This document shows positions 1 through 64,000 of a stretch of DNA of 64,000 nt, piece after piece. Every line of letters starts with the position of its first letter. Position 1 is the stretch's first letter. The position numbers and the translations under genes are program-made. The stretch comes from Arthrobacter endolithicus (GTDB lineage Bacteria; Actinomycetota; Actinomycetes; Actinomycetales; Micrococcaceae). Where the stretch lies: the NCBI RefSeq assembly GCF_026627425.1, contig NZ_JAPNLH010000018.1, positions 1 through 64,000 on the forward strand. Reading direction: 5' to 3'. The notes below the pieces were generated by a model. That model ran no database searches. It had not been told where the DNA came from and saw only the letters and a list, made by a program, of their open reading frames with translations.

Positions 1-166
1 GTCCACTATGTGGTTCCCAACCAACAACCCCCACCCCCAGGGGCGTTGCACGGTCAACGGAACAAACACCACAGCATAACTAAATACTGGTAGTTGTAAC
101 CCACAAAATTTCCCCCACCACACCCCCAAACAACACCCGGGGGGTCGTGGCTGGTGCGGAGGAAGA
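1..166 (+). other. 23S-5S internal transcribed spacer
   Basis: This stretch directly precedes the 5S rRNA and has the low-complexity, C-rich and A-rich character of an actinobacterial 23S-5S spacer. No reading frame with a ribosome binding site is present. The 23S gene itself must end just outside the window. The assignment rests on position, not on alignment. Confidence 0.6.
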
Positions 167-285
167 GTTACGGCGGTCATAGCGTGGGGGAAACGCCCGG
201 TCCCATTCCGAACCCGGAAGCTAAGACCCACAGCGCCGATGGTACTGCACTCGTGAGGGTGTGGGAGAGTAGGACACCGCCGGAC
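167..285 (+). rRNA. rrf: 5S ribosomal RNA
   Basis: The sequence begins GTTACGGCGGTCATAGCG and ends with the complementary CACCGCCGGAC, closing helix I. Inside are the conserved CCCGGTCCCATTCCGAAC and GAAGCTAAG blocks and the GATGGTACTGC loop E segment. The length, about 119 nucleotides, is normal for actinobacterial 5S rRNA. It is the last gene of an rRNA operon read into the window. Confidence 0.97.
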
Positions 286-304
286 AACCATTAAAAAAAG
301 GACT

Positions 305-329
305 AGGCCCCGCACACCGTGCGGGGCCT
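305..329 (+). terminator. rRNA operon terminator
   Basis: An 11-bp perfect stem (AGGCCCCGCAC / GTGCGGGGCCT) with a three-base loop lies 20 bases after the 5S rRNA and is followed by a short CCCTTT. Strong GC stem with a weak T tract is usual for high-GC Gram-positives. Confidence 0.85.
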
Positions 330-443
330 GACCCCTTTAACACCCCCAACACCACAACCCCCGGGCGAGGTGCTGCCCGGCACCGTTTTCCCGGTCGCGC
401 TCCAGCCGGCGCTAAGCCGGCGCCGACATTGCATCGGAGGGAG

Positions 444-1802
444 TCAGGAATCCTCGCCGAGCGTGCCGCCGTCGAGGATTTCCATGGTCGCCGTATCCGC
501 GGTGAGCATGATGGCGGCCTCATCGCGCCGGTGCCGCAGAATCGTGTCCAGATAAGACTGCACAGCCTCTGCCAGCGGCACGTTGCGGTCCTGCCTTTCG
601 GACATGTACCATCGGTGTTCCAACACCTCGTGCACCACTTCCGCCGGTTCGAGTTTGCCGCCCAGTTCCCGTGGGATAGAGCGGACAATTGGCTCGAAGA
701 CGTGGCTGACCCAGGAGTGCGCGCTGATTTCCTCATCCAGGTCCGGAGTGTTGTCCGCGCGGTAGGTGTCCATGTCGTTAAGCAGCCGCCGGGCCTGATT
801 TTCCTGTGCGTCAATGCCCGTCAGGCGCAGCAGCCGGCGTTGGTGGTGTCCGGCGTCGACCACTTTCGGCTGTAACGAGATGGTGGCGCCGTCTGGAGTG
901 GTTTTGATGGTGTACTCGCCGACGTCGAAGCCAAGTTCGTTCAGGCGGCGGATGCGGGCTCCCACCCGCCAGCGCTCACCAAGCTCGAAGGACTCCTTCC
1001 CGGTCAGCTCTCCCCAGAGCCGGCGGTAGCTATCCATGATCAGCTCACTGGTAGCTACCGGATCGACTTTTTCCTCGATGAGGCCGCCCTCCAGCAGATC
1101 CATAAGTTCGCCGGCGATGTTGACCCGTGCGATTTCCAGGTCGTATTCGCGCTGCCCGGTGGAGAGGTCTGGGTACAGTTCGCCGGTCTCGGCATCCACC
1201 AGGTAGGCGGCGAAGGCCCCGGCGTCACGGCGGAAGAGCGTGTTGGACAGTGAGACGTCGCCCCAGTAGAAGCCGATGAGGTGCAGTCGGACCAGCAGTA
1301 GCGCCTGGGCGTCAATCAGGCGGGTCAGGGTGTCCCGGCGCAGCATCTGTGAAAAAAGTGCCCGATACGGAAGTGAGAACTTCAAATGGCGGGTAACCAA
1401 CACCGGGTCCAGGGGGAGGCCGTCGGCAGTGGTGCGCCCGCTAATGACAGCTACCGGTTCGACGCAGGGTACGTCGAGGCGACGCAGCTTGCGGAGCATA
1501 TGGTATTCATGTTTGGCCACATGCTCGCTGGTTTCCTTGATGGCGATGACGGAGCCGCTGAGGTGTGCAAAACGGACCACATGCCGGGAGATGCCGCGGG
1601 GCAGGGCGGCGAGGTTTTCCTCCGGCCAGTGCTCGAGGGCGATGTGCCAGGGGAGGTCCAGGAGCTCAGGTGCCGCCGTTGCCGCCGTGATGCTGAGCGA
1701 GCCAAGAACACCGGGCGGTGGTGCCGGCGGCCGTGGCAGCTTACCCTTTTGGCCAAAGTCCGTGGGCTCATCTGTCCACCGGGCGCCTGCAGAGTCCGTC
1801 AT
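444..1802 (-). CDS. DUF4032 domain protein with a kinase-like N-terminal fold
   Basis: A 452-residue cytoplasmic protein of the actinobacterial DUF4032 family. The N-terminal half looks like a degenerate protein or lipopolysaccharide kinase: a VIAIKE segment near residue 87 resembles the beta-3 lysine, GFYWGDVSLSNTLF near residue 180 resembles a catalytic loop, and LVDAETGEL follows where a DFG-like metal site would sit. The C-terminal half (about 290-450) is the DUF4032 part. The ATG has an AAGGGAGA ribosome binding site 8 bases upstream. It lies downstream of the orphan ATPase gene but is separated by a terminator. The substrate is unknown. Confidence 0.85.
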   Translation of the reverse strand: MTDSAGARWTDEPTDFGQKGKLPRPPAPPPGVLGSLSITAATAAPELLDLPWHIALEHWPEENLAALPRGISRHVVRFAHLSGSVIAIKETSEHVAKHEYHMLRKLRRLDVPCVEPVAVISGRTTADGLPLDPVLVTRHLKFSLPYRALFSQMLRRDTLTRLIDAQALLLVRLHLIGFYWGDVSLSNTLFRRDAGAFAAYLVDAETGELYPDLSTGQREYDLEIARVNIAGELMDLLEGGLIEEKVDPVATSELIMDSYRRLWGELTGKESFELGERWRVGARIRRLNELGFDVGEYTIKTTPDGATISLQPKVVDAGHHQRRLLRLTGIDAQENQARRLLNDMDTYRADNTPDLDEEISAHSWVSHVFEPIVRSIPRELGGKLEPAEVVHEVLEHRWYMSERQDRNVPLAEAVQSYLDTILRHRRDEAAIMLTADTATMEILDGGTLGEDS

Positions 1803-1876
1803 GGGTCAATTCTCCCTTAAGTGGCGGAAACACAGATCAGCGAAACACGGAATAACGCAAAACGCGGAGTGACCGA

Positions 1877-1910
1877 AACGCGGCGGCACCCCGGAGGTTG
1901 CCGCCGCGTT
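1877..1910 (-). terminator. terminator downstream of the orphan ABC ATPase gene
   Basis: A 12-bp inverted repeat (AACGCGGCGGCA / TGCCGCCGCGTT) with a 10-base loop lies just after the ATPase stop codon and is followed by TTTCGG on the minus strand. It separates the ATPase from the DUF4032 gene. Confidence 0.7.
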
Positions 1911-1927
1911 TTCGGTGAGGATCGTGC

Positions 1928-3010
<1,083 letters not shown>

Positions 3011-3163
3011 AGTCATCAATCCCTTCATCGGCAGGTACGTGCCGAACGATCCGTAGTGAATGGTGATTTTTATTCAGTTAGCTGCCGCAATGTGCGCCAC
3101 TTGAGCAGTATGTCATATAAAACGTGACGTGCATCTCAGCGGCACACTCCCGGCTGGATAATC

Positions 3164-3952
3164 TCAGCTGCGGGCGCTGCGCAATCCCAGCACCAGCTCC
3201 AACAGCGGCGCGACGTCATCCGGCGAACCGATGCGAAATTGTGCTGCAGTCTGCCCGGCGCCCACTTTGACGCCGACGTCCTGCGGCCCGAGAACGCCGA
3301 AGCCGTACTCGTCCGTGACGTCGTCGCCGGCGAAGAGCACCGCGGAGGCGTGGACGGCGTCGCGCAGGGTCCGCAGCCCGTCGCCTTTGTCCGCGCGCAC
3401 CACGGAGAGTTCCAGTACGCGCTTGCCCTCACTCACGTAGACGCCGGGTAGGGCGTCCAGTGCAAGGTGCGCTTGTTCGACGGCGGCGGAAGCCGCGGAG
3501 TCCTCGGCCAGCCTGGTGTGCAGCACCACGCCGGCGGGTTTTTCCTCCAGCAAGGTTCCCGGGTGCTGCCCGGCGATGCCCTGGACCAGCGCTCTGGCCC
3601 GTCCGAGCAGCCGTGCCTGGGCCTGGGTCAACGTCAGCGGCCGGGCATCGGGCCCTAGCCAGACTTCCGCGCCGTGGCTGCCGATCAGCAGGGCCTCCGG
3701 CGGCGGGCTGGCGACCGCACGCAGACTGGCCAGTGCGCGCCCGGAGATCAGCGCCGTCGTCGTGCCCGGCAGGTGCGCCAGCGCAGCGAAGGCAGCCGCG
3801 GTTGCCGGCAGTGGGCGCGCGTCGCCGGCCCGCGGGACCAGCGGGGCCATGGTGCCGTCAAAATCCATGGCCACCAGCAGCCGTGGCGTACGGCACAGAC
3901 GTTCGACGGCGGTGCTCAGGTCCGCGGGAAGGCCGGTCGGATCAGCGGTCAT
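3164..3952 (-). CDS. otsB: trehalose-6-phosphate phosphatase
   Basis: Removes phosphate from trehalose 6-phosphate, the second step of the OtsAB pathway. HAD-superfamily protein of 262 residues with motif I DFDGTMAPL (nucleophile and acid aspartates) near residue 29, motif II threonine or serine in ALISGR, the lysine region RADKGDGL, and motif IV GDDVTDEYGF. The ATG at 3952 overlaps the last 11 bases of otsA, so the two are translationally coupled; a longer frame upstream would run far into otsA and is not needed. Confidence 0.93.
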   Translation of the reverse strand: MTADPTGLPADLSTAVERLCRTPRLLVAMDFDGTMAPLVPRAGDARPLPATAAAFAALAHLPGTTTALISGRALASLRAVASPPPEALLIGSHGAEVWLGPDARPLTLTQAQARLLGRARALVQGIAGQHPGTLLEEKPAGVVLHTRLAEDSAASAAVEQAHLALDALPGVYVSEGKRVLELSVVRADKGDGLRTLRDAVHASAVLFAGDDVTDEYGFGVLGPQDVGVKVGAGQTAAQFRIGSPDDVAPLLELVLGLRSARS

Positions 3953-5378
3953 CCCGGACGGCCTTTTCATCCAGCGTGACCAGGAAGTCCTGTGACCAAC
4001 GCTCCACATCATGGTCCAGCACCTGCCGGCGCATTGCGCGCATCCGTCGGCTGGCGGCCACGGGGCTGAGGTTGATGGCGGCCATGATGGTCTCTTTCAG
4101 ACCGTCGATATCATGCGGATTGACCAGCATCGCCTGTCGGAGCTGGTCAGCCGCGCCGGTGAATTCGCTGAGCACCAGCGCGCCGGTGTTGTTGACCCGG
4201 GCGGCAACGTATTCCTTGGCCACCAGGTTCATGCCATCCCGCAGGGCCGTGACGAGCATGACGTCGGCGGCCAGGTAAAGCGCCACCATTTCCTCCACCG
4301 GATAACTGTGATGCAGATACCGCACAGCGGTGTTCTGGATCGTGTCGAACTGCCCGTTGATTCGCCCGACGGTGCCCTCCACCTCTTCGCGCAGCATCCG
4401 GTAGGTTTCCACGCGCTCCCGGCTGGGACTGGCAACCTGGATCATCGAGGCGTCCTCTACCCTGACGTTGCCCTCGTTGAGCAGTTCGCCATACGCCTTG
4501 AGCCTGTGCGTGATGCCCTTGGTATAGTCCAGCCGGTCCACGCCCAGCAGGATGGTTTTGGGATTGCCCAGATCGCTGCGGATCTGCCGCGCGCGTTCAA
4601 TCACGTCCGGGCGGCGGGCCAGCGTCTGGATCTGCTCCACATCGATGGAGATCGGGAAGGCCTCGGCGCGCGCAATATGGCTCATGGCGCCGTCGGGCGT
4701 TGGCACATGCACCTGCTTTTGCTTCACGCTCGCGCCCAGGAAGCGACGGGCCGAGCGCAGGAAATTAGCGGTATCGTTGGGCCGCTGGAAGCCGATTAGA
4801 TCCGCCCCGAGCAGCCCGTCAATTATGGCCCGGCGCCAGGGCAGCTGCGCGAAAATCTCCGGCGGCGGGAACGGGATGTGATTGAAAAAGCCGATCCGCA
4901 GGTCGGGCCGGCTCTGCCGCAGGTACCGCGGCACCAGCTGGAGCTGATAATCCTGCACCCAGACCGTGGCGCCCTGTGCGGCGGAGCGGGCAGCGGCGTC
5001 GGCGAACCGATGGTTAATCCTGCGGTACACGTCCCACCAGGTGCGGTGGAACTCCGGCGGCGCAATGACGTCGTGGTAGAGCGGCCAGAGAGTTGAATTG
5101 GAGAAGCCCTCGTAATATTGCTCAACCTCGTCGCTGCTGAGGGTTACCGGGATCAGCCGCATGCCCTCGTTATCGAAGGGCTCCAGGTCCTCGTCCGGAG
5201 CACCATGCCAGCCCACCCACGCGCCGTCGGCCTTGTTCATCACCGGGGCAAGCGCCGTGACCAGACCGCCCGGCGAACGCCGCCAGCCGCCGTCGCCCTC
5301 CGCTCCCGGAACTCTGTCCACCGGCAGGCGGTTGGACACGACGATGAAATCGAAGTCTCCCCGCGGCGCGTTGTCCAT
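3942..5378 (-). CDS. otsA: alpha,alpha-trehalose-phosphate synthase
   Basis: Joins UDP-glucose (or GDP-glucose) and glucose 6-phosphate into trehalose 6-phosphate. GT20 family, 478 residues from the chosen ATG. Visible motifs are VVSNRLPVDRV at the N terminus, WVQDYQLQLVP, FNHIPFPPPEIF, the nucleotide-sugar motif GVDRLDYTKGI and DGMNLVAKEYVA near the C terminus. The open frame extends to 5609, but that part has no family similarity and would overlap the divergent gene's promoter, so the start MDNAPRGDFDF is chosen. First gene of the otsA-otsB pair; trehalose is a common actinobacterial stress protectant. Confidence 0.94.
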   Translation of the reverse strand: MDNAPRGDFDFIVVSNRLPVDRVPGAEGDGGWRRSPGGLVTALAPVMNKADGAWVGWHGAPDEDLEPFDNEGMRLIPVTLSSDEVEQYYEGFSNSTLWPLYHDVIAPPEFHRTWWDVYRRINHRFADAAARSAAQGATVWVQDYQLQLVPRYLRQSRPDLRIGFFNHIPFPPPEIFAQLPWRRAIIDGLLGADLIGFQRPNDTANFLRSARRFLGASVKQKQVHVPTPDGAMSHIARAEAFPISIDVEQIQTLARRPDVIERARQIRSDLGNPKTILLGVDRLDYTKGITHRLKAYGELLNEGNVRVEDASMIQVASPSRERVETYRMLREEVEGTVGRINGQFDTIQNTAVRYLHHSYPVEEMVALYLAADVMLVTALRDGMNLVAKEYVAARVNNTGALVLSEFTGAADQLRQAMLVNPHDIDGLKETIMAAINLSPVAASRRMRAMRRQVLDHDVERWSQDFLVTLDEKAVRDDR

Positions 5379-5617
5379 CGGCGTGCGCTCACGGATAATC
5401 TGGCTCGGACGTGTTTGAGGATCGGACAACAGTGTCTCCCGCGTTTGTCTGGTGCTTATCAGCCAGCCTATAGGTTCCGGAATCATAGCGCTTTTGGTTC
5501 GCTGGCCGGTCACTGGTCCGGTCATTTGTGCAGGCGTAACCCGGCTCCCCGGTTCGTCCCCTAAAATGGGGGAGTTGCCGCCGCGTGGAACTCCCGCGCC
5601 CACTGACACGAGGAACT

Positions 5618-6514
5618 ATGACCCCGCAGAACGAGCCACGTCCCAGCAAAGCCGAACGAACCGCGCAGGCCCGCGAAGAGGCGCGCCGGATCCGCGAAGC
5701 ACACGCCAAAAAGGAGAAGCGCAATGGCTGGCTGATCCGCGGCGGCGTCCTGCTGGCCGCCGTCATCGTCGTCGCCATTGTGGCCCTGTTGATCGTGCAG
5801 GGGACCAAAAAAGCGCCGGAAACCGCTGCCAGCGGACCAGTCCCCGCCAACGCCAACATCTACGGGGGCGTGGTTCAGGACAAGACTGGCGTGGTGCAGC
5901 ACACGTCACCGGGCCAGGTCGACAAAGCAACCCTGCCGGCCGCACCCTCCGCCGGAGCCAGCGCCGCGGCCACTGATTTGGCCTCCATTGGCATCGCACC
6001 CAGCGCTGCGGGTAAGCCCGTGCAGATCGTTGCCTACGTGGACTTCATCTGCCCCGCGTGCAAACAGTTTGAAACCGCTTACGGCCCTGTGCTTAAGCAA
6101 TGGCAGGACTCGGGGAAGGCGACCGTCGAGTACCGGGCAGCCGGCATCCTGGACCAGTACTCCAGCACCAACTACTCCTCCCGCGCCGCCGCCGCCGCCG
6201 CCTGCGTGGTGGATAAGTCCCCGGACAAATACGCCGCTTTCTTTAGCGCCCTCTACGCCAAGCAGCCCGCCGAAAACAGTGCGGGCCTGAGCAACGACGA
6301 ACTGAAGACGATGGCCAAGGACGTGGGTGCTGCGGATATCGGCAGCTGTGTGGACAACACCACCTTCCGCCCCTACATTCAATACAGCACCCTCGCTGCG
6401 CACGCCCACAACGTCAATGGAACGCCGACCGTATTCGTGGACGGCAAGCAGTACACCGACACGACCGTTGCCTTCAACGCGTTTGCGCAACCGATTATCG
6501 ACGCAAAGAAGTAG
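5618..6514 (+). CDS. membrane-anchored DsbA-like thioredoxin-fold protein
   Basis: A probable extracytoplasmic thiol-disulfide oxidoreductase. The 298-residue protein has a charged, basic N terminus (residues 1-37), one membrane helix (about 40-61), a low-complexity linker and a thioredoxin-fold domain from about 130 whose active site is FICPACKQF (cysteines 145 and 148). NGTPTVFVDG near the C terminus holds the cis-proline characteristic of the fold. AGGA lies just before the ATG at 5618; an in-frame ATG at 5585 lacks a site. Divergent from otsA. Its substrate proteins cannot be told from the sequence. Confidence 0.9.
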   Translation: MTPQNEPRPSKAERTAQAREEARRIREAHAKKEKRNGWLIRGGVLLAAVIVVAIVALLIVQGTKKAPETAASGPVPANANIYGGVVQDKTGVVQHTSPGQVDKATLPAAPSAGASAAATDLASIGIAPSAAGKPVQIVAYVDFICPACKQFETAYGPVLKQWQDSGKATVEYRAAGILDQYSSTNYSSRAAAAAACVVDKSPDKYAAFFSALYAKQPAENSAGLSNDELKTMAKDVGAADIGSCVDNTTFRPYIQYSTLAAHAHNVNGTPTVFVDGKQYTDTTVAFNAFAQPIIDAKK

Positions 6515-6612
6515 TCTCTTCGCTTGGTTCCGGACGGGCCTCGGGGCGGCTGCATTTAGCGATGCGGACGCCCCTGGGCTAGTCTTGTCTAGCTGGCTTT
6601 CGGGCCAGTCAT

Positions 6613-6686
6613 GCCTCCTTAGCTCAGTTGGCCAGAGCACCTGTCTTGTAAACAGGGGGTCGCCGGTTCGAATCCGGCAGGAGGCT
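6613..6686 (+). tRNA. tRNA-Thr (anticodon TGT)
   Basis: The acceptor stem GCCTCCT pairs with AGGAGGC, the anticodon stem CCTGT/ACAGG encloses loop CTTGTAA, and the T arm contains GGTTCGAATCC. Anticodon TGT reads ACA/ACN threonine codons. CCA is not encoded. Confidence 0.97.
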
Positions 6687-6717
6687 CAAGGAACCCGGAA
6701 CGACGGGGTATCGGTGA

Positions 6718-6748
6718 TTGGAATGGCCCCAATGAGGGGCCTTTCCAA
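6718..6748 (+). terminator. putative terminator after tRNA-Thr
   Basis: GGCCCC-AATGA-GGGGCC followed by TTT forms a hairpin, and the flanking TTGGAA/TTCCAA extends the stem across a T-T mismatch. Position 30 bases after the tRNA fits a terminator. Confidence 0.6.
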
Positions 6749-7200
6749 CTTAAGTCTCCACAAACTTCCCACATTGGGCCTCTATAGTCATTAGTTTTCA
6801 TCCTTCTTCGCGGTCGGGGGGAGGCTCTTCCCTTCGGGGTGTGAAGGCATCCACGAGGCCCTGGTATCCAGGGCCTCCTGATGGTCTCAAAAGGAGGGTC
6901 CGGCGCGTCTGTGTGGCCACACAAATCATTCCGGAGCCGGTGGTGTCTGCGGGCACCTTTGCCGTGGCGGACCCGTGACCACAGGACCGGTGGCGTTCTT
7001 CCTGACCGCCCCGATCCGGTCGGGCAACATACTTTTTTGTAGTCTTCTTCACTCCTACCGTTTAGGTAGCCGGCGTGGGCCTCCATGGTGTTGATGTTCT
7101 CCCTGCGCCCCGTCCTCAACGACACCCGGCGCCCCTAACTCCCTGAATCTGCAAGTTTGTGTGGGTGAATGGAACAGCCCCTACCCAAATGTTGGAAAAG
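6749..7200 (+). other. gene-free stretch downstream of tRNA-Thr
   Basis: About 450 bases with no credible coding frame on either strand. Short local inverted repeats are present (for example GGCCCTGGTATCCAGGGCC near 6861-6880), but no integrase, transposase or second tRNA end could be seen. Its position beside a tRNA makes an old integration scar possible; nothing in the sequence proves it. Confidence 0.4.
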
Positions 7201-7213
7201 TCACTACCATTGG

Positions 7214-7225
7214 ATTGTCGACAAT
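7214..7225. promoter_or_regulatory. palindromic operator for the GntR regulator
   Basis: ATTGTCGACAAT is a perfect 12-bp palindrome located 41 bases before the GntR start codon. It matches the TTGT-n-ACAA form typical of FCD-type GntR operators. Autoregulation of the operon by the adjacent regulator is inferred. Confidence 0.65.
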
Positions 7226-7265
7226 CGACACCCGACAGTTGGCGCCTCATGATGAAGGTTGGAAT

Positions 7266-7931
7266 ATGAGCAAGCTGGAGAAGATCTCCCTGAAAGACCG
7301 TCTTGCCACGGAGCTTCGGCGCAAGATTCTCACAGGTGCCCTTCCTCCGCACTCCCGCGTCACTGAGCAGGATCTTGCGGATGAGTACGGCGTGAGCCGC
7401 GCCGTGGTGCGGGAGACCATGCTGGTGCTGGAATTGCAGGGGCTTATAACTTCTGTGCCCTACAAGGGTTCGGTGGTCGCCTCCATCTCCCGCACCGAAG
7501 TGGCCGAACTACTTTTGCCTATTCGAATCCATATCGAGCAGTTTGCGCTCAAACAAGGCATGCCCCTTTTTGATGCGGACACCTTTGAGGCCTTTGACCG
7601 TGTCTTGGCCGAAATGCAACGCGCCATCTATAACAAGGACATCGAAGCCTTCAATGAGGCCGACATGCGTTTCCACGCCATCATTGTGGATGCCTCTCCG
7701 ACCGACTCTGCGCGAAGCATCTGGGATTCCATCCATCCACGGATCAGGATGCACTTCGCACTACAAACCGGGCGCACCGGCGCGCTTCCGGAATTCCTGG
7801 AAGACCACAGACGACTGGTTGACATCTTCCGGACCGGAGACGTCAACGCCAGTGTCGCCGCCATCAAGGCCCACATCATCGAGACGAACGAACCCCATCT
7901 GAGCGTGCTTGACAAATCCGTACAGGCATAA
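7266..7931 (+). CDS. GntR-family (FadR/FCD subgroup) transcriptional regulator
   Basis: A 221-residue DNA-binding repressor or activator. Residues about 6-72 form the winged helix-turn-helix (LADEYGVSRAVVRETMLVLELQG is split by the recognition helix), and about 78-210 form the all-helical FCD ligand domain with the metal/ligand-site pattern D...H in EADMRFHAIIV and the later EDHRRLVD and IKAHI histidines. GAAGG lies upstream of the ATG at 7266; a longer frame from 7161 would include the operator and is rejected. It heads a same-strand operon with a BCCT transporter and two enolase-superfamily enzymes, so the ligand is probably their substrate. Confidence 0.88.
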   Translation: MSKLEKISLKDRLATELRRKILTGALPPHSRVTEQDLADEYGVSRAVVRETMLVLELQGLITSVPYKGSVVASISRTEVAELLLPIRIHIEQFALKQGMPLFDADTFEAFDRVLAEMQRAIYNKDIEAFNEADMRFHAIIVDASPTDSARSIWDSIHPRIRMHFALQTGRTGALPEFLEDHRRLVDIFRTGDVNASVAAIKAHIIETNEPHLSVLDKSVQA

Positions 7932-7969
7932 CCACACGTAGATATCAATGCTCTGCCAAAGGAAACAAC

Positions 7970-9598
7970 GTGATTGAAACCAAGGCCGCCAGCGAGGCGC
8001 CAAAGAAGTACCAAACACCCAGACCAAAAGTGGACAAGGTCCTCGTCGTCGGGGCCATCATCGTCGTCGGGATCGTCGTGGCGGCACTGCTGCTGTGGCC
8101 CAACCAAGCACAGTCCTCCGCAAGCTCCCTCTTCGATGGATCGACCCGTATCTTCGGCGCACCGGTTCAGGTGCTCGGGCTGGGCTGCTTCCTGCTGGCG
8201 GTACTGCTGGCGGTCTCCAAGTTCGGGCGAATCAAACTTGGCGAAGGCAAGCCCGCGTACTCTACATCCAGCTGGCTTTTCATGTTCATTTCCGCGGGCC
8301 TCGGATCGGCCACCATGTACTGGGCCTTCATGGAATGGGCCTACTACTACCAAACGCCCGGGCTCAATATTCAACCGGAATCCCGGGAAGCCCTGGACGT
8401 GAGTATGTCCTACACCTTCTTCCATTGGGGTCCCATCCCGTGGGCCATGTATGTGGTCGCCGGCATCTCGATGGCGTACTACTTCCACGTTCGAAAGGGT
8501 AAGCGCCTTAGCTACTCCGGCAACATAGAGGCAGTGACGAAAAAGGTAAAGGCCGACGGCATCGGCGGGCGCATCATTGACCTGCTGTTTCTTTTTGGCA
8601 CCTTTGGCGGACTGATCCTGACCGTCACCGTGACGGTCAACACCGTCTCTGCCGGGGTCGCCGGACTATTGGGCGTTGAGAACGCTTTCTGGCTCAAGGC
8701 GGCCATCCTGGCCGTGTCTACCGTGGTGTACGGACTGAGTTCCTTCGTCGGCATTGACAAGGGATTGCAGAAACTGGCCAAAACCGCGATCATGGCCGCT
8801 TTCATCTTTGCCGCGGTGGTGTTCCTGATCGGCCCGTCGGAATTCATCATGGACAATGTCGTGAACGCTGCCGGACTGGAGGCTCAGAACTTCCTTCACA
8901 TGAGCCTATTTACCGACCCGAACGGGGGCGGCTCCTTCAGCCGCGACTGGACAGTTTTCTACTGGCTCTACTGGATTTCCTACCTCCCCGGTGTAGCCAT
9001 CTTCATTACCAGGGTCTCCAAGGGACGCACCATCCGGCAGACCGTCCTTGGCCTGATGGTAGGCGGCTGCGCCGGCACCATGTTCTTTTTCGGCATTCTC
9101 TCCAGCTATGCCATCCACCAGATGAACCATGGAACCGTTAACGCTCCACAGATCTTGGCAGGCAAGGGAGGCGACACGGCGGTCGCCGAACTGCTGAACA
9201 CCTTGCCCTTCGGGGGATTCTTCTCCATCGTGTATTTCCTGATCATGCTGGTGTTCCTGGCCTCGCACATGGACGCCACCTCGTTCACTGTTGCCGCGGT
9301 CAGCACCCGGAACCTGCCACACGGGACCGACCCGGCCCGCAGCCTTCGCCTGTTCTGGGTTGTCATGCTGGCTGCCGTTCCGATGGCCATGCTTGCGATC
9401 AACGCCGACCTGGGCACGCTGAAAACGGGCCTGACCCTGACAGCCATCCCCTTCCTTTTCCTGCTGCTGGTCCAAATCTGGGGCCTCATCCGATGGCTCA
9501 GGCAGGATTCGGGCCGCATCGACACGAAAACTGGCCTCCTTCGCCCGGTGAAGCTGGAAGAGGCAGCAGAACCCACAGCTACGGAGGAAACGCGCTGA
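7970..9598 (+). CDS. BCCT-family betaine/carnitine/choline-type transporter
   Basis: A 542-residue integral membrane protein of about 12 helices. The BCCT signature is clear in FYWLYWISYLPGV followed by FITRVSKGRTIRQ, and TM3 carries SAGLGSATMYWAF in the place of the glycine-rich ion/substrate segment. Aromatic residues WAFMEWAYYY are consistent with a quaternary-ammonium box. The TM3 segment differs from the GMGIG form of sodium-coupled BetP, so the coupling ion is open. GTG start with AGGAAAC 3-9 bases upstream. It lies 38 bases after the GntR gene and ends 2 bases before an enolase-family gene. Substrate inferred: a betaine-like or other zwitterionic compound. Confidence 0.9.
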   Translation: MIETKAASEAPKKYQTPRPKVDKVLVVGAIIVVGIVVAALLLWPNQAQSSASSLFDGSTRIFGAPVQVLGLGCFLLAVLLAVSKFGRIKLGEGKPAYSTSSWLFMFISAGLGSATMYWAFMEWAYYYQTPGLNIQPESREALDVSMSYTFFHWGPIPWAMYVVAGISMAYYFHVRKGKRLSYSGNIEAVTKKVKADGIGGRIIDLLFLFGTFGGLILTVTVTVNTVSAGVAGLLGVENAFWLKAAILAVSTVVYGLSSFVGIDKGLQKLAKTAIMAAFIFAAVVFLIGPSEFIMDNVVNAAGLEAQNFLHMSLFTDPNGGGSFSRDWTVFYWLYWISYLPGVAIFITRVSKGRTIRQTVLGLMVGGCAGTMFFFGILSSYAIHQMNHGTVNAPQILAGKGGDTAVAELLNTLPFGGFFSIVYFLIMLVFLASHMDATSFTVAAVSTRNLPHGTDPARSLRLFWVVMLAAVPMAMLAINADLGTLKTGLTLTAIPFLFLLLVQIWGLIRWLRQDSGRIDTKTGLLRPVKLEEAAEPTATEETR

Positions 9599-9600
9599 TC

Positions 9601-10734
9601 ATGAAGATTATCGACGTCGAAGCGATCTGGCTGCGCGTTCCATCGTTCGGTGAACGATGCGAGTGGGGCGAGGACGCGTTCCTGGTGAAAGTGCACACCG
9701 ACACCGGCCTGATCGGAATGGGGGAATCCGACAGTGCCCCGGCCGTACTCAAAGCTTTAGTAGAGACACCCTCCTCCCATTCCACAAGTCGTGGGCTGCG
9801 TGAAGTCCTGCTGGGGGAAAACCCCCTGGACATTGACCGGCTGTGGCGGAAAATGTATGACGAATCCTCCTACATGGGTCGACGCGGGGCTGCCATACAT
9901 GCCATCAGCGCCATCGACATAGCCCTGTGGGACATCGCATCCCAGCACTACGGGGTGCCGATCCATACGCTTCTGGGCGGGAAGGTCCGTGACGAGATTG
10001 CCGCCTACGGCACGTTCATTCCCAAAGACAGACCCGGGGACAACGCCAAGCTCGTCGAAGGGCTCCTCCAGTCCGGGTTCACCAGCCTGAAGCTGGGCGG
10101 TGGCCTGTTCGGCGCCGACCCGGATCACGACCATGAAGTCATGCGTGTTGTCCGGGAAACTGCAGGAGACGACGTGGACTTCGCAATTGACTTGGTGTAC
10201 CAGTGGAAAAATTACCGCTACGCCAAAACCCAGTGCGACCGTATGGCCCAATTCGGACTGAACTGGATCGAGGAGCCCCTCCCCAGCGACGACCATCAGG
10301 GGTTGCGGCGTCTGGCGGAAACCTCGGGGACCCGGATATCCGGCGGCGAGGGACTCTCGACAGTGGCAGAATTTTCCGAATTCATCCGCGAGTCACGACC
10401 TGACATCATCCAGCCCGACATCACCCGTTGCGGGGGCATCAGCGAGATCCGAAAAATCCACGACGTCGCCGCGCGCTACAGCACCGAACTTGTCCCGCAC
10501 GGATTCAGCACCGGCATTCTCATGGCCGCCACAGTGCAGTTTCTGGCCAGCATCCCGGGTGGGGAGCTCATCGAGTTCTCCCAAAGCACCAGCCCGCTGT
10601 CCCAGGACCTGGTCACAAATCCCATCACCTTGGAAAACGGCAAGGTCATGGTGCGGGACACGCCCGGTCTGGGCATCGAACTGGATGAAGAACTCATTTC
10701 CAAGTATCGCGTCGAAATGACGTTAGGGGCCTGA
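9601..10734 (+). CDS. enolase-superfamily enzyme, mandelate racemase subgroup
   Basis: A 377-residue acid-sugar dehydratase or racemase-like enzyme. The capping domain is residues 1-125 and the barrel carries the expected residues: base Lys164 (SLKLG), metal ligands Asp197, Glu224 and Glu250, and an Asp273-His300 dyad (QPD and VPHG) with 27-residue spacing as in mandelate racemase. These place it in the MR subgroup, which abstracts an alpha-carboxylate proton. GGAGGAA lies 11 bases before the ATG. It follows the BCCT gene by 2 bases. No assigned sugar-acid dehydratase signature was recognised, so substrate is unknown. Confidence 0.88.
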   Translation: MKIIDVEAIWLRVPSFGERCEWGEDAFLVKVHTDTGLIGMGESDSAPAVLKALVETPSSHSTSRGLREVLLGENPLDIDRLWRKMYDESSYMGRRGAAIHAISAIDIALWDIASQHYGVPIHTLLGGKVRDEIAAYGTFIPKDRPGDNAKLVEGLLQSGFTSLKLGGGLFGADPDHDHEVMRVVRETAGDDVDFAIDLVYQWKNYRYAKTQCDRMAQFGLNWIEEPLPSDDHQGLRRLAETSGTRISGGEGLSTVAEFSEFIRESRPDIIQPDITRCGGISEIRKIHDVAARYSTELVPHGFSTGILMAATVQFLASIPGGELIEFSQSTSPLSQDLVTNPITLENGKVMVRDTPGLGIELDEELISKYRVEMTLGA

Positions 10735-10736
10735 CA

Positions 10737-11855
10737 GTGAAAAATCTTGCGATCGACTCTGTCGACGTATTCGTTCTGACAAACCCCGAGGCCAGGTATA
10801 GGACCTCGGCACACTATGACGAGCTCCAGATCACCAATACCGTGGTGAGAATCAATGCCGGCGATGCATTCGGGGTCGGCGGTGCCATCTCGTGGACCGA
10901 AGGCGGCGTAGACACGGCCCTGGGCAAGGCCATCGAACATGTTGGAAGCGCCCTGATCGGTCAGAACGCACTCAACCGGGAACGCCTCCACGGGCTGATG
11001 TCCAACAGGTGTGCCTCCATGCTGCCATTTTCCCTGGCGCCGCTGGACATCGCCTTATGGGACTTGGCCGGCAAAACGTTCGATGTGCCGCTGTACCAGC
11101 TACTGGGAGGTTACCGGGATGAAATCCCCGCCTATGCGAGCACCCCGTTCTTCGACACCATCGAGGAATACCTGGACATGGTCGCCCGGTATTTGGAGCA
11201 GGGCTACCGGGCGATCAAGTTCCACACCTGGTGCTACCCGGACAAGGACCTCGAACTGGTCAACGCCGTCGCGGAAAAATTCGGTGGACTCGATATTGCC
11301 TGGATGCTCGATGTTGAAGGGCGCTACAACCGGAAGGAAGCGCTGCGTGTCGGCCGGCGGCTGGAGGAGCTCGGGTACACCTGGTTCGAGGCGCCCCTGC
11401 CCGACAGCGATCTGGAAGGCTATCGCTGGCTGCGCAGCAAGCTGGACATTGAAATCATCCCGGCCGGCAACGAGCTCGTGACGCTGGATCTGGTACAGAC
11501 GGGCATCTCCATGGGGAGCTGGGACCACGCCCGCGTCGATGCAACCCTCGCCGGTGGCATCACCGGAACCCAACGCATCATGTCCGCCGCCCGGGCGCAT
11601 TCGATGAATGTCGAATTGCAGTCCTGGGGCTATACCCTCTCCCAAGCCGCCAACCTGCACCTCATGCTCGCGTTCCCCAATTGCCGGTACTTTGAACAGG
11701 CCATGCCCCTGGAACCGATGGAGTACGCCGCGCTTAACCCTATCCGCATAACTTCCAACGGACTTGTGAGGGCATCGAACAAGCCTGGATTGGGCATTGA
11801 CCTTGATTGGGAACTAATCGAAAAGCAGGCCCTGGTCAAATACACGCTCCGATAA
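10737..11855 (+). CDS. enolase-superfamily enzyme with divergent active site
   Basis: A 372-residue paralogue-like partner of the preceding gene. The capping domain is followed by a barrel with KFH (Lys161, His163), likely metal ligands Asp192, Glu218 (FEAP) and Glu246 (AGNE). At the position where MR enzymes have the His of the Asp-His dyad it has ELQSWGY, with no histidine, and no MLE-type lysine was obvious. The GTG start lies 2 bases after the upstream stop, with AGGGG close by. Last gene of the operon before a hairpin terminator. Probably acts on the same pathway; reaction unknown. Confidence 0.85.
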   Translation: MKNLAIDSVDVFVLTNPEARYRTSAHYDELQITNTVVRINAGDAFGVGGAISWTEGGVDTALGKAIEHVGSALIGQNALNRERLHGLMSNRCASMLPFSLAPLDIALWDLAGKTFDVPLYQLLGGYRDEIPAYASTPFFDTIEEYLDMVARYLEQGYRAIKFHTWCYPDKDLELVNAVAEKFGGLDIAWMLDVEGRYNRKEALRVGRRLEELGYTWFEAPLPDSDLEGYRWLRSKLDIEIIPAGNELVTLDLVQTGISMGSWDHARVDATLAGGITGTQRIMSAARAHSMNVELQSWGYTLSQAANLHLMLAFPNCRYFEQAMPLEPMEYAALNPIRITSNGLVRASNKPGLGIDLDWELIEKQALVKYTLR

Positions 11856-11870
11856 CTCCTAAACTATCCT

Positions 11871-11917
11871 GCTGAAAGCGGAGCGCTGCCACCGGTTGGT
11901 AGGGCTCCGTTTTCAGC
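11871..11917 (+). terminator. terminator of the GntR-BCCT-enolase operon
   Basis: GCTGAAAGCGGAGC pairs with GCTCCGTTTTCAGC (one mismatch or wobble in 14) around a 19-base loop, 16 bases after the last stop codon. Confidence 0.65.
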
Positions 11918-12169
11918 TTAACTGAGCAAATCCCGGCGGGTCCTCTCGCCGCCCCAGGAGGCGAACGAGCCCTCAGGGAAGATCGGGCTGCGGACCCGTC
12001 CAAGAGGCGAAGCCTGCCCGGCAAAGTGACGGGTCCAGGAAGGGCCAATCCATGGCAACGTGTCGCGGGCAGGGGGCTGGCTATGTCGACGTGCAAACTT
12101 AACAGGACTGCCAGCTAGCCTTGGGCCAGACGATAACGAAACAGTGACACCGTACCCACTGGAGGAGTT
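11918..12169. other. intergenic region, possible upstream part of a decayed gene
   Basis: About 250 bases without a credible gene. Frames here are open on both strands but lack ribosome binding sites and protein similarity. The region runs directly into the type ISP restriction-enzyme remnant and may be its further-decayed 5' part. Confidence 0.35.
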
Positions 12170-12406
12170 CACCAGGACGAGGCCTACGACTACCAAGTCA
12201 ATGTTAAGGTTGCCCTTCAGTGGATCATCGACCGCTATTAGGTCATGACCCACAAGGATTCCCAAATCACCAAGGGCCCCAACGACTACTGCCGTGAAAT
12301 CAGCAACCCCCGCTCCATCGTGGATCTGATCAAACGCGTTTTCACAGTGTCGTTGGAAACGATGAAGATCGTGGCACAGCTTCCGGCTCTGGATCTCGCT
12401 GAGTGA
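12170..12406 (+). pseudogene. C-terminal remnant of a type ISP restriction-modification / DEAD helicase protein
   Basis: Reading 12170-12406 gives 78 codons resembling the extreme C terminus of type ISP restriction-modification helicases: AYDYQVNVKVALQWIIDRY, then an in-frame TAG at about 12239, then VMTHKDSQITKGPNDY, SNPRSIVDLIKRVFTVS and LETMKIVAQLPAL before the TGA. In this family the tail reads Y-x-VNG-x-SAI-W, a short DPNDW-like segment and a V-S-ET-x-I-V helix. The remainder of the roughly 1500-residue parent is absent. The identification is from memory of the family. Confidence 0.7.
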
Positions 12407-12460
12407 TCGGCTGGGATCAATGCGAGGCCGACCAGGAGCATCGTTTAGGGGCAATCCGGT

Positions 12461-12836
12461 TCAGGTGGCCGCGTACGCCCGGCGCGTGAGCTCCTCGACC
12501 AGTGGCCAGTCGGCTGTGTTGCTGATCCTCAGCTCAAGATCCCCTGTCCCGAAGTGACCGATCTTGCTGACGTCCCGGCTAAATCCCTCTCTGAATTACA
12601 CGGACGCCGGGTCGAGCTTTAATACGAGAGCAGGTTTTTTGAGGCGGGTGAACTTCTACGCAGGCGAAATTCTTCAGCTGACGGAAGGTGAAGTAGAGGG
12701 ATCGCTCGTTCTTCACGACGTCATCACCGAGCGACAGCGCGAACGTCTCAAACTTCTCATAAAGGGCCGCTAACTCGTGATCTGCCTGGGCGAGTAATTC
12801 GGCGACTGTTTTGGACCGTGACGATTTCTTTTCGAG
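12461..12836 (-). pseudogene. frameshifted DUF5655-family protein
   Basis: On the minus strand one frame encodes RSKTVAELLAQADHELAALY to SLYFTFRQLKNFACVEVHPP and a second frame resumes with ALVLKLDPASV, a TAA stop, then REGFSRDVSKIGHFGTGDLE and LRISNTADWPLVEELTRRAY before the stop at 12461. Together they match the core and tail of DUF5655 domains. The frame change falls at a run of six A residues near 12640 and the TAA lies about 40 bases on. The N-terminal part is missing. Two lesions make this a pseudogene rather than a sequencing slip. Confidence 0.7.
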
Positions 12837-13136
12837 GACTCCCGGAGCCGGGGCTGAGAGGCCTATGGATGGAGGTATTCGTCGTAACGCGTGAAGTCGT
12901 TGGCAACGCAGATCAGCCGGGGGCGGACCCATCAAGACTCTCCGCTGTTGCGGTGGATGGGAAATCCTTCATCCATGCGCTGGAAAGTCATTGGGTCCTG
13001 CAGGAGGCTCCAGAAACCCCTCCGTTCAGGCGATTTTGTCCCTGACGGAGGAGTTTTCCATGCGTGAAAACAGGGAACGACACGCTTACGACACGCTTTC
13101 AGAAATCCGGCCGACACCCGTCGGCTCGCGGTCCGC
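12837..13136. other. degraded region with an isolated ribosome binding site
   Basis: No intact gene. A strong GGAGGAG precedes ATG 13060, which opens a 50-codon frame ending at 13212 that overlaps the helix-turn-helix remnant in another frame and matches nothing recognised. The region looks like accumulated debris of mobile or defence genes. Confidence 0.35.
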
Positions 13137-13268
13137 ATGGGGAAAGCCATGCAAGCAGGTAGAGAGACCTTGGGGCCGGCAACGGACCAAGGCAACATAC
13201 CGCAGCTCCTGACGACCGAGGAAGCGGCCTTCTGGCTGCAGATGGCTCCCAAGTCCCTCAGGATCTAG
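13137..13268 (+). pseudogene. truncated helix-turn-helix (excisionase-like) gene
   Basis: A 43-codon frame ending in QLLTTEEAAFWLQMAPKSL and a TAG. The end resembles the first helices of AlpA/excisionase or MerR-like DNA-binding domains (LLT-x-EEAA-x-x-L-x-x-S-x-KTL), which normally continue for 30-40 residues past this point. The recognition wing is missing, so the gene is truncated. Its stop overlaps the end of the convergent hypothetical gene at 13265. Confidence 0.45.
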
Positions 13269-13639
13269 TGGTCGTCGGGCCCGTAGATGAAGGCTTTAGC
13301 GTGATCGACGGCTTTTTTGAAGGCATCGTTGCGCAGGGTGATGTGATCGCTTTGCCGGGTTTCGAGGTAATCGGTGTTTCCAGGGCGTAGGAGCCAGATG
13401 TCACCGGCTGGTGGGAGGTAGAACACGGCGAAGGAGCGGTGGGTGTCGTCGTCATCGGCCCACACGGGGACGACGGCGAGCGCGCCGCCGGTGTCGGCGT
13501 TAATCCACTGCGCCCGGGGCATGGGTTGTTCGTGGAGTTCCGGGTCCAGGAACGGGGCGGTGCCTTTGCCCCAGCGTTGCTCGAAGCGTTCGTGGAATGC
13601 CGGCAATAGGGGTGAGTCGTAGCGACGCCATGCAGTCAT
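13265..13639 (-). CDS. hypothetical protein linked to the Hsp20 / J-like genes
   Basis: A 124-residue soluble acidic protein of no recognised family. It carries a tryptophan-rich pattern (TAWRRYDS, AQWINADTG, VVPVWADDDD, GDIWLLRPGN) that suggests a compact beta domain. The ATG follows the upstream J-like gene's stop codon immediately, and an AGGAGG inside the end of that gene serves as ribosome binding site, so the two are translationally coupled. Proximity to hsp20 and an HspR-like gene suggests a stress role; that is inference only. Confidence 0.65.
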   Translation of the reverse strand: MTAWRRYDSPLLPAFHERFEQRWGKGTAPFLDPELHEQPMPRAQWINADTGGALAVVPVWADDDDTHRSFAVFYLPPAGDIWLLRPGNTDYLETRQSDHITLRNDAFKKAVDHAKAFIYGPDDH

Positions 13640-13882
13640 CTAGATGCGCCTCCTGGCGGGTGGTTCCCACCGCAGCGGCCCGACGATAATCTTCGGCTGC
13701 CTAAACGGCGGCCCCGACATGAGTCCCGGAACTGCGGCCGAGGGGCCGGGAACGGGCGCCGCGCCTGTCGAATCTCTCAGGTGGTGGCGGCGCATCAGCG
13801 ATCTGTACGCCCGGCCGACATCATCGGCGGTGGCACCGGGGCCCAGGTGCAGAACGGCATAGTAATCCGGTGACGTCGTCAT
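13640..13882 (-). CDS. degenerate J-domain (DnaJ-like) protein
   Basis: An 80-residue protein starting MTTSPDYYAVLHLGPGATAD, the typical opening of a J domain, followed by DVGRAYRSLMRRHH, which matches helix II. The essential HPD tripeptide is not present: the sequence continues HHLRDSTGAAP and then a proline/glycine-rich tail. It therefore probably cannot stimulate DnaK ATPase in the ordinary way. AGGAAG lies about 11 bases before the ATG at 13882; the longer frame to 14014 has no family support and crosses a hairpin. Coupled to the following hypothetical gene. Confidence 0.7.
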   Translation of the reverse strand: MTTSPDYYAVLHLGPGATADDVGRAYRSLMRRHHLRDSTGAAPVPGPSAAVPGLMSGPPFRQPKIIVGPLRWEPPARRRI

Positions 13883-13962
13883 GAGATCTGACGCTTCCTG
13901 TCGACAGCTTGTGGCGCCGGGTGCCGGTGCCGGTGCATTGCGGTGGTGGTTGTGTTGGGGGT

Positions 13963-13999
13963 GGGATGGTCCCCGGCCGCTGGGGCCGGGAACCATCCC
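13963..13999 (-). terminator. hairpin after hsp20
   Basis: A 16-bp near-perfect stem (GGGATGGTCCCCGGCC / GGCCGGGAACCATCCC, one position a U-G wobble on the minus-strand RNA) with a 5-base loop lies between hsp20 and the J-like gene. There is no T tract. It may end most hsp20 transcripts or stabilise their 3' end. Confidence 0.55.
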
Positions 14000-14113
14000 T
14001 GGCGGCAGGGCCAAGAAACGTCTCTTCGTTACGCGTCCGGCGAGGTTGGGGCGCCGTGCAGGTACCGCCCTGTTCCCTTGTTAGACGGGTGCTGAGGGTG
14101 CCTTCTCTCGTGG

Positions 14114-14539
14114 TTAGGAGTTGATGGCCTGCCGGTCCCCTTCTTTGGTGGTGGTGATGGAGATCTTGCGGGGTTTGGCCCGTTCCGCCACCGGGATGCG
14201 CAATGTCAGCACGCCGGAGTCGTAACTGGCCTGGATGTTTTCAGTATCCAGGTTCTCGCCCAGGACCAGTTGGCGGCTGAACACACCCCGGGGCCTTTCA
14301 GCGGCGAGCATCTCCTTGTTCCCGTCAAGGCCCGGGCGTTCGGCCCTGACGGTGACCACGTTGCGTTCCACGTCCAGGTTGATCGAGTCCGGGCTGACAC
14401 CGGGCAGGTCAAACTCGACGTCAAAGGTGTCCCCTTCACGCCAGGCGTCCATCGGCATGGCCGCCGGCCGGGCCGCGGTCCCCAGTACCTGCTGGGCCAG
14501 TCTGTCAAGTTCACGGAACGGGTCTGTACGCATCAACAT
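14114..14539 (-). CDS. Hsp20 / alpha-crystallin small heat-shock protein
   Basis: ATP-independent holdase chaperone that binds unfolding proteins in the cytoplasm. 141 residues: a short N-terminal arm ([15 protein letters not shown]), an alpha-crystallin domain from about 32 with [15 protein letters not shown] and the closing [11 protein letters not shown] motif, and a C-terminal extension. Length and order are those of class A actinobacterial Hsp20. It is divergent from an HspR-like regulator with an inverted repeat in between, suggesting HspR-type repression at normal temperature. Confidence 0.93.
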
Positions 14540-14589
14540 GGCTATTCACTCCTTGTCAGTGTCACTTGATGCCATCTTCACTTGCTTAC

Positions 14590-14617
14590 TGCCCATCAAT
14601 ACCTGTCATGATGGGCA
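14590..14617. promoter_or_regulatory. inverted repeat in the hsp20-hspR divergent promoter
   Basis: TGCCCATCA and TGATGGGCA form perfect 9-bp arms separated by 10 bases, 50 bases upstream of hsp20. It is not the classical HAIR element (CTTGAGT-N7-ACTCAAG). Two direct CACTTG copies lie next to it at about 14561 and 14579. It is a candidate site for the divergent MerR-type regulator. Confidence 0.45.
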
Positions 14618-14732
14618 TAGATTTTTTATAACACGGCTGCCACACTGGTGCAAGAGGATTTTTTTACAGACTAAAGATTCTGCAGGTCCGGGGAACTTTG
14701 CAGGACCAGGCACAGGAAGGGGGATACCCGTA

Positions 14733-15029
14733 ATGATCCGGGATCAGCGGGCGCGTGGGGTGTACGCTATCTCAGTTGCAGCTGAACTCGTCGGGACCGG
14801 TCAGCAAAACCTTCGGCTTTACGAACGCAAGGGTCTGGTGACCCCCGGGCGTACAGAGGGCGGTACGCGCCGGTACAGCGAGAACGATCTGGTGACCCTC
14901 CGCCGGATCGCGGAACTCCTCAACCAAGGACTTAACACCTCCGGTATCCGCCTGGTCCTGGCCCTGGAAACGGAAAACCAGACACTCAAGACCGAACTCT
15001 CACACCCCACGGACCGCCCAGATGGGTAA
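14733..15029 (+). CDS. hspR: HspR-like MerR-family regulator
   Basis: A 98-residue DNA-binding protein. Residues about 9-75 form a MerR winged helix: VYAISVAAELVGTGQQNLR, LYERKGLVTPGRTEGGTRRYS and a GLNTSGIRLVLALE helix correspond closely to HspR (VISVAAEL, LRQYDRLGLVSPSRT, GI-x-x-ILELE). The C-terminal tail is short. AGGAAGGGGG lies upstream of the ATG. HspR normally represses dnaK/clpB or hsp20 operons with DnaK as co-repressor; here the divergent hsp20 is the obvious target. Confidence 0.8.
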   Translation: MIRDQRARGVYAISVAAELVGTGQQNLRLYERKGLVTPGRTEGGTRRYSENDLVTLRRIAELLNQGLNTSGIRLVLALETENQTLKTELSHPTDRPDG

Positions 15030-15289
15030 CGCCACACGACAGCCAACCCAGAACCCGGTCACCACCGCTGGCGTTGCGGGAGTATCCGTGGAGGATAAGT
15101 GCGTGGAAGCATATTCAGTGGTTGGCTGCGCCGGGGGACTCGCCCATGGGAATGCCTCGCACCTTCAATCGGCTGAGCACCGTGAGGCAAACAAGCTCCC
15201 CGTCGGCATCAGATACCTCCATGCCGCCCAGCCTCGCCACAACGAAGGGTCCACAGCCCCGGCAGTTTTCATTAGAGGGGTACAACCCG
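15030..15289. other. intergenic region, no feature seen
   Basis: About 260 bases between the HspR-like gene and the convergent NTF2-like gene. Overlapping short frames on both strands have no ribosome binding site or recognisable similarity. Confidence 0.4.
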
Positions 15290-15670
15290 CTATGCACCGA
15301 TGTCTATGACGTAACTATTCACACCGATTAATTTCGCAGCCTTGCTCGCGCCAGCGAAGCGCAGTACATGACAGAAGCCCAGTTTCGTCCCGTCACTCAA
15401 CTCAAGGACACCGTCTACACTTGCGCCACGGCCGTGAGTCAGAAGCGATCCGAAGACCACCTCGCTGACCGACGGAAGCCCGGAGACCCAAGCTAGAGCC
15501 ACGGATTTTCCCATCAAGTTCCGCTCACCGACGAGAGCCCAGGAGACGTCACTGGCTAACAACGACGAAATAAAGTCGATATCCTTCATCGCCAGTGCCA
15601 TAACCAGATCACGCACAATCCGCTTCCGTGGCGCATTGCCGCAGTCCGGTTCCCCCCGAATTGCCACCAT
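15290..15670 (-). CDS. SnoaL/NTF2-like fold protein
   Basis: A 126-residue protein with the outline of an NTF2-like cone: helix RDLVMALAMKDIDFISSLL, strand SDVSWALVGER, and terminal strands with KLGFCHVLRFAG. Such folds include ketosteroid-isomerase-like enzymes and binding proteins; the catalytic residues cannot be assigned. ATG at 15670 is preferred over a TTG at 15685; neither has a clear ribosome binding site. Isolated on its strand among degraded DNA. Confidence 0.65.
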   Translation of the reverse strand: MVAIRGEPDCGNAPRKRIVRDLVMALAMKDIDFISSLLASDVSWALVGERNLMGKSVALAWVSGLPSVSEVVFGSLLTHGRGASVDGVLELSDGTKLGFCHVLRFAGASKAAKLIGVNSYVIDIGA

Positions 15671-15977
15671 GGACCGACTATACAATCTGATTCTGTAATT
15701 ATGGTTCGATCCTTGCCCTAAAGCTTCAGCGATAGAGGTTGGCCCAGTGGGACCTATTGTATCCAGGGCTGCCTGCTAAGCGTGGCTTGGCGTATCCATC
15801 GGCGCCGGCACGGGGGAGAACGGCGAACTGAAGGATCCTGAGCAGGTTGCGCATATCCCTTTGAGAGGCATCCAATTCGTGGACGTGGTTAAGGCCGTTC
15901 CTGTGATGTACAGATCGCAACCGCATGTCTGATGGACGCTCCCGCCAGAAGATGTCAATGCTCTTGCCATTGCGGGT
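15671..15977. other. intergenic region, possible gene debris
   Basis: About 300 bases with no assignable gene. A minus-strand frame 15726-15926 (66 codons) contains ASQRDMRNLLRILQFAVLP, which has protein-like composition but no recognised family or ribosome binding site. Confidence 0.3.
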
Positions 15978-16245
15978 TTGATGTGGTGGCTAATTCCTTT
16001 GGCCCCTCGTGCTTGGACTCACCGCCTCACGTTGGCGGAGTTCGCCGGCCGCCCGTTCATCATCGTCTACGTCGCTCTCGCACTCGCTTTTGTGGCTGCG
16101 CGGGAAGATCGTGGATGCAGCCCGGGAGCAGGCCGACAAGGTTCTGTCCGGCACAATGCCCGAGCACACAGCGATGGATATGTTCGTCGTTGCAGAGGGC
16201 AGCTTCTGGAAGAGGCTGTTCTCCCTCTTCGGCTGCCCGGCAGCT
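15978..16245 (+). pseudogene. frameshifted membrane permease fragment
   Basis: One frame reads a hydrophobic segment (RPFIIVYVALALAFV) and a second frame continues WLRGKIVDAAREQADKVL, GTMPEHTAMDMFVVAEGSF and WKRLFS. The block GH/EH-x-x-MDM followed by EGSFW-RL resembles, from memory, the linker of the YraQ/DUF318-type permease family. The frame change lies near 16090 and the rest of the protein is missing on both sides. Confidence 0.4.
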
Positions 16246-16475
16246 AGATCAAGACCATGGCGGGCTCCCTCGACGCCGCGACCGCCGCCTGTCCAGGCAG
16301 AAGAGGAATCTTTTCATAGGTTCAGCCTTACGCATCGGACCGGAGGTGCCGATAGAGCGTCTTGACCGGTGATGACGCGGGGACTCTTCTCATTGACGCC
16401 GCACACGCGATTTGGGATCCGCCACCAGCCGTACACGAGCCTGGCCCGCGATGTCCCTGATAAGAAAAAGTGGTT

Positions 16476-17744
16476 ATGAAAAAGTTTGCCCTCAGTGCCT
16501 CCGCCTTGCCGCTCGCTCTTGCCCTCGCTTTGGGGAGTGCATCCGTCCCGTTCACGAGTGCTTCCGCCGCTGTACCGACAGACACCGTAACTGTCGGAGC
16601 CGGATCAGACCTCATCCCTGTTATGCCCGACACACCCAAACCACCAGCGGATATGACCCTGCCAGCTGGGTCGGCGCTGATGCCGGCCGGCGCGGCGGGC
16701 AAAAATCCCGCGTCCGTCGAGGTGAATTCAGACTCCAGCGACATTTACGCCGCGCAGGTTCTCGACCTGATGAACGCCCAGCGGCGCAACGCGGGCGTGC
16801 CTGCGCTGCGCTGGAACCAGAAAGTCGCTAACGTCTCACAGGAATGGGCGAACCATCTGGGTGAAGCCACGAAGGACCCTAACTTTGATTGGGGGACCAT
16901 CCATCGGGCCGACGGTGGCGGCCCGGCGATTTCGGCTGGAGCGACGTGGTATGCCGAAATCATCGGTTTCAATTTCACGCCACGCAATATTGTTGACTGG
17001 TGGATGAATTCGCCATCACACAGGGCTGCCATGTTGGACGGCCGCGAAACAGATGCCGGCGTCGGCTATGTCGTGCCGGCCTCCGGGCCGTACGCGGGCT
17101 GGCATCTGGTCGTTTCCAATATGGCCGGCTATCGCTCTTCTGGACCTGCCCCGGTACCTGCCCCAGCTCCAGCGTCTTTCTTCGGTGACCTGAGTGCCGG
17201 GCAGCCGTTTCTCACTGAAATCAATTGGGTCGCTGATAAAAAGATCGCCACGGGCTGGACCGAGGCCAACGGAGCCAAAACGTACCGCCCCTTTGACTCG
17301 GTGAGCCGGGAGGCCATGGCTGCCTTCATGTACCGTCTTGCCGGATCACCTGCATACACGGCGCCTGCATCGTCCCCGTTCGCAGACGTCGCCACGGGGC
17401 AGCAGTTTTACAAAGAAATTGCCTGGCTCGCTTCGAGGAGGATTTCGACCGGCTGGACCGAAGCGGACGGAACCAGTACTTTCCGGCCGCAGCAGCCCGT
17501 CGAGCGGGATGTCATGGCTGCCTTCTTGTACCGTCTCTCCGGTTCGCCGTCGTACACGGCACCGAAGGTATCTGCGTTCGCTGACGTCTCCTCCGGCCAG
17601 CAGTTCTACAAAGAAATTGCCTGGCTGTCAGCCAGGGGCATTTCCAGCGGCTGGACCGAAGTCAACGGCACCCGGACCTTTAAATCAGTCCAAAGCGTCA
17701 ACCGCGATGCCATGGCCGCTTTCATGTACCGATGGGTCCACTGA
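16476..17744 (+). CDS. secreted CAP-domain protein with three SLH-like repeats
   Basis: An exported 422-residue protein. Residues 1-33 are a signal peptide (MKKFALSASALPLALALAL, cleavage near ASA-A). A CAP/SCP domain follows (about 88-220; NAQRRNAGVPALRWN, SPSHRAAMLDGRETDAGVGY), then a PVPAPAPAP linker and three S-layer-homology-like repeats, each F-x-D-...-EI-W-...-I-x-GW-TE...-TFRP...-R-AMAAF-YR. Such repeats bind cell-wall polymers. ATG 16476 is preferred over an in-frame GTG at 16470. The CAP role in actinobacteria is not settled (sterol, peptidase or nuclease activities have been proposed). Confidence 0.88.
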   Translation: MKKFALSASALPLALALALGSASVPFTSASAAVPTDTVTVGAGSDLIPVMPDTPKPPADMTLPAGSALMPAGAAGKNPASVEVNSDSSDIYAAQVLDLMNAQRRNAGVPALRWNQKVANVSQEWANHLGEATKDPNFDWGTIHRADGGGPAISAGATWYAEIIGFNFTPRNIVDWWMNSPSHRAAMLDGRETDAGVGYVVPASGPYAGWHLVVSNMAGYRSSGPAPVPAPAPASFFGDLSAGQPFLTEINWVADKKIATGWTEANGAKTYRPFDSVSREAMAAFMYRLAGSPAYTAPASSPFADVATGQQFYKEIAWLASRRISTGWTEADGTSTFRPQQPVERDVMAAFLYRLSGSPSYTAPKVSAFADVSSGQQFYKEIAWLSARGISSGWTEVNGTRTFKSVQSVNRDAMAAFMYRWVH

Positions 17745-18050
17745 GCGGCCGGGAGCAGTTTTACTTCCTCAAACGAGTGTCGATGGGGAAAACAGCGACC
17801 CCGTGAAGTTTTCGGAATGACTGCAATTTCCCGGGCCGACCCGAAGCCCATTGCACCTTCGTAACTACTTGGGTCATTGATTTATACGTGTTGACTGCTG
17901 TGGAGCCTTGGCTGACGATGAGTGCAGCCGGTGACTCCCGTACCGGCCTAACCACGATATTGTGGATTTTATCGGGCAGGAATCGGCGGAATATCGCATG
18001 GAAAACCGTATTGAACCGCCTGACTTTGACCTCGCGCAGCGGTCACCGAC
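17745..18050. other. intergenic region upstream of the two-component system
   Basis: About 300 bases with no convincing gene. It presumably holds the promoter for the response regulator and kinase, but no -35/-10 pair or operator stands out. Confidence 0.4.
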
Positions 18051-18731
18051 GTGAATCGCATCGCGGTCGTCGAGGACGAGCCAGAGCTGGCCAGACTCCT
18101 CGGCCGCATCCTCTGTGGTGCCGGCCACACGGTCACGGTGGCCGGCACGGTGGCCGGTGCCTTGGCGGCAATCCGCACCGTCGACCCGGATCTGATCATT
18201 CTGGACCTCGTGCTGCCGGACGGACGCGGCGAGGACGTGCTCGCCGAACTAATGCGGTTCCGCCCGTTGAGCCGTGTCCTGGTGCTGTCATCGATGACGC
18301 AGGTGGCGACGCGTGTCGGTGTTTTGGAGGGCGGTGCGGTGGATTTTATGGCCAAACCGTTCGCCAACGCTGAGCTGTTGGCGCGGGTCAATGCCCGTAT
18401 CCGGACACCCGCGACGGCGGCGCAGGCATCGGCTGCAATGGTCCCCCGTTTCCTCCACATGGCCGGTGTCGAAATTGATGTGCAGCAGCGCGAACTTGTG
18501 GTCGACGGGCGCCACGTTCCATTGACCCATCGGGAGTTCGTGCTGCTGGCCTTCCTCCTCGAGCGGGCGCCCGAACCGTGCTCTCGAACCGAATTGCTCG
18601 AGCGCGTGTGGGGGACGAAATTCGATCCAGGCACGAACGTCGTGGACGTCTGTGTGCGCCGGCTGCGATCGAAACTCTCCAACGACAAGATAGAAACGGT
18701 GCGAAATGTCGGATATAGGATCGCGGCATAA
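18051..18731 (+). CDS. OmpR/PhoB-family response regulator
   Basis: A 226-residue two-component regulator. The receiver domain has acidic pocket residues Glu8-Asp9, phospho-acceptor Asp52 (IILDLVLPDG), the switch region SSMT and Lys in DFMAKPF. The winged-helix output domain (about 133-226) has the OmpR pattern LTHREFVLLAFLLE, RTELLERVWG, VDVCVRRLRSKL and VGYRIA. GTG start. Its last 26 bases overlap the sensor kinase gene, so the pair is co-translated. The adjoining copper-related genes on the other strand make metal sensing possible but unproven. Confidence 0.92.
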   Translation: MNRIAVVEDEPELARLLGRILCGAGHTVTVAGTVAGALAAIRTVDPDLIILDLVLPDGRGEDVLAELMRFRPLSRVLVLSSMTQVATRVGVLEGGAVDFMAKPFANAELLARVNARIRTPATAAQASAAMVPRFLHMAGVEIDVQQRELVVDGRHVPLTHREFVLLAFLLERAPEPCSRTELLERVWGTKFDPGTNVVDVCVRRLRSKLSNDKIETVRNVGYRIAA

Positions 18732-19812
18732 GGCCGTCCTTGCCGCCGCCTGGGCGGTATTCGCGGGAGTGAACTGCTACCTCACCTTTGCGCTGCCCGG
18801 CAAAGAGACCATCCCTTTTCACCTCGTGTGGGCCAGTTTCGCACTGCTGTACGGGCTGTGCACGTGGCCACGGCGGGCCACCCTGGTCGTCTTCGCCATC
18901 ATCACGACGGTAACGGGCATCGCGCTGGTCCGGCACGCAATGGCAGGGGTCATCGCGTGGGAAGAATGCAGCGAGACCGTCCTGATGGGCGGCATTGTCT
19001 CGCTGTTGATTTGGCACGTGAACCGGCAGTGGTCCGCTCAGGCCCGGTTGCGGGCGCTGCAGCAAGCCGACCGGCACCGCAGTGAGCAGCGGGAGAACGC
19101 AGCCAGGTTCGGTTCGCATGAGGTACGCACTCGGCTGACAATTGCCCGGGGCTACGCGCAACTCATCGCCGACCAGTCAGCCGATCCGACGGTGCAGGAG
19201 GACGCCGAGCTGGTGGTTGCCGAACTCGTCAAGGCGTCTGCTTTGGCCACCAACTTGCTTACGCTGGTCCGGGTTGTGGAACCGTCGTCCGCTGAACCGG
19301 TCAACGTCGACCGGATACTGACCGGTGTTTTGCGCAGATGGTCGGTCACTGCCGACCGGATCTGGAGTTCCCGGAGTACGGTCGGTACCGCGCAGGGCGA
19401 CAACGAACGGCTCGAGGCAATGCTGGATTGCCTGTTGGAGAATGCGGTCAAGTTCACCCGTCCGGGAGACTCTATTGCGATGACGGCGGATGCCGAGGGC
19501 GACGAGTTGGTCCTGACAGTGCGGGATAGCGGGACGGGTATACCGGCCGCGGAACTTGATGCCGTGTTCGAGATCTTCAGGACTGCGTCGACCGCAGGCG
19601 AGCGCGCCGGGAGCGGACTGGGCTTGGCCATCGTGAAGGCCGCCACGGAAGCCCGTGGGGGTACCGTTTCAGTGGCCAGCTCGCTCGGTGACGGAACCAC
19701 CTTCACCCTGCGCTTGCCGGTACAGCCAGTGCCACTTACTCCGGTCGGAGAACCCGCATCCGGCCCGAGTGGCCATGGTGCCCTCAGCGAGTCAGCGGAC
19801 GTGCTTAGCTGA
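18706..19812 (+). CDS. sensor histidine kinase
   Basis: A 368-residue membrane kinase. Residues about 9-105 contain four hydrophobic segments with very short external loops, so signal sensing may be intramembrane. The H box is FGSHEVRTRLTIARGY (His138), followed by ATP-binding motifs N box LENAVKFTRPG, G1 DSGTGIP, F box and G2 GSGLGLAIVKAA. The H box has E-V-R rather than the usual E-L-R/K-T-P: the proline is missing. The start overlaps the regulator gene by 26 bases. Confidence 0.9.
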   Translation: MSDIGSRHKAVLAAAWAVFAGVNCYLTFALPGKETIPFHLVWASFALLYGLCTWPRRATLVVFAIITTVTGIALVRHAMAGVIAWEECSETVLMGGIVSLLIWHVNRQWSAQARLRALQQADRHRSEQRENAARFGSHEVRTRLTIARGYAQLIADQSADPTVQEDAELVVAELVKASALATNLLTLVRVVEPSSAEPVNVDRILTGVLRRWSVTADRIWSSRSTVGTAQGDNERLEAMLDCLLENAVKFTRPGDSIAMTADAEGDELVLTVRDSGTGIPAAELDAVFEIFRTASTAGERAGSGLGLAIVKAATEARGGTVSVASSLGDGTTFTLRLPVQPVPLTPVGEPASGPSGHGALSESADVLS

Positions 19813-19876
19813 CGCGGGCACCTCAACGGGTCAGCTGGCGAGCTAGCGGGTCCCGCCGGCGTGGAAAGGGCCGTGC

Positions 19877-21562
19877 TCATCTCACGATGACCACATCGGC
19901 GACGGCTGCGGGCTGTTCCAACTCATTGATCCGGACGGCGGTGGTGATCTTCCACTGGCCCGCTACGGGGAGCACGACGACGGCCCGGTAACTGCCTGGC
20001 GTTGTTCCCGGCTCAACCTTGGCAGTCAGCGGTCCGAGGCTCAGATTAGGCTCCGCCACACTGACCTGCGGCATACTGAGCGGGACGATGGGCGCACCCC
20101 CAGCGTCGGTGAGGTCGAAGGTGATGACGTTGGCTCCTGCCGTACCAGGGCTGAACCGGCCGGTGAGGTGGCCGGTGCCGAGGTCGGCGACCACGGGCGT
20201 CCCAACCGCAGCCGGGTCAGCGGAGGTATCGGTTGCCCGCGGATTTTGCAGCGTCAGGGCCGAGGTGAGGCCAACGACCAGCACCACCCCAACCGCCTCC
20301 AGGCGGATGGCCAGTGCCAGCCGGCGCCAGGCTTCCCCCGTGATGGCCTCGCGCGCCAGGCGAGGGACCAGACCGAATCGGTTCCAGACCGCAAGCCCAC
20401 CGATCACCGCGACAACGCTAAGTTTGAGCAGCAGCAGCCGGCCGTAGGAGCTGCCGACGAGGGCCGTCGCGGAGCCGACCATCACCACGGCCAGGATGGT
20501 TCCGGTGATGCCCAACAGGACGACAAGACCACCGGCCAGGGTAGAGAACCGGCCCAGGACCACGGCAGCCTTGCCCGGATTATCCTTTCGCCGTCGGGCA
20601 CGTTTGACGTGCAGGATCAGGGCTACGAGGCCGCCCAGCCAGACTGCTGCTGTCGCGGCATGGACCAGGTCGGCGCCCATCACCAGCCAGCCGGGTCCGA
20701 AGGTGCGGGTGTGTCCGACGGGCAGCACGGAGGCCAGCGCCGTCCCGGCCCCCACAGTCCCGACCCAGAATCCTTCCCGACGCGGCAGACGCCCCCGGAG
20801 CAGCATCAGCGCAACCCCGGTCCCGGCGAGGAGCAGGGTCAATACGGCGCTCCCGGACCATCCGGGGGTGAGGGCCGTTGGTTGCAAGAGCGCACTAAGA
20901 CCCAACCCCAGCTCGCGCACCGCGGTGAGGGGCACCAGTACGACGTAGGCACAAACGGAGACGAGTGCGGCCGCCCGCGGCAGCAGGGGAGCTACAGCGG
21001 CGGTCCGGGCAACGAAAATATCGAAAACCGTCAGACCCACAAGATAGAACAGGCCCAGATAGCCCAACGCGGTGAGAACCCCGTACAGCACGTCCACGGG
21101 TCCTGTATAGCTTTTGGCGATGGTCGGGACCGATGCGCTGGCCCGGCCCACGATGAACGACAGCGTCCCGGACGCAGGGTGGGAGTCGGCGGAAATCACC
21201 CGCCAGCCGAGCGCGTAGCTGCCCTCGCCGAGGTTTGACGGCAGGTTTACCCGGACAATCGCGTCCACTTCCTCCCCAGACACCGTCCGGTGACCACCGC
21301 TGCCGTCATAGAGTTGGAGGCCATCGGGGATCAGGGAGACTTGCTCGTCGAAGGCGAGTTCCACCGCGGTGGGCGCCTGGGCGAGTACTGCGCCCTCAAC
21401 CGGTGTCGTGTAGAGCAGGGCGGAGTGCGCCAGGGCCGGGGCCGGGGGTGAGACCAGGATCAGAGTCAACGCCAGGAACAACAACGCCAGAAGCCGGCGG
21501 ACCAGTGGCCCACGGACTCGGGATGCCTGGTAGCGGATCTTATGGCCCGGTCTGCTCAACAT
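19877..21562 (-). CDS. CopC-CopD fusion copper-handling membrane protein
   Basis: A 561-residue copper uptake or resistance protein. After a signal segment ending ALA, the mature N terminus begins HSALLYTTPVEGAVL, the amino-terminal His of a CopC domain that binds Cu(II), with ISADSHPASGTLSF holding the second His. About eight CopD-type membrane helices follow (residues about 150-430) with GHTRTFGPGW and DLVHAATAAVWLGG. A C-terminal extracellular beta domain (YtkA-like) ends the protein. ATG 21562 has GAGG 8 bases upstream; ATG 21568 is too close to it. It lies downstream of the multicopper oxidase, to which it may deliver copper. Confidence 0.88.
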   Translation of the reverse strand: MLSRPGHKIRYQASRVRGPLVRRLLALLFLALTLILVSPPAPALAHSALLYTTPVEGAVLAQAPTAVELAFDEQVSLIPDGLQLYDGSGGHRTVSGEEVDAIVRVNLPSNLGEGSYALGWRVISADSHPASGTLSFIVGRASASVPTIAKSYTGPVDVLYGVLTALGYLGLFYLVGLTVFDIFVARTAAVAPLLPRAAALVSVCAYVVLVPLTAVRELGLGLSALLQPTALTPGWSGSAVLTLLLAGTGVALMLLRGRLPRREGFWVGTVGAGTALASVLPVGHTRTFGPGWLVMGADLVHAATAAVWLGGLVALILHVKRARRRKDNPGKAAVVLGRFSTLAGGLVVLLGITGTILAVVMVGSATALVGSSYGRLLLLKLSVVAVIGGLAVWNRFGLVPRLAREAITGEAWRRLALAIRLEAVGVVLVVGLTSALTLQNPRATDTSADPAAVGTPVVADLGTGHLTGRFSPGTAGANVITFDLTDAGGAPIVPLSMPQVSVAEPNLSLGPLTAKVEPGTTPGSYRAVVVLPVAGQWKITTAVRINELEQPAAVADVVIVR

Positions 21563-21597
21563 GATCATGTCCTCGTCCTGTGGGACAGTGCCCGGAC

Positions 21598-21643
21598 AAT
21601 GCTCACCGCCGCCCGGGACAAGGTCCGGGCGGCGGTGAGCATT
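21598..21643 (-). terminator. perfect 19-bp hairpin between the multicopper oxidase and CopCD genes
   Basis: Arms of 19 bases, from AATGCTCACCGCCG to its exact complement, flank an 8-base loop 11 bases after the oxidase stop codon. No T tract follows on the minus strand. It may terminate, or partly attenuate, transcription into copCD. Confidence 0.65.
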
Positions 21644-21653
21644 GCAGGCGGTG

Positions 21654-24600
21654 CTATTTGCCGGTCGTGAAGTTCCACGTGACAGGAGTCAGCAGGTTGC
21701 CGGCGGTGTCCTTGATCCTGCTGCTGAGGGTGATGGTGTACTGGGTGTAGGCCAGCAGCGTGCCGGTGGGGTTTAACGTTGCTACCTTCGTGGTACTAGA
21801 GTAGCTGGCTACCGAGGCGAAAGCGGCGCTGTTGGACGTCCGCTTGATGGTGAAGTTGGCGTTCGCCGCGGCCGTGCTGGGCAGCCCAGTGACCGCTTCG
21901 CTGAAGGTGGCGGTGATATTTGCCGTCCGGCTGACCCCGGTGGCGTTGACTGCCGGGGTTCGAGCCGTGACGACGGGGGCGGGACCGGTGATGAAGGTCC
22001 ACGTCTTGGTGGTGAGCGGGTTGCCGGCCACGTCCTTTACCGCGTTGCTCAGCGATAGCGTATAGGTGCGGTCACTGACCATGGGAGCGTCCGGGGTCAG
22101 TGTTGCGATTCGGGTGGTGGCGTTGTAGGTCACCTTTGAGGCGATGGTCGCTGTCCCCAGCTTCAGGGTGAAGTTGGGTGTGCTGGCAGCGGAGGTGGGT
22201 AGGCCCGTCACGGACTCACTGAACGTTGCGCTCAACGGAGTCCGTGTGGTGGTCGTTCCCAGACCGATGCCGGTCGCTCCGGCGGCGGGGTTGGTGGTGA
22301 TGACGGTCGGGCTGGGGCCGGTAATGAAGTCCCAGTTCGACGCCGCCAGCGAACCGCCCGATGCACTCTTGATGGCCGTGGTCACCGAGAGGGTGTAGCG
22401 CTTGTCGGCGGTGAGTGCCGCCGTCGGGACTAGAGTGGCTGTCCCTGTCGTCGCGCTGTAGGTCACGGAAGCAGGAACAGTGGTGGTGCCCTGCTTCAAG
22501 GTAAAGGTGTTGTTGCTGACGCCGGTAACCGTTTCGTTGAATGTAACGGTCGGCCGGACGTTGGTCGCCACCCCGGTCGCCCCTGATGCCGGGCTACTGG
22601 CGGTTACCTTTGGCGTGGTGGAAGCGGTGAGCGATGGAGCGGACAAAGTGTTCCCTGCCGCGTTCCACGCCGTGACCCTGTAGGCGTACTGCCCCGTCCC
22701 GGCTGTCTTGTCCGTGTAGGTGGTGATGTTGGCCAGTGTGGTGGCGATTTGGGTGTAGATCCCGACCGCGCCGTTGGTCAGCGGTGCGCGTTCGATCTTG
22801 TAGCCGATCTCGTTTTTCGCGTTGCCCCAGGTTGTGGGATCGGTGATCGACACAGGTGTCCCGTCGGTCCAGTTCAGCACCACGTCACTCGTGGGCCGAG
22901 TGAAGCTCACCACCGACGCGTCCGGTAGCGTGCGGGGCGCGCTGACCGAGATGGGCCGCATCATGTCCATCTCCTCGTGGCTGAGAATGTGGCAGTGCCA
23001 TACGTACTCCCAACCGAAGTTGGTCATGTCGTTAGTGATGGGGGTAATCGGATTACCGTTGGTGTCGGTGTTGTTGAAGCCGGCTTCGGATCCGTTCGGG
23101 CCCGTCGTCGATCCTTTGGCGCCCAGGGGCATCATCGGGTTCAGGGGCCGGTTACTGTCCGGGATTGCGAACGGGAGTTTAGGCAGGATCGGTCGAACCG
23201 CCACAATGGTGTCCTCCAATGGACTGACACGCACAGTGTCCTTCCAGCCGAGTTCTGTCGGTTCAGGGGGAATGATGATGTTGTCCCAGGTAACTCGGTT
23301 CAGCACCTGCACATCGTTTAGGTGGAAGTGCAGCGGGTGGGTGTCCACGCCGTTATGGGTGATCTTCCAGATCTGCGTCCCGTCTGCGTTGGTGGAGATG
23401 GGTGTCACGTTGAGGCTGTTCGTCCCCGCGGTGCCGTCCAGTTTTTCCGTGGCGGGGTTGACATACGGGTAGAGTATGACGTTTTGGAGCAGCGGAGTTG
23501 CTCCGGGTGCCTCCAACCCGATATTTCCGCTCATTCGGCCCCATTCGTCGAAATTCGCCGAGTTCATCTCGTCATGCACGCTCTTACCCTGGATGGGAAT
23601 GCTGAGCTGTGGCCCTGCTAAAGTGTCGAACTTGAACTGCTCTCCTCCTTGTTCGGCGATCCGGACCAGGCCGTCGCATTTGGCGGCAGGGTTGCTGGCC
23701 GCGTTGCAGTACCCGTTGCCGGCGAAAGTCTTCCCGTAGGCCTGGTTGTACGCGGCCTGACCGACGACGATCGGGTTCTGACTCGACTCGAAGACTCCTG
23801 CTGCTTTGCCTGCCGCGTCGGTGTGGTGATCGAACGCCGCCATCAGCTTGCCCATCTGATCAGCGGTGGTATTCGGCCGGTCGAAGGCCAGCGCGGGCGC
23901 GGCGTTCGAGATCTTGACCTGCATGACAGACCGGGTGTCGGGCCCGTAGCCGGGAAGGGTTGAAGGAGCGCCGGACGGAGCCATGTCCGGTCCACCGGTG
24001 TAGTAGTCGTAACCGGGTATCCGGCCCGGGAACGCCGCCGGGGCATCGTTGTAAAGGATCAGGGTCTTGCCCCTGTAAGCGGAGAAGTCGACGATCACGT
24101 CGGCGCGTTCGGCCGGGGCGAGCAACAGCGAGTGCTGGTCGACATTGCCGACGTCGAATCTGGTCGCGTCGGTGATAAACGTTGTCTCGTGGGCGGGGAC
24201 CACTGCCGGAGTCGGGAGGAAACCGCCCTCGTTACCGATTTGGATCCAGTCAGGGCCCTTCGGGCTCTTGGTGGTGTCCGGGGTCGGCATGACGACCGGG
24301 TCGGTCTGCGCCATCGAGACCTCGCTGGACTTCAGCGCTACCTCGGTACCGGTGGCAGGATCGGCGACGTACCAGGAAAGGTTCCAGAAACGATCGTCGG
24401 AGCCGTTGAGGATCCGGAATCTGTACGTCTTCGGGTCCATGGTTGTCGTGGGGTAGGCGGTGCCGTTCACCACAGGCGTGTCATGGAAGGCCTCCATACC
24501 GACCGAGTTGTTGGGAGTCGAGGGGATCAGCGCCGGCTCGCAGAAGGCAGCCGCGTTCGGGTCGCACTTGGGGTCGTAGTAGGGGTTGGCCATGGGCGGG

Positions 24601-27269
24601 TACTTGGCATCCTTGGCCGGTGGCCAGAACCACGGGCCGTAGAACCAGCGGCCGAACGCACTCATGCCGCTGGGGTCGCCGGGGTTCTGCGCGGGCATGT
24701 AGACGTGCGGCTGCCAGAGGTTGCCCTCACCGCCCCACTTCTTCGGGTCCCAGGTCGGATCGAGCTGGGCCATGCGCTTAGCGCTGGGCACGAAGGTCTT
24801 GTCCTGGATGGTGAGCTGGGTTCCCATGCCGAGACCGTCGAGGGCACCACCGGGGGCCATCAGCTTCTGCTCCGCGTCGTCGGTGATCATATAGCCGGCT
24901 TCCTCGCCCGCGTACACGTTGAGCCGTGTGATGCCCCACGAGTGGTCGTGGTAGAACATCATTCGCGCGCTCTGCTGGTTGGTATAGAAGAACGTCTCCG
25001 CACCGGGGCCGGGGTCTGGCATGTCCGGCACGTTGCTGACGCTGACACCCTTCGGGTAGGCGGTGTTCTCTCCGGTAGGGGTCACCCACTGGTGCGGCGT
25101 ACCGTCGCTGATCCACGGGGTGATACCGCCGTGCAGGTGCAAAGTGGCGCGGTTCTCCGAATAGCAGGTGGTCGGCTTGGGCGTCTGCCCGCACATTGGA
25201 TTGCGCACGCCGTCCAGGACGCTTTTTTCATCCTTGGCCATGTCCACCGGGATCTTGGTTTTGGGATCGAGCATCATCATATTCGGACCGGCACCGGCGC
25301 CCATTACCGAGGTGTCGACGGGGAGGAACAGATCGCCGGCTACGCCGGTGGGCAGCAGATTGCGGAACAGTACCCGGACGGGCTTGTTTTTCGTGGCGAT
25401 AATTGTCGGGCCGAGGTAGTGCGGATTGTCCACCCCGGCGAAGCTGATGGGACTGTCAGGCAGGGCAGGATCGAGGTTGGCGTTGCCGAGTACGACCTTT
25501 TTGCCCGGGACGACGCTGGTCGAGAGCTGGACGTAGCCACGCAGCAGAGTGGCCGGCAGGTCCCGGTGGAATTTCATCCGGTACTGCACCACCGCGATCT
25601 CGTAGTAGTCGGTGCCGGGGTAGGTAGTGGTGTCGGGCACCGCGACCGGGATGTACTGGCCCAGGTCGTTGGCGTTGGCCTCTCCCTGTCCTGGAAGGGT
25701 GTCAACAAACTTCTTGATTCCCGGGGTGAGGTAGCCCGCTCCGGGGCTGGTGACCACGATGTCAGTGACCGAGCCCTTGACCGCAACCTTGGCGGTGGCG
25801 CTGGCGCCCTTGTCTGCCGTGCCCACTGTGTCAGCGATTGTCACGGTCGGTGTGGAGCTGTAGCCGGCGCCGCCGTCGGTGACGTCGATGCGGGTGACGC
25901 CGATGGTGGCCTCGGCCTTGGCCGCCTGAGTGGGTAGCGTCTTGCTGGCATCGGTGAGGGTTACGGTAGGGGCGGAGGTGTACCCGCTGCCCGCGTTCGC
26001 TATCACGACGCCGGTGACCACTCCCTTAGAGTCCATCGTCGCGCTGCCCGTTGCCTGTTCGCCATCTGCGAGGTCAGGCTTGGAGAAGTTCACCAGCGGC
26101 TGGGTCTGATAGCCCGTGCCGCCGTCGGTCAACTTCAGGTTGTCGACTGCTCCGCTGGCCAGCGCATGCGCCTCGGAGCCCGCAGTGGGGTTCCCGCCCG
26201 TCAGCGTTACTGCTGGCGCGGTGAATCCGTAGCCGGTCTCGTTGACGTTGATGCCGGTGAGGACGCCGGTGGCAATCTTGGCGGTGGCCTTGGCCACCGT
26301 AGTCGGAGTGACTCCGGCGGTCGTGATCTCTACCGTGGGCGGGACGGCGTAGCCGTCACCCGGGCTGGTCACAGTAACACCGGAGATGGCGCCCGTCTTC
26401 GGGTCCACCGAGGCCGTAGCTTCCGCGCCGGTACCCGGATCGGTGATAGTCGGCGTGACTTCGGCCCCAAAGGAGTACGTGCGGTCGTGGGAGAAGTCCG
26501 GGTAGTTCGAGGCACCGAGCTTGATGGTGCTGTCCTTGGCTGGGGAAACGTTAGTGTTCAGCGTCGGGTCACCAGTTGCCGGTGTGCTCAAGGTGTCGCC
26601 GTTGGCCGGCACTTGTGTGTCGATCGGAATACCTTGACCGTAGAAGCCGATCACATCGTCCTTCTGCACCGGCACCGCCGGCACGGAATAGGTCGTGACC
26701 TCTCCGGTGTTCACGGTCGGTGTCGGAACCTTCAGCTCGTCGCTGGCGTAGACGACGGCGTACTCCCCGGCGGTGCCGGTGGGCCGCAGCACCAGGGCGT
26801 GGAAGAGGCTGCCGGCGGAGGGGGTCGGGCTCGCCCCCGCGGTGCCCTGGTTCCAGCTCTGAAAGTTGTTGAGCGTGCCGGCGGGCAGCTTGGCATGGTC
26901 CAGCACCACCAGAACCGGACCCAACTCACCAGTCGGCTTCGCGTAGTCGGTCGCGTAATTGCGTTTGGTCAGGGGGTTGCCGTACAGGACCGGTGTTGGG
27001 GTCCCGATGCTGATCTTCACCATCGCGTCCGCCAACGTCTGCGGGCTGTTTGCCCAGTTGGGGTACGGACCGAAGTAGTGCGGCACCTTCGTCATGTCGG
27101 TGCTGCTCGAGGGGATGGCGGCTGCGGCAATATCGGGTTGGAAGGGGGTGTGCATACCTCCCAAGGGGCCGATACTGCTGATCAACAGTGCCAGTACCAG
27201 GATGGCAGCCGGCCTGGCCAGGCGACGCCTCGGGGCCCGGTGGAAAGGGGGGCGGGCAGTCGGTTGCAT
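21654..27269 (-). CDS. giant secreted multicopper oxidase with GxGY repeats and Ig-like tail
   Basis: An exported 1871-residue copper oxidase. The N terminus is a long signal peptide. Residues about 285-515 hold six repeats of the form G-x-GY-x-x-P-x-V-x-I/L. The cupredoxin core has all four copper motifs: HLHGG near 709, FYHDHSWG near 771, HPLHFHLND near 1310 and HCHILSHEEMDMM near 1423, so type 1, 2 and 3 sites look complete. A fibronectin-III-like region (about 1470-1555) and three Big_5/Ig-like repeats of roughly 100 residues end the protein; no LPXTG anchor. Size and plan resemble the MofA-like manganese-oxidase group more than laccases or CopA. The substrate is inferred, not shown. Confidence 0.88.
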   Translation of the reverse strand: MQPTARPPFHRAPRRRLARPAAILVLALLISSIGPLGGMHTPFQPDIAAAAIPSSSTDMTKVPHYFGPYPNWANSPQTLADAMVKISIGTPTPVLYGNPLTKRNYATDYAKPTGELGPVLVVLDHAKLPAGTLNNFQSWNQGTAGASPTPSAGSLFHALVLRPTGTAGEYAVVYASDELKVPTPTVNTGEVTTYSVPAVPVQKDDVIGFYGQGIPIDTQVPANGDTLSTPATGDPTLNTNVSPAKDSTIKLGASNYPDFSHDRTYSFGAEVTPTITDPGTGAEATASVDPKTGAISGVTVTSPGDGYAVPPTVEITTAGVTPTTVAKATAKIATGVLTGINVNETGYGFTAPAVTLTGGNPTAGSEAHALASGAVDNLKLTDGGTGYQTQPLVNFSKPDLADGEQATGSATMDSKGVVTGVVIANAGSGYTSAPTVTLTDASKTLPTQAAKAEATIGVTRIDVTDGGAGYSSTPTVTIADTVGTADKGASATAKVAVKGSVTDIVVTSPGAGYLTPGIKKFVDTLPGQGEANANDLGQYIPVAVPDTTTYPGTDYYEIAVVQYRMKFHRDLPATLLRGYVQLSTSVVPGKKVVLGNANLDPALPDSPISFAGVDNPHYLGPTIIATKNKPVRVLFRNLLPTGVAGDLFLPVDTSVMGAGAGPNMMMLDPKTKIPVDMAKDEKSVLDGVRNPMCGQTPKPTTCYSENRATLHLHGGITPWISDGTPHQWVTPTGENTAYPKGVSVSNVPDMPDPGPGAETFFYTNQQSARMMFYHDHSWGITRLNVYAGEEAGYMITDDAEQKLMAPGGALDGLGMGTQLTIQDKTFVPSAKRMAQLDPTWDPKKWGGEGNLWQPHVYMPAQNPGDPSGMSAFGRWFYGPWFWPPAKDAKYPPMANPYYDPKCDPNAAAFCEPALIPSTPNNSVGMEAFHDTPVVNGTAYPTTTMDPKTYRFRILNGSDDRFWNLSWYVADPATGTEVALKSSEVSMAQTDPVVMPTPDTTKSPKGPDWIQIGNEGGFLPTPAVVPAHETTFITDATRFDVGNVDQHSLLLAPAERADVIVDFSAYRGKTLILYNDAPAAFPGRIPGYDYYTGGPDMAPSGAPSTLPGYGPDTRSVMQVKISNAAPALAFDRPNTTADQMGKLMAAFDHHTDAAGKAAGVFESSQNPIVVGQAAYNQAYGKTFAGNGYCNAASNPAAKCDGLVRIAEQGGEQFKFDTLAGPQLSIPIQGKSVHDEMNSANFDEWGRMSGNIGLEAPGATPLLQNVILYPYVNPATEKLDGTAGTNSLNVTPISTNADGTQIWKITHNGVDTHPLHFHLNDVQVLNRVTWDNIIIPPEPTELGWKDTVRVSPLEDTIVAVRPILPKLPFAIPDSNRPLNPMMPLGAKGSTTGPNGSEAGFNNTDTNGNPITPITNDMTNFGWEYVWHCHILSHEEMDMMRPISVSAPRTLPDASVVSFTRPTSDVVLNWTDGTPVSITDPTTWGNAKNEIGYKIERAPLTNGAVGIYTQIATTLANITTYTDKTAGTGQYAYRVTAWNAAGNTLSAPSLTASTTPKVTASSPASGATGVATNVRPTVTFNETVTGVSNNTFTLKQGTTTVPASVTYSATTGTATLVPTAALTADKRYTLSVTTAIKSASGGSLAASNWDFITGPSPTVITTNPAAGATGIGLGTTTTRTPLSATFSESVTGLPTSAASTPNFTLKLGTATIASKVTYNATTRIATLTPDAPMVSDRTYTLSLSNAVKDVAGNPLTTKTWTFITGPAPVVTARTPAVNATGVSRTANITATFSEAVTGLPSTAAANANFTIKRTSNSAAFASVASYSSTTKVATLNPTGTLLAYTQYTITLSSRIKDTAGNLLTPVTWNFTTGK

Positions 27270-27420
27270 GATATTTCCCCTAACAAGCGGAGCCCGGGAT
27301 TGCGGGCTCTATGTGATGAGGGTGCACCACCAACGGTCGAAGCGGGCCGTTTATGACATAAGTGTCATCTGGCCGGAAACGTCTGCTTCGTGGGCCTCGT
27401 CGCGGACTTGCGTGAGATTG

Positions 27421-27445
27421 CGCACACAATTAGGATGAGTGTGCG
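27421..27445. promoter_or_regulatory. inverted repeat in the oxidase-mobA divergent promoter region
   Basis: CGCACAC and GTGTGCG form perfect 7-bp arms 11 bases apart, about 82 bases before the monooxygenase start and 150 bases before the multicopper oxidase start. Either gene could be controlled from it. Confidence 0.4.
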
Positions 27446-27460
27446 TTATTAGAACGGAAT

Positions 27461-27475
27461 GTTCAGATAGCGAAC
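27461..27475 (+). promoter_or_regulatory. candidate IclR operator upstream of the monooxygenase gene
   Basis: GTTCAGATAGCGAAC has GTTC/GAAC ends and is matched at 12 of 15 positions by ATTCAGATAACGGAC upstream of the iclR gene at 30672. Shared presence at two genes of one module supports a common regulator, most simply the IclR protein. Confidence 0.5.
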
Positions 27476-27526
27476 TAGTGGCGATGCTTGTGAGCTCGCC
27501 GCCCACAGTGCAGTGAGGAGATTCTT

Positions 27527-29428
27527 GTGCAGTTCCACCACCACGGATATGTATCCGGTGACCCCCGCATCCAGACGGCGGCCGGGACCGGCATCGACCG
27601 TCCCGAGGAGCTTCCCAGCGAGGTGGATGTGCTCATTGTGGGCTCGGGGCCGGCCGGCATGCTCATCGCGGCCCAGCTGGCCCAGTTCCCGGACATCACC
27701 ACTCGCCTCGTGGAACGCCGCGGTGGGCGGCTGGAGCTCGGTCAGGCCGACGGCATCCAGGCCCGCAGCGTCGAGACCTTCCAGGCATTCGGTTTCGCCG
27801 AGCGGATCATTGCGGAGGCGTACTGGCTCACCGAAATGAACTTCTGGCGCCCGGGCGATGAAGACCCCCGGAACATCGTCCGCGGCGGTCGCGCGGTCGA
27901 CGACGCCACCGGCATCAGCGAATTCCCGCACCTCATCGTCAACCAGGCCCGCGTGCTCGACTACTTTGCCGAGGTCGCGGTGAACTCGCCCAGCCGCCTG
28001 ACCCCCGACTTTGGCTGGGACTTCCATACGCTCGAGGTCACCGACGAGGGCGAGTACCCCGTCAGGGTCACGCTGGTCCGCAGCGCCGGACCGGACGAGG
28101 GCACCGAGCGCATCATACACGCCAAGTACGTCGTCGGCTGCGACGGCGCACGTAGCAAGGTCCGCGCCTCGATCGGCTGCACCCTTGCCGGCGACGCTGC
28201 CAACCACGCCTGGGGAGTCATGGATGTGCTGGCCAAGACCGACTTCCCCGACATCCGCACCAAGTGCGCCATCCAATCCCACGACGGCGGATCCATCCTG
28301 CTGATCCCGCGCGAGGGCGGCCATCTCTTCCGGATGTACGTGGACTTGGGTGAGGTGCCTGAAGACGATCGCGGCGCCGTGCGCAAGACCAGCATCGAGC
28401 AGATCATCGCCAAGGCGAACGAGATCATGCACCCGTATTCCGTGGATGTGCGCAGCGTTGCCTGGCACAGCGTCTACGAGGTTGGCCACCGCCTCACCGA
28501 CCGGTTCGACGACGTCCTGGCGCAGGACCGCGGCACCCGCAGCCCGCGCGTCTTTATCACCGGCGACGCTTGCCACACGCACAGCGCCAAGGCCGGCCAG
28601 GGCATGAACGTCTCCATGCAGGACGGCTTCAATCTTGGCTGGAAACTGGGTCACGTGCTTGAGGGCCGGAGCCCTGAGTCACTGCTGGACACTTACTCCG
28701 CCGAGCGCCAGGTCGTAGCCAAGAATCTTATCGACTTCGACAAGCAATGGTCGACGATGATGGCTAAGAAGCCCGAGGAATTCGCCAACCCCACGGAGCT
28801 GGAGGACTTTTATGTGCGCACTGCCGAGTTCCCGGCCGGGTTCATGACGCAGTACACGGGCTCGCTGCTCACCTCCGCTGACGCCGACCAGGAACTGGCC
28901 ACAGGGTTCCCGCTCGGCAAGCGCTTCAAGTCCGCGCGTGTCTCCCGCGTCTGCGACACCAACGCCCTCCACCTGGGTCACCAGGCCACCGCCGACGGCC
29001 GCTGGCGCATCTACGTCTTCGCCGATGCGGCCAAGCCCGGGGCCGCCTCGCCCACCACTGATTTGGCGCAATGGCTCGCGAGCGCTCCGGAATCGCCACT
29101 GGCCGCCACACCCCAAGGGCTCGACGCCGACGCCTGGTTCGATGTGAAGGTCATCTACCAGCAGAAGCACGAGGACATCGACATCAACGCGGTGCCGGAA
29201 GTGTTCAAGCCCGAGGTCGGGCCATTCGAGCTCACCGACCTCGAAAAGGTTTACGGCGTCGTCGAGAGTGATGACATCTTCGATACACGGGGGCTGTCCC
29301 GCGACGGCGTGGTCGTCGTCGTACGCCCGGACCAGTACGTAGCGAACATCCTGCCGCTGACCGCGACCGCTGAACTGGGCGAGTTCTTCGCTCCCGTGCT
29401 GTCGGGGACAAGGGCCAGAACGGTCTGA
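27527..29428 (+). CDS. mobA: FAD-dependent 3-hydroxybenzoate 4-monooxygenase-like enzyme
   Basis: Uses NADPH and oxygen to hydroxylate an aromatic ring, probably 3-hydroxybenzoate to protocatechuate. 633 residues with the Rossmann GSGPAGMLIAAQLA near residue 40, the GD fingerprint GDACHTHSAKAGQGMN near 350, the DG motif CDGARSKVR, and the C-terminal thioredoxin-like domain (about 450-630) of the phenol hydroxylase group. N terminus MQFHHHGYVSGDP, LGQADGI, and the tail VVVVRPDQYVANILPL closely match MobA of Comamonas as I recall it; phenol 2-monooxygenase is the alternative. GTG start with GAGGAG upstream. Followed by iclR and an MHS transporter gene on the other strand. Confidence 0.85.
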   Translation: MQFHHHGYVSGDPRIQTAAGTGIDRPEELPSEVDVLIVGSGPAGMLIAAQLAQFPDITTRLVERRGGRLELGQADGIQARSVETFQAFGFAERIIAEAYWLTEMNFWRPGDEDPRNIVRGGRAVDDATGISEFPHLIVNQARVLDYFAEVAVNSPSRLTPDFGWDFHTLEVTDEGEYPVRVTLVRSAGPDEGTERIIHAKYVVGCDGARSKVRASIGCTLAGDAANHAWGVMDVLAKTDFPDIRTKCAIQSHDGGSILLIPREGGHLFRMYVDLGEVPEDDRGAVRKTSIEQIIAKANEIMHPYSVDVRSVAWHSVYEVGHRLTDRFDDVLAQDRGTRSPRVFITGDACHTHSAKAGQGMNVSMQDGFNLGWKLGHVLEGRSPESLLDTYSAERQVVAKNLIDFDKQWSTMMAKKPEEFANPTELEDFYVRTAEFPAGFMTQYTGSLLTSADADQELATGFPLGKRFKSARVSRVCDTNALHLGHQATADGRWRIYVFADAAKPGAASPTTDLAQWLASAPESPLAATPQGLDADAWFDVKVIYQQKHEDIDINAVPEVFKPEVGPFELTDLEKVYGVVESDDIFDTRGLSRDGVVVVVRPDQYVANILPLTATAELGEFFAPVLSGTRARTV

Positions 29429-29858
29429 CCCACGTCCCGCCCGGCCACGCTGCCTCCAAGTACGCAGTGGTGGGCCTAGCCCACACGTCCGCCGGATGCG
29501 TGCCGCTGGTTATCGCAGGTCCACCTGCTCGAACTCGAGCAGGTCCATGCCGCTGGCCACCGGCCCACTGTGTAGAGTCGAAGCTCCTCTCCGGCGACAG
29601 TGCGCAGGAGTGCGAATCCTTCGAAGCCCGGGTGGCCGCTCGGCGACTTAAGGGTCGAAGCCACGGTGGCGGCGGGGGATGCATCCACTGGGCTTTACTT
29701 CTGGCTGTTCGGTGCTGCAGACGTTGCCGCCAGCGGAGCAAAAAGGATTGCCAAGGCGGCGATTAAGCCCGGGATGCGAAGAAGAAGGTTATCGTCTCCA
29801 CCGGAAGATTGAGCGTCAGGAGCACGCCTGAGAGGATCTGGATGCTGGCGCCGTGACG
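29429..29858. other. intergenic region with a hairpin, no intact gene
   Basis: ACCTGCTCG-AACT-CGAGCAGGT (29523-29544) is a perfect 9-bp hairpin between the convergent monooxygenase and iclR genes and could end transcription. Minus-strand frames contain SGHPGFEGFALLRTVAGEEL and, after a frame change, MDLLEFEQVDLR, which may be debris of a small ferredoxin-like-fold protein; too weak to name. Confidence 0.4.
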
Positions 29859-30587
29859 CTACTGCAATTGCGCCTCAATGGCCCGCGCGCTAATGCCGAG
29901 ACGGGAGCCGATGGCGGCCGGTTCGTTGCCGCGCCCCAGGAAGATCACGCAGATGGCTGCCGGCATGCCGCCGGGGACGTGGATGGGTGCGGCGATTGCG
30001 GAGACCCCGGGAAGGACCTCGTCGTGGCTCGTGGCGAACCCGGCGGCACGAGCGGCACGCGCTTCGTGACGGTAGGGCAGGCCGGGCGCCAGCCGCGCCC
30101 ACGCGTCCTCGCTGATGGCGGACTGGATGGCAATGCCGGGCGCGCCGGAACTGAAGGAGTGGCGCGTTCCCGGGCGCTGGGCCAGGGTGGCGCCGGAATG
30201 CCGTGGCTCGACAGTCAGGAGGGTGACGGTGTCGCGGTGGTCCCACACGGCAATGAAGGCCGTCATTGACAAATCATTGGCCAGCTCCGTAAGTTCGGGG
30301 AGCGCGGCCGTCTGCAAGTCCTGGGACACGCCGCGTGCCAGCACCGCCAGCCCCGGTCCGGTCTGGACCCGGCCTGCGTCGTCCCTGATCAAGAGTGAAT
30401 GGTCCTCCAGGGTGCGAAGGATTCGGTAGGCGATGGAGCGGTGCACCCCCAACGCCTCCGACAATTCGGCGATGGTCAGGGGAGACTGGGCCGCGGCCAG
30501 AATTTCCAGCGTGCGTATGCCGCGGGACAAGGTTTGAGAATGGGCTGCTGCCTTCGCCGGGCGGTTCTGTACTGCTTCTGTACGCAC
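29859..30587 (-). CDS. IclR-family transcriptional regulator
   Basis: A 242-residue regulator with an N-terminal winged helix (LTIAELSEALGVHRSIAYRIL is the helix-turn-helix, split around GVHRS) and a C-terminal GAF-like effector domain ending in a basic helix. IclR proteins next to aromatic hydroxylases commonly respond to hydroxybenzoates or protocatechuate. GTG start. Located between the monooxygenase and the MHS transporter gene, with a candidate operator 85 bases upstream that recurs before the monooxygenase. Confidence 0.88.
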   Translation of the reverse strand: MRTEAVQNRPAKAAAHSQTLSRGIRTLEILAAAQSPLTIAELSEALGVHRSIAYRILRTLEDHSLLIRDDAGRVQTGPGLAVLARGVSQDLQTAALPELTELANDLSMTAFIAVWDHRDTVTLLTVEPRHSGATLAQRPGTRHSFSSGAPGIAIQSAISEDAWARLAPGLPYRHEARAARAAGFATSHDEVLPGVSAIAAPIHVPGGMPAAICVIFLGRGNEPAAIGSRLGISARAIEAQLQ

Positions 30588-30671
30588 ACCTATTCCTGTT
30601 CAGTAGCCGTCCGCGGTAGCCGGCATTGCGGCAGCCCCACATTTTGCCTTCATCCTATAGTGGGACATCGA

Positions 30672-30686
30672 ATTCAGATAACGGAC
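30672..30686. promoter_or_regulatory. candidate IclR operator upstream of iclR
   Basis: ATTCAGATAACGGAC shares the core TTCAGATA-R-CG-R-AC with 27461-27475. The position, between iclR and the end of the MHS transporter gene, fits autoregulation. Confidence 0.45.
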
Positions 30687-30807
30687 ATGGACGGGCAGGT
30701 GGCCGCTGCCCGCTTGAGCTAACTGGTACGCACTGACGTGGACATTTTCCCCAAGCGCGACGGCGGCCCCCCTAAGGTGGGCGCCGCCGTCGTGCTTGGT
30801 TTGCGTT

Positions 30808-32199
30808 TTAGGCTTGTGCGGAGGCCACGTCCGCAACCGGCTGACGCTTGTCAAAGATGGTGGCGCCAACCTCCTGCTCGGCCTGATGGGTGATGCTGAG
30901 GTTGATCCCGGAACGGTCTTTGAGCATAATGACCGCGGCCAGGCCGATGAGGGTCGTGAGCAGCAGGTACCCGGAGATGGCGAGGCTGGTGCCGGTGGCC
31001 TGCAGCAGCCACTGGGCGATCAAGGGAGAAAACGCACCGCCCAGAATGGCGCCGATGGCGTAGGAGATGGAGACGCCGGAGAACCGCACCGAGGCCGGGA
31101 AGATCTCGCTGTACCAGGCGGCCTGAGGGCCGTAGGTCAGGCCCAGGCCAAAGGTGAGCAGCAGCAGTGCCAGGTATAGGGCCCAGAGTTCGCCGGTGTT
31201 GATCAACAGGAACAGGGGAAACACAGTCAGGGCCATGGCGACATAGCCGATCACGTAGGTGCGCTTGCGCCCGATCTTGTCGGACATGCCGCCGGCCAGT
31301 GCGGTGAAGATGAGCCACGTGGCTGCGGCAAAGGTCATGGCGATGAGTACGGGCGTCTTTGCCAGGCCCACGATCCCGTCGGGGTTGGTGGCGTAGCTGG
31401 GGATGAAGCCTCCCGTGGCCATGTAGCCGGCGGCATTGTTGCCGACAAAAACCAGGGCCGCCAGGATGACGAGGAGCCAATGCTTGCGGAACAGTTCGAC
31501 CACGGGAATTTTTGGCTGCTGCTTCTTCTCCGCGATCTCCAGGAACACGGGGCTTTCCTCCACAGCACGGCGCACGAAGTAGCCCACACCGATCAGGACG
31601 AAGCTGAGCAGGAACGGGATGCGCCAGCCCCAGGCCATGAAAGCATCACCCGGTGCGATGACGCCGGTCATCAGCGCCATGACGCCGGAGGCCAGGAGCA
31701 GGCCCAGCGGGACGCCGAGCTGCGGGAACGAACCGGCCCGACCGCGCTTGTTGGCGGGCGCATGCTCAACGGCCATGAGGACGGCGCCGCCCCATTCGCC
31801 GCCTGCCGAGACGCCTTGGAGAATGCGCAGGAGCAGCAGGAGGACCGGGGCCAAGACTCCCGCCGTAGCATAGGTGGGCAGCAGGCCGATGAGCATGGTG
31901 CTGGTGCCCATCAATAAAAGGGTCAGCACCAGCATGGCCCGGCGGCCGATCCTGTCCCCGTAGTGGCCGGCGAGGAACGCGCCGAGCGGGCGGAACAGGA
32001 AGCTGATGCCCACAGAGGCAAAGGAGAGCAGCAGACCGATCTGGGCGCCGGCGGGCCCAAAGAACAGGTGGGCAAAAACCAGGCCTGCGGCCGTTGCGTA
32101 GATGAAGTAGTCGTACCACTCGACGGTGGTACCGATCAGGGTCGCAAACGCGACGCGTCGCTGCGTGCGCCGCGTATCGAGGGCTTTTGTGTTGCTCAT
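30808..32199 (-). CDS. MFS transporter of the metabolite:H+ symporter (MHS) family
   Basis: A 463-residue importer with 12 predicted helices. MHS hallmarks are TTVEWYDYFIYATAAGLVF in TM1, the MFS loop motif GHYGDRIGRR, LLRILQGVSAGGEWGGA in TM4 and the second loop motif GGMSDKIGRKRTY. MHS members import shikimate, citrate-like or aromatic acids by proton symport. The neighbouring hydroxybenzoate hydroxylase suggests an aromatic acid substrate. Divergent from a LysR gene across 149 bases. Confidence 0.9.
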   Translation of the reverse strand: MSNTKALDTRRTQRRVAFATLIGTTVEWYDYFIYATAAGLVFAHLFFGPAGAQIGLLLSFASVGISFLFRPLGAFLAGHYGDRIGRRAMLVLTLLLMGTSTMLIGLLPTYATAGVLAPVLLLLLRILQGVSAGGEWGGAVLMAVEHAPANKRGRAGSFPQLGVPLGLLLASGVMALMTGVIAPGDAFMAWGWRIPFLLSFVLIGVGYFVRRAVEESPVFLEIAEKKQQPKIPVVELFRKHWLLVILAALVFVGNNAAGYMATGGFIPSYATNPDGIVGLAKTPVLIAMTFAAATWLIFTALAGGMSDKIGRKRTYVIGYVAMALTVFPLFLLINTGELWALYLALLLLTFGLGLTYGPQAAWYSEIFPASVRFSGVSISYAIGAILGGAFSPLIAQWLLQATGTSLAISGYLLLTTLIGLAAVIMLKDRSGINLSITHQAEQEVGATIFDKRQPVADVASAQA

Positions 32200-32348
32200 G
32201 GGTCGTAGTCCTTGATTTCAGTCCGGGATACCGGCCGGGCCGGCTTCGCATCAACGCGGCAGCAGGCTCCGGCGAGCGGAATGTAATCAGTGTCACAGAA
32301 AAATTTCCATGAGTAAACTTATAAAAAACGGCATACTAATTCGGTTTC

Positions 32349-33329
32349 GTGAAAGAAGTCCTCTTGTCAAAGTTCACGTTCCGCCAGCTGGAGCTTTTTG
32401 TGGCGCTGGCGGAGTTTCCCACGCTCAGTGATGCGGCCGCATCACTGCACTTCTCCGAGTCGGCGCTTTCCCAGGCGATCACCCGGCTGGAACGCGCAGT
32501 GGGCGAACAGCTGTGCATCCGCCGCAAGGCGAGGGGCCTACAGCTGACCCCTGCCGGGGAATACTTTGCGGTCAGGGCCCGCGTACTGCTGAAAGGAGCG
32601 GAGGACCTGCTGGCCGAGATGGCCGGTGCCACGGGGCAGTTGAAGGGACCCGTAAAGCTGGGCTGCTTCGCCAGCTTCGCCGCCAGCGTGCTGCCCGCCA
32701 TCCTGGACGGCTTCCCCCGGATCCACCCCGGCGTTGACGTGGAGGTCGTGGTCGGAACGCACGATGACCTGCTGCCCGCGCTGGAGAACGGCCGGCTGGA
32801 CCTGGCCATCGTCTACGACATGGAACTGCCGCCGGGGTTCCAACGCCGAACCATCTACGAGACCGAGCTGCAGGCGGTACTGCCCGTTGACCATCCGTTG
32901 GCGCTACAGGAAACCGTCGACCTGGCACAGCTGGCCACTGAACCGCTGATCATGTACGACGCCAGCCCCAGCCCGGCCAATACCCACCGGGCCTTTGCTG
33001 AGCGCGGCCTTCACCCGAGAATCGTGGCGAACATGCCGCAGATCATCCTTGTGCAGGCGTTGGTGGGCCGCGGCCTGGGCTATGGGCTTTTGATGTCGCG
33101 TCCGAACTGGGCGCCGGTCACCCTGGAAGGACTTCCCGTAGCAGTGCGCTCGCTGGCGCCTCCGGCCAGCCGCACCACCATGTCGGGCATTTGGCTCGAA
33201 GGCTCCCGGCTCAGTCCTCGCGCGCAGGCACTTCTCGATTTCACTGCCGACACGTTCAGGCAAACACGCTCGCCAACGCAGCAAGAAACAAAAGACAGAC
33301 ACAAACACGACCGGTCGGCACCTCGTTGA
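32349..33329 (+). CDS. LysR-family transcriptional regulator
   Basis: A 326-residue regulator. The N-terminal helix-turn-helix is FTFRQLELFVALAE, DAAASLHFSESALSQAI and TRLERAVGEQL; the effector domain (about 95-300) has the two-lobed periplasmic-binding fold with GRLDLAIVYD and VGRGLGYGLL. The GTG at 32349 lacks a clear ribosome binding site; TTG 32364 is an alternative. Divergent from the MHS transporter, the probable target. Confidence 0.88.
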   Translation: MKEVLLSKFTFRQLELFVALAEFPTLSDAAASLHFSESALSQAITRLERAVGEQLCIRRKARGLQLTPAGEYFAVRARVLLKGAEDLLAEMAGATGQLKGPVKLGCFASFAASVLPAILDGFPRIHPGVDVEVVVGTHDDLLPALENGRLDLAIVYDMELPPGFQRRTIYETELQAVLPVDHPLALQETVDLAQLATEPLIMYDASPSPANTHRAFAERGLHPRIVANMPQIILVQALVGRGLGYGLLMSRPNWAPVTLEGLPVAVRSLAPPASRTTMSGIWLEGSRLSPRAQALLDFTADTFRQTRSPTQQETKDRHKHDRSAPR

Positions 33330-33517
33330 GGGGTCCTCCGGCCTCGGCTGGAACGCCGGCCTGGGCGCTCTGGCCCTGAACTATCCCGACCGGCCTTCCG
33401 GCCACCTGAACAAAAAAACGAACTACTTGCACAGAAAAATTGACAAGCTCCGCCAAGGGTGTTTTTTCAATTCCAAGGAACTGTGACGGCACCCTGATGA
33501 CTTTCCAGGGACGGGGG

Positions 33518-33547
33518 AAGGGGTACACCGTTGTCGATGTACCCCTT
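33518..33547 (-). terminator. hairpin downstream of the CsbD gene
   Basis: AAGGGGTACA and TGTACCCCTT form perfect 10-bp arms around a 10-base loop, 23 bases after the csbD stop codon. A short T-poor flank on both sides; probably a terminator shared with the convergent LysR gene. Confidence 0.6.
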
Positions 33548-33570
33548 CTCGGTAACCCGTTCAGCCAGTG

Positions 33571-33744
33571 CTATTTCTTGAACGCGTCCTTAATCTTTTC
33601 GCCGGCCTGCTTCAGGTTGCCCTTGGCCTGGTCGGTCTGCCCCTCGGCCTTCAGGCTGTCATCGTTGGTCGCTTCACCGGCGCCTTCTTTGGCCTTACCT
33701 GTGAGCTTCTGCCCGGCATTTTCGATTTTATCGCCCAAACCCAT
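33571..33744 (-). CDS. CsbD-family stress protein
   Basis: A 57-residue hydrophilic protein: MGLGDKIENAGQKLTGKAKE followed by GAGEATNDDSL, AEGQTDQAKGNLKQAGEKI and a lysine tail, the complete CsbD pattern. AGGAGG stands 6 bases before the ATG at 33744, which decides the start against the longer frame to 33816. CsbD proteins are induced by general stress in many bacteria; the molecular activity is unknown. Confidence 0.92.
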   Translation of the reverse strand: MGLGDKIENAGQKLTGKAKEGAGEATNDDSLKAEGQTDQAKGNLKQAGEKIKDAFKK

Positions 33745-33831
33745 AGCAACCTCCTGAAATAGTCGTTGACCAGTAATAAGTTGACCAGTAATAACTAGCC
33801 ACCCCCATGGTCTCATTTTACCAAGGAACTG

Positions 33832-34071
33832 GTGCAGCCCTTCGGAATGTGCCAGTGCTGCCTACGGCCCTCCCCCCCCCCCCCACCGGGGACACGAAAC
33901 TGCGTATGGCACCCCGCCAATGACCCGGACGACGGGAAGATGTTCTCCTTCCTGCACGGGGAATCCGGATCCGTAGGCATCTGTACCCGCGCGGTGGCCA
34001 CGGACCTGACCCGGGCCCAGCAACTGTTCGGCCAGCAGGCTGACCCGCTTGCTCCCGGTTCCACACGTTAA
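33832..34071 (+). CDS. small hypothetical protein containing a C13 homopolymer
   Basis: A 79-codon frame from a GTG preceded by AAGGAAC. It begins QPFGMCQCCLRPS, crosses 13 consecutive C residues (33872-33884, read as prolines), then continues ANDPDDGKMFSFLHGESGS and ATDLTRAQQLFGQQADPLAP. The part after the tract has a normal soluble-protein composition. A one-base change in the run would shift the frame. It resembles no family I recognise and may be a real gene, a phase-variable gene or a mis-sequenced one. Confidence 0.4.
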   Translation: MQPFGMCQCCLRPSPPPPPGTRNCVWHPANDPDDGKMFSFLHGESGSVGICTRAVATDLTRAQQLFGQQADPLAPGSTR

Positions 34072-34117
34072 TCTCACCATTTGTATTTCAGACTGGCCCG
34101 GAACCGGCAGTGGTCCT

Positions 34118-34948
34118 TTATCTGTTATAGGTGTAGTAGCCCATGACGGGCATGGCATCCACGGAGTGGACGATGGTGCCCTGGCTGGGGTTCAGCGCGC
34201 TGATCATTTGACCGTTGCCCAGGTAGATCCCAACATGGCTCCCCCCGTTTTGGACGACCAGATCGCCCGGACGCGGGTTACCTGTTGGCGTCATGACGTT
34301 CCACTGAAAGGTCCGCGGCAGGTTAATGCCATGCTGGGCGTAAACCCACTGAACGAACCCCGAGCAATCCCAGCCCCCCGGCACCGAACCACCCCACACG
34401 TACCTGCCGCCAGCATAAGCCCGGGCGGTGCCGGCGATACCAGAAGTAGCCGATCCTAGAATCGGATACACACCAGAAGAAGCGGTACCCACCCCTACGC
34501 CGGCATACTGAGAGCCGGTGAAGGCAGGCATGGGCGCCACGGAATTGCCAACGCTCGCGGACCGGGGGGCGTTGCCGGAGAGGGTAAGGGTCTGCCCTGG
34601 ATATATCACGGAGTCCCATCCGAGGTGGTTCAGGGCGAACACCGTGTCAAGGCTCACGCCGGTCCGGGCGGCTATCGCACCGAGAGTATCCCCTGAACGA
34701 ACCGTGTATGTGCCGGCTCCGAATGTGCTGGCACTCGACGACGTGTTCGCGGCAGCAACGGGGCTGACCTCTCCGGAGGCATTGGCTGCGGTGCCGCCCA
34801 TGAAGGTGAGGCCGTAGGCCACTGCCATGACGGCTGCCGGGCCTACGATAAGGCGCCGGTGGGAGCTAATGGTTGTTGAAATGGTTTTCAGCGAGCTGTG
34901 GCGGACCGGGGTAGCACGATGGCGTGCGGTATTGGTATTTGTGGACAT
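34118..34948 (-). CDS. LysM and NlpC/P60 peptidoglycan hydrolase
   Basis: A secreted cell-wall endopeptidase of 276 residues. A basic N terminus and hydrophobic segment (about 33-56) ending near ANA form the export signal. One LysM domain (about 79-123, GTYTVRSGDTLGAIA) binds glycan, and the NlpC/P60 domain (about 170-276) has catalytic Cys195 in WDCSGFVQW, His238 in GSHVGIYLG and Asn253 as third residue. Start ATG 34948 has GAGAGG 9 bases upstream; the longer frame to 35005 would run through the riboswitch. Controlled by a c-di-AMP riboswitch in its leader, as in other actinobacterial wall hydrolases. Confidence 0.92.
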   Translation of the reverse strand: MSTNTNTARHRATPVRHSSLKTISTTISSHRRLIVGPAAVMAVAYGLTFMGGTAANASGEVSPVAAANTSSSASTFGAGTYTVRSGDTLGAIAARTGVSLDTVFALNHLGWDSVIYPGQTLTLSGNAPRSASVGNSVAPMPAFTGSQYAGVGVGTASSGVYPILGSATSGIAGTARAYAGGRYVWGGSVPGGWDCSGFVQWVYAQHGINLPRTFQWNVMTPTGNPRPGDLVVQNGGSHVGIYLGNGQMISALNPSQGTIVHSVDAMPVMGYYTYNR

Positions 34949-34961
34949 GTTTGTTGCCTCT

Positions 34962-35085
34962 CCCAATGCCTGCGAAGTTAGCTGTCGGGTTCGGATGGGA
35001 GTCACCCGGACATAGAGTCTTCTCCCGAAAATTCATTCTCGGAATGAGCTGTATTGTCTTAACCCCAAAATCCTCTCTCAAGGAT
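34962..35085 (-). promoter_or_regulatory. c-di-AMP riboswitch (ydaO-yuaA type)
   Basis: The leader of the NlpC/P60 gene contains CCGAACCCGACAGCTAAC followed by TTCGCAGGC (34968-34994 on the minus strand), the strongly conserved 3' block of ydaO/yuaA riboswitches, with a GGGTGA block just upstream (35002-35007) and paired segments out to about 35085. Actinobacterial members of this class precede wall hydrolases such as resuscitation-promoting factors and NlpC/P60 proteins and turn them off when c-di-AMP is high. The 5' limit is approximate. Confidence 0.82.
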
Positions 35086-35532
35086 TCGATATTGGGCCCT
35101 CCGCCTCTGCCGGATGATCGTCTTGAACGGGCCTTGATGACAGCGGCAGAGTTAGGCAATCTGTCCAAGGATGTCAAAGCGGTTTCGCGTCGACACGTGG
35201 CCCACCATATATCACGGTTCCACCACCTGTCACCACGTGGTATCGCTCCGTTCGTTGGTCCCAGCGCCCATGGTTGCATCAGTCGTGTCGCCTGCAGTGC
35301 ATGACCAAAGCGACCACCCGAGTCCTACCGCAGTGATTCAAACGCTGCACCCGGTCTTTGCGCTTTTGCTGACAAACTCGCCCACGGGACCCATCCGGAC
35401 GTCCTCATTTCTCCGAATCAAGAGTTAACTGTCCCTTACATGCTGCAGCCCGCGTTGAAGGCCATCTACGGGAAGAACGGGCCATGGGTCAAAGCACGGC
35501 GCACGTCCGCCAACAAGGTCTAAACGGGGTAC
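35086..35532. other. intergenic region, no intact gene
   Basis: About 450 bases. A plus-strand open frame without a start codon ends at 35523 with ALKAIYGKNGPWVKARRTS, directly before the excisionase-like gene; it may be the tail of a lost gene. It should also hold the riboswitch promoter on the minus strand, for which no clear -10 was identified. Confidence 0.35.
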
Positions 35533-35745
35533 ATGATGGATAAAAAGTTTGATGAGGTAGAACTGCTGACAGTGGCTGAGGTGGCCACAAAATTGCGTGT
35601 TTCCCGGATGACTGTGTATCGCAAGGTGCGTTCCGCGGAGCTGCCAGCGGTGCACTTTGGGAAGTCGATTCGAGTACCCGCGACGGCCATCGAAGCATAC
35701 CTACTTGAGGCTATAAACACCCAGGACACCGGGGAAGAGTTGTAG
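35533..35745 (+). CDS. BldC/excisionase-like helix-turn-helix DNA-binding protein
   Basis: A 70-residue protein that is almost wholly one MerR-like winged helix: ELLTVAEVATKLRVSRMTVY, then KVRSAELPAVHFGKSIRVP and EAYLLEA. The pattern is shared by excisionases and by the developmental regulator BldC; without an integrase nearby the BldC-like reading is favoured. ATG at 35533 or 35536, with only a weak GGGG upstream. Confidence 0.8.
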   Translation: MMDKKFDEVELLTVAEVATKLRVSRMTVYRKVRSAELPAVHFGKSIRVPATAIEAYLLEAINTQDTGEEL

Positions 35746-35935
35746 CTGATGAAGCTGCTAAAAAGTGGCTCACGGCCGAACGGCCCTGCCGGAAAGAGGA
35801 GATCGGCCTTGCCTCTGCCGCACGTTCCGGCCACCCACAATCTGGGTGCGCGGGTTTATAACGACTTCATCAACATTTGCAACGCCACAGCGGGCGGCTC
35901 CAGCAGGACCCGGTCGGCAGGCTCATACTTTCATC

Positions 35936-36208
35936 ATGGGGAATAGCCACGAAACACGTCAACCACAAAACCGGCGCTCAACCCGGTACCGGCAATATTA
36001 CCCTTCGGTGGTCGTCCTGCTGCTCGTTCTGGCTTTCTGGACCGTCGCAGCCCTAGGCGGTCTGGGTCTGCTGCGCTCCGGACGTGCACCCCTTGAAACG
36101 CTTACATGGCTATACGCCGTGCTGGCGCTGATCGCAGTGTCAGCCGTCGCCCTCTGTCTGGCCCTAGCCGATATTTTCCGCCGCATCCGGCGCCAGCTGC
36201 GGAAATAA
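35936..36208 (+). CDS. small two-helix membrane protein
   Basis: A 90-residue protein with a basic N terminus (NSHETRQPQNRRSTRYRQYY), two hydrophobic helices (about 25-45 and 56-78) and a basic C terminus (DIFRRIRRQLRK), giving both ends a cytoplasmic orientation. No family recognised and no clear ribosome binding site; longer upstream frames are less protein-like. Confidence 0.5.
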   Translation: MGNSHETRQPQNRRSTRYRQYYPSVVVLLLVLAFWTVAALGGLGLLRSGRAPLETLTWLYAVLALIAVSAVALCLALADIFRRIRRQLRK

Positions 36209-36420
36209 CCGGCAATCTGGCAGGCACCGGGCAGCGTCCTCACTCCTGGCAGGGCGCCATTTCAGTCCACGCCTTCACCGAAATAAATTCACGAGATATT
36301 CTGAGTGTCCTTCCAACAGCGGTATGCAGTTACCAACCCCAGCATCAGGTCGGAACCCGATCACACCGACAGGGCAACCTCCACGGTACCGGCGCTCGGA
36401 ACGGCACGGAGCCCCCGCGG

Positions 36421-37428
36421 TCAGCCGTCGCAGTTGACGATCATGCGGCCGCTGTTGCCGCCGGAAAGCAGCGACGCGAAAGCCTCCGGAATGCGGCCAA
36501 AGCCATCGATCACGGTGTGGACGCTGCGGATTTTACCGGCACGCAGCCACCGGTTAGCGTCGGCTTCGAAGTCCTGGCGCAGGTCCTCATTCGATGTCAC
36601 ATCGAAGCCGCGCATGGTCAGCTGCCGGTAGATCATCCGCATGTAGTTCGCCGGGCCGCGGCGCTCGCCGCCCTTCCCGTACTGGGACGCGGCGCCACAG
36701 ATCACGACGCGCCCGCCAAAGCGGAGCATCTCCATAGCGGCGTCCAGCTGTTCTCCGCCAACGTTGTCATAGAACAGGTCGATCCCTTCCGGGGCTGCTG
36801 CCCGCAGTAGGTCCAGGGCCGCGCCGTCGTGGTGGTTGAAGGTCGCGTCTGCGCCCAATTCGCTCAGCAACCGCACCTTCTGGGCCGAACCGGCGCTGCC
36901 AACCACGGTGGCGCCGACGGCCTTGGCGAACTGTACAGCGCAGCTGCCCACGCCGCCGGCCGCCCCGGAAACGAAGACACTGTCCGCCGCCTGTACACCG
37001 CCAAAGCGCATCATGCCGGTGTACGCGGTGAAGCCCACATGTCCAAGCACCGTCAGGTGGGCCTCCAGCGGGAGGTCCTCTTCCAATGCCGGGATGCGGC
37101 GCAGCTCTTCGGCTGCGGCTACGTCAACACTGCGCCACAGCGATTTTCGGACGGCGAGGTCCCCTTGGCGGAACAGATTGCTGCGGGAGGCAAGAACCTC
37201 CACGACGCCGTCGCTCGCCGGCACGTCGCCTGGACGAATGCCTGGGCCGTAGGCCGTGTCCGGGCCGCCGATCCGGTTGGCCAGCCCGGCGTTCAGCCCC
37301 AGCCGACGTAGGCGCACCAGCACCAGGCCGGGGCCAAGTTCCGGGACATCCGCCGTTTCAATCCTGAAATTCCGGGCCTCGACGGCGCCGTCCGGGCAGC
37401 TGGCCAGCTGCACTTCGTGAGAATCCAT
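36421..37428 (-). CDS. zinc-free NADP-dependent medium-chain oxidoreductase
   Basis: A 335-residue enzyme of the leukotriene B4 dehydrogenase / CurA group, which reduces double bonds of enals and enones with NADPH. Features: VSGAAGGVGSCAVQFAK coenzyme-binding loop, GYV-like GHVGFTAYTGM, DLFYDNVGGEQLDAAM and GRVVICGAASQY. No zinc-binding cysteines are present, as expected for this branch. ATG 37428 gives the family N terminus; the frame extends to 37467. Confidence 0.85.
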   Translation of the reverse strand: MDSHEVQLASCPDGAVEARNFRIETADVPELGPGLVLVRLRRLGLNAGLANRIGGPDTAYGPGIRPGDVPASDGVVEVLASRSNLFRQGDLAVRKSLWRSVDVAAAEELRRIPALEEDLPLEAHLTVLGHVGFTAYTGMMRFGGVQAADSVFVSGAAGGVGSCAVQFAKAVGATVVGSAGSAQKVRLLSELGADATFNHHDGAALDLLRAAAPEGIDLFYDNVGGEQLDAAMEMLRFGGRVVICGAASQYGKGGERRGPANYMRMIYRQLTMRGFDVTSNEDLRQDFEADANRWLRAGKIRSVHTVIDGFGRIPEAFASLLSGGNSGRMIVNCDG

Positions 37429-37488
37429 GATGCCAGCGTAGGCCGCCCTGTCTTCCCTGGGTATCACTGCAGCCAGTAGGCAGGGCGT

Positions 37489-37698
37489 TCACGCCGTCGT
37501 CGGGCCGGCATAGGACGGTACAACAGAGGGGCGCCGTCGTCGCTGATCCAAAACCAGGAACGGGAAGATCAGTACCGACAGCATCCTGGCGCCGATCAGG
37601 GCGGCCGCAATTCCCTACGGGAGGAGTCCGGTGCTCCTGCCGATGGCTGTCAAAGCAACGATGATGGGCAGCCCTGTCGAACTGACCAAGACACTTGC
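37489..37698 (-). pseudogene. C-terminal remnant of a cation:proton antiporter
   Basis: The minus strand reads 69 codons: VLVSSTGLPIIVALTAIG, RSTGLLP, an in-frame TAG, then GIAAALIGARMLSVLIFP, FLVLDQRRRRP and a TGA at 37489. The sequence of two helices, LPIIVALT-x-IG and AAALIGA-x-MLSVLIFP, is that of the last membrane segments of CPA2 (Kef-type) antiporters. All upstream parts are missing and there is an internal stop, so the gene is dead. Confidence 0.65.
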
Positions 37699-37911
37699 GC
37701 GCCGGTCCGATCAGGTAGCGTCAACGGGTGTGGCAATTCCCGCTCCGAGGGAGACCAGCCAGGCCAGCCCGGCTCGATTGGCCGGACGTCCCCTTGATCG
37801 TGACAATCAATCTCATTGCCGGCCAGGAAGAACACATGGTCTGTCCACGTCCGGAGAGCGCCTTGATGAACTCCGTCAGCTGCCCCCAGCCGGGCACGCT
37901 TGGGAGCTCCG
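37699..37911. other. intergenic debris next to the antiporter remnant
   Basis: About 210 bases between the antiporter remnant and the aldolase stop. Short frames on both strands have no recognised similarity. Confidence 0.35.
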
Positions 37912-38532
37912 CTACCCGGCGATGATCGCCGCGAGCCGGCTGAGCTGGCTTTCGTCGGCAAGGGCAGAGCCGACGGCACCCACGCGCGCTCCGGCGCCAA
38001 GGTAGTCGCGGAGGTTGGCGGCGTCCAGGCCTCCGGTGGCGACAATGTTCAGCTGCGGGAAGGGTCCGTGCTGGGCCTTGAACCAAGTGGTGCCCAGCGC
38101 GGTGGCAGGGAAGGCTTTGACCCAGCTAAGGCCCTGGCGTAGCGCGCACTGGATCTCGGAGGAGCTGGCAATGCCTGGCAGCGTGGGCATGCCCGTAGCC
38201 AGCGAAGCCGCGACGATGTCCGGGTCCAGGCCGGGGCTGACGGTAAAGGCGGCGCCGGCCTCTGCGGCTTGGCGAACGTGGTTGGGGGTCAGAACGGTGC
38301 CGGCTCCGACGTGCAGACCGCGGTCGGCTCCAGCGGAGGCGATGGCGGTGAGGGTTTCAATGTCGTCGGGGGACTGAATGGGGACTTCGACGCTGGTGAT
38401 GCCCAGATCCCAGGCGATGGTGGCCAGTTCGAGGCTGCGCAGGACGCCAAAGCCGCGCAGGATGGCCATGATGGGGGCGGCTTCGAAGTTGTTACTGAAC
38501 CAGTCGTTAGACTGGGCTGCTGTAATGGTCAC
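37912..38532 (-). CDS. eda: 2-dehydro-3-deoxy-phosphogluconate (KDPG) aldolase
   Basis: Splits KDPG into pyruvate and glyceraldehyde 3-phosphate. A 206-residue class I aldolase with the family landmarks VEVPIQSPD (catalytic Glu strand), GAGTVLTPNHV, FTVSPGLDPDIV and the Schiff-base lysine in WVKAFPA, ending with ATGGLDAANLRDYLGAG. GTG 38532 has AAGG 7 bases upstream; the GTG at 38571 is less well placed. It follows the KDG kinase gene by 70 bases and completes its pathway. Confidence 0.92.
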   Translation of the reverse strand: MTITAAQSNDWFSNNFEAAPIMAILRGFGVLRSLELATIAWDLGITSVEVPIQSPDDIETLTAIASAGADRGLHVGAGTVLTPNHVRQAAEAGAAFTVSPGLDPDIVAASLATGMPTLPGIASSSEIQCALRQGLSWVKAFPATALGTTWFKAQHGPFPQLNIVATGGLDAANLRDYLGAGARVGAVGSALADESQLSRLAAIIAG

Positions 38533-38602
38533 GATTGATCCTTTTCTTGGCGGGGTTTCAGAGATGCTCACTGAAGAGGCAACTGCGTGCGGCGTCGGGG
38601 CG

Positions 38603-39496
38603 TCAAGTCGCGAGCGGATAGTCGCCGGTGGAGCGCAGGACCTTCACCGCGCAGTCGTGGCCGGCCTGCAGACATTGCTCAGGTGAGAAGCGGCTGAGCC
38701 ACGCATCCAGGTAGCCGGCTGCGAAGGCGTCGCCAGCGCCTACGGCCTCTACGACGGTACATTTCACGGCACGGACGAAGGCTTTCCAGTTGGGGGAGAA
38801 CTCGGTGGCGCCGACGTCGCCGTCCTTAATGATCAAGGTGGGCACCCGGTCCAGCAGGTCCCGGACGTCCTCGGGGGTCGTCGTTCCCCAGAGTACTTCA
38901 GCCTCATCCAGTCCCACAAAAACCAGGTCCGCCTGCTGTGCAAGGTCGCGCAGCCTTGGGCCGGCCTGCGCGATGTCCCACAGCGGCGCGCGGTAGTTAA
39001 CGTCGAAGCTCAGTAGAGTGCCGCTGCCGGAAATTCTCCGGATGACGGCGTCTGTCAGGTCGGAGCAGCCTGCTGATAGGGCAGGGGTGATGCCGGAAAG
39101 ATGGACGACGGCGGCCTGCTCCAGCGGGATGTCCCGGACGGTTGCGGGGTCCATCAAGGATGCGGCGGACCCGGTGCGGAAGTACTGGACGCCGTGGCCG
39201 GGGTTCTTGAAGTACACGCCGCTCGGCGCCGACGGCTCGGTCCGTGCCCAGCGCAGATCAATGCCGCGGCCGCGCAGCAGCCGGAATGCGCGACGGCCCA
39301 GGGCGTCGTTGCCGAACTGTCCCACCCATGCGGCGCGGCGGCCCAGCGATGCCAGATGGGAGGCCAGATTGGACTCCGCACCGCCGACGTCAAGGTGGAA
39401 CGTTTCGGCGTCTTCAAGTGCCTCTTGCACGGTGGGAGTGACGAGCAGCATTGTCTCGCCAATAGTGATGACCTCGGGCCTGTGAGCGGTGCTCAT
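38603..39496 (-). CDS. kdgK: PfkB-family 2-keto-3-deoxygluconate kinase
   Basis: Phosphorylates KDG to KDPG with ATP. 297 residues of the ribokinase fold: GETMLL near the N terminus, the GGAESNLASHLASLG substrate segment, and the second signature with the anion hole and base, EAVGAGDAFAAGYLDAWL. AAGGGA lies 5 bases before ATG 39496, deciding the start against a frame to 39550. The KDG assignment follows from the adjacent KDPG aldolase and sugar-acid dehydratases; a fructokinase-like role cannot be excluded from motifs alone. Confidence 0.88.
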   Translation of the reverse strand: MSTAHRPEVITIGETMLLVTPTVQEALEDAETFHLDVGGAESNLASHLASLGRRAAWVGQFGNDALGRRAFRLLRGRGIDLRWARTEPSAPSGVYFKNPGHGVQYFRTGSAASLMDPATVRDIPLEQAAVVHLSGITPALSAGCSDLTDAVIRRISGSGTLLSFDVNYRAPLWDIAQAGPRLRDLAQQADLVFVGLDEAEVLWGTTTPEDVRDLLDRVPTLIIKDGDVGATEFSPNWKAFVRAVKCTVVEAVGAGDAFAAGYLDAWLSRFSPEQCLQAGHDCAVKVLRSTGDYPLAT

Positions 39497-39536
39497 CTCA
39501 TCCCTTTCATTCTTGGAGCATATAGCACAGCGTCGT

Positions 39537-39551
39537 TGCAATATACGCACA
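39537..39551. promoter_or_regulatory. operator-like repeat, copy 1 (kdgK side)
   Basis: TGCAATATACGCACA, repeated with one change at 39624-39638. It lies 41 bases upstream of the kdgK start in the divergent promoter with the IclR gene. Confidence 0.5.
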
Positions 39552-39623
39552 CATCAAGAAGTTTGCATGTAGGGAATTGAAGGTACTATGTTGTGAAGTA
39601 TGTGCAAATCCTGCAACTCAGCG

Positions 39624-39638
39624 TGCAGTATACGCACA
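39624..39638. promoter_or_regulatory. operator-like repeat, copy 2 (iclR side)
   Basis: TGCAGTATACGCACA, 14 of 15 positions identical to copy 1 and in the same orientation, 87 bases apart. The GTATAC centre is a palindrome. Spacing of about eight helical turns would permit looping by an IclR tetramer; inference. Confidence 0.5.
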
Positions 39639-39786
39639 TACTTTATCGGCGGTGATTCGCAGACCGAGATCCCCGGACAGCGTGGGATGGCCTGGCTTTG
39701 CGGGCCGTTGAGCAGCTTCCTGGCTGACATCACGGCGGGGCGCGGGTACCGCGCTGCGAAGCAGGATTGCGTGGAAAGGAAATGTG

Positions 39787-40518
39787 ATGTCCCAAAGTGT
39801 CCGCAGGGCTGCCCGCATCATCGACGCGATTGCCGCCGAACCCCGGTCCGTCAACGAACTGGCCGAGTCCTTTGATCTTCACAGGTCCACGATGTTCCGC
39901 GAGCTGGCCGACCTGGAGGAGGTTGGCTACGTCCGCCGAGGACGGAACGGCAAGTATGTGCTCGGATTGCATCTAGTGTCCCTGTCAAAACGCGCCTTTG
40001 ACGACCTTGACCTGCGCGAGGCCGCACACGACCATATCCGCGCGTTGCACAAGGTCCTAGGAAATACCATTCACGTCGCTGCCCTGATGGACCACAGCAT
40101 TGTCTACGTGGACAAGGTTGAGGACTCGGCCGGTGTGCGGATGTACTCGCGGATCGGCAAATCCGTGGAGGCGTACTGCACCGGCGTCGGTAAAGCCATT
40201 TTGGCCGAGCTGGATCTGACCGAGCGCAATGCGGTGCTCGAAGGCACCAGTTGGGAGCGGTACACCCCCAACACGCTTTCCACGCGGTCCGCGCTGGACG
40301 ACCAGCTGGCTGAGATCGAAAAACGGCACTGGGCGGTAGACAACTGCGAACACGAAGATTTCGTCAACTGCATCGCCGTGCCGATCCTCAACTCCCACGG
40401 CGTAGCCGGTGCGCTATCCGTGACCGCCATCCGCATGGTGGCCGACCTGGAGCAGCTCAAGGACCAGTTACCGCTCATTCAACAGACTGCCTTGCTGATC
40501 TCGGCCGAACTCGGATAG
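39787..40518 (+). CDS. IclR-family regulator (KdgR-like)
   Basis: A 243-residue regulator with winged helix (SVNELAESFDLHRSTMFREL) and an effector domain whose signature is KSVEAYCTGVGKAILAEL, HWAVDNCEHEDFVNCIAVP and GALSVTAIRM. Divergent from the KDG kinase-aldolase pair with two operator-like repeats in between, so a KDG- or sugar-acid-responsive repressor is likely. AAGGA stands 6 bases before ATG 39787. Confidence 0.88.
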   Translation: MSQSVRRAARIIDAIAAEPRSVNELAESFDLHRSTMFRELADLEEVGYVRRGRNGKYVLGLHLVSLSKRAFDDLDLREAAHDHIRALHKVLGNTIHVAALMDHSIVYVDKVEDSAGVRMYSRIGKSVEAYCTGVGKAILAELDLTERNAVLEGTSWERYTPNTLSTRSALDDQLAEIEKRHWAVDNCEHEDFVNCIAVPILNSHGVAGALSVTAIRMVADLEQLKDQLPLIQQTALLISAELG

Positions 40519-40583
40519 CCGCGGTGCCCGGCTGCGGTCGCCACCGAAATCATCATTGGGGAGGCCGGCGCACCCGGCGGCGG

Positions 40584-40781
40584 CTAGCGTTTGCTGTGGC
40601 GCGAATCCAAGGCGCGGCGTAAGTTTTCCGCAGCTTCGAGCACCATCGCATCTTCCCTGTTAACCACCACGACGGTCCTGCTCTGAGTGGGCAGCGAAAC
40701 CTCATAATGGCCGGAGGGGGATAGCTTCCTAACCAGGTTCGGTTGAATCTGCTCAATTTTTGGAGTTGCCACTAGCCTCAT
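40584..40781 (-). CDS. small hypothetical protein
   Basis: About 65 residues, highly charged, with LSPSGHYEVSLPTQSRTVVV and NREDAMVLEAAENLRRAL. The C-terminal helix resembles antitoxin-like dimer tails, but no toxin is recognisable. Its start overlaps the end of the next gene upstream (40753), so the two are probably co-translated; ATGs at 40781, 40790 and 40811 and a GTG at 40772 are all possible. Confidence 0.5.
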   Translation of the reverse strand: MRLVATPKIEQIQPNLVRKLSPSGHYEVSLPTQSRTVVVVNREDAMVLEAAENLRRALDSRHSKR

Positions 40782-41145
40782 CTTCTTCATGTGCTGTCTC
40801 TTCATTATCATCCGGGGCTGCGGTCCCGTCCACTAGCTCGGCGGTGACTCCATCGGCGATATCACGGAGAAGATCCGCATCTTCATCACGGCAGAGGTCA
40901 CTGCTCCCCAATCGTGCCAGGACGATAAGACCGGTCCGTTGCCGGATCCGATCGCTCGTGCAAATAGCCGCGTCGATGGCCCACTGCAGGCGCTGCCAGA
41001 ATTGGTCGCGCCTATCAGCACGGGTGCGCTCGACGAGTGTCACGAGGCCGATGGTCCCTGCGATGAAGGCGCCGACAAGTATGGCCAAAGGCGCGGCGGC
41101 AGAGATGTACTGCAGCCAGCCGGGGATTTCGGTAGCTGTTGCCAT
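40753..41145 (-). CDS. hypothetical membrane-anchored protein
   Basis: A 130-residue protein with one N-terminal membrane helix (about 13-37, AAAPLAILVGAFIAGTIGLVT split by glycines) and an acidic cytoplasmic domain: ERTRADRRDQFWQRLQWAI, then SSDLCRDEDADLLRDIADG and a Glu/Asp-rich tail. Proteins of this plan (short anchor, RTRADRRDQFW-RL) occur widely in Arthrobacter-like genomes but have no assigned role to my knowledge. Confidence 0.6.
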   Translation of the reverse strand: MATATEIPGWLQYISAAAPLAILVGAFIAGTIGLVTLVERTRADRRDQFWQRLQWAIDAAICTSDRIRQRTGLIVLARLGSSDLCRDEDADLLRDIADGVTAELVDGTAAPDDNEETAHEEDEASGNSKN

Positions 41146-41194
41146 CGGATCAGCATAGTCCCGCGGTGGGATCCAAGGGGAGGTCCGCCCCCTG

Positions 41195-41728
41195 TCAGCG
41201 GACGGCAGCCGCGACTGCTTCGGTTTGGATACCCGAGCCTGCGGCCAGGACCGCTTGTTTCAGGATTTCGCTGACGGGTTGGTCGATGTCGACCGCGTAG
41301 CCGGTTTCGTCGGGTTGAAGGGGTTGGAGGGTGGCCAGTTGGGAGTCGAGGAGATCAGCGGGCATGAAGTGGCCGGCACGTCGTGCCAACCGGGTGCTGA
41401 GGAGCTCACGGGTGCCGTGCAGGTGCAGGAAGAACACGTCCGAGGCCTGGGCGCGGATCGCGTCGCGGTAGGAGCGTTTTAGTGCGGAGCAGGCCACTAC
41501 CAGACCGGGTCCGTCCGTCTGGGCCAGCGCGCGGCCGACGACGGCGAGCCAGGGCCGGCGGTCGGCATCCGTCAGCGGGGTGCCGGCCGCCATTTTCGCG
41601 ACGTTCTCCACCGAGTGCAGGGAATCCCCATCCACGAAGGGAATGCCCAATGCATGGGCGACGAGGGAGCCGATGGTGCTTTTCCCGCAGCCGCTGACGC
41701 CCATCACTACTAATCGTGTACTGCTCAC
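41195..41728 (-). CDS. gntK: gluconokinase
   Basis: Phosphorylates D-gluconate to 6-phosphogluconate. 177 residues of the GntK family: P-loop [12 protein letters not shown] at 10-21, [24 protein letters not shown] is present with the family's H-x-x-x-N-x-x-KM pattern, then [13 protein letters not shown] and the lid [14 protein letters not shown]. The GTG start overlaps the TGA of the mannonate dehydratase gene (GTGA), so it is translationally coupled. Confidence 0.93.
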
Positions 41729-42954
41729 CAGTCGTGCACCGTGCCGTCTGCCAGGCGGTTGTAGGGCAGGTAGGCCTGCTGGTATGGGAAGGATGCGGCG
41801 GCTTCTTCATTGAGTTCAACACCCAGGCCCGGTTTCTCGCCTGGATGCAGGTACCCGTCGGTGAAGGTCATGGTTTGTTCAAAGACGGTATTCGTCTTCT
41901 CGCTATGTTCCATATATTCCTGAATCCCGAAGTTATGGATCGCCAGGCCCAAATGCGTCTGGGCGGCCAGCCCGACAGGGGAAACATCGGTGGGCCCATG
42001 AAAACCGGACTTAATCTGGTACTGCGCAGCGAAGTCCATGACTTTCTTCAGTGGGGATATTCCGCCGAAGTGCGTGGACGCGGCGCGGACGTAATCGATC
42101 AGCTGTTCGCGGATCAGGGTCTGGAAATCAAAGACGGTATTAAACACTTCACCGACCGCAAGCGGCGTGATGGTGTGCGAGCGGACCAGACGGAAGGCCT
42201 CTTGGTTTTCCGCCGGTGTGCAGTCCTCCAACCAAAACAGGTCATAGGGCTCCAGCGACTTCCCCAGCTTCGCGGCCTGGATTGGCGTCATCCGGTGATG
42301 TCCGTCATGGAGTAAGGGCAGATCCGCCCCGAATTCGTTGCGGACCGCTTCAAAGACCGTCGGCAAATGCCGCAAATACGCCCTGGTGTCCCAGTCCTCC
42401 TCAGCCGGCAAAGCACCACGCCCGGCGGGTTCGTAGTCATAGCGTTCCCCGCTGGACTGGGCCTGGGCGGCTACGCCATACACGGCCTTTATCCCCGGCA
42501 CCGAGGTCTGCACTCGGATCGACTTATAGCCTTCCGCCAGATGCGCCCGGATGGAATCAAAAAGCTCCGGCAAATCCCGTCCGGAGGCATGCCCGTAGGT
42601 GCGTAACCCCGATCTGGATGCACCCCCCAACAACTGATAAACCGGCAAGCCCGCGACCTTGCCCTTAATATCCCACAACGCCATGTCTACCGCCGCGATC
42701 GCAGCCATCGTCACCGGTCCACGGCGCCAATACCCGCTGCGATACAAAAACTGCCAGGTGTCCTCAATTCGGTGCGGATCCCGCCCCAGCAGCAACGGCA
42801 CCACATGCTCGGTCAGATACGACGCCACCGGGAGCTCACGACCATTCAACGTCGCATCCCCCAACCCCGTGAAACCCTCATCCGTGGTGATCTTCAAGGT
42901 CACGAAGTTCCGCGAGGGACTGGTAACAATCACATCAGCAGCAACGATCTTCAT
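41725..42954 (-). CDS. manD: D-mannonate dehydratase family (ManD/RspA), enolase superfamily
   Basis: Dehydrates D-mannonate to 2-keto-3-deoxy-D-gluconate. 409 residues with the ManD features: metal-binding [53 protein letters not shown] and [12 protein letters not shown], plus the long barrel insert around [27 protein letters not shown] precedes ATG 42954. Some ManD-like proteins have low activity or act on D-gluconate, so the exact substrate is inferred. The product would be the substrate of the kinase at 38603. Confidence 0.9.
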
Positions 42955-43030
42955 CGGTCTTCCTCTCCATACCTGGACATACGTACCAGCGCGTTTTCTC
43001 GGTCTCCCGTGCAGCTGCCGGAAGGTGAGC

Positions 43031-44185
43031 TCACCACTCGGCGTATGAGCCGTCGTCGTGCCGCCACAATGGCGAGCGCCAGGCATGCCCGTTCTTGTCG
43101 GCGCTCCGCACCGACTGTTCGTCGACCTCGATGCCCAGACCCGGACCGGTCAGCCGCTCAATATGTCCGTTGACGAACTTCAACGGCGTTTTGTCCAGCA
43201 CATAGTCCAGCACCTCGGCACCCTGGTTGTAATGGATACCGATGCTCTGTTCCTGAATCAGGAAATTCGGCGTCGCGAAGCCCACCTGCAGGCAGGCGGC
43301 CAGAGCCAGCGGCCCGAGTGGACAGTGCGGTGCTAGCTGGACGTCGAAGATCTCGGCAAGGGAGGCGATTTTCCGCACCTCCGTGATGCCGCCGGCATGG
43401 GACAGGTCCGGTTGCGCGACGGCGATTCCGCTTTGCAGGACCGGCAGGAATTCCTGTCTGCTGTACAGCCGCTCACCGGTTGCGACAGGAATGGATGTTG
43501 ACCGGGTCAGCTGACCGATCAGATGCGAGTTCTCCGGCACAACGGGTTCTTCGATGAAGAACGGGCGTAGCGGTTCCAGCAGCGGCGCCACCCGGCGGGC
43601 GTTAGCGAGCGTGAAGCGGCCGTGAAAGTCGACGGCGACATCCCGGTTCGGCCCGAGGACCTCCCGTGCGGCGGCGACCCGTTCCACCACGCCGTCGATC
43701 TCCGCGACACTGCCGATCGGATGCATCCGGCCGCTGGCGTTCATCTTCACCGCCGTTAGACCCACGTCCAATTGGGCGCTAATGGAGTCGGCAATTTCGC
43801 CCGGCTCGTCCCCGCCTACCCAGCCGTACATCCGGATCCGGTCCCTTACATGGCCTCCCAGCAGTTGGTGCACCGGGACGCCCAAGTGCTTGCCGGCAAT
43901 ATCCCACAGAGCCTGGTCCAGTCCGGATACGGCACTGGCCAGGATCGGGCCGCCGCGATAGAACGAGCCCTTGGTCATGACCTGCCAGTGATCCTCGATG
44001 CGCAGCGGATCGGTACCAATCAGAAGTTCGGCTAACTGCTCGACGGCGGTCCGGACGGTTTCGGATCTGCCCTCCACCACCGGTTCGCCCCAACCGACGA
44101 TGCCGCTGTCAGTTTCGACGCGGACGAACAGCCAGCGCGGGGGGACCAGGAACGTTTCAATGCGGGTAATACGCATCTCGGTCAT
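43031..44185 (-). CDS. dgoD: D-galactonate dehydratase-like enolase-superfamily enzyme
   Basis: A 384-residue MR-subgroup dehydratase. DgoD landmarks: [24 protein letters not shown] is its opening (VPPRWLF-RVET), then [14 protein letters not shown] metal Asp, [16 protein letters not shown] metal Glu and [14 protein letters not shown] with the catalytic His. Expected product is 2-keto-3-deoxy-galactonate. The start lies 3 bases after the upstream permease stop, with AAGG 7 bases before it. No KDGal-specific kinase or aldolase is in view, so it may use the KDG route. Confidence 0.9.
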
Positions 44186-44188
44186 CGG

Positions 44189-45070
44189 TCAGCCTTTCGT
44201 GGCGCCGGCCGTGAGACCGGTGACAATGTATTTCTGCGTAGACAGGGCAATCACCATGATGGGAATGGTCACCACGACGGCAGCCGCCATCAGCCCACCC
44301 CAGTCGATGCTGGCATAGGAGACAAAGTTGAAGATCGCCACCGGCAGCGTCTTGGTGTGGGCGCCGGAGAGAACCAGAGCGAACATGAAGTTGTTCCAGG
44401 AAAAAATGAAGGAGAGGATACCGGCGGTGGCAATGCCGCCGACGGACAACGGAAGGGTGATCCGCGCGAAGGCGCCAATGGCTGTCAGCCCGTCCACCTG
44501 GGCAGATTCCTCGAGTTCCAGTGGCATCGAATCGAAAAACGACATCATGATGTAGACAATGAGCGGCAGTGCCACGAACATGTGCGAGAGGATCAGCACG
44601 GAGAACCCGCCCACCAGGCGCATATTGGAAAACACGTAGTACCACGGAACCAGCAGGCTCACGCCGGGAATGATGCGTGCCATCAGCACCACCAGGGCTG
44701 AGCGGTGCATGGTGAAGCGGCTCATCGCATACGCGGCGGGTACGCCCAAAACGAGGGACAACGCGGTCGAGCAAAAGGCCACCCAGAAACTGTTGAAAAT
44801 GAACTGGAAGTAGTTGTTGCGGCCCAGCACATTGCTGTAGTTCTCCCAGGTGGGGGAGAAGATCACTGATTTGCCGGCGTCGTAGATGTCCACGTTGGTC
44901 TTAAATGAGGCCAGTAACATCCACGCCAGCGGAGCAATGAAGACGATGACGACCAGAATCAACATGACCACGCGGAAGAGCTTGTAGGCCCGGGAACGCA
45001 GCGGCTTCCGGCGCCTCGGCAGGACGGTCGGTGTCGTTTTAGGGCCGACGTCGGTCAGGGTGGCGCTCAT
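44189..45070 (-). CDS. carbohydrate ABC transporter permease (MalG type)
   Basis: A 293-residue inner-membrane subunit with six predicted helices and the EAA loop ELEESAQVDGLTAIGAFARI, followed by LPLSVGGI. The N-terminal tail is long and charged. Its ATG shares a base with the stop of the partner permease (TAATG), so they are coupled. Imports the substrate of the binding protein at 46123, probably an oligosaccharide or sugar acid degraded by the downstream dehydratases. Confidence 0.92.
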   Translation of the reverse strand: MSATLTDVGPKTTPTVLPRRRKPLRSRAYKLFRVVMLILVVIVFIAPLAWMLLASFKTNVDIYDAGKSVIFSPTWENYSNVLGRNNYFQFIFNSFWVAFCSTALSLVLGVPAAYAMSRFTMHRSALVVLMARIIPGVSLLVPWYYVFSNMRLVGGFSVLILSHMFVALPLIVYIMMSFFDSMPLELEESAQVDGLTAIGAFARITLPLSVGGIATAGILSFIFSWNNFMFALVLSGAHTKTLPVAIFNFVSYASIDWGGLMAAAVVVTIPIMVIALSTQKYIVTGLTAGATKG

Positions 45071-45990
45071 TATCTGTTGCCTTTCCGGCGACGTGTCAGG
45101 ACAAACATGCACGCCACGATGATTAGGAAGAACAAGATCAGAACTGCCGAGGCCAGGCCGTAGCTGTTGTAATCGAAGCTCAGGCCGTAGGCGTAGACAT
45201 TGAGGGTTTCGACTTCGTTGAAAGACCCTCCGCCCTTGCCTTTGGTGGCGTAGAGAATATCAAAGGTCTTCAGCGCATCGATGCTGCGCAGCAGGACGGC
45301 GACGATGACCGTGGGCATCAGCAGAGGAAGGGTCACAAAGCGGAACCGTTGCCAGGCATTGGCGCCGTCGATGCGGGCCGCTTCATCCGGTTCATCGGAC
45401 AGGGCGGTCAGTCCCGCGAGCAGAATCAGCACCACCATCGGCGTCCACTGCCAGATATCCACGAAGACCAGAGTCGGCAGGGCGGTTTGGGGGGAGGAGA
45501 GCCACGGCTGGGACGGCAGTCCGATGAAGTTCAGCAGCTGATTGGCGAAGCCGATGTTGGGATCGAAAATCAGGCGCCACATCATGCCGACGGCGACGGG
45601 CGTCGCCACCAGCGGCAGCAGGATGGCCACCCGCACCCATTTTTCACCGCGAAAGGGCCGCCACAGCAGCAGCGCAATGCACATTCCCAGGACCATTTCC
45701 ACGGCCAAGGCGGACAGTGTGAAGGCAAAGGTGCGCCCCGTCGCGGGCCAAAACCTTTTGGTGTCCTTGAGGACTTCCAGATAGTTGCCAAAGCCGACGA
45801 AATGCGACGCCGCGCGGACCGAACCGTGGGCGTCGGTCAAACTCAGATAGAGGGTCCAGGCCAGCGGAAAGGCGATCAGGACTCCCACGAATATCATTGC
45901 CGGGGCCGCGAAGAGCCACTTGCGGTGGGTATTGGCCCAGTCCGAATAGGCCCGCCAGGCGGATCTGGGGGTCGTGGTCAGAACGGTCAT
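45070..45990 (-). CDS. carbohydrate ABC transporter permease (MalF type)
   Basis: A 306-residue inner-membrane subunit with six helices. The EAA loop is DEPDEAARIDGANAWQRFRF followed by VTLPLLMPT. Partner of the MalG-type permease. Located 132 bases after the binding-protein gene, with a hairpin between, which would favour higher binding-protein expression. Confidence 0.92.
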   Translation of the reverse strand: MTVLTTTPRSAWRAYSDWANTHRKWLFAAPAMIFVGVLIAFPLAWTLYLSLTDAHGSVRAASHFVGFGNYLEVLKDTKRFWPATGRTFAFTLSALAVEMVLGMCIALLLWRPFRGEKWVRVAILLPLVATPVAVGMMWRLIFDPNIGFANQLLNFIGLPSQPWLSSPQTALPTLVFVDIWQWTPMVVLILLAGLTALSDEPDEAARIDGANAWQRFRFVTLPLLMPTVIVAVLLRSIDALKTFDILYATKGKGGGSFNEVETLNVYAYGLSFDYNSYGLASAVLILFFLIIVACMFVLTRRRKGNR

Positions 45991-46051
45991 CGTTCACCTG
46001 TCGAATCGTGTGTCGGGTGGAAAAGGTGTGCGGCTTGAGGAAGATGCGCAA

Positions 46052-46078
46052 GGCCGGCCGCCAGGACGGCGACCGGCC
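46052..46078 (-). terminator. intra-operon hairpin after the binding-protein gene
   Basis: GGCCGGCCGCC pairs with GGCGACCGGCC (one mismatch) around a 5-base loop, in the gap between the binding-protein stop and the first permease. Such hairpins commonly protect the binding-protein mRNA or reduce read-through. Confidence 0.5.
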
Positions 46079-46122
46079 AGCTTGTGCCCGCACTCAGCTG
46101 CGGCTGATTTATGTCGCCGGTC

Positions 46123-47427
46123 TTATTTATCGCTCTCAAGGAACTTCTGGAAGGCAGTGTTCGCAGAATCCGCTGCGTTGGAGGTGTTGCCGCCCGTGAT
46201 GGCGGTGACGATCGGGTCGCCCACGATTTCTCGGGCCTTGGCCACGGAAATCACGAGCGGCCGGTCATGGCCGACACCGTTCTTGGCGCTGACGGCGATG
46301 GCCGAAGCCAGGTCCTTCGGGTAGGTGGAGATGCCCGCCGGATCGTCCCAGACGGAGTTGCGGGGTCCGGGGACTCCCGCCTGCTGGATTTTCAGCGTCA
46401 TGTCCTTGCTGGTGGCCCACTGAATGAACTTCCAGGCGTTGTCCTGGTTCTTGGAGGCCGCGTTGATGCCCAATGCCCATGACGGCACGTTGTAGGGCTT
46501 GGATCCGGCAGGACCGGCGGGGAGGGGTGCGAAGCCGACAGTATCGGAGACCTTGGACTTGGCCGGGTCGGTAGCGTTCTTGTAGAGGCTGTCTGCTTCC
46601 GTGTAGAAGGCCGCGTTACCCTGGGTGAAGATTGCCATCACCTCGGGCCAGCTCATGTCGGTGCTGACATTGGCCGGTCCCTGATCCTTGATCAGGCCGC
46701 CGTAGAAGGAATAGGCCTTCTTCGCCGCGTCGCTGCTGACGGCGGACTTGCCCGACTTGTCGATGAAGTCGCCGCCAAAGCTGTACAGGAAGCTGGAAAA
46801 CTGAGTGACGGCGGTGGACTTTCCGGTCCGGGCCACAAAGCCGGCCATCCCTGGATTAGCGTCCTTGATCTTCGTCGCGGCGTCCTTGAGCTCATCCATG
46901 GTCTTGGGGACTTCAAGGCCTGCCTTGGCGAGCAAATCCTTGCGGTAGTAGAGGACCTCGCGTTCGGTGATCGTCGGGACGCCGACTACTTTGTCCTCGT
47001 AGGTCGTGGAGGAGACGGGGCCGGCCTGGAAATCGCTCCAGTTCCAGCTCGCATCGTTTTTGACCTTGTCCGAAAGATCGGCCAGGTAGCCGTTCTTGGC
47101 GAACAGCTTCCCCTCCTGCAGCGGACGGTACATCATGACGTCGATCTCGTCCGTACCGGCGTTGAGCTTAACGTTGTACTGATCGGACAGCTGATCCTCG
47201 CCCAGCTGGGTGAGTTCGACCTTTACATTATTGGCCTTTTCAAATTCCGGAATGGCGGCCTTGATCTGATCTGTCCAGACGTGGTTCGCAAGTGTAACGC
47301 GCAAGGTGCTGGGGGCGCTTCCACCGGCCGAGTTTGAGGCGGTGCCACAGCCGGTCAGTGTTCCCGCAGCCAGGACCACTGTCGCAGCGGTTATCCCAAT
47401 GGATCGCAAAAGAGGGTTTCGTTTCAC
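46123..47427 (-). CDS. extracellular sugar-binding lipoprotein of an ABC importer
   Basis: A 434-residue cluster B (family 1) solute-binding protein. Lipobox LTGC at residues 24-27 marks it as a lipoprotein. The body has the two-lobe plan with FEKANNVKVELTQL, YNVKLNAGTDEIDVMMYRP, VGVPTITEREVLYYRKDL and PLPAGPAGSKPYNVPSWALGI. First gene of the importer-dehydratase operon, divergent from a FadR-type regulator. No ATPase gene follows; the UgpC/MsiK-type ATPase at 1928 could supply energy. Confidence 0.92.
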   Translation of the reverse strand: MKRNPLLRSIGITAATVVLAAGTLTGCGTASNSAGGSAPSTLRVTLANHVWTDQIKAAIPEFEKANNVKVELTQLGEDQLSDQYNVKLNAGTDEIDVMMYRPLQEGKLFAKNGYLADLSDKVKNDASWNWSDFQAGPVSSTTYEDKVVGVPTITEREVLYYRKDLLAKAGLEVPKTMDELKDAATKIKDANPGMAGFVARTGKSTAVTQFSSFLYSFGGDFIDKSGKSAVSSDAAKKAYSFYGGLIKDQGPANVSTDMSWPEVMAIFTQGNAAFYTEADSLYKNATDPAKSKVSDTVGFAPLPAGPAGSKPYNVPSWALGINAASKNQDNAWKFIQWATSKDMTLKIQQAGVPGPRNSVWDDPAGISTYPKDLASAIAVSAKNGVGHDRPLVISVAKAREIVGDPIVTAITGGNTSNAADSANTAFQKFLESDK

Positions 47428-47481
47428 GCTCTCTCCATTTCTTCAGTAGGGCTGCACCGCCACAGACGACGCAACCGAAGC

Positions 47482-47491
47482 TGATGCATCA
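47482..47491. promoter_or_regulatory. palindrome in the importer-gntR divergent promoter
   Basis: TGATGCATCA is a perfect 10-bp palindrome between the binding-protein and regulator genes. It is a candidate site for the FadR-type regulator, which usually binds short palindromes of this kind. Confidence 0.35.
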
Positions 47492-47536
47492 TTACATCTG
47501 CTTTATCCCGAAACTCTAGTGAGAAAGATCATACTT

Positions 47537-48361
47537 ATGCAACCGCAAAACGGTAACGATATGATCAATGCCATGGAACCCGGGAAATTTTCGCACGGTG
47601 CCGCTGCCGAAACCAGTGAGAGCACTAGTCTTCAAGCAGCCTCGGATCCGGCCCGCACAGGCGGTCTCCACGCGCAGGTGGTGGAGCTCCTGGGGCTGGC
47701 GTTCAGCTCTGGTGAGCTGAACGGCGGTTCCACCCTACGCATCGAAGAACTTGAAGAACGCTGCCAGGTTTCGCGTTCCGTGGTGCGGGAGGCTCTTCGC
47801 GTATTGGCATCGATGGGCATGGTCACCTCGCGGCGCCGAATTGGCGTCTCGGTGCTGCCGTCCTCGGAATGGAATCTGTACGACCCCCAGATTATCCGAT
47901 GGCGGTTAGCCTCCGCGGGACGAATCGCACAACTGCGCTCCCTGTACGAACTGAGGGCTGCGATTGAGCCGGAGGCCGCCAAATTAGCGGCGCTGCGGGC
48001 ACCGCTCAGCGACGCCAGCGACCTGATGGGACTGGCAGGGAAGCTGTGGGCGGCAGGCCGGGACGGCGACACGGGCCTCTTCCTCGATTTGGATATCCAG
48101 TTCCACCGCCTTGTGCTCTCCAGTTCGGGGAACGAGATGTTTGGCCGGCTGCACACCCTGGTGGCCGAGGTGCTGACCGGGCGGACCAACTACGGTCTGA
48201 TGCCGGAACACCCCCACGAAGAAGCGCTCCAGATGCATGTGGATGTGGCCAGTGCCATTCAGCGCGGCGACCCCGTGCAGGCACGGGACGCCATGTTACG
48301 GATCACCGACCGTGCGGTACGGGAGATGCAATCGCTGTGGACCAGGAACCCGAACGCTTAA
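47537..48361 (+). CDS. FadR-subfamily GntR transcriptional regulator
   Basis: About 274 residues. Winged helix at roughly 45-110 (LRIEELEERCQVSRSVVREA, LRVLASMGMVTSRRRIGVSV) and FCD ligand domain to about 265 with LYDPQIIRWRLAS, ELRAAIEPEAAKLAALRAP and DLDIQFHRLVLSSSGNEMF. The start is uncertain: GTG 47519, ATG 47537 (weak GAGAAAG upstream), ATG 47561 and ATG 47573 all fit. The WNLYDPQII-RW pattern is typical of regulators of sugar-acid genes (galactonate and related). Divergent from the importer operon it probably controls. Confidence 0.85.
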   Translation: MQPQNGNDMINAMEPGKFSHGAAAETSESTSLQAASDPARTGGLHAQVVELLGLAFSSGELNGGSTLRIEELEERCQVSRSVVREALRVLASMGMVTSRRRIGVSVLPSSEWNLYDPQIIRWRLASAGRIAQLRSLYELRAAIEPEAAKLAALRAPLSDASDLMGLAGKLWAAGRDGDTGLFLDLDIQFHRLVLSSSGNEMFGRLHTLVAEVLTGRTNYGLMPEHPHEEALQMHVDVASAIQRGDPVQARDAMLRITDRAVREMQSLWTRNPNA

Positions 48362-48378
48362 GACAGCCGACCATAGGC

Positions 48379-48414
48379 CCTCACCGCTGGCGCACCCTTT
48401 TGCCAGCGGTGAGG
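48379..48414. terminator. bidirectional terminator between gntR and pheA
   Basis: CCTCACCGCTGGC and GCCAGCGGTGAGG are perfect 13-bp arms around GCACCCTTTT, between two convergent stop codons (48361 and 48417). Confidence 0.8.
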
Positions 48415-48416
48415 AT

Positions 48417-49289
48417 CTAATCCGTTGTTCTGGTCTGCCGGTAGGGGTGGGCGGGGAAGACGCCCAGGATCCTCAGCTCCGTGCTGAAGAAGGTAAGCTC
48501 CGCCAGAGCCTGCTTCAGGGCGCGGTCCTCGGGGTGGCCTTCCACGTCCACCATGAACATGGTGGCGGAAAATTCACCGTCCACCATGTAGCTCTCCAAC
48601 CGGGTCATGTTCACGCCATTGGTCGCGAAACCACCAAGCGCTTTGTACAGTGACGCGGCGATGTTGCGGACCCTGAAGACGAAGCTGGTGACCAGCGGCC
48701 CGCTCCCGGCCTCCGGGTAGCTCTGTGGGGGAGAGAGCACTACGAACCGGGTGGTGTTGTGGTGCTCATCTTCCACATCCTTGGCCAGAGTATCCAGCCC
48801 GTACATGCCGGCGGCCAGCGGCGGAGCCAGCGAAACCTTTGTCGGATCGTTCCAGTCGCGTACCTCGCGGGCGGACCCGGCGGTGTCCCCGGCAACGACC
48901 GGCTTGAGGTCGTGATCGCGGATGAAGCGGCGGCATTGGGCCAGGGCGTGGACATGACTGTGGACTTCTTGTGCCTGGTCAATGGTGGCACCGGGTATAC
49001 CCAGTAGGTCAAAGCGGATCCGCAGAAAGTGCTCGCCGACAATCTGCAGACTGGTGTCCGGGAGCAGCAGGTGAATGTCCGCCACCCGTCCTGCCACCGA
49101 GTTGTCGATTGGAATCATCGCGAGCTGGGCCGCTCCGGTGGTGACCTGCGCGAAGGCATCCTCGAAGGTGGAGCAGGGGATCGTATTCCAGCCGGGGTAC
49201 GCCTCGAGGCAGACAATGTGCGAGTTCGCCCCGGGCTCGCCCTGGTAGGCAATGGAACCGATTACGGTGGGTTCTGCTGCTGACGTCAT
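48417..49289 (-). CDS. pheA: prephenate dehydratase
   Basis: Converts prephenate to phenylpyruvate in phenylalanine synthesis. 290 residues: catalytic domain with YQGEPGANSH, STFEDAFAQV, MIPIDNSVAGRV and the catalytic threonine of NTTRFVVLS, then an ACT domain with the phenylalanine-binding ALGGFATNGVNMTRLES segment (GALG/ESRP equivalents). A stand-alone enzyme without chorismate mutase, as usual in actinobacteria. Convergent with gntR and divergent from the amino-acid permease. Confidence 0.95.
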   Translation of the reverse strand: MTSAAEPTVIGSIAYQGEPGANSHIVCLEAYPGWNTIPCSTFEDAFAQVTTGAAQLAMIPIDNSVAGRVADIHLLLPDTSLQIVGEHFLRIRFDLLGIPGATIDQAQEVHSHVHALAQCRRFIRDHDLKPVVAGDTAGSAREVRDWNDPTKVSLAPPLAAGMYGLDTLAKDVEDEHHNTTRFVVLSPPQSYPEAGSGPLVTSFVFRVRNIAASLYKALGGFATNGVNMTRLESYMVDGEFSATMFMVDVEGHPEDRALKQALAELTFFSTELRILGVFPAHPYRQTRTTD

Positions 49290-49508
49290 GATTCCATGCT
49301 AGTTAGTGCGGGGCAGGCACCCTAAAAGGGCGTCCGTTCAGTAGCAGTCCGCCGGAACTGTCCAACTGCACATAGGCGGCAGTTGAAACTGCCGTTACAG
49401 TAAAACCCGGCTGTGACACAGCCCACGCCCTTCACTACGAGCCGGCTCGTGCCTGGCGGCCTGTCTGCCGTCCGAGAGCTGAGTCGAGGAACAGAATGGA
49501 TATCATCG

Positions 49509-50957
49509 GTGACTGCAGACCAACAACTTTCCAAAACGCTTAAACCCCGGCATCTGTCCATGATCGCCATTGCCGGCGTGATCGGTGCCGGGCTGTTCGT
49601 CGGCTCCGGTGTTGCAATCCGGCAGGCGGGTCCGGGCATTCTCATTGCCTATGCTGCCGCTGGGTTGGTGGTCATTCTGGTGATGCGGATGCTGGGGGAG
49701 ATGGCCGCTGCCAATCCGGAAACGGGCTCATTCTCTACCTACGCGGACAAGGCGCTGGGCCGATGGGCGGGCTTTAGCATCGGCTGGTTGTATGCCTGGT
49801 TCTGGATCATAGTTCTGGGCGTGGAGGCGACTGCCGGTGCCGCGATTATGCACCGTTGGGCGCCTGGTGTGGACCAGTGGATCTGGGCGCTGATCCTGAT
49901 GGTACTGCTGACGCTGACCAACGTCGCATCGGTGAAATCCTTCGGGGAATTTGAATTCTGGTTCGCTTCCATCAAGGTTGCGGCGATCACCATCTTCCTG
50001 CTGCTGGGCGTGGCGGCAATCCTAGGATGGTTGCCTGGTGTCAAGGCACCCGGGATGAGTAACCTCACCGGTAACGGCGGCTTCCTGCCCAATGGTGGCG
50101 GGGCAGTGTTGGCGGGGATTCTTGTGGTCGTGTTTTCCTTCTTCGGCGCGGAAATTGCCACCATCGCCGCCGGCGAGTCAGCCAACCCCGTGAATGCGGT
50201 CAAAAAAGCGGTCAAATCTACGGTCTGGCGCATCTTGATCTTCTACATCGGTTCGATTGCCATCGTGGTGACTTTGCTGCCCTGGAACGATGCGTCGGTG
50301 GCGAAAAGCCCTTACGTCGCCGTTATCGAGTTGTACGGTATCCCCGGAGCAGGAGTAATAATGGACGTCGTCGTACTGACGTCCGTACTGTCCTGCCTGA
50401 ACTCGGGACTCTACACAGCCAGCCGGATGATCTTTTCGCTCTCCAGCCGCGGGGATGCTCCCAAAGCGCTGCGGGGGATATCCACCCGCGGTGTTCCCGC
50501 TGCGGCGGTTCTGGCGTCCACCGTCGTCGGCTTCATCACCGTCGGCCTGAACTACATTGCCCCGGACACTGTCTTTCTTTTCCTCGTCAATACTTCGGGT
50601 GCAATAGCGTTGTTTGTCTGGTTGGTTATCGCAGTCTCTCAGCTCATTCTGCGCCGTCGTATGGGTACGGCGGCTAGGGACCTCCCGCTGAAAATGTGGG
50701 CCTTCCCGTACCTGACGTGGTTGGCCATTGCCAGCATCACGGCGCTGCTGGTGGGCATGATCATTCTCCCCGATACCAGGGAATCACTGCTCCTCTCAGC
50801 CGCGCTGGCCGCTGTCGTCGTGGCCATCGGACTCTACCGCTACCGCGGCGGCAGAAAAATCCATGCCGCTAACGGCGCGCAGAATCCGCAGGCCTTGCAA
50901 GGATCCGGTGAGAATAGTCCCGTTCTGGAGGAAAGCCTGGAGAACGAGAGCGTCTAG
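49509..50957 (+). CDS. amino-acid permease of the APC/AAT family (GABA-permease-like)
   Basis: A 482-residue transporter of 12 helices. TM1 carries MIAIAGVIGAGLFVGSG (unwound substrate-binding glycines), followed by MLGEMAAANPETGSFSTYA and the TM6 region FSFFGAEIATIAAGES, all typical of the AAT group that includes GabP, CycA and AroP. The GTG at 49509 gives the family N terminus (TADQQLSKTLKPRHLSMIA); the frame is open from 49413. The substrate is not resolved; an aromatic amino acid would fit the adjacent pheA but there is no direct evidence. Confidence 0.88.
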   Translation: MTADQQLSKTLKPRHLSMIAIAGVIGAGLFVGSGVAIRQAGPGILIAYAAAGLVVILVMRMLGEMAAANPETGSFSTYADKALGRWAGFSIGWLYAWFWIIVLGVEATAGAAIMHRWAPGVDQWIWALILMVLLTLTNVASVKSFGEFEFWFASIKVAAITIFLLLGVAAILGWLPGVKAPGMSNLTGNGGFLPNGGGAVLAGILVVVFSFFGAEIATIAAGESANPVNAVKKAVKSTVWRILIFYIGSIAIVVTLLPWNDASVAKSPYVAVIELYGIPGAGVIMDVVVLTSVLSCLNSGLYTASRMIFSLSSRGDAPKALRGISTRGVPAAAVLASTVVGFITVGLNYIAPDTVFLFLVNTSGAIALFVWLVIAVSQLILRRRMGTAARDLPLKMWAFPYLTWLAIASITALLVGMIILPDTRESLLLSAALAAVVVAIGLYRYRGGRKIHAANGAQNPQALQGSGENSPVLEESLENESV

Positions 50958-51091
50958 TCAGCCGCCGGAGCTCTGCGTAGCCTAGGGACCACGACGCTGA
51001 AGCGGACCCGGCAGTTCAAGAGTCACAGCACTGAAGACGTTCTCAGTCCGCAGAAGGCAGCCCGGCAACAATAGACACTTAGGAGACGGCG

Positions 51092-51334
51092 ATGGACGGA
51101 CAACAGATACATCAGCGGATTCAGGAACTCGTGGAGCAGGAACAACAGTTGCGCGAATCCGCACCGTCGGAAGGGGAGTCGAAGTCCCGCAGTGCGGATC
51201 TGAAGCATCTTGAGGTCCAGCTGGATCAATGTTGGGACCTGCTTCGGCAGCGGCGGGCCAAACTCGACGCTGGCCAGAACCCCGATGAGGCTTCCGTGCG
51301 TCCTTCCGAAGAGGTTGAGGGCTACCGGCAGTAG
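51092..51334 (+). CDS. DUF2630 family protein
   Basis: An 80-residue helical protein with the DUF2630 pattern: QQIHQRIQELVEQEQQLRE, a short linker and LEVQLDQCWDLLRQRRAKLD. AGGAGACGGCG precedes the ATG. The family is confined largely to actinobacteria and has no known activity; it forms probable coiled-coil hairpins. Confidence 0.88.
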   Translation: MDGQQIHQRIQELVEQEQQLRESAPSEGESKSRSADLKHLEVQLDQCWDLLRQRRAKLDAGQNPDEASVRPSEEVEGYRQ

Positions 51335-51416
51335 CGCCGGGCGGCTCAAGACGACGGGCCGCGACAGGGCCGCAGGGGCACTCCGCAGCGACTACGCGGG
51401 GGCGCCCTACGGCTCG

Positions 51417-52097
51417 TTAGCCCTGAGTTATCTCGGTGATTTTGCCCCGGGCAAGCCGGAACCTGCGGTTCGTCTTCCGGGCCAGGGCCTGATCGTGGGT
51501 GACGACCAAAATGGTGGTGTTCTTTTCCTGGCACAATGAGCGCAACAGCTCGATGATCAGCTCGCCCGTTTCGTCATCGAGATTTCCGGTCGGCTCGTCC
51601 GCCAGGATCAGCTTGGGTCTATTGGCAAGTGCCCGGGCTATCGAGACGCGCTGCTGTTGACCGCCGGAGAGCTTATTGGCCTTTCGATCGTGCGTTTCCT
51701 CAGCCAGCTCCACCTGGCTGAGCAGTTCCACGGCCCGCGCACTGCGCTCGGCCCGGGATACACCGGCAAATTCCATCGGCAGCATCACGTTCTCCTTGGC
51801 CGACAGGTTGGGGATCAGGTTGTACTGCTGGAAGACGAAGCCGATGTCGTCTCGGCGGTAGGCCGTCAATTTTGAATCCGGCAGTTGGCTGATATTGACT
51901 CCATCGACCAGAACGTCCCCGGACGTAGCCTTATCCAAAGCGCCAAGCAGCGAAAGGAGTGTGCTCTTCCCGCTGCCGCTTTTGCCTAAAATGGCTGCGA
52001 ACGTGCCCTGTTCCACCGAAAAAGAGACTCCGTTGACTGGTTTGATGGTGTGATCGCCGGTCTTGAATGACTTGACGACGTCTTTTACTTCCAGCAT
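51417..52097 (-). CDS. ABC transporter ATP-binding protein (MacB/LolD type)
   Basis: A 226-residue ATPase with Walker A GKSGSGKSTLLSL, Q-loop FVFQQYNLIPNLSA, signature LSGGQQQRVSIARAL, Walker B LILADEPTGNLDDET and switch VVTHDQALA. The GNLD and N-L-S-A-x-ENV forms mark the MacB/LolD mechanotransmission group. It is 3 bases downstream of its FtsX-like permease gene and in the same operon. Confidence 0.93.
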   Translation of the reverse strand: MLEVKDVVKSFKTGDHTIKPVNGVSFSVEQGTFAAILGKSGSGKSTLLSLLGALDKATSGDVLVDGVNISQLPDSKLTAYRRDDIGFVFQQYNLIPNLSAKENVMLPMEFAGVSRAERSARAVELLSQVELAEETHDRKANKLSGGQQQRVSIARALANRPKLILADEPTGNLDDETGELIIELLRSLCQEKNTTILVVTHDQALARKTNRRFRLARGKITEITQG

Positions 52098-52100
52098 CTC

Positions 52101-53552
52101 TTACTCTCCTCGCAGAACTTCAATGGGACGGACTTTGGCTGTCAGCAGCGCCGGGATCAATGCACCGAGGGCGGCAATGAGCAGAATTCCCAGCACACCC
52201 AAGACCAGGGTCTGCCACCCCAGGGACGTGCTGACGGTGCCGATGAGCCGACTCGCTCCGGCGAAGGCCCCGCGGCCGCCACCTGGGCCCGCGGCCGCGC
52301 CGAACCCGCCAGCTGTCTGTCCTGCCGCACGCAAAGCCTGCCGCCCGGACCTGGCGGCCGCCGTCGTCGTACCCGTATTGCTCGAAACCAGCGCGCCGAC
52401 GATCGAATTACTGCTAAAGGCCGCGATCACTGCGCCAACAACAGAACCCATCACCACCAGGACCAGAGCTTCGAAAACGAACTGGACGCCGATGCTGCGG
52501 TTGGACGCACCGATCGCCTTCAAAACGCCGATCTCGCGACGCCGTTCCCGGACCACCATGATCATGATCAGCAAAACGATCAGTCCGGCCGTGCCCAGCG
52601 CCGCGATAAAGCCGATCAGCGAAATGCTCTGCACACTGCTGAGCGAACTGATGGCGGATCCCAGATTGGCCGATCCGGCGGTGACATCCACGCGGGTGCT
52701 GCCCAGTGCGGAGGCCAGCGCCGTCTTGGCGGCGTCGACATTATCGATGCTGTCCACGAGTACCGTCATGGTGCTGATCTCGCCGGGCCGGCTGGCCAGG
52801 GTCTGTGCGGCGGTCAGGGGCAGGTAGATGGCGTTATTGTCGAAGGCCGTGCCGGCGTCGAAGATTCCGCTGATCGTCATGGTCCGGTCATCGACGGTGA
52901 ACATGGAACCGACTTTTAGGGAGTTCTTAGTGGCCAAGGTGCTGCCCACTAGCGCCTGGGCGGAGGTCCCCGCGAAATCGTTGAGGGCCGTGCCGTCGGT
53001 GATGTTAATGGGCACTCCGGCGGCGTTGACCGCGCCGGCGATGCCGGTCGCCTCAATGGGGATGCTGAAGGCGGGCCTGACCGCAGTGCTGCCGGCCCCG
53101 GTCCCTCCGCTGCTGGAAGTCGAGCCGTTCGCCCGGTTACCCAAAGTGCCAGGGTCGATGGCGGACACCAGGCTCGTGGTGCCGCTGGCGGCCCTTCCGG
53201 CCGGGCCTCCGCCCTGTCCGCCCGGTGCCGTGGCGGTGGTGCTGGCGTTGCTGCTTAGCCGCAGGCTCAGCGTCCCGGTCACGGAGCTGACATGCGCCAC
53301 CGTCGAGGCGGTGCTGAGGTCCGCAGCGGTCAACGGTTCCCCGCCGCCCTGCCCGCCGCGGGAACCGGCTGGATTGACGGTCAGGTTATTTCCCACGGAT
53401 GCCTTCAGCGACGTGATTTTGTCTGCCACGGCCTGATTGGCCACCAGCATGGACAAGGCCAGTCCGATGGCGACTGCCAAAATGATGACGACGGCACCGC
53501 TGCGGACCTTGTTGCGAAAGGCATTGCCCACGCTACGGGCGAGAACACTCAT
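52101..53552 (-). CDS. MacB/FtsX-type ABC transporter permease
   Basis: A 483-residue permease. TM1 at about 20-44, a long extracellular MacB-type domain (about 45-300), and three C-terminal helices with the FtsX coupling motif RERRREIGVLKAIGASNRSI. The external domain has Gly/Ser/Thr-rich inserts (ATAPGGQGGGPAG near residue 110) and a second Gly/Ala-rich insert lies between TM3 and TM4 (about 400-430). These permeases use ATP to drive extracellular movement rather than transport across the membrane. Substrate unknown. Confidence 0.9.
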   Translation of the reverse strand: MSVLARSVGNAFRNKVRSGAVVIILAVAIGLALSMLVANQAVADKITSLKASVGNNLTVNPAGSRGGQGGGEPLTAADLSTASTVAHVSSVTGTLSLRLSSNASTTATAPGGQGGGPAGRAASGTTSLVSAIDPGTLGNRANGSTSSSGGTGAGSTAVRPAFSIPIEATGIAGAVNAAGVPINITDGTALNDFAGTSAQALVGSTLATKNSLKVGSMFTVDDRTMTISGIFDAGTAFDNNAIYLPLTAAQTLASRPGEISTMTVLVDSIDNVDAAKTALASALGSTRVDVTAGSANLGSAISSLSSVQSISLIGFIAALGTAGLIVLLIMIMVVRERRREIGVLKAIGASNRSIGVQFVFEALVLVVMGSVVGAVIAAFSSNSIVGALVSSNTGTTTAAARSGRQALRAAGQTAGGFGAAAGPGGGRGAFAGASRLIGTVSTSLGWQTLVLGVLGILLIAALGALIPALLTAKVRPIEVLRGE

Positions 53553-53806
53553 GTTTACTCCATAGATTTCCGGCGCTCACGCGGCGCCTGTTCTCCTTCA
53601 TCTTTGAGGGCCGAGCCGTGGAAGTCCCTTTACCGGGCTGGGAGTGGGCTGTGAGTTGCCCGGGACGTCATCGCGGTGTCCGTTCAGGCGTTGCTCAGCC
53701 GCCGGACGTTAGACTGGACGCAGAGATCCGTCACCGTATAACGCCGTCGGGCTGGCGTTTTGTGTTCCGCGAGGACGGCAGGACGCGGGCCGGCGGGAAA
53801 GGCCAC

Positions 53807-55282
53807 ATGAGCGACAAATCACCGCAGCCCAGGCGCCCGGTGCCGCACGCCGGAATGATCCCCGTAGTGCCGGCGGCAAAGCAGAATTACGCGGCCCGCA
53901 GTGTGCTGCGCAAACTCGTCCAAGGCGAGGCGCCACCGACCGCGCCGATGAGTATTGTGGACCGTCTGGCGGGCAGCCCCTATGCAAACCCGACGATTCA
54001 GGTGGGCGGGGTGGATGCCTCGGCCCGCAAGACCATCGACTTCGCGCTGCACCTGGCGGAAACCATGTTTCGCTATGGCGCCGGCGCCCTGGAGGTGGAG
54101 ACCAGCATCATCGCGGTCACTGCGGCTTTGGGGCTGCGCAATATCGAGGTGGACATCACCAACCAGTCCGTGATCATCAATTACGCGAAAAAGGACGCTA
54201 CCCCCATCACGTTGCTGCGTGTGGTAAGGTCTTGGACCAATAATTACGCTGGCCTGTCGCTGGTGCATGAGCTGGTGACGGACATCGTTTCGGGCGGCGT
54301 GGGCCGGGACGAATCCTACCGGCGGTTGGACGCCATTCTTCGGAGCCCGCGGCCGTTCCCGCGCTGGATGGTCACGCTGGCGGAGGCGGGGTTTGCCGCC
54401 ATTGTCGTAGCCGTCATCGGCGGGACGGGCTTCGGCGCCCTGGTGGCATTATTGAGCTCGCTGCTGGTGGGGCTGCTGTCCCGAACGCTGGGTAAATGGC
54501 GGGTCCCGGACTTTTTCACCACGGCGGCCAGTTCTTTCCTGGTGACCGCGATTGCCTTGATCTGCGCGCTGCTGGAAGTTCCGCTGACCCCGGCTTCGGT
54601 GGTCACCGGCGGGATCCTGCTACTGCTGCCCTCCGGCCGCCTCGTGTCCGCCGTGCAGGATGCCATCAATGGGTTCCCGGTCACGGCGGCGGGGCGTTTC
54701 CTCTCCGCCTTCCTGACCTTTGGCGCCATTGTCTCCGGGATCGCGGTGGGGCTGGTTTTTGGATCTCTATTCGGCTCCGGCCGGCTGGATGTCACCAACC
54801 CCTTTTCCGGCGCCCTGCCGTTATGGGCGGCTCTGCCGCTGGTGATCCTGGCATCGGTGGCCATCGGCATCGCCGAGCAAACCACGTTAAAGCTGCTGCT
54901 GCCTACCGGGCTGATCGGATTGCTCGGCTACTGCGTGCTTCTGCTCGCCACCGCAGCCGGCCTGGGGGACCGCTTGGCGCCGGCCGTGGCGGCCGTGGCC
55001 GTGGGGATGGCGGCCCGGGCCGTGGCGCTGCGGATGGGGGCGCCGCAACTGGTGATCGCCGTTCCGTCCAGCATTTTCCTGCTGGTAGGCCTGTCCATCT
55101 TCCGGGCCATGTTCGTCATGACCATTACCCCAGCTGCCTCCGTGGAAGGCGCCGTAGGACTGTTCAACGCACTGATCATTATCCTGGCCGTGGCCGCCGG
55201 CGTAGTGCTGGGCGATAATTTGGCCCGCCCGCTTACCCGCGGCCACGGCAGCAATGAGAAACGGCGTAACCGACGGCGCTAG
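53807..55282 (+). CDS. thrE: ThrE-family threonine/serine exporter
   Basis: A 491-residue exporter with the two ThrE parts: an N-terminal hydrophilic domain (about 70-215; TIDFALHLAETMFRYGAGA, ETSIIAVTAALGL) and ten membrane helices (about 225-480). GGGAAAGG precedes ATG 53807; the longer frame from 53618 lacks family similarity. Its stop codon shares four bases (CTAG) with the stop of the convergent siderophore-interacting gene. Exports threonine and serine in Corynebacterium relatives. Confidence 0.88.
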   Translation: MSDKSPQPRRPVPHAGMIPVVPAAKQNYAARSVLRKLVQGEAPPTAPMSIVDRLAGSPYANPTIQVGGVDASARKTIDFALHLAETMFRYGAGALEVETSIIAVTAALGLRNIEVDITNQSVIINYAKKDATPITLLRVVRSWTNNYAGLSLVHELVTDIVSGGVGRDESYRRLDAILRSPRPFPRWMVTLAEAGFAAIVVAVIGGTGFGALVALLSSLLVGLLSRTLGKWRVPDFFTTAASSFLVTAIALICALLEVPLTPASVVTGGILLLLPSGRLVSAVQDAINGFPVTAAGRFLSAFLTFGAIVSGIAVGLVFGSLFGSGRLDVTNPFSGALPLWAALPLVILASVAIGIAEQTTLKLLLPTGLIGLLGYCVLLLATAAGLGDRLAPAVAAVAVGMAARAVALRMGAPQLVIAVPSSIFLLVGLSIFRAMFVMTITPAASVEGAVGLFNALIIILAVAAGVVLGDNLARPLTRGHGSNEKRRNRRR

Positions 55283-56103
55283 ATCTTGCCGATCGGGGTT
55301 TTCTTCTCGGCCTGGAACCCGTCTTCATTACGGCCCCGGGCCCAGTAGCCGGAAAGGGACACCTGTGATCGTTCCAGACCATGGTCCGCGAACAGGATTG
55401 CGCGCAGGGCCTTCATATATTCGCGCTCACCGTGTGCGAAGACATCCACGCGTCCGTCCTGCCAAGGAACAGCAGCCACGGCATCGGCCAGTAAACTGCT
55501 GGTGCCCGCGGGTTGGCCCCTGCGGAGCAGCCAGATTACTTCGATTCCCGCCGGGGCGGCGATCGTCTGGATGTCCTCGTTGCCGTCGACCTCCAGGAAG
55601 GCAGAGCCGACGGCGTTTGCCGGCAGGGCCTCAAGGGCTGCGGCAATGGCCGGAACGGCGGCCTCATCGCCGGCCAGCAGATACCAATCGGCGTCCGGAT
55701 CCGGCCGGTAGGCGCCGCCCGGGCCGGAAATAATCAGCCTGTCGCCGGGGGCGGCGGCTGCTGCCCACGGTCCGGCGAGGCCCTCGCTGCCGTGAACCAC
55801 GAAGTCGATGGCCAATTCCTGCGCCTGTGCATCCACCCAGCGCACGGTGTAGGTGCGCGTGGACGGCCACTGCTCCCGCGGCAGGCTGTTGCGGAGGGCA
55901 AAAACGTCCAGCGGCTCGCGATAGCTGACGCCGGGCTGCGGAAAATGAATCTTGACGTACATGTCACTGAAACCATTCGGCGTGAAATCGACCAAGCCGA
56001 CGCCACCGGCAACGATCCGGACCATGTGGTCACCTAGCCACTCCTTGCGCACTACGGCCAAAGTGGCCTGCGGACGAGGCTTCACGGCAGGGGCAATGGT
56101 CAC
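55279..56103 (-). CDS. siderophore-interacting protein (FAD-binding ferric reductase)
   Basis: Reduces ferric siderophores in the cytoplasm to release iron. 274 residues: FAD-binding barrel with the RTYTVRWVD motif (R-x-Y-T/S) and FVVHGSEGLAGPW, then an NAD(P)-binding region with LLAGDEAAVPAIAAALEAL and VDVFAHGEREYMKAL. GTG 56103 has GAGGAG 7 bases upstream; the open frame continues to 56544 through a repeat and the ung gene, without similarity. Monocistronic. Confidence 0.9.
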   Translation of the reverse strand: MTIAPAVKPRPQATLAVVRKEWLGDHMVRIVAGGVGLVDFTPNGFSDMYVKIHFPQPGVSYREPLDVFALRNSLPREQWPSTRTYTVRWVDAQAQELAIDFVVHGSEGLAGPWAAAAAPGDRLIISGPGGAYRPDPDADWYLLAGDEAAVPAIAAALEALPANAVGSAFLEVDGNEDIQTIAAPAGIEVIWLLRRGQPAGTSSLLADAVAAVPWQDGRVDVFAHGEREYMKALRAILFADHGLERSQVSLSGYWARGRNEDGFQAEKKTPIGKI

Positions 56104-56136
56104 AGCAGGACTCCTCGGATCGGTGGCGGGACTCCC

Positions 56137-56186
56137 GGCGGGTGCAGGCGGGTGCAGGCAGGTGCAGGCGGATGCAGGCAGGTGCG
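56137..56186. repeat. five tandem copies of a 10-bp repeat
   Basis: GGCGGGTGCA in five tandem near-copies (two exact, three with one or two changes) in the leader of the siderophore-interacting gene, 34 bases upstream of its start. Copy number may vary between strains and could change promoter spacing. Confidence 0.75.
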
Positions 56187-56210
56187 GGGCCCAGGGGCAA
56201 CCTTGCCAGC

Positions 56211-56969
56211 CTACAACGGGGGCAGCGACCAGTTGATCGGCCCGGCACCCTGGGAGAGAAGGAGTTCGTTTGTCCGGCCAAACGGCCGAGAGCCAAAAAA
56301 ACCGCGGGATGCCGACAACGGGCTGGGATGGGCGGAAATGACAAGAGGAGTTCCGCCGAGCAGCGGCTCGAGTTTGAGCGCATCCTTGCCCCAGAGGATG
56401 GCGACCAGAGGGGAACGACGGGCAACCAAGGCCCTGATCGCGGCATCGGTAATAGTCTCCCAGCCCTTTCGCCGGTGCGAACCGGTATCCCCGGGTGTCA
56501 CCGTGAGAACCCGGTTGAGCAGCATCACACCGTGATCCGCCCACGGGCTCAGGTCGCCGTGCAGCGCCGGGGGGATGCCTTGGTCCGCCTGCAGCTCCTT
56601 ATAGATGTTGACCAGGCTACGGGGCAGCGGACGGGTGTGGCGCTCGGTGCAAAAAGCCAGCCCCACCGAATGGCCCGGCGTCGGGTACGGATCCTGGCCG
56701 ACAATCAGCACCCTGACTCCGGCCATGGGGCGCTGAAAGGTCCGCAGCACATGCTGGGCGCGCGGCAGAAAGCCCCGTCCGTCGTCGTGCTCCTGAATCA
56801 GGAACTGTCCCATCCGACGCAGCTGCCCCTCGACGGGCTGCAGCGCAGCCGCCCAATCCGGCGCCATAAAGGACAGCGGGTCGCTGGCGAGCAGGCTCAA
56901 GGTGGCTGGATCCTCTGCCGGGAGGGATGCCACCGCGGAGAGGTTGAACAGCGCATCTGGAGTGGTCAC
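56211..56969 (-). CDS. ung: uracil-DNA glycosylase, family 1
   Basis: Excises uracil from DNA. 252 residues with catalytic motif [16 protein letters not shown] (Asp of GQDPY), [12 protein letters not shown] and the minor-groove [13 protein letters not shown] loop with the catalytic His. GTG 56969 gives the family N terminus ([13 protein letters not shown]); the frame extends to 57128. Not in an obvious operon; divergent from the DUF3263 gene. Confidence 0.94.
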
Positions 56970-57112
56970 CCACCCATTCTGGCCGATCGCGTCCGGATAG
57001 TGCGCCAAATGACAACAGTGTGATTCCCGATTATCATGGGGAGCAGCCGACTGCCCGAACCAAATGCCGCTGCCTTGCCTGCGCCGTTGCCTGAACCCGA
57101 AGGGAAGTGTGC

Positions 57113-57394
57113 ATGACCGAGCCCGCACCCGTAATGCCGCAATCCGACGGCGGTTTCAGCGAACGCGACGCGCAAATGTTGACGCTGGAACGGCAATGGT
57201 GGAAGTACGCCGGAGCCAAGGAACAGGCTATCTTCGAACTTTTTGATATCTCCGCAACGCATTACTACCAGATCCTGAACGTGCTGATCGACACCGAAGC
57301 AGCGCTAGCCCACGATCCCATGTTGGTCAAGAGATTGCGTAGACTACGTACGTCGCGTCAGCGGGCCAGGACGGCCCGCCGGCTGGGGAACTGA
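57113..57394 (+). CDS. DUF3263 family protein
   Basis: A 93-residue helical protein. The pattern [40 protein letters not shown] and [20 protein letters not shown] is that of the actinobacterial DUF3263 family, with DNA-binding-like helices; function unknown. GAAGGGAAG precedes ATG 57113. It is 40 bases before the LytR_C gene, as commonly seen in actinobacteria. Confidence 0.9.
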
Positions 57395-57434
57395 CGCGAA
57401 GCCGCGCAATACACCACAAGGACGCAACTGCCAT

Positions 57435-58085
57435 ATGAGTAAATATCCGCGGGACGAGTTCGACAAGGTCCCCGAAAATTCGTCGCGCCGCGGTGTACAC
57501 CGAAGTTTCAATGACGCGCCCCGCTCGGGCCTTGTCCCTATTCTGGCCTTCGCGGTACTCGCTCTACTCATCGGTGCGGTGGCGTTCTTCGTTCTTCCCA
57601 CGCTGGGGTTCGGGCCCTCGTCGAGCACCGTGACGTCACCTGCGCCTTCGTCCACCGCGTCATCCACGGCAACAGCGTCACCCGCGCCGTCCTCCAGCGC
57701 ACCTTCCAGCAGCGCTGGAACCAGCAGACCGGCCGCGGCACCGTCCGCAAAGACGTCTCCTTCAGGGTTGGCGACCGCGTCCCCGACGCCTTCTCCGGAA
57801 GCCGCCGGGGTGAACAAGACGACGCCGGTCAGCGTCCTGAATGCCTCCGGCGTGGTCGGGCTCGCGGCGAAGTATGGCTCCATGGTGACCGACGCGGGCT
57901 GGCCCGTGAGCCAGACGGGAAATTGGGCCGGGGCCGCCCAGCCAAGCTCCGTGATTTTCTACAGCTCGGCCGATGACGCAGCCGACGCCGAGGCGCTCGG
58001 ACAACTGTTGGGCATAAGACGGACGGTACAAACCTTCGAGCTTCAGGTTCCGCTGGCCGTGGTGCTGGGCCCGGGGGCTCAGTGA
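57435..58085 (+). CDS. LytR C-terminal domain membrane protein
   Basis: A 216-residue protein with one membrane helix (about 34-57, LVPILAFAVLALLIGAVAFF), a Ser/Thr/Pro/Ala-rich extracellular linker (about 60-125) and a LytR_C domain (about 130-216; VSVLNASGVVGLAAKYGSMV, VIFYSSADDAADAEALGQLL). It lacks the LytR-CpsA-Psr catalytic domain. Its stop overlaps the start of the binding-protein gene (GTGA). Confidence 0.88.
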   Translation: MSKYPRDEFDKVPENSSRRGVHRSFNDAPRSGLVPILAFAVLALLIGAVAFFVLPTLGFGPSSSTVTSPAPSSTASSTATASPAPSSSAPSSSAGTSRPAAAPSAKTSPSGLATASPTPSPEAAGVNKTTPVSVLNASGVVGLAAKYGSMVTDAGWPVSQTGNWAGAAQPSSVIFYSSADDAADAEALGQLLGIRRTVQTFELQVPLAVVLGPGAQ

Positions 58086-59395
58086 CGAAGGGCCGGAACG
58101 GCGGGAGCACTGCAGCCCCCGCCACGGCCTTGGGGGCTGCGGTTCTGGCCGCCGCCCTGGCGATTACGGCCTGTTCCGGGCCTTCCGGCAATGCCCGGAC
58201 CGCTTCGGTTGGGGCCAGCGGCGACGGCGTCCTGAAGGTTGGTCTGCTGCTGGACAACGGCGGCGCCCAGGGCTTCCTCAACGACTCCGAGCAGGCCGCG
58301 GCCAAACTAGCCGTCAATCAAATCAGCATCAGCGGTGGGTTTAAGGGAAAACCGGTAGAACTGCTGCCGGCAACGCCCGGCGCGGATACAACATCCCAGG
58401 CGACCACGTTGGCGGCGTTGAAGGCTGATGTGGTGATCGGTCCCACGGATTCCGCGAACGCAGCCGCAGCCATTGGGGTGCTCAGCACAGCCAAGATTAC
58501 GCTGATCTCACCGGCCAACACTGCGCCGGGCCTGCGCGATGCTGCCAGCGGCGGCTACTACTTCAGGACGCAGGCCGCCTACACCATGCAGGGGCAGGTG
58601 CTGGCGAAGCTGGCGGCGGACATTGGCCCCAAAATCGCGGTGCTGCATGAGAGCGGCAGCTACGGTGCGGAAATTTCCCGCGCCGTGACCGAGGCGTTGA
58701 AAAGGACCGGCTCCGTGGCCGCCGCCGGCACTCATGCGGGGACGGACGCCGTTGCCGTCGATGCTCAGGCGAACCCCGGTGCCGAGGCGGAGACCGTGCG
58801 GGAGGTCAAAAACGCCCAAGCGGATGCGGTGATCGTCGTTGCCCGCGGGGGCGGGCAGTCGCTCCTGGCCGAGCTCGCGAACGCCGGAATCCCCGGTTCC
58901 AAGCTGGTGCTCAGTGACGGGGCAACGGGGAATTATGGCACCGGGCTTGCCTCTGCTGCGCTTAAGGGTGCCAAGGGGATCCTGCCCGGGATCTTCCCGA
59001 CCGCGGAATTCCAAAAGCAACTGCTGGCGCTCACTCCCGGGCTCAAAGATATGACGTTCGCCGCCGAAACCTATGATGCGGTGATCCTGGCGGCTTTGGC
59101 GGCAACGGCCGCGGATGACGACGCCGGATCCTCCATCGCCGCGCGCCTCATATCCGTCTCGGGCGGATCGGGCGTGGGAGACGGTGGAAAAGCCGCCGCT
59201 GGCACGCCCTGCACCGGATATCCGGACTGCTCAGAGCTACTGGCCCGGAAGCAGAGCATCGATTATGAGGGGATCTCCGGTCCGATAAACTTTGACGAAA
59301 ACGGCGACATTACGGCGGCCAACTATGTTGTCTATAGCTACGGCGCAGACAATAGACCGGCAATGAGCGGCACGGAGAAGACAACCGCCCCCTAG
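58082..59395 (+). CDS. branched-chain amino-acid type ABC substrate-binding lipoprotein
   Basis: A 437-residue Peripla_BP_6 protein. Lipobox ITAC ends a hydrophobic signal (AVLAAALAITAC). Body: LKVGLLLDNGGAQGFLNDSE, VVIGPTDSANAAAAIGVLS, LISPANTAPGLRDAASGGYY-type ligand loop and FAAETYDAVILAALAA. GTG start overlaps the upstream stop by 4 bases. No LIV-type permeases or ATPases follow, so it is an orphan receptor, possibly working with a distant transporter or a sensory role. Confidence 0.9.
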   Translation: MTKGRNGGSTAAPATALGAAVLAAALAITACSGPSGNARTASVGASGDGVLKVGLLLDNGGAQGFLNDSEQAAAKLAVNQISISGGFKGKPVELLPATPGADTTSQATTLAALKADVVIGPTDSANAAAAIGVLSTAKITLISPANTAPGLRDAASGGYYFRTQAAYTMQGQVLAKLAADIGPKIAVLHESGSYGAEISRAVTEALKRTGSVAAAGTHAGTDAVAVDAQANPGAEAETVREVKNAQADAVIVVARGGGQSLLAELANAGIPGSKLVLSDGATGNYGTGLASAALKGAKGILPGIFPTAEFQKQLLALTPGLKDMTFAAETYDAVILAALAATAADDDAGSSIAARLISVSGGSGVGDGGKAAAGTPCTGYPDCSELLARKQSIDYEGISGPINFDENGDITAANYVVYSYGADNRPAMSGTEKTTAP

Positions 59396-59436
59396 GTGAA
59401 GGCGCGACTGGACCGGCGCGGACTGGGCGCAGGGGC

Positions 59437-60135
59437 TCACCCGGCCTGGCGGGCGGCCAGTTTCCCGATCGGACTCTCTGCCAGCTCCTGGAGCAACGTC
59501 GCCGGATCCCGGTAGACCGCCACGGCCCCAGCGTCCCGCAGCTCAGCCGCACTCGTACCACCGCATGTCAGTCCCACACACGGGATGGACAATTCAGCAC
59601 TGGCGTAAACGTCCCAGGCGGAGTCTCCGACGTAGACCGTGTTCGCCGCTTCCAGCTGCCCGGCCCGCAGCGCTGCGATGAGGATATCCGGTTCGGGCTT
59701 GCTGTGCTCGGCGTCCCCGGAACTGGTCGCGGCGTCAATGCTGGCGTCCGCATTCAGCGCTGCCTTCAGGACGGCGAGCTCATCCTCCCGGGCCGAGGAA
59801 GCGAGGACGACGGCGAGCTGCGCGTCCGCGCATTGGGCCAGTAGGTCTTTGGCGCCGGGGAAGGCCCGCAGAGCCGGCCAATGAGTCGAGAAGATGGCGC
59901 CGTGCGAGGCCTCCAGCGCGGCGTCGTCGTCTGCGTTCCGATCCGGTCCCAGGAGGTGGGCAATGATTTTATCGCCGCCCATACCAACGGCGCGGTGGAT
60001 GGAGGCCATTTGCACGTCCAGGTCCTGCCGGCGGAAGGCCTGCCACCAGCTGACCGTATGCAGATAGCTGGAATCGACCAGGGTGCCATCCACATCAAAG
60101 AGGACGCCGAACTTTTTTCCGCCGTGACCACTCAT
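59437..60135 (-). CDS. HAD-family hydrolase (beta-phosphoglucomutase/GPH-like)
   Basis: A 232-residue phosphatase. HAD motif I DVDGTLVDSSYLHTVSWW, a four-helix cap with MGGDKIIAHLLG, motif II VLASSARED, motif III lysine in HSKPEPDILI and motif IV YVGDSAWDVYA. Cap type C1 as in phosphoglycolate phosphatase. The phosphorylated substrate is not known. Its ATG overlaps the stop of the preceding gene by 4 bases. Confidence 0.88.
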   Translation of the reverse strand: MSGHGGKKFGVLFDVDGTLVDSSYLHTVSWWQAFRRQDLDVQMASIHRAVGMGGDKIIAHLLGPDRNADDDAALEASHGAIFSTHWPALRAFPGAKDLLAQCADAQLAVVLASSAREDELAVLKAALNADASIDAATSSGDAEHSKPEPDILIAALRAGQLEAANTVYVGDSAWDVYASAELSIPCVGLTCGGTSAAELRDAGAVAVYRDPATLLQELAESPIGKLAARQAG

Positions 60136-60587
60136 GATGCCTCCGTACCTCGCTCTGTCGTTTCGCCCGTGATGAGTGCCAGGAGGGCTTTACCGTATGC
60201 CTGGGCCGGGTCAGTGTCCGTGTAATGCCTGCTTCCGTCCGGGCGGTGGATCTCCACCGTGAACAGTGCCGGTGCCCCGCTCTCGCGGCGCAGGGCCCGG
60301 AACGTCCCGGCGAGCAAATCGCGCAGCTGATCCTCGCGGGGGAGCCATAGCGATTCTTCCAGCGCCACCGAATCCAGTGCCCATTCGGTGGTGCCGTTCA
60401 TCCCCAGTATGGTCCCGGTGGCATAAGCGTGTGCCTCAATGGTCATGTCGCTGACCACGAAAACCTCGTTGGCCTCAAGGGCATCGGAGCTATTACTCAG
60501 CCGCTCGATGCAAAAGGCATCCCCGGAGACGGGCGCCCAACGAAGACCGGCATCCTGGAGCTCCCGGGCCAGTTCGGTGGAAATCAC
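60132..60587 (-). CDS. hypothetical protein, actinobacterial conserved
   Basis: A 151-residue soluble acidic protein with VFVVSDMTIEAHAYATGTIL, NGTTEWALDSVALEESLWLP and REDQLRDLLAGTFRALRRE. Similar proteins in Micrococcales are sometimes labelled pilus assembly protein CpaE; I see no support for that in the motifs (no P-loop). It sits between and overlaps the epimerase and HAD genes, so the three form an operon. Confidence 0.75.
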   Translation of the reverse strand: MISTELARELQDAGLRWAPVSGDAFCIERLSNSSDALEANEVFVVSDMTIEAHAYATGTILGMNGTTEWALDSVALEESLWLPREDQLRDLLAGTFRALRRESGAPALFTVEIHRPDGSRHYTDTDPAQAYGKALLALITGETTERGTEAS

Positions 60588-61621
60588 GTCGACGCAGCCT
60601 TCTTCCGGGGCAGGAGTTTCGGTGAGCCCTGCACCCCATCGCCGTATCCCATGCCCTTGATTACCTCCACCATCGCGTCGACGGAGCTGATCCGCGGCTC
60701 CCAGCCAAGCGCCCTGATCTTGTCGGTGGACATCACCGGCGACTGAGCTGCCATATCAATCCACCCCGGGTCCGTGCGCTGCAATCTCAGCCGCCAGGTC
60801 ACGGCGGCAAGAGCCCGCAGGACGGCCAGGGGCAGCGTGATGATCCGCCGGGTCCCGAGAATCCAGCCCAGCAGCTCCGGGGTGATGACCGGCTCGCCTG
60901 CCACATTGAAGGCGCCGGCAGCCCGCTGCTCGATCACGCGCCAATAGGCATCCGCCACGTCGTCGGCGTGCACCGCCTGGAACGTAAGCTCCCGAGGCAG
61001 CGGCAGCAACGGCGTCGTTATTTTGTAGCCGGCATATTTGGGTACGAAGGGACCAAGGAAAAGCCTACCTACTTCACTGCCGGCGCCGCGCTGAAAAATT
61101 AGCGAAGGGCGCAGACGGCTCACCACTAGGTTGGGCTGCTCGGCCTCGAACGCATCCAGCAAGCGCTCCGCTGCGGCCTTATGCCGGCTGTAATGCGAGG
61201 TGTGGATGCCGCCCGTGGGCCACGTCTCGTCGGTACGGCGGATCTTCGTGCCCGGGCTGTACGCGCCGACGGAGGACGCGTAGACGATGTGTTGGACGCC
61301 GGCGCTGACGGCCGCCAGAAGGACATTCTCCAACCCGGTGACGTTGGTGGCGAACATGGCCGCCTCGTCGTGGTTCGGCTGGATGGCCCACGCCAGATTG
61401 ACGACGACGTCGGTTCCGTTAAGGATGGCAGACAGTTGCGGCGCCGCCATGGCGGAGCTGATATCCACAGGGTGCCACTGAACTCCGGCGTACGGCTCGG
61501 TGTCCGGATCGGGAAGGTGCCGGGCGATGCCAAGGATGGCATCGACGCCGTCGGCCCCGTGCAGACGCCGCAATAGCGCCGTTCCGGCGTTCCCCGTGGC
61601 CCCGATGACAGCTATCCGCAT
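60584..61621 (-). CDS. NAD-dependent epimerase/dehydratase family protein
   Basis: A 345-residue extended short-chain dehydrogenase. Rossmann GATGNAGTALLRRL at the N terminus, DVVVNLAWAIQ, YASSVGAYSPGT and the S-H-Y-x-x-x-K motif in SHYSRHKAAAERLL. AGGGAG precedes ATG 61621; the frame is open to 61855 without similarity. Substrate unknown. First gene of a three-gene overlapping operon. Confidence 0.9.
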   Translation of the reverse strand: MRIAVIGATGNAGTALLRRLHGADGVDAILGIARHLPDPDTEPYAGVQWHPVDISSAMAAPQLSAILNGTDVVVNLAWAIQPNHDEAAMFATNVTGLENVLLAAVSAGVQHIVYASSVGAYSPGTKIRRTDETWPTGGIHTSHYSRHKAAAERLLDAFEAEQPNLVVSRLRPSLIFQRGAGSEVGRLFLGPFVPKYAGYKITTPLLPLPRELTFQAVHADDVADAYWRVIEQRAAGAFNVAGEPVITPELLGWILGTRRIITLPLAVLRALAAVTWRLRLQRTDPGWIDMAAQSPVMSTDKIRALGWEPRISSVDAMVEVIKGMGYGDGVQGSPKLLPRKKAAST

Positions 61622-61847
61622 CCCGCACTCCCTTGCCCGCCGCTGCAGCAACACTAAGCAAGCGTGCTGATCACTAGCAAGCCTATTGTCGGCTTGTGCC
61701 GCTAGCAAGGCCGTTGCGGCCCTGTTCCGTTCTAGGATGAGGCTTGGCAACAGCCGCCGCGCCCGCGGATCGAAAACCAATATGAGCGCGGCTGGAGAAT
61801 CAGTGGCCCTCAAGGACGAGCGCTTGAATGGATAGGAGAATCGGATC

Positions 61848-62291
61848 ATGACCACCGAACCACGCGAACCATTGTCGGGTAATCACGGCAGCCAGCCGGT
61901 TGATCGGCAGCGGACGCCAGTCCCGGCGAGACCGGGACTTAGGCAGGACAGCGGGGCGGGAAGCGCTGCTGCTCTGGCCCCGGAATCCCCGGCCGATGGG
62001 GAGCCGACAGCTGCGCCGCCGCCCAGCGCGGACAGCAGGACCCGGGCAGCTGCGGTGTGGGTCGCCGTCGCCGTCTCGCTGGTCGTGCTGGTCCTGCTGA
62101 TTATCTTCTTCATTCAGAACCAGGATCAGGTTCTGGTCAGATTCCTGGGACTGGAAGGATCCCTGGCTCTGGGCATCGCGCTGTTCATTGCTGCGGTGGG
62201 AGGTGGGATCCTGGTGGCGCTCGCCGGGGGCGCCAGGATCGTTCAATTGCGCGTCCAGAGCCGCCGGGCCCGGAAACTGGGGAAACCGTAG
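61848..62291 (+). CDS. LapA-domain (DUF1049) membrane protein
   Basis: A 147-residue protein with a hydrophilic N-terminal half (about 1-65) and two membrane helices (about 68-90 and 103-125) joined by NQDQVLVRFLGLEGS, the LapA (DUF1049) signature, and a basic C-terminal tail. Ribosome binding site GGAGAATC before the ATG. LapA-type proteins affect envelope assembly in other phyla; the actinobacterial role is not defined. Confidence 0.88.
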   Translation: MTTEPREPLSGNHGSQPVDRQRTPVPARPGLRQDSGAGSAAALAPESPADGEPTAAPPPSADSRTRAAAVWVAVAVSLVVLVLLIIFFIQNQDQVLVRFLGLEGSLALGIALFIAAVGGGILVALAGGARIVQLRVQSRRARKLGKP

Positions 62292-62303
62292 CCCCAAACG
62301 TGG

Positions 62304-62855
62304 TCAGTCCCGCAGCGGAACGCCCCTGGCGTCGCGCCGGAAGCCTTCCGAACCGGTCAGGATCAAAATCCCCTCAATGATCCCCCAGATGGCGCTGGCC
62401 CAAGAGAGGAACCCCAGGGACAGCACGGTGATCAGCAACTGCGCAACAGCCTTGCCGGTGAAGCCAAGATAGAAATTGTGGACCCCCAGCGAGCCAAGGA
62501 GAATCCCGAGCAGACCGGCCGCTATCTTGGATTTCTGCTCAACGTATCCGGGCTGGCCATAAACCGGTGGGCCGTATCCGGGCTGGCCGTATTGCTCGAG
62601 GTAGGGCTGTTGACCGGAGGGCTGTTGAAGATACTGCTGCTGCGGTGGTAGCTGCGCTCCCGGGTAGGGTTCTGGTCCCGGGTAGGGCTGCGCGCCGGAG
62701 TAGGGCTGCGCGCCGGAGTAGGGCTGCGCGCCGGGGTAGGGAGAGCCGTCGGGGTAGGGGGAGCCAGATGACTGATAGCCGGGTGTCTCCGAGGGCCTGT
62801 TCTCCGGCGGCTCGTTGGACTCGGCGGGGATGCCGTGCTGCGGGTTCTCGCTCAT
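62304..62855 (-). CDS. TM2-domain membrane protein with proline-rich repeats
   Basis: A 183-residue protein. Residues about 30-100 are tandem repeats based on QPYSGAQPYPG-type units, encoded by matching DNA repeats (62630-62760). The C terminus is a TM2 domain: IAAGLLGILLGSLGVHNFYL and a second helix, with GLH-like GVHNFYLG turn. Two membrane spans. The proline-rich tail is cytoplasmic by the positive-inside rule. Function unknown. Confidence 0.88.
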   Translation of the reverse strand: MSENPQHGIPAESNEPPENRPSETPGYQSSGSPYPDGSPYPGAQPYSGAQPYSGAQPYPGPEPYPGAQLPPQQQYLQQPSGQQPYLEQYGQPGYGPPVYGQPGYVEQKSKIAAGLLGILLGSLGVHNFYLGFTGKAVAQLLITVLSLGFLSWASAIWGIIEGILILTGSEGFRRDARGVPLRD

Positions 62856-63023
62856 GACCGGTCCTTAAATGCAGGGAGGAATGGATGGACGCTGCGGATG
62901 GGAACCTGCGCCGCTGCGCGTAGGAATACCTGCCATCTACAACGCTATGCCATCGCGACCACCCCGACTAGTAATTGACTTCCATAGCGCCGCCGTCGTC
63001 GGCATCCAGGGTTCGCCCCGAGC

Positions 63024-63045
63024 GCAAGCGCACTCATGCGCTTGC
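63024..63045. promoter_or_regulatory. inverted repeat overlapping the first CIRCE arm
   Basis: GCAAGCGCA and TGCGCTTGC form perfect 9-bp arms around CTCA. The right arm overlaps the left arm of the first CIRCE element by five bases. No regulator is assigned. Confidence 0.4.
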
Positions 63046-63067
63046 ACTCTCCGCGGACGAGTGCTAA
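63041..63067. promoter_or_regulatory. CIRCE operator 1 (HrcA site)
   Basis: CTTGCACTC-N9-GAGTGCTAA: the right arm is a perfect CIRCE half-site and the left arm matches 7 of 9 positions, with the canonical 9-base spacer. HrcA would repress groEL here at normal temperature. Confidence 0.85.
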
Positions 63068-63075
63068 TTGTTGAG

Positions 63076-63102
63076 TTAGCACTCTCCGGTGCTGACTGCT
63101 AA
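63076..63102. promoter_or_regulatory. CIRCE operator 2 (HrcA site)
   Basis: TTAGCACTC-N9-GACTGCTAA: perfect left half-site and 8 of 9 on the right, 9-base spacer. The two CIRCE elements are 8 bases apart, upstream of groEL by about 155 bases. Confidence 0.85.
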
Positions 63103-63168
63103 AAAACGGACAGTTTCGGAGCGAGTGAAGCATGAACCAGTGTGGTGAGAGCCAGCCGGCCGGCGTAA

Positions 63169-64000
<832 letters not shown>

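Follow-up and report, generated by a model that had tools for sequence, protein, structure and literature searches.

Here we describe a giant secreted multicopper oxidase (MCO) of a MofA/OmpB-like clade, encoded in a 64,000-nucleotide stretch of DNA from Arthrobacter endolithicus (contig NZ_JAPNLH010000018.1; the window), which is predicted to be switched by a two-component system (TCS), probably in response to copper, a reading to which we assign a probability of about 0.5. The newest and best-supported part of this reading is that a giant extracellular MCO of soil actinobacteria would be controlled by the neighbouring TCS through a CusR-type box, and this regulatory half seems quite probable on the strength of the sequence comparisons below. 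According to the mechanism we propose, the kinase would sense metal stress, most likely copper, at the membrane, and the phosphorylated response regulator (RR) would bind ATGACA-N4-TGTCAT and thus activate the MCO promoter, while a CopC-CopD protein might handle copper for the enzyme or the copper released around it. The GxGY and Big_5 arms would hold the exported oxidase at the cell exterior, and the type 1 copper of the enzyme would accept electrons from a small reductant, with O2 being converted to water at the trinuclear site. The likeliest job of such an enzyme would be protective extracellular metal oxidation, with Cu(I) to Cu(II) in first place and Fe(II) or Mn(II) as possible alternatives. 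Cu(I) as the substrate is a tentative assignment that we hold at somewhat below even odds, and Mn(II) and phenols are possible substrates as well.

Organization of the locus

The gene range of the original prediction, 19877-27269, comprises two genes on the minus strand, namely those of the MCO (21654..27269; open reading frame, Pfam and motifs) and of a CopC-CopD fusion of 563 aa (CopCD; 19877..21568). We confirmed the predicted chain of 1871 residues with four copper motifs (HLHG at 711, HDH at 774, HPLHFH at 1311 and HCHILSHEEMDM at 1425), which places the MCO among single-chain proteins of >1200 aa, and its N-terminus is signal-like, with a hydrophobic signal at residues 16-34 according to simple hydropathy, followed by a conserved VPHYFGPYPNWANSP segment. 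The predicted CopC-CopD gene directly downstream was likewise recovered by Pfam (CopC E 3.4e-20, CopD E 4.8e-19), and the TCS stands beside the two genes as proposed, with an OmpR-family RR (18051..18731, plus strand; Pfam and comparison with E. coli regulators) and a sensor histidine kinase (HK; 18706..19812, plus strand) that has a hydrophobic N-terminus and no large extracytoplasmic sensor domain. A phenol-hydroxylase-type FAD monooxygenase (27527-29428, plus strand; Pfam) is adjacent to and divergent from the MCO, and the other neighbours are a CAP-SLH gene and, judged by eye, IclR-type and MFS-type genes. Neither mofB (FKBP/Mip) nor mofC (cytochrome c) genes are found among the genes adjoining the window MCO.

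Between the MCO stop and the CopCD start lies a strong, G+C-rich hairpin with a 21-pair stem (21596..21645, minus strand), which is terminator-like and has no T run; folding of the gap (21575-21660) gave -57.8 kcal/mol with a z of -8.1. A search of the window's own genome for Cu-oxidase (PF00394) returned three further frames of MCO type, each of 501-515 aa. The genome has no second copy of the giant MCO. As a side observation on the fusion, its CopC part seems, by eye, to begin with His once the likely signal is removed (ALA-HSALL).

A conserved CusR-type box in the MCO promoter

The MCO promoter carries ATGACACTTATGTCAT at 27353-27368 (minus strand, 84-99 nt upstream of the start codon), a perfect inverted repeat ATGACA-N4-TGTCAT of the CusR/CopR type. 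It is the single perfect site in the window, and none was found in 100 shuffles; sites with up to two mismatches occur 5 times in the window against 1.4 expected, so that weak sites mean little. Ten of 12 close relatives have the perfect box at an equal distance to the start, the remaining two loci, L012 and L014, lack it, and the longest unbroken invariant run in 11 aligned promoters is TGTCATAAA, an alignment from which L012 and L014 were excluded, such that the identity of the box in it is by selection. In all six Streptomycetaceae loci, where the RR and MCO genes are divergent, a box with 0-2 mismatches lies in the gap between them and ranks with the best-conserved blocks of these promoters. 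The Nocardioides locus L048 has the TCS and no box (4 mismatches).

The box also follows the TCS across the family. Among 70 usable loci (7 of the 77 were unused), a box with at most two mismatches, a cut set after the box results were known, is present in 16/17 loci with the TCS versus 2/53 without it (Fisher p 1e-12; shuffles 12/1400), a p value that overstates independence, since the two TCS-bearing clades each consist of near relatives. An RR orthologue (E <= 1e-45) was detected in 9/14 genomes, all nine of which have the MCO and the box. Two genomes, G012 (with L014) and G070 (with L017), keep the MCO, miss the regulator and show no box at the MCO promoter, and three genomes of the same genus miss regulator and MCO alike.

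A search for perfect sites in 11 genomes, in which a backward control pattern gave 0, found three in the window's own genome; the two besides that of the MCO fall within open frames, and hence we claim no wider regulon. One perfect box each, located at the MCO, was found in Arthrobacter terrae (G010), Cryobacterium MP_M3 (G011), C. breve (G069) and Kitasatospora (G065), two in G068, of which one is at the MCO, and one each away from the MCO in G012 and G066, with no perfect box genome-wide in G013, G062 and G064. Among the titles listed by our searches of the open-licence literature, none mentions a MofA-type MCO from actinobacteria or a gene of this kind with a CusR-type box.

Copper as the likeliest signal

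The same box pattern, ATGACAATTTTGTCAT, is present in the cusR-cusC intergenic region of E. coli, where HprR and CusR use the same box. When compared with eight E. coli regulators, the window RR has a recognition helix that is 61% identical to that of HprR and 56% to that of CusR (22-44% for the six others), and over the whole protein it reaches 37% with CusR and 28-35% with the others, a small margin in favour of CusR. CopO, the MCO of Corynebacterium glutamicum, is of ordinary size. According to excerpts of the report on its regulation, the CopRS system of this species activates a region containing copO from a single site, a direct repeat TGAAGATTTnnTGAAGATTT (PMC3140484); the window resembles it in having a TCS that adjoins a secreted MCO gene, one genomic site and an actinobacterial host, and differs from it in the box, which is TGACA-N4-TGTCA in the window. 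TGACA-N4-TGTCA and AAAATGACAAnnTTGTCATTTT are the forms in which excerpts of two further papers describe CopR/CusR sites (PMC12428095, PMC11195947). Thus, copper is the likeliest signal of the predicted TCS and box pair, based on the E. coli cus pattern, the CusR/HprR-like helix, the CopR/CusR sites and the C. glutamicum precedent, and the likely DNA site of the TCS points to copper or heavy-metal control more generally. The box and recognition helix are similar to those of CusRS and CopRS of E. coli and Pseudomonas, whereas the predicted target is a giant MCO instead of an efflux or cop operon, and the window kinase differs in lacking a large extracytoplasmic sensor domain.

This last difference bears on the nature of the signal. 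Simple hydropathy of the HK revealed two hydrophobic stretches above threshold, with no long loop preceding the cytoplasmic region, and hence no extracytoplasmic copper-binding sensor loop. In addition, the helix is slightly nearer to HprR than to CusR, and a Pseudomonas palindrome of another sequence, ATTCATnnATGTAAT, is common to copper and zinc regulators in excerpts of PMC11195947, and thus the signal need not be copper. All three points would suit a TCS and box answering peroxide or hypochlorite, zinc or envelope stress, with the oxidase serving general envelope protection or matrix building. However, the target is a copper enzyme, ten of the 12 close relatives have CopC-CopD as its neighbour, and we consider a non-copper signal unlikely.

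Conservation of the TCS and CopCD

Orthologous RR and HK genes adjoin the MCO in 10 of its 12 closest relatives (L005-L016), with identities of 65-90% and 70-88%, respectively. Of the two exceptions, the Humibacillus locus L012 retains CopCD along with a kinase that is related (51%), whereas the RR beside them is different (37%), not orthologous and not the genome's best RR match, and L014 has neither RR nor HK beside the MCO. In seven further actinobacterial loci, six from Streptomycetaceae and one from a Nocardioides bin, RR (42-50%) and HK (34-37%) genes lie upstream of the MCO and divergent from it, in a gene order that differs from that of the window. The MCO-adjacent RR, its adjacency being derived from contig coordinates, is the genome's best RR match in all five of these seven that were searched, out of 14-26 matches each; the margin over the next match is wide in G013 (194 vs 116 bits) and only narrow in Nocardioides L048 (161 vs 153). 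Weaker RR/HK matches of 24-38% in L020, L035, L042, L051, L059, L061 and L064 were scored as none, and both the TCS and the box are absent from most of the large-MCO clade.

Full-length CopCD adjoins the MCO in 10 of the 12 close relatives, the exceptions being L005, with a best match of 124 residues, and L007, with none, and it is adjacent in 1 of 65 other loci, some of which are on short contigs. Given these counts and the hairpin between the genes, CopCD is a frequent companion and not a fixed partner of the MCO, and the notion of an obligate partner is weakened. The TCS is the stronger link to the MCO.

These observations might be read as a regulon of soil actinobacteria in which a metal-sensing TCS is devoted to a giant extracellular MCO through one CusR-type box, with a phage-tail-type GxGY beta-repeat arm anchoring the enzyme to surface or mineral, and which would have persisted in genomes of Micrococcales type and of Streptomycetaceae while the gene order changed. 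We put this reading forward tentatively, with the odds leaning slightly against it. If this holds, copper sensing would be tied to extracellular metal oxidation within the MofA/OmpB clade, and MofA-type enzymes would gain a genetically tractable aerobic host. The adjoining TCS and the single predicted regulator site in the promoter offer a handle on these enzymes.

Family and kinship to MofA and OmpB

A search of genome contigs gave 234 relatives, the best 80 matches of which correspond to 77 loci; 76 of these had usable frames, chosen by copper motifs 1 and 4, and L063 (broken) was excluded. All four copper motifs and the axial Met are present in 76/76 of these usable relatives, which were preselected on motifs 1 and 4 from the best 80 of 234, and within the same best 80 of 234 at least two GxGY units precede motif 1 in 68 of the 76 and at least three in 66. 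The eight relatives without GxGY repeats include five Geobacteraceae (Geomonas, Citrifermentans). Big_5-like copies were detected in 13 of the 76 with a model built on the three Big_5 domains of the window, and the stop-to-stop frames of the 76 range from 1313 to 2477 aa, some ending at contig ends. The hosts include Actinomycetota, Chloroflexota, Geobacteraceae and others, and core identity to the window is 56-92% in 42 aligned relatives. The nearest relatives, L005-L016, come from Arthrobacter, Cryobacterium and another member of the Microbacteriaceae (82-93% over best segments) and from Humibacillus (73%).

In a tree of 91 out of 121 rows, from which near-copies and some partial rows were removed and which was built by a quick method with warnings of long outgroup branches, the window is placed inside a 78-row large-MCO clade with an SH-aLRT of 100. 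Arthrobacter rows occupy two separate places among Cryobacterium rows (supports 82-100), and this suggests, with mixed support, a transfer of the MCO gene between families. Within its own genus, the MCO is present in 2/5 genomes, including that of the window. The second of them, G004, has the same locus as Arthrobacter terrae L015.

The clade also reaches loci with mof-type neighbours. In the Geomonas family, 30 of 48 genomes match the Geomonas MCO protein at E <= 1e-50, and eight stretches around such genes were retrieved. An FKBP_N gene, in one case a full FKBP, adjoins the MCO in the Geobacteraceae loci L110, L113 and L114, with none at L112 and L117 of the same branch, which comprises six rows including L100 (SH-aLRT 99) and is sister to the other 72 rows of the clade. 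In Desulforhabdus (L051), the genes after a giant MCO encode a di-haem cytochrome (CCP_MauG), another MCO and an FKBP. The locus as a whole thereby has mofA-, mofC- and mofB-type parts, and its giant MCO falls into a 60-row group that also contains the window. OmpB is homologous to MofA and carries an FN3 domain (PMC5566968), and mofB is described as Mip in excerpts of another report (PMC8218464). Since some members of the clade have FKBP genes of mofB type and cytochrome genes of mofC type in their loci, kinship of the window MCO to the MofA/OmpB-type group is well supported by way of clade and neighbour genes. Like MofA of Leptothrix discophora and OmpB of Geobacter sulfurreducens, the window MCO is a very long exported enzyme, shares a clade with Geobacteraceae members, some with FKBP neighbours, and has an FN3-like stretch, seen by eye, just as OmpB has an FN3 domain. 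In contrast, the host is a Gram-positive actinobacterium, three Big_5 domains and GxGY repeats form part of the protein, CopCD and the TCS stand in place of mofB and mofC, and OmpB has been linked to Fe(III) reduction.

The role of MofA/OmpB-type giant MCOs is a long-standing question in manganese and iron geochemistry, and the wide giant-MCO clade extends to culturable actinobacteria. We also weighed whether the window MCO could be a MofA-type Mn(II)/Fe(II) oxidase that is exported and surrounds the cell with Mn(III/IV) or Fe(III) oxides, with arms that hold mineral or matrix and copper control that merely secures the copper supply of the enzyme. The clade shared with Geobacteraceae MCOs, three of them beside a mofB-type FKBP, and the Desulforhabdus locus with its mofA/B/C-type parts would fit such a role, as would the stimulation of Mn oxidation by copper that was reportedly observed in L. 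discophora (Brouwers 2000). However, no mofB or mofC gene adjoins the window MCO, the promoter box suggests copper or heavy metals, and many members of the clade belong to lineages that we take to be anaerobic. Published accounts fall on both sides, with MofA being counted among the known Mn oxidases (PMC13386937) and homologous to OmpB, yet of putative activity (PMC5566968) and with an unclear role in Fe or Mn in L. ochracea (PMC11412304). Excerpts of a study on Antarctic soil describe Arthrobacter isolates as Mn(II) oxidisers, which is favourable, and report that ROS scavenging lowered Mn oxidation by Arthrobacter oxydans, which is not (PMC8533519). Taken together, we regard a MofA-type oxidase as a rather improbable account. 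Of the Mn(II)/metal oxidase originally predicted, the guess of a MofA-type family stands, given the 78-row clade, and Mn(II) oxidation as stated is unsupported.

Copper core and domain plan

The core of the MCO spans residues about 536-1470, and its copper motifs align one by one with those of spore-coat CotA (E 8.2e-37), which is the best match in the PDB, with bilirubin oxidase and phenoxazinone synthase lower down. Judged from these alignments, the core is of the three-domain CotA type with all ligand motifs present, a plan shared with CotA, CueO and PhsA, and it has its axial Met as in CotA. CotA has 513 aa, and the MCO is thus 3.6 times longer, in agreement with the predicted length of more than three times that of ordinary laccases. 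Pfam detected Cu-oxidase_2 (E 1.4e-10) and three Big_5 stretches (E 9.7e-43), the latter representing Ig-like domains at residues 1552-1871 (21657..22616, minus strand). Hence, the predicted triple Big_5 holds, whereas the FN3-like region that separates the core from Big_5 was recognised by eye and has no Pfam match to FN3 at E <= 0.1. The tail from residue 1471 has a computed pI of 9.9, as compared to 4.6-5.1 for the three preceding parts. The seven cysteines are at 693, 702, 902, 910, 1188, 1198 and 1426, the last being the type 1 ligand, and a Met-rich stretch at 656-666 precedes motif 1. A Met-rich insert is a feature of CueO, and none is found by eye between motifs 3 and 4 of the window MCO. 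An AlphaFold model of the core from 43 sequences was poor (mean pLDDT 63.6) and was set aside.

The likeness to CotA and, further down, to bilirubin oxidase and phenoxazinone synthase raises the option of a large laccase for soil aromatics, which would oxidise phenols, humics and lignin fragments in the manner of CotA or PhsA and use its arms to bind cell wall or plant and humic matter. The nearest NCBIfam model is indeed PhsA (E 7.9e-31), though at 107 bits it is far under the cut-off of 950, as is CueO with 39 bits against 525, and the divergent phenol-hydroxylase-type FAD monooxygenase adjoins the MCO. This monooxygenase was matched at the window's own locus only, among L004-L081, and the link to it was rejected; moreover, aromatic catabolism is not what one would expect from a copper-type box and CopCD. 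Such a laccase is thus the least likely of the functions considered, and an ordinary laccase is rejected as a full account, since 76 relatives share length class and motifs and 68 share the repeats. The original prediction had set against itself the case of a core matching CotA or CopA best with no repeat-bearing homologues; CotA is the best match, yet repeat-bearing homologues are the rule (68/76).

The GxGY repeat arm

Returning to the secreted, TCS-switched oxidase, the segment preceding its core (residues about 285-520; 25710..26417, minus strand) contains five strict G-x-GY units, at residues 304, 384, 427, 467 and 510, in place of the six predicted; the remaining one, NETGYGF at about residue 344, is degenerate and was recognised by eye, and a sixth strict GxGY at 1184 is within the core. 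Shuffled copies of the MCO contained a mean of 0.48 and a maximum of 3 such units (2000 shuffles). Pfam did not match the segment, apart from a single weak hit (E 0.41) across 22 rows, and a search of PDB sequences gave nothing credible. In contrast to these searches, it matches PHROGs families 19630, 460, 701, 5342 and 708 (best E 8.5e-23), which are virion structural, head closure, tail fibre and baseplate proteins. The structure prediction proposed for the repeat segment gave a model of residues 44-536 that is nearly all beta (pLDDT 78.4) and found no PDB structure at E <= 0.001. Against viral models, it had 27 matches at E <= 0.001 with low TM-scores, the named ones being largely cyanophage and uncultured Caudovirales proteins. 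The repeats of the MCO thus resemble phage virion proteins in sequence and in fold matches to viral models, and differ in being followed by an oxidase core and encoded by a bacterial genome. Through this arm, an extracellular redox enzyme is linked to a phage virion module for which Pfam has no model, and the GxGY and Big_5 arms might have an adhesive or spacer role. Between the signal and the repeats lies an inserted all-beta domain (residues about 92-280; 26430..26996, minus strand), which has no Pfam match and is present in 9 of the 22 rows of a chosen alignment, the window included.

Protein segments of the giant multicopper oxidase

Ahead of copper motif 1, the giant multicopper oxidase (MCO) carries a Met-rich stretch at residues 656-666, in which M656, G657 and G659 are invariant over 43 aligned rows, and which is possibly a Cu(I) site. 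The GxGY repeat at residues 285-520, before the copper core, is common to many phage virion and tail proteins (PHROGs 19630, 460, 701 and 5342), and neither a Pfam nor a PDB match was found for it in this analysis.

Organization of the locus and related clusters

The CopC-CopD fusion encoded downstream of the MCO appears to have decayed in one Cryobacterium relative (L005; best match of 124 residues) and to be gone from another (L007; none found at the locus), and both retain the MCO, the two-component system and the CusR/CopR-type box. A second near-perfect box with 1 mismatch lies at window 57009-57024, distant from the MCO locus.

A very strong, G+C-rich hairpin is located 3' of the MCO stop codon (window 21596-21645), and the 110 nt downstream of the MCO fold at -46.9 to -73.0 kcal/mol in all 12 closest relatives (L005-L016), these values being given without a shuffle control. 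By eye, the stem looks different in L011.

A phenol-hydroxylase-type FAD monooxygenase (window 27527-29428, plus strand) is divergent from the MCO, with 0 matches among the relatives' loci compared. Adjoining the two-component system is a secreted CAP-domain protein with SLH repeats (window 16470-17744, plus strand), of which a counterpart (84%) is also close to this system in Arthrobacter terrae (L015).

In Desulforhabdus, a cluster comprising a giant MCO, a di-haem CCP/MauG protein, a second MCO and an FKBP (L051, 7812-18560) resembles the mofABC set. One Geomonas-family genome holds giant MCOs in tandem copies (G052:C1:9882-18764), and the giant-MCO matches of two others contain an in-frame TAA (G025:C2:1009887; G038:C5:107693).
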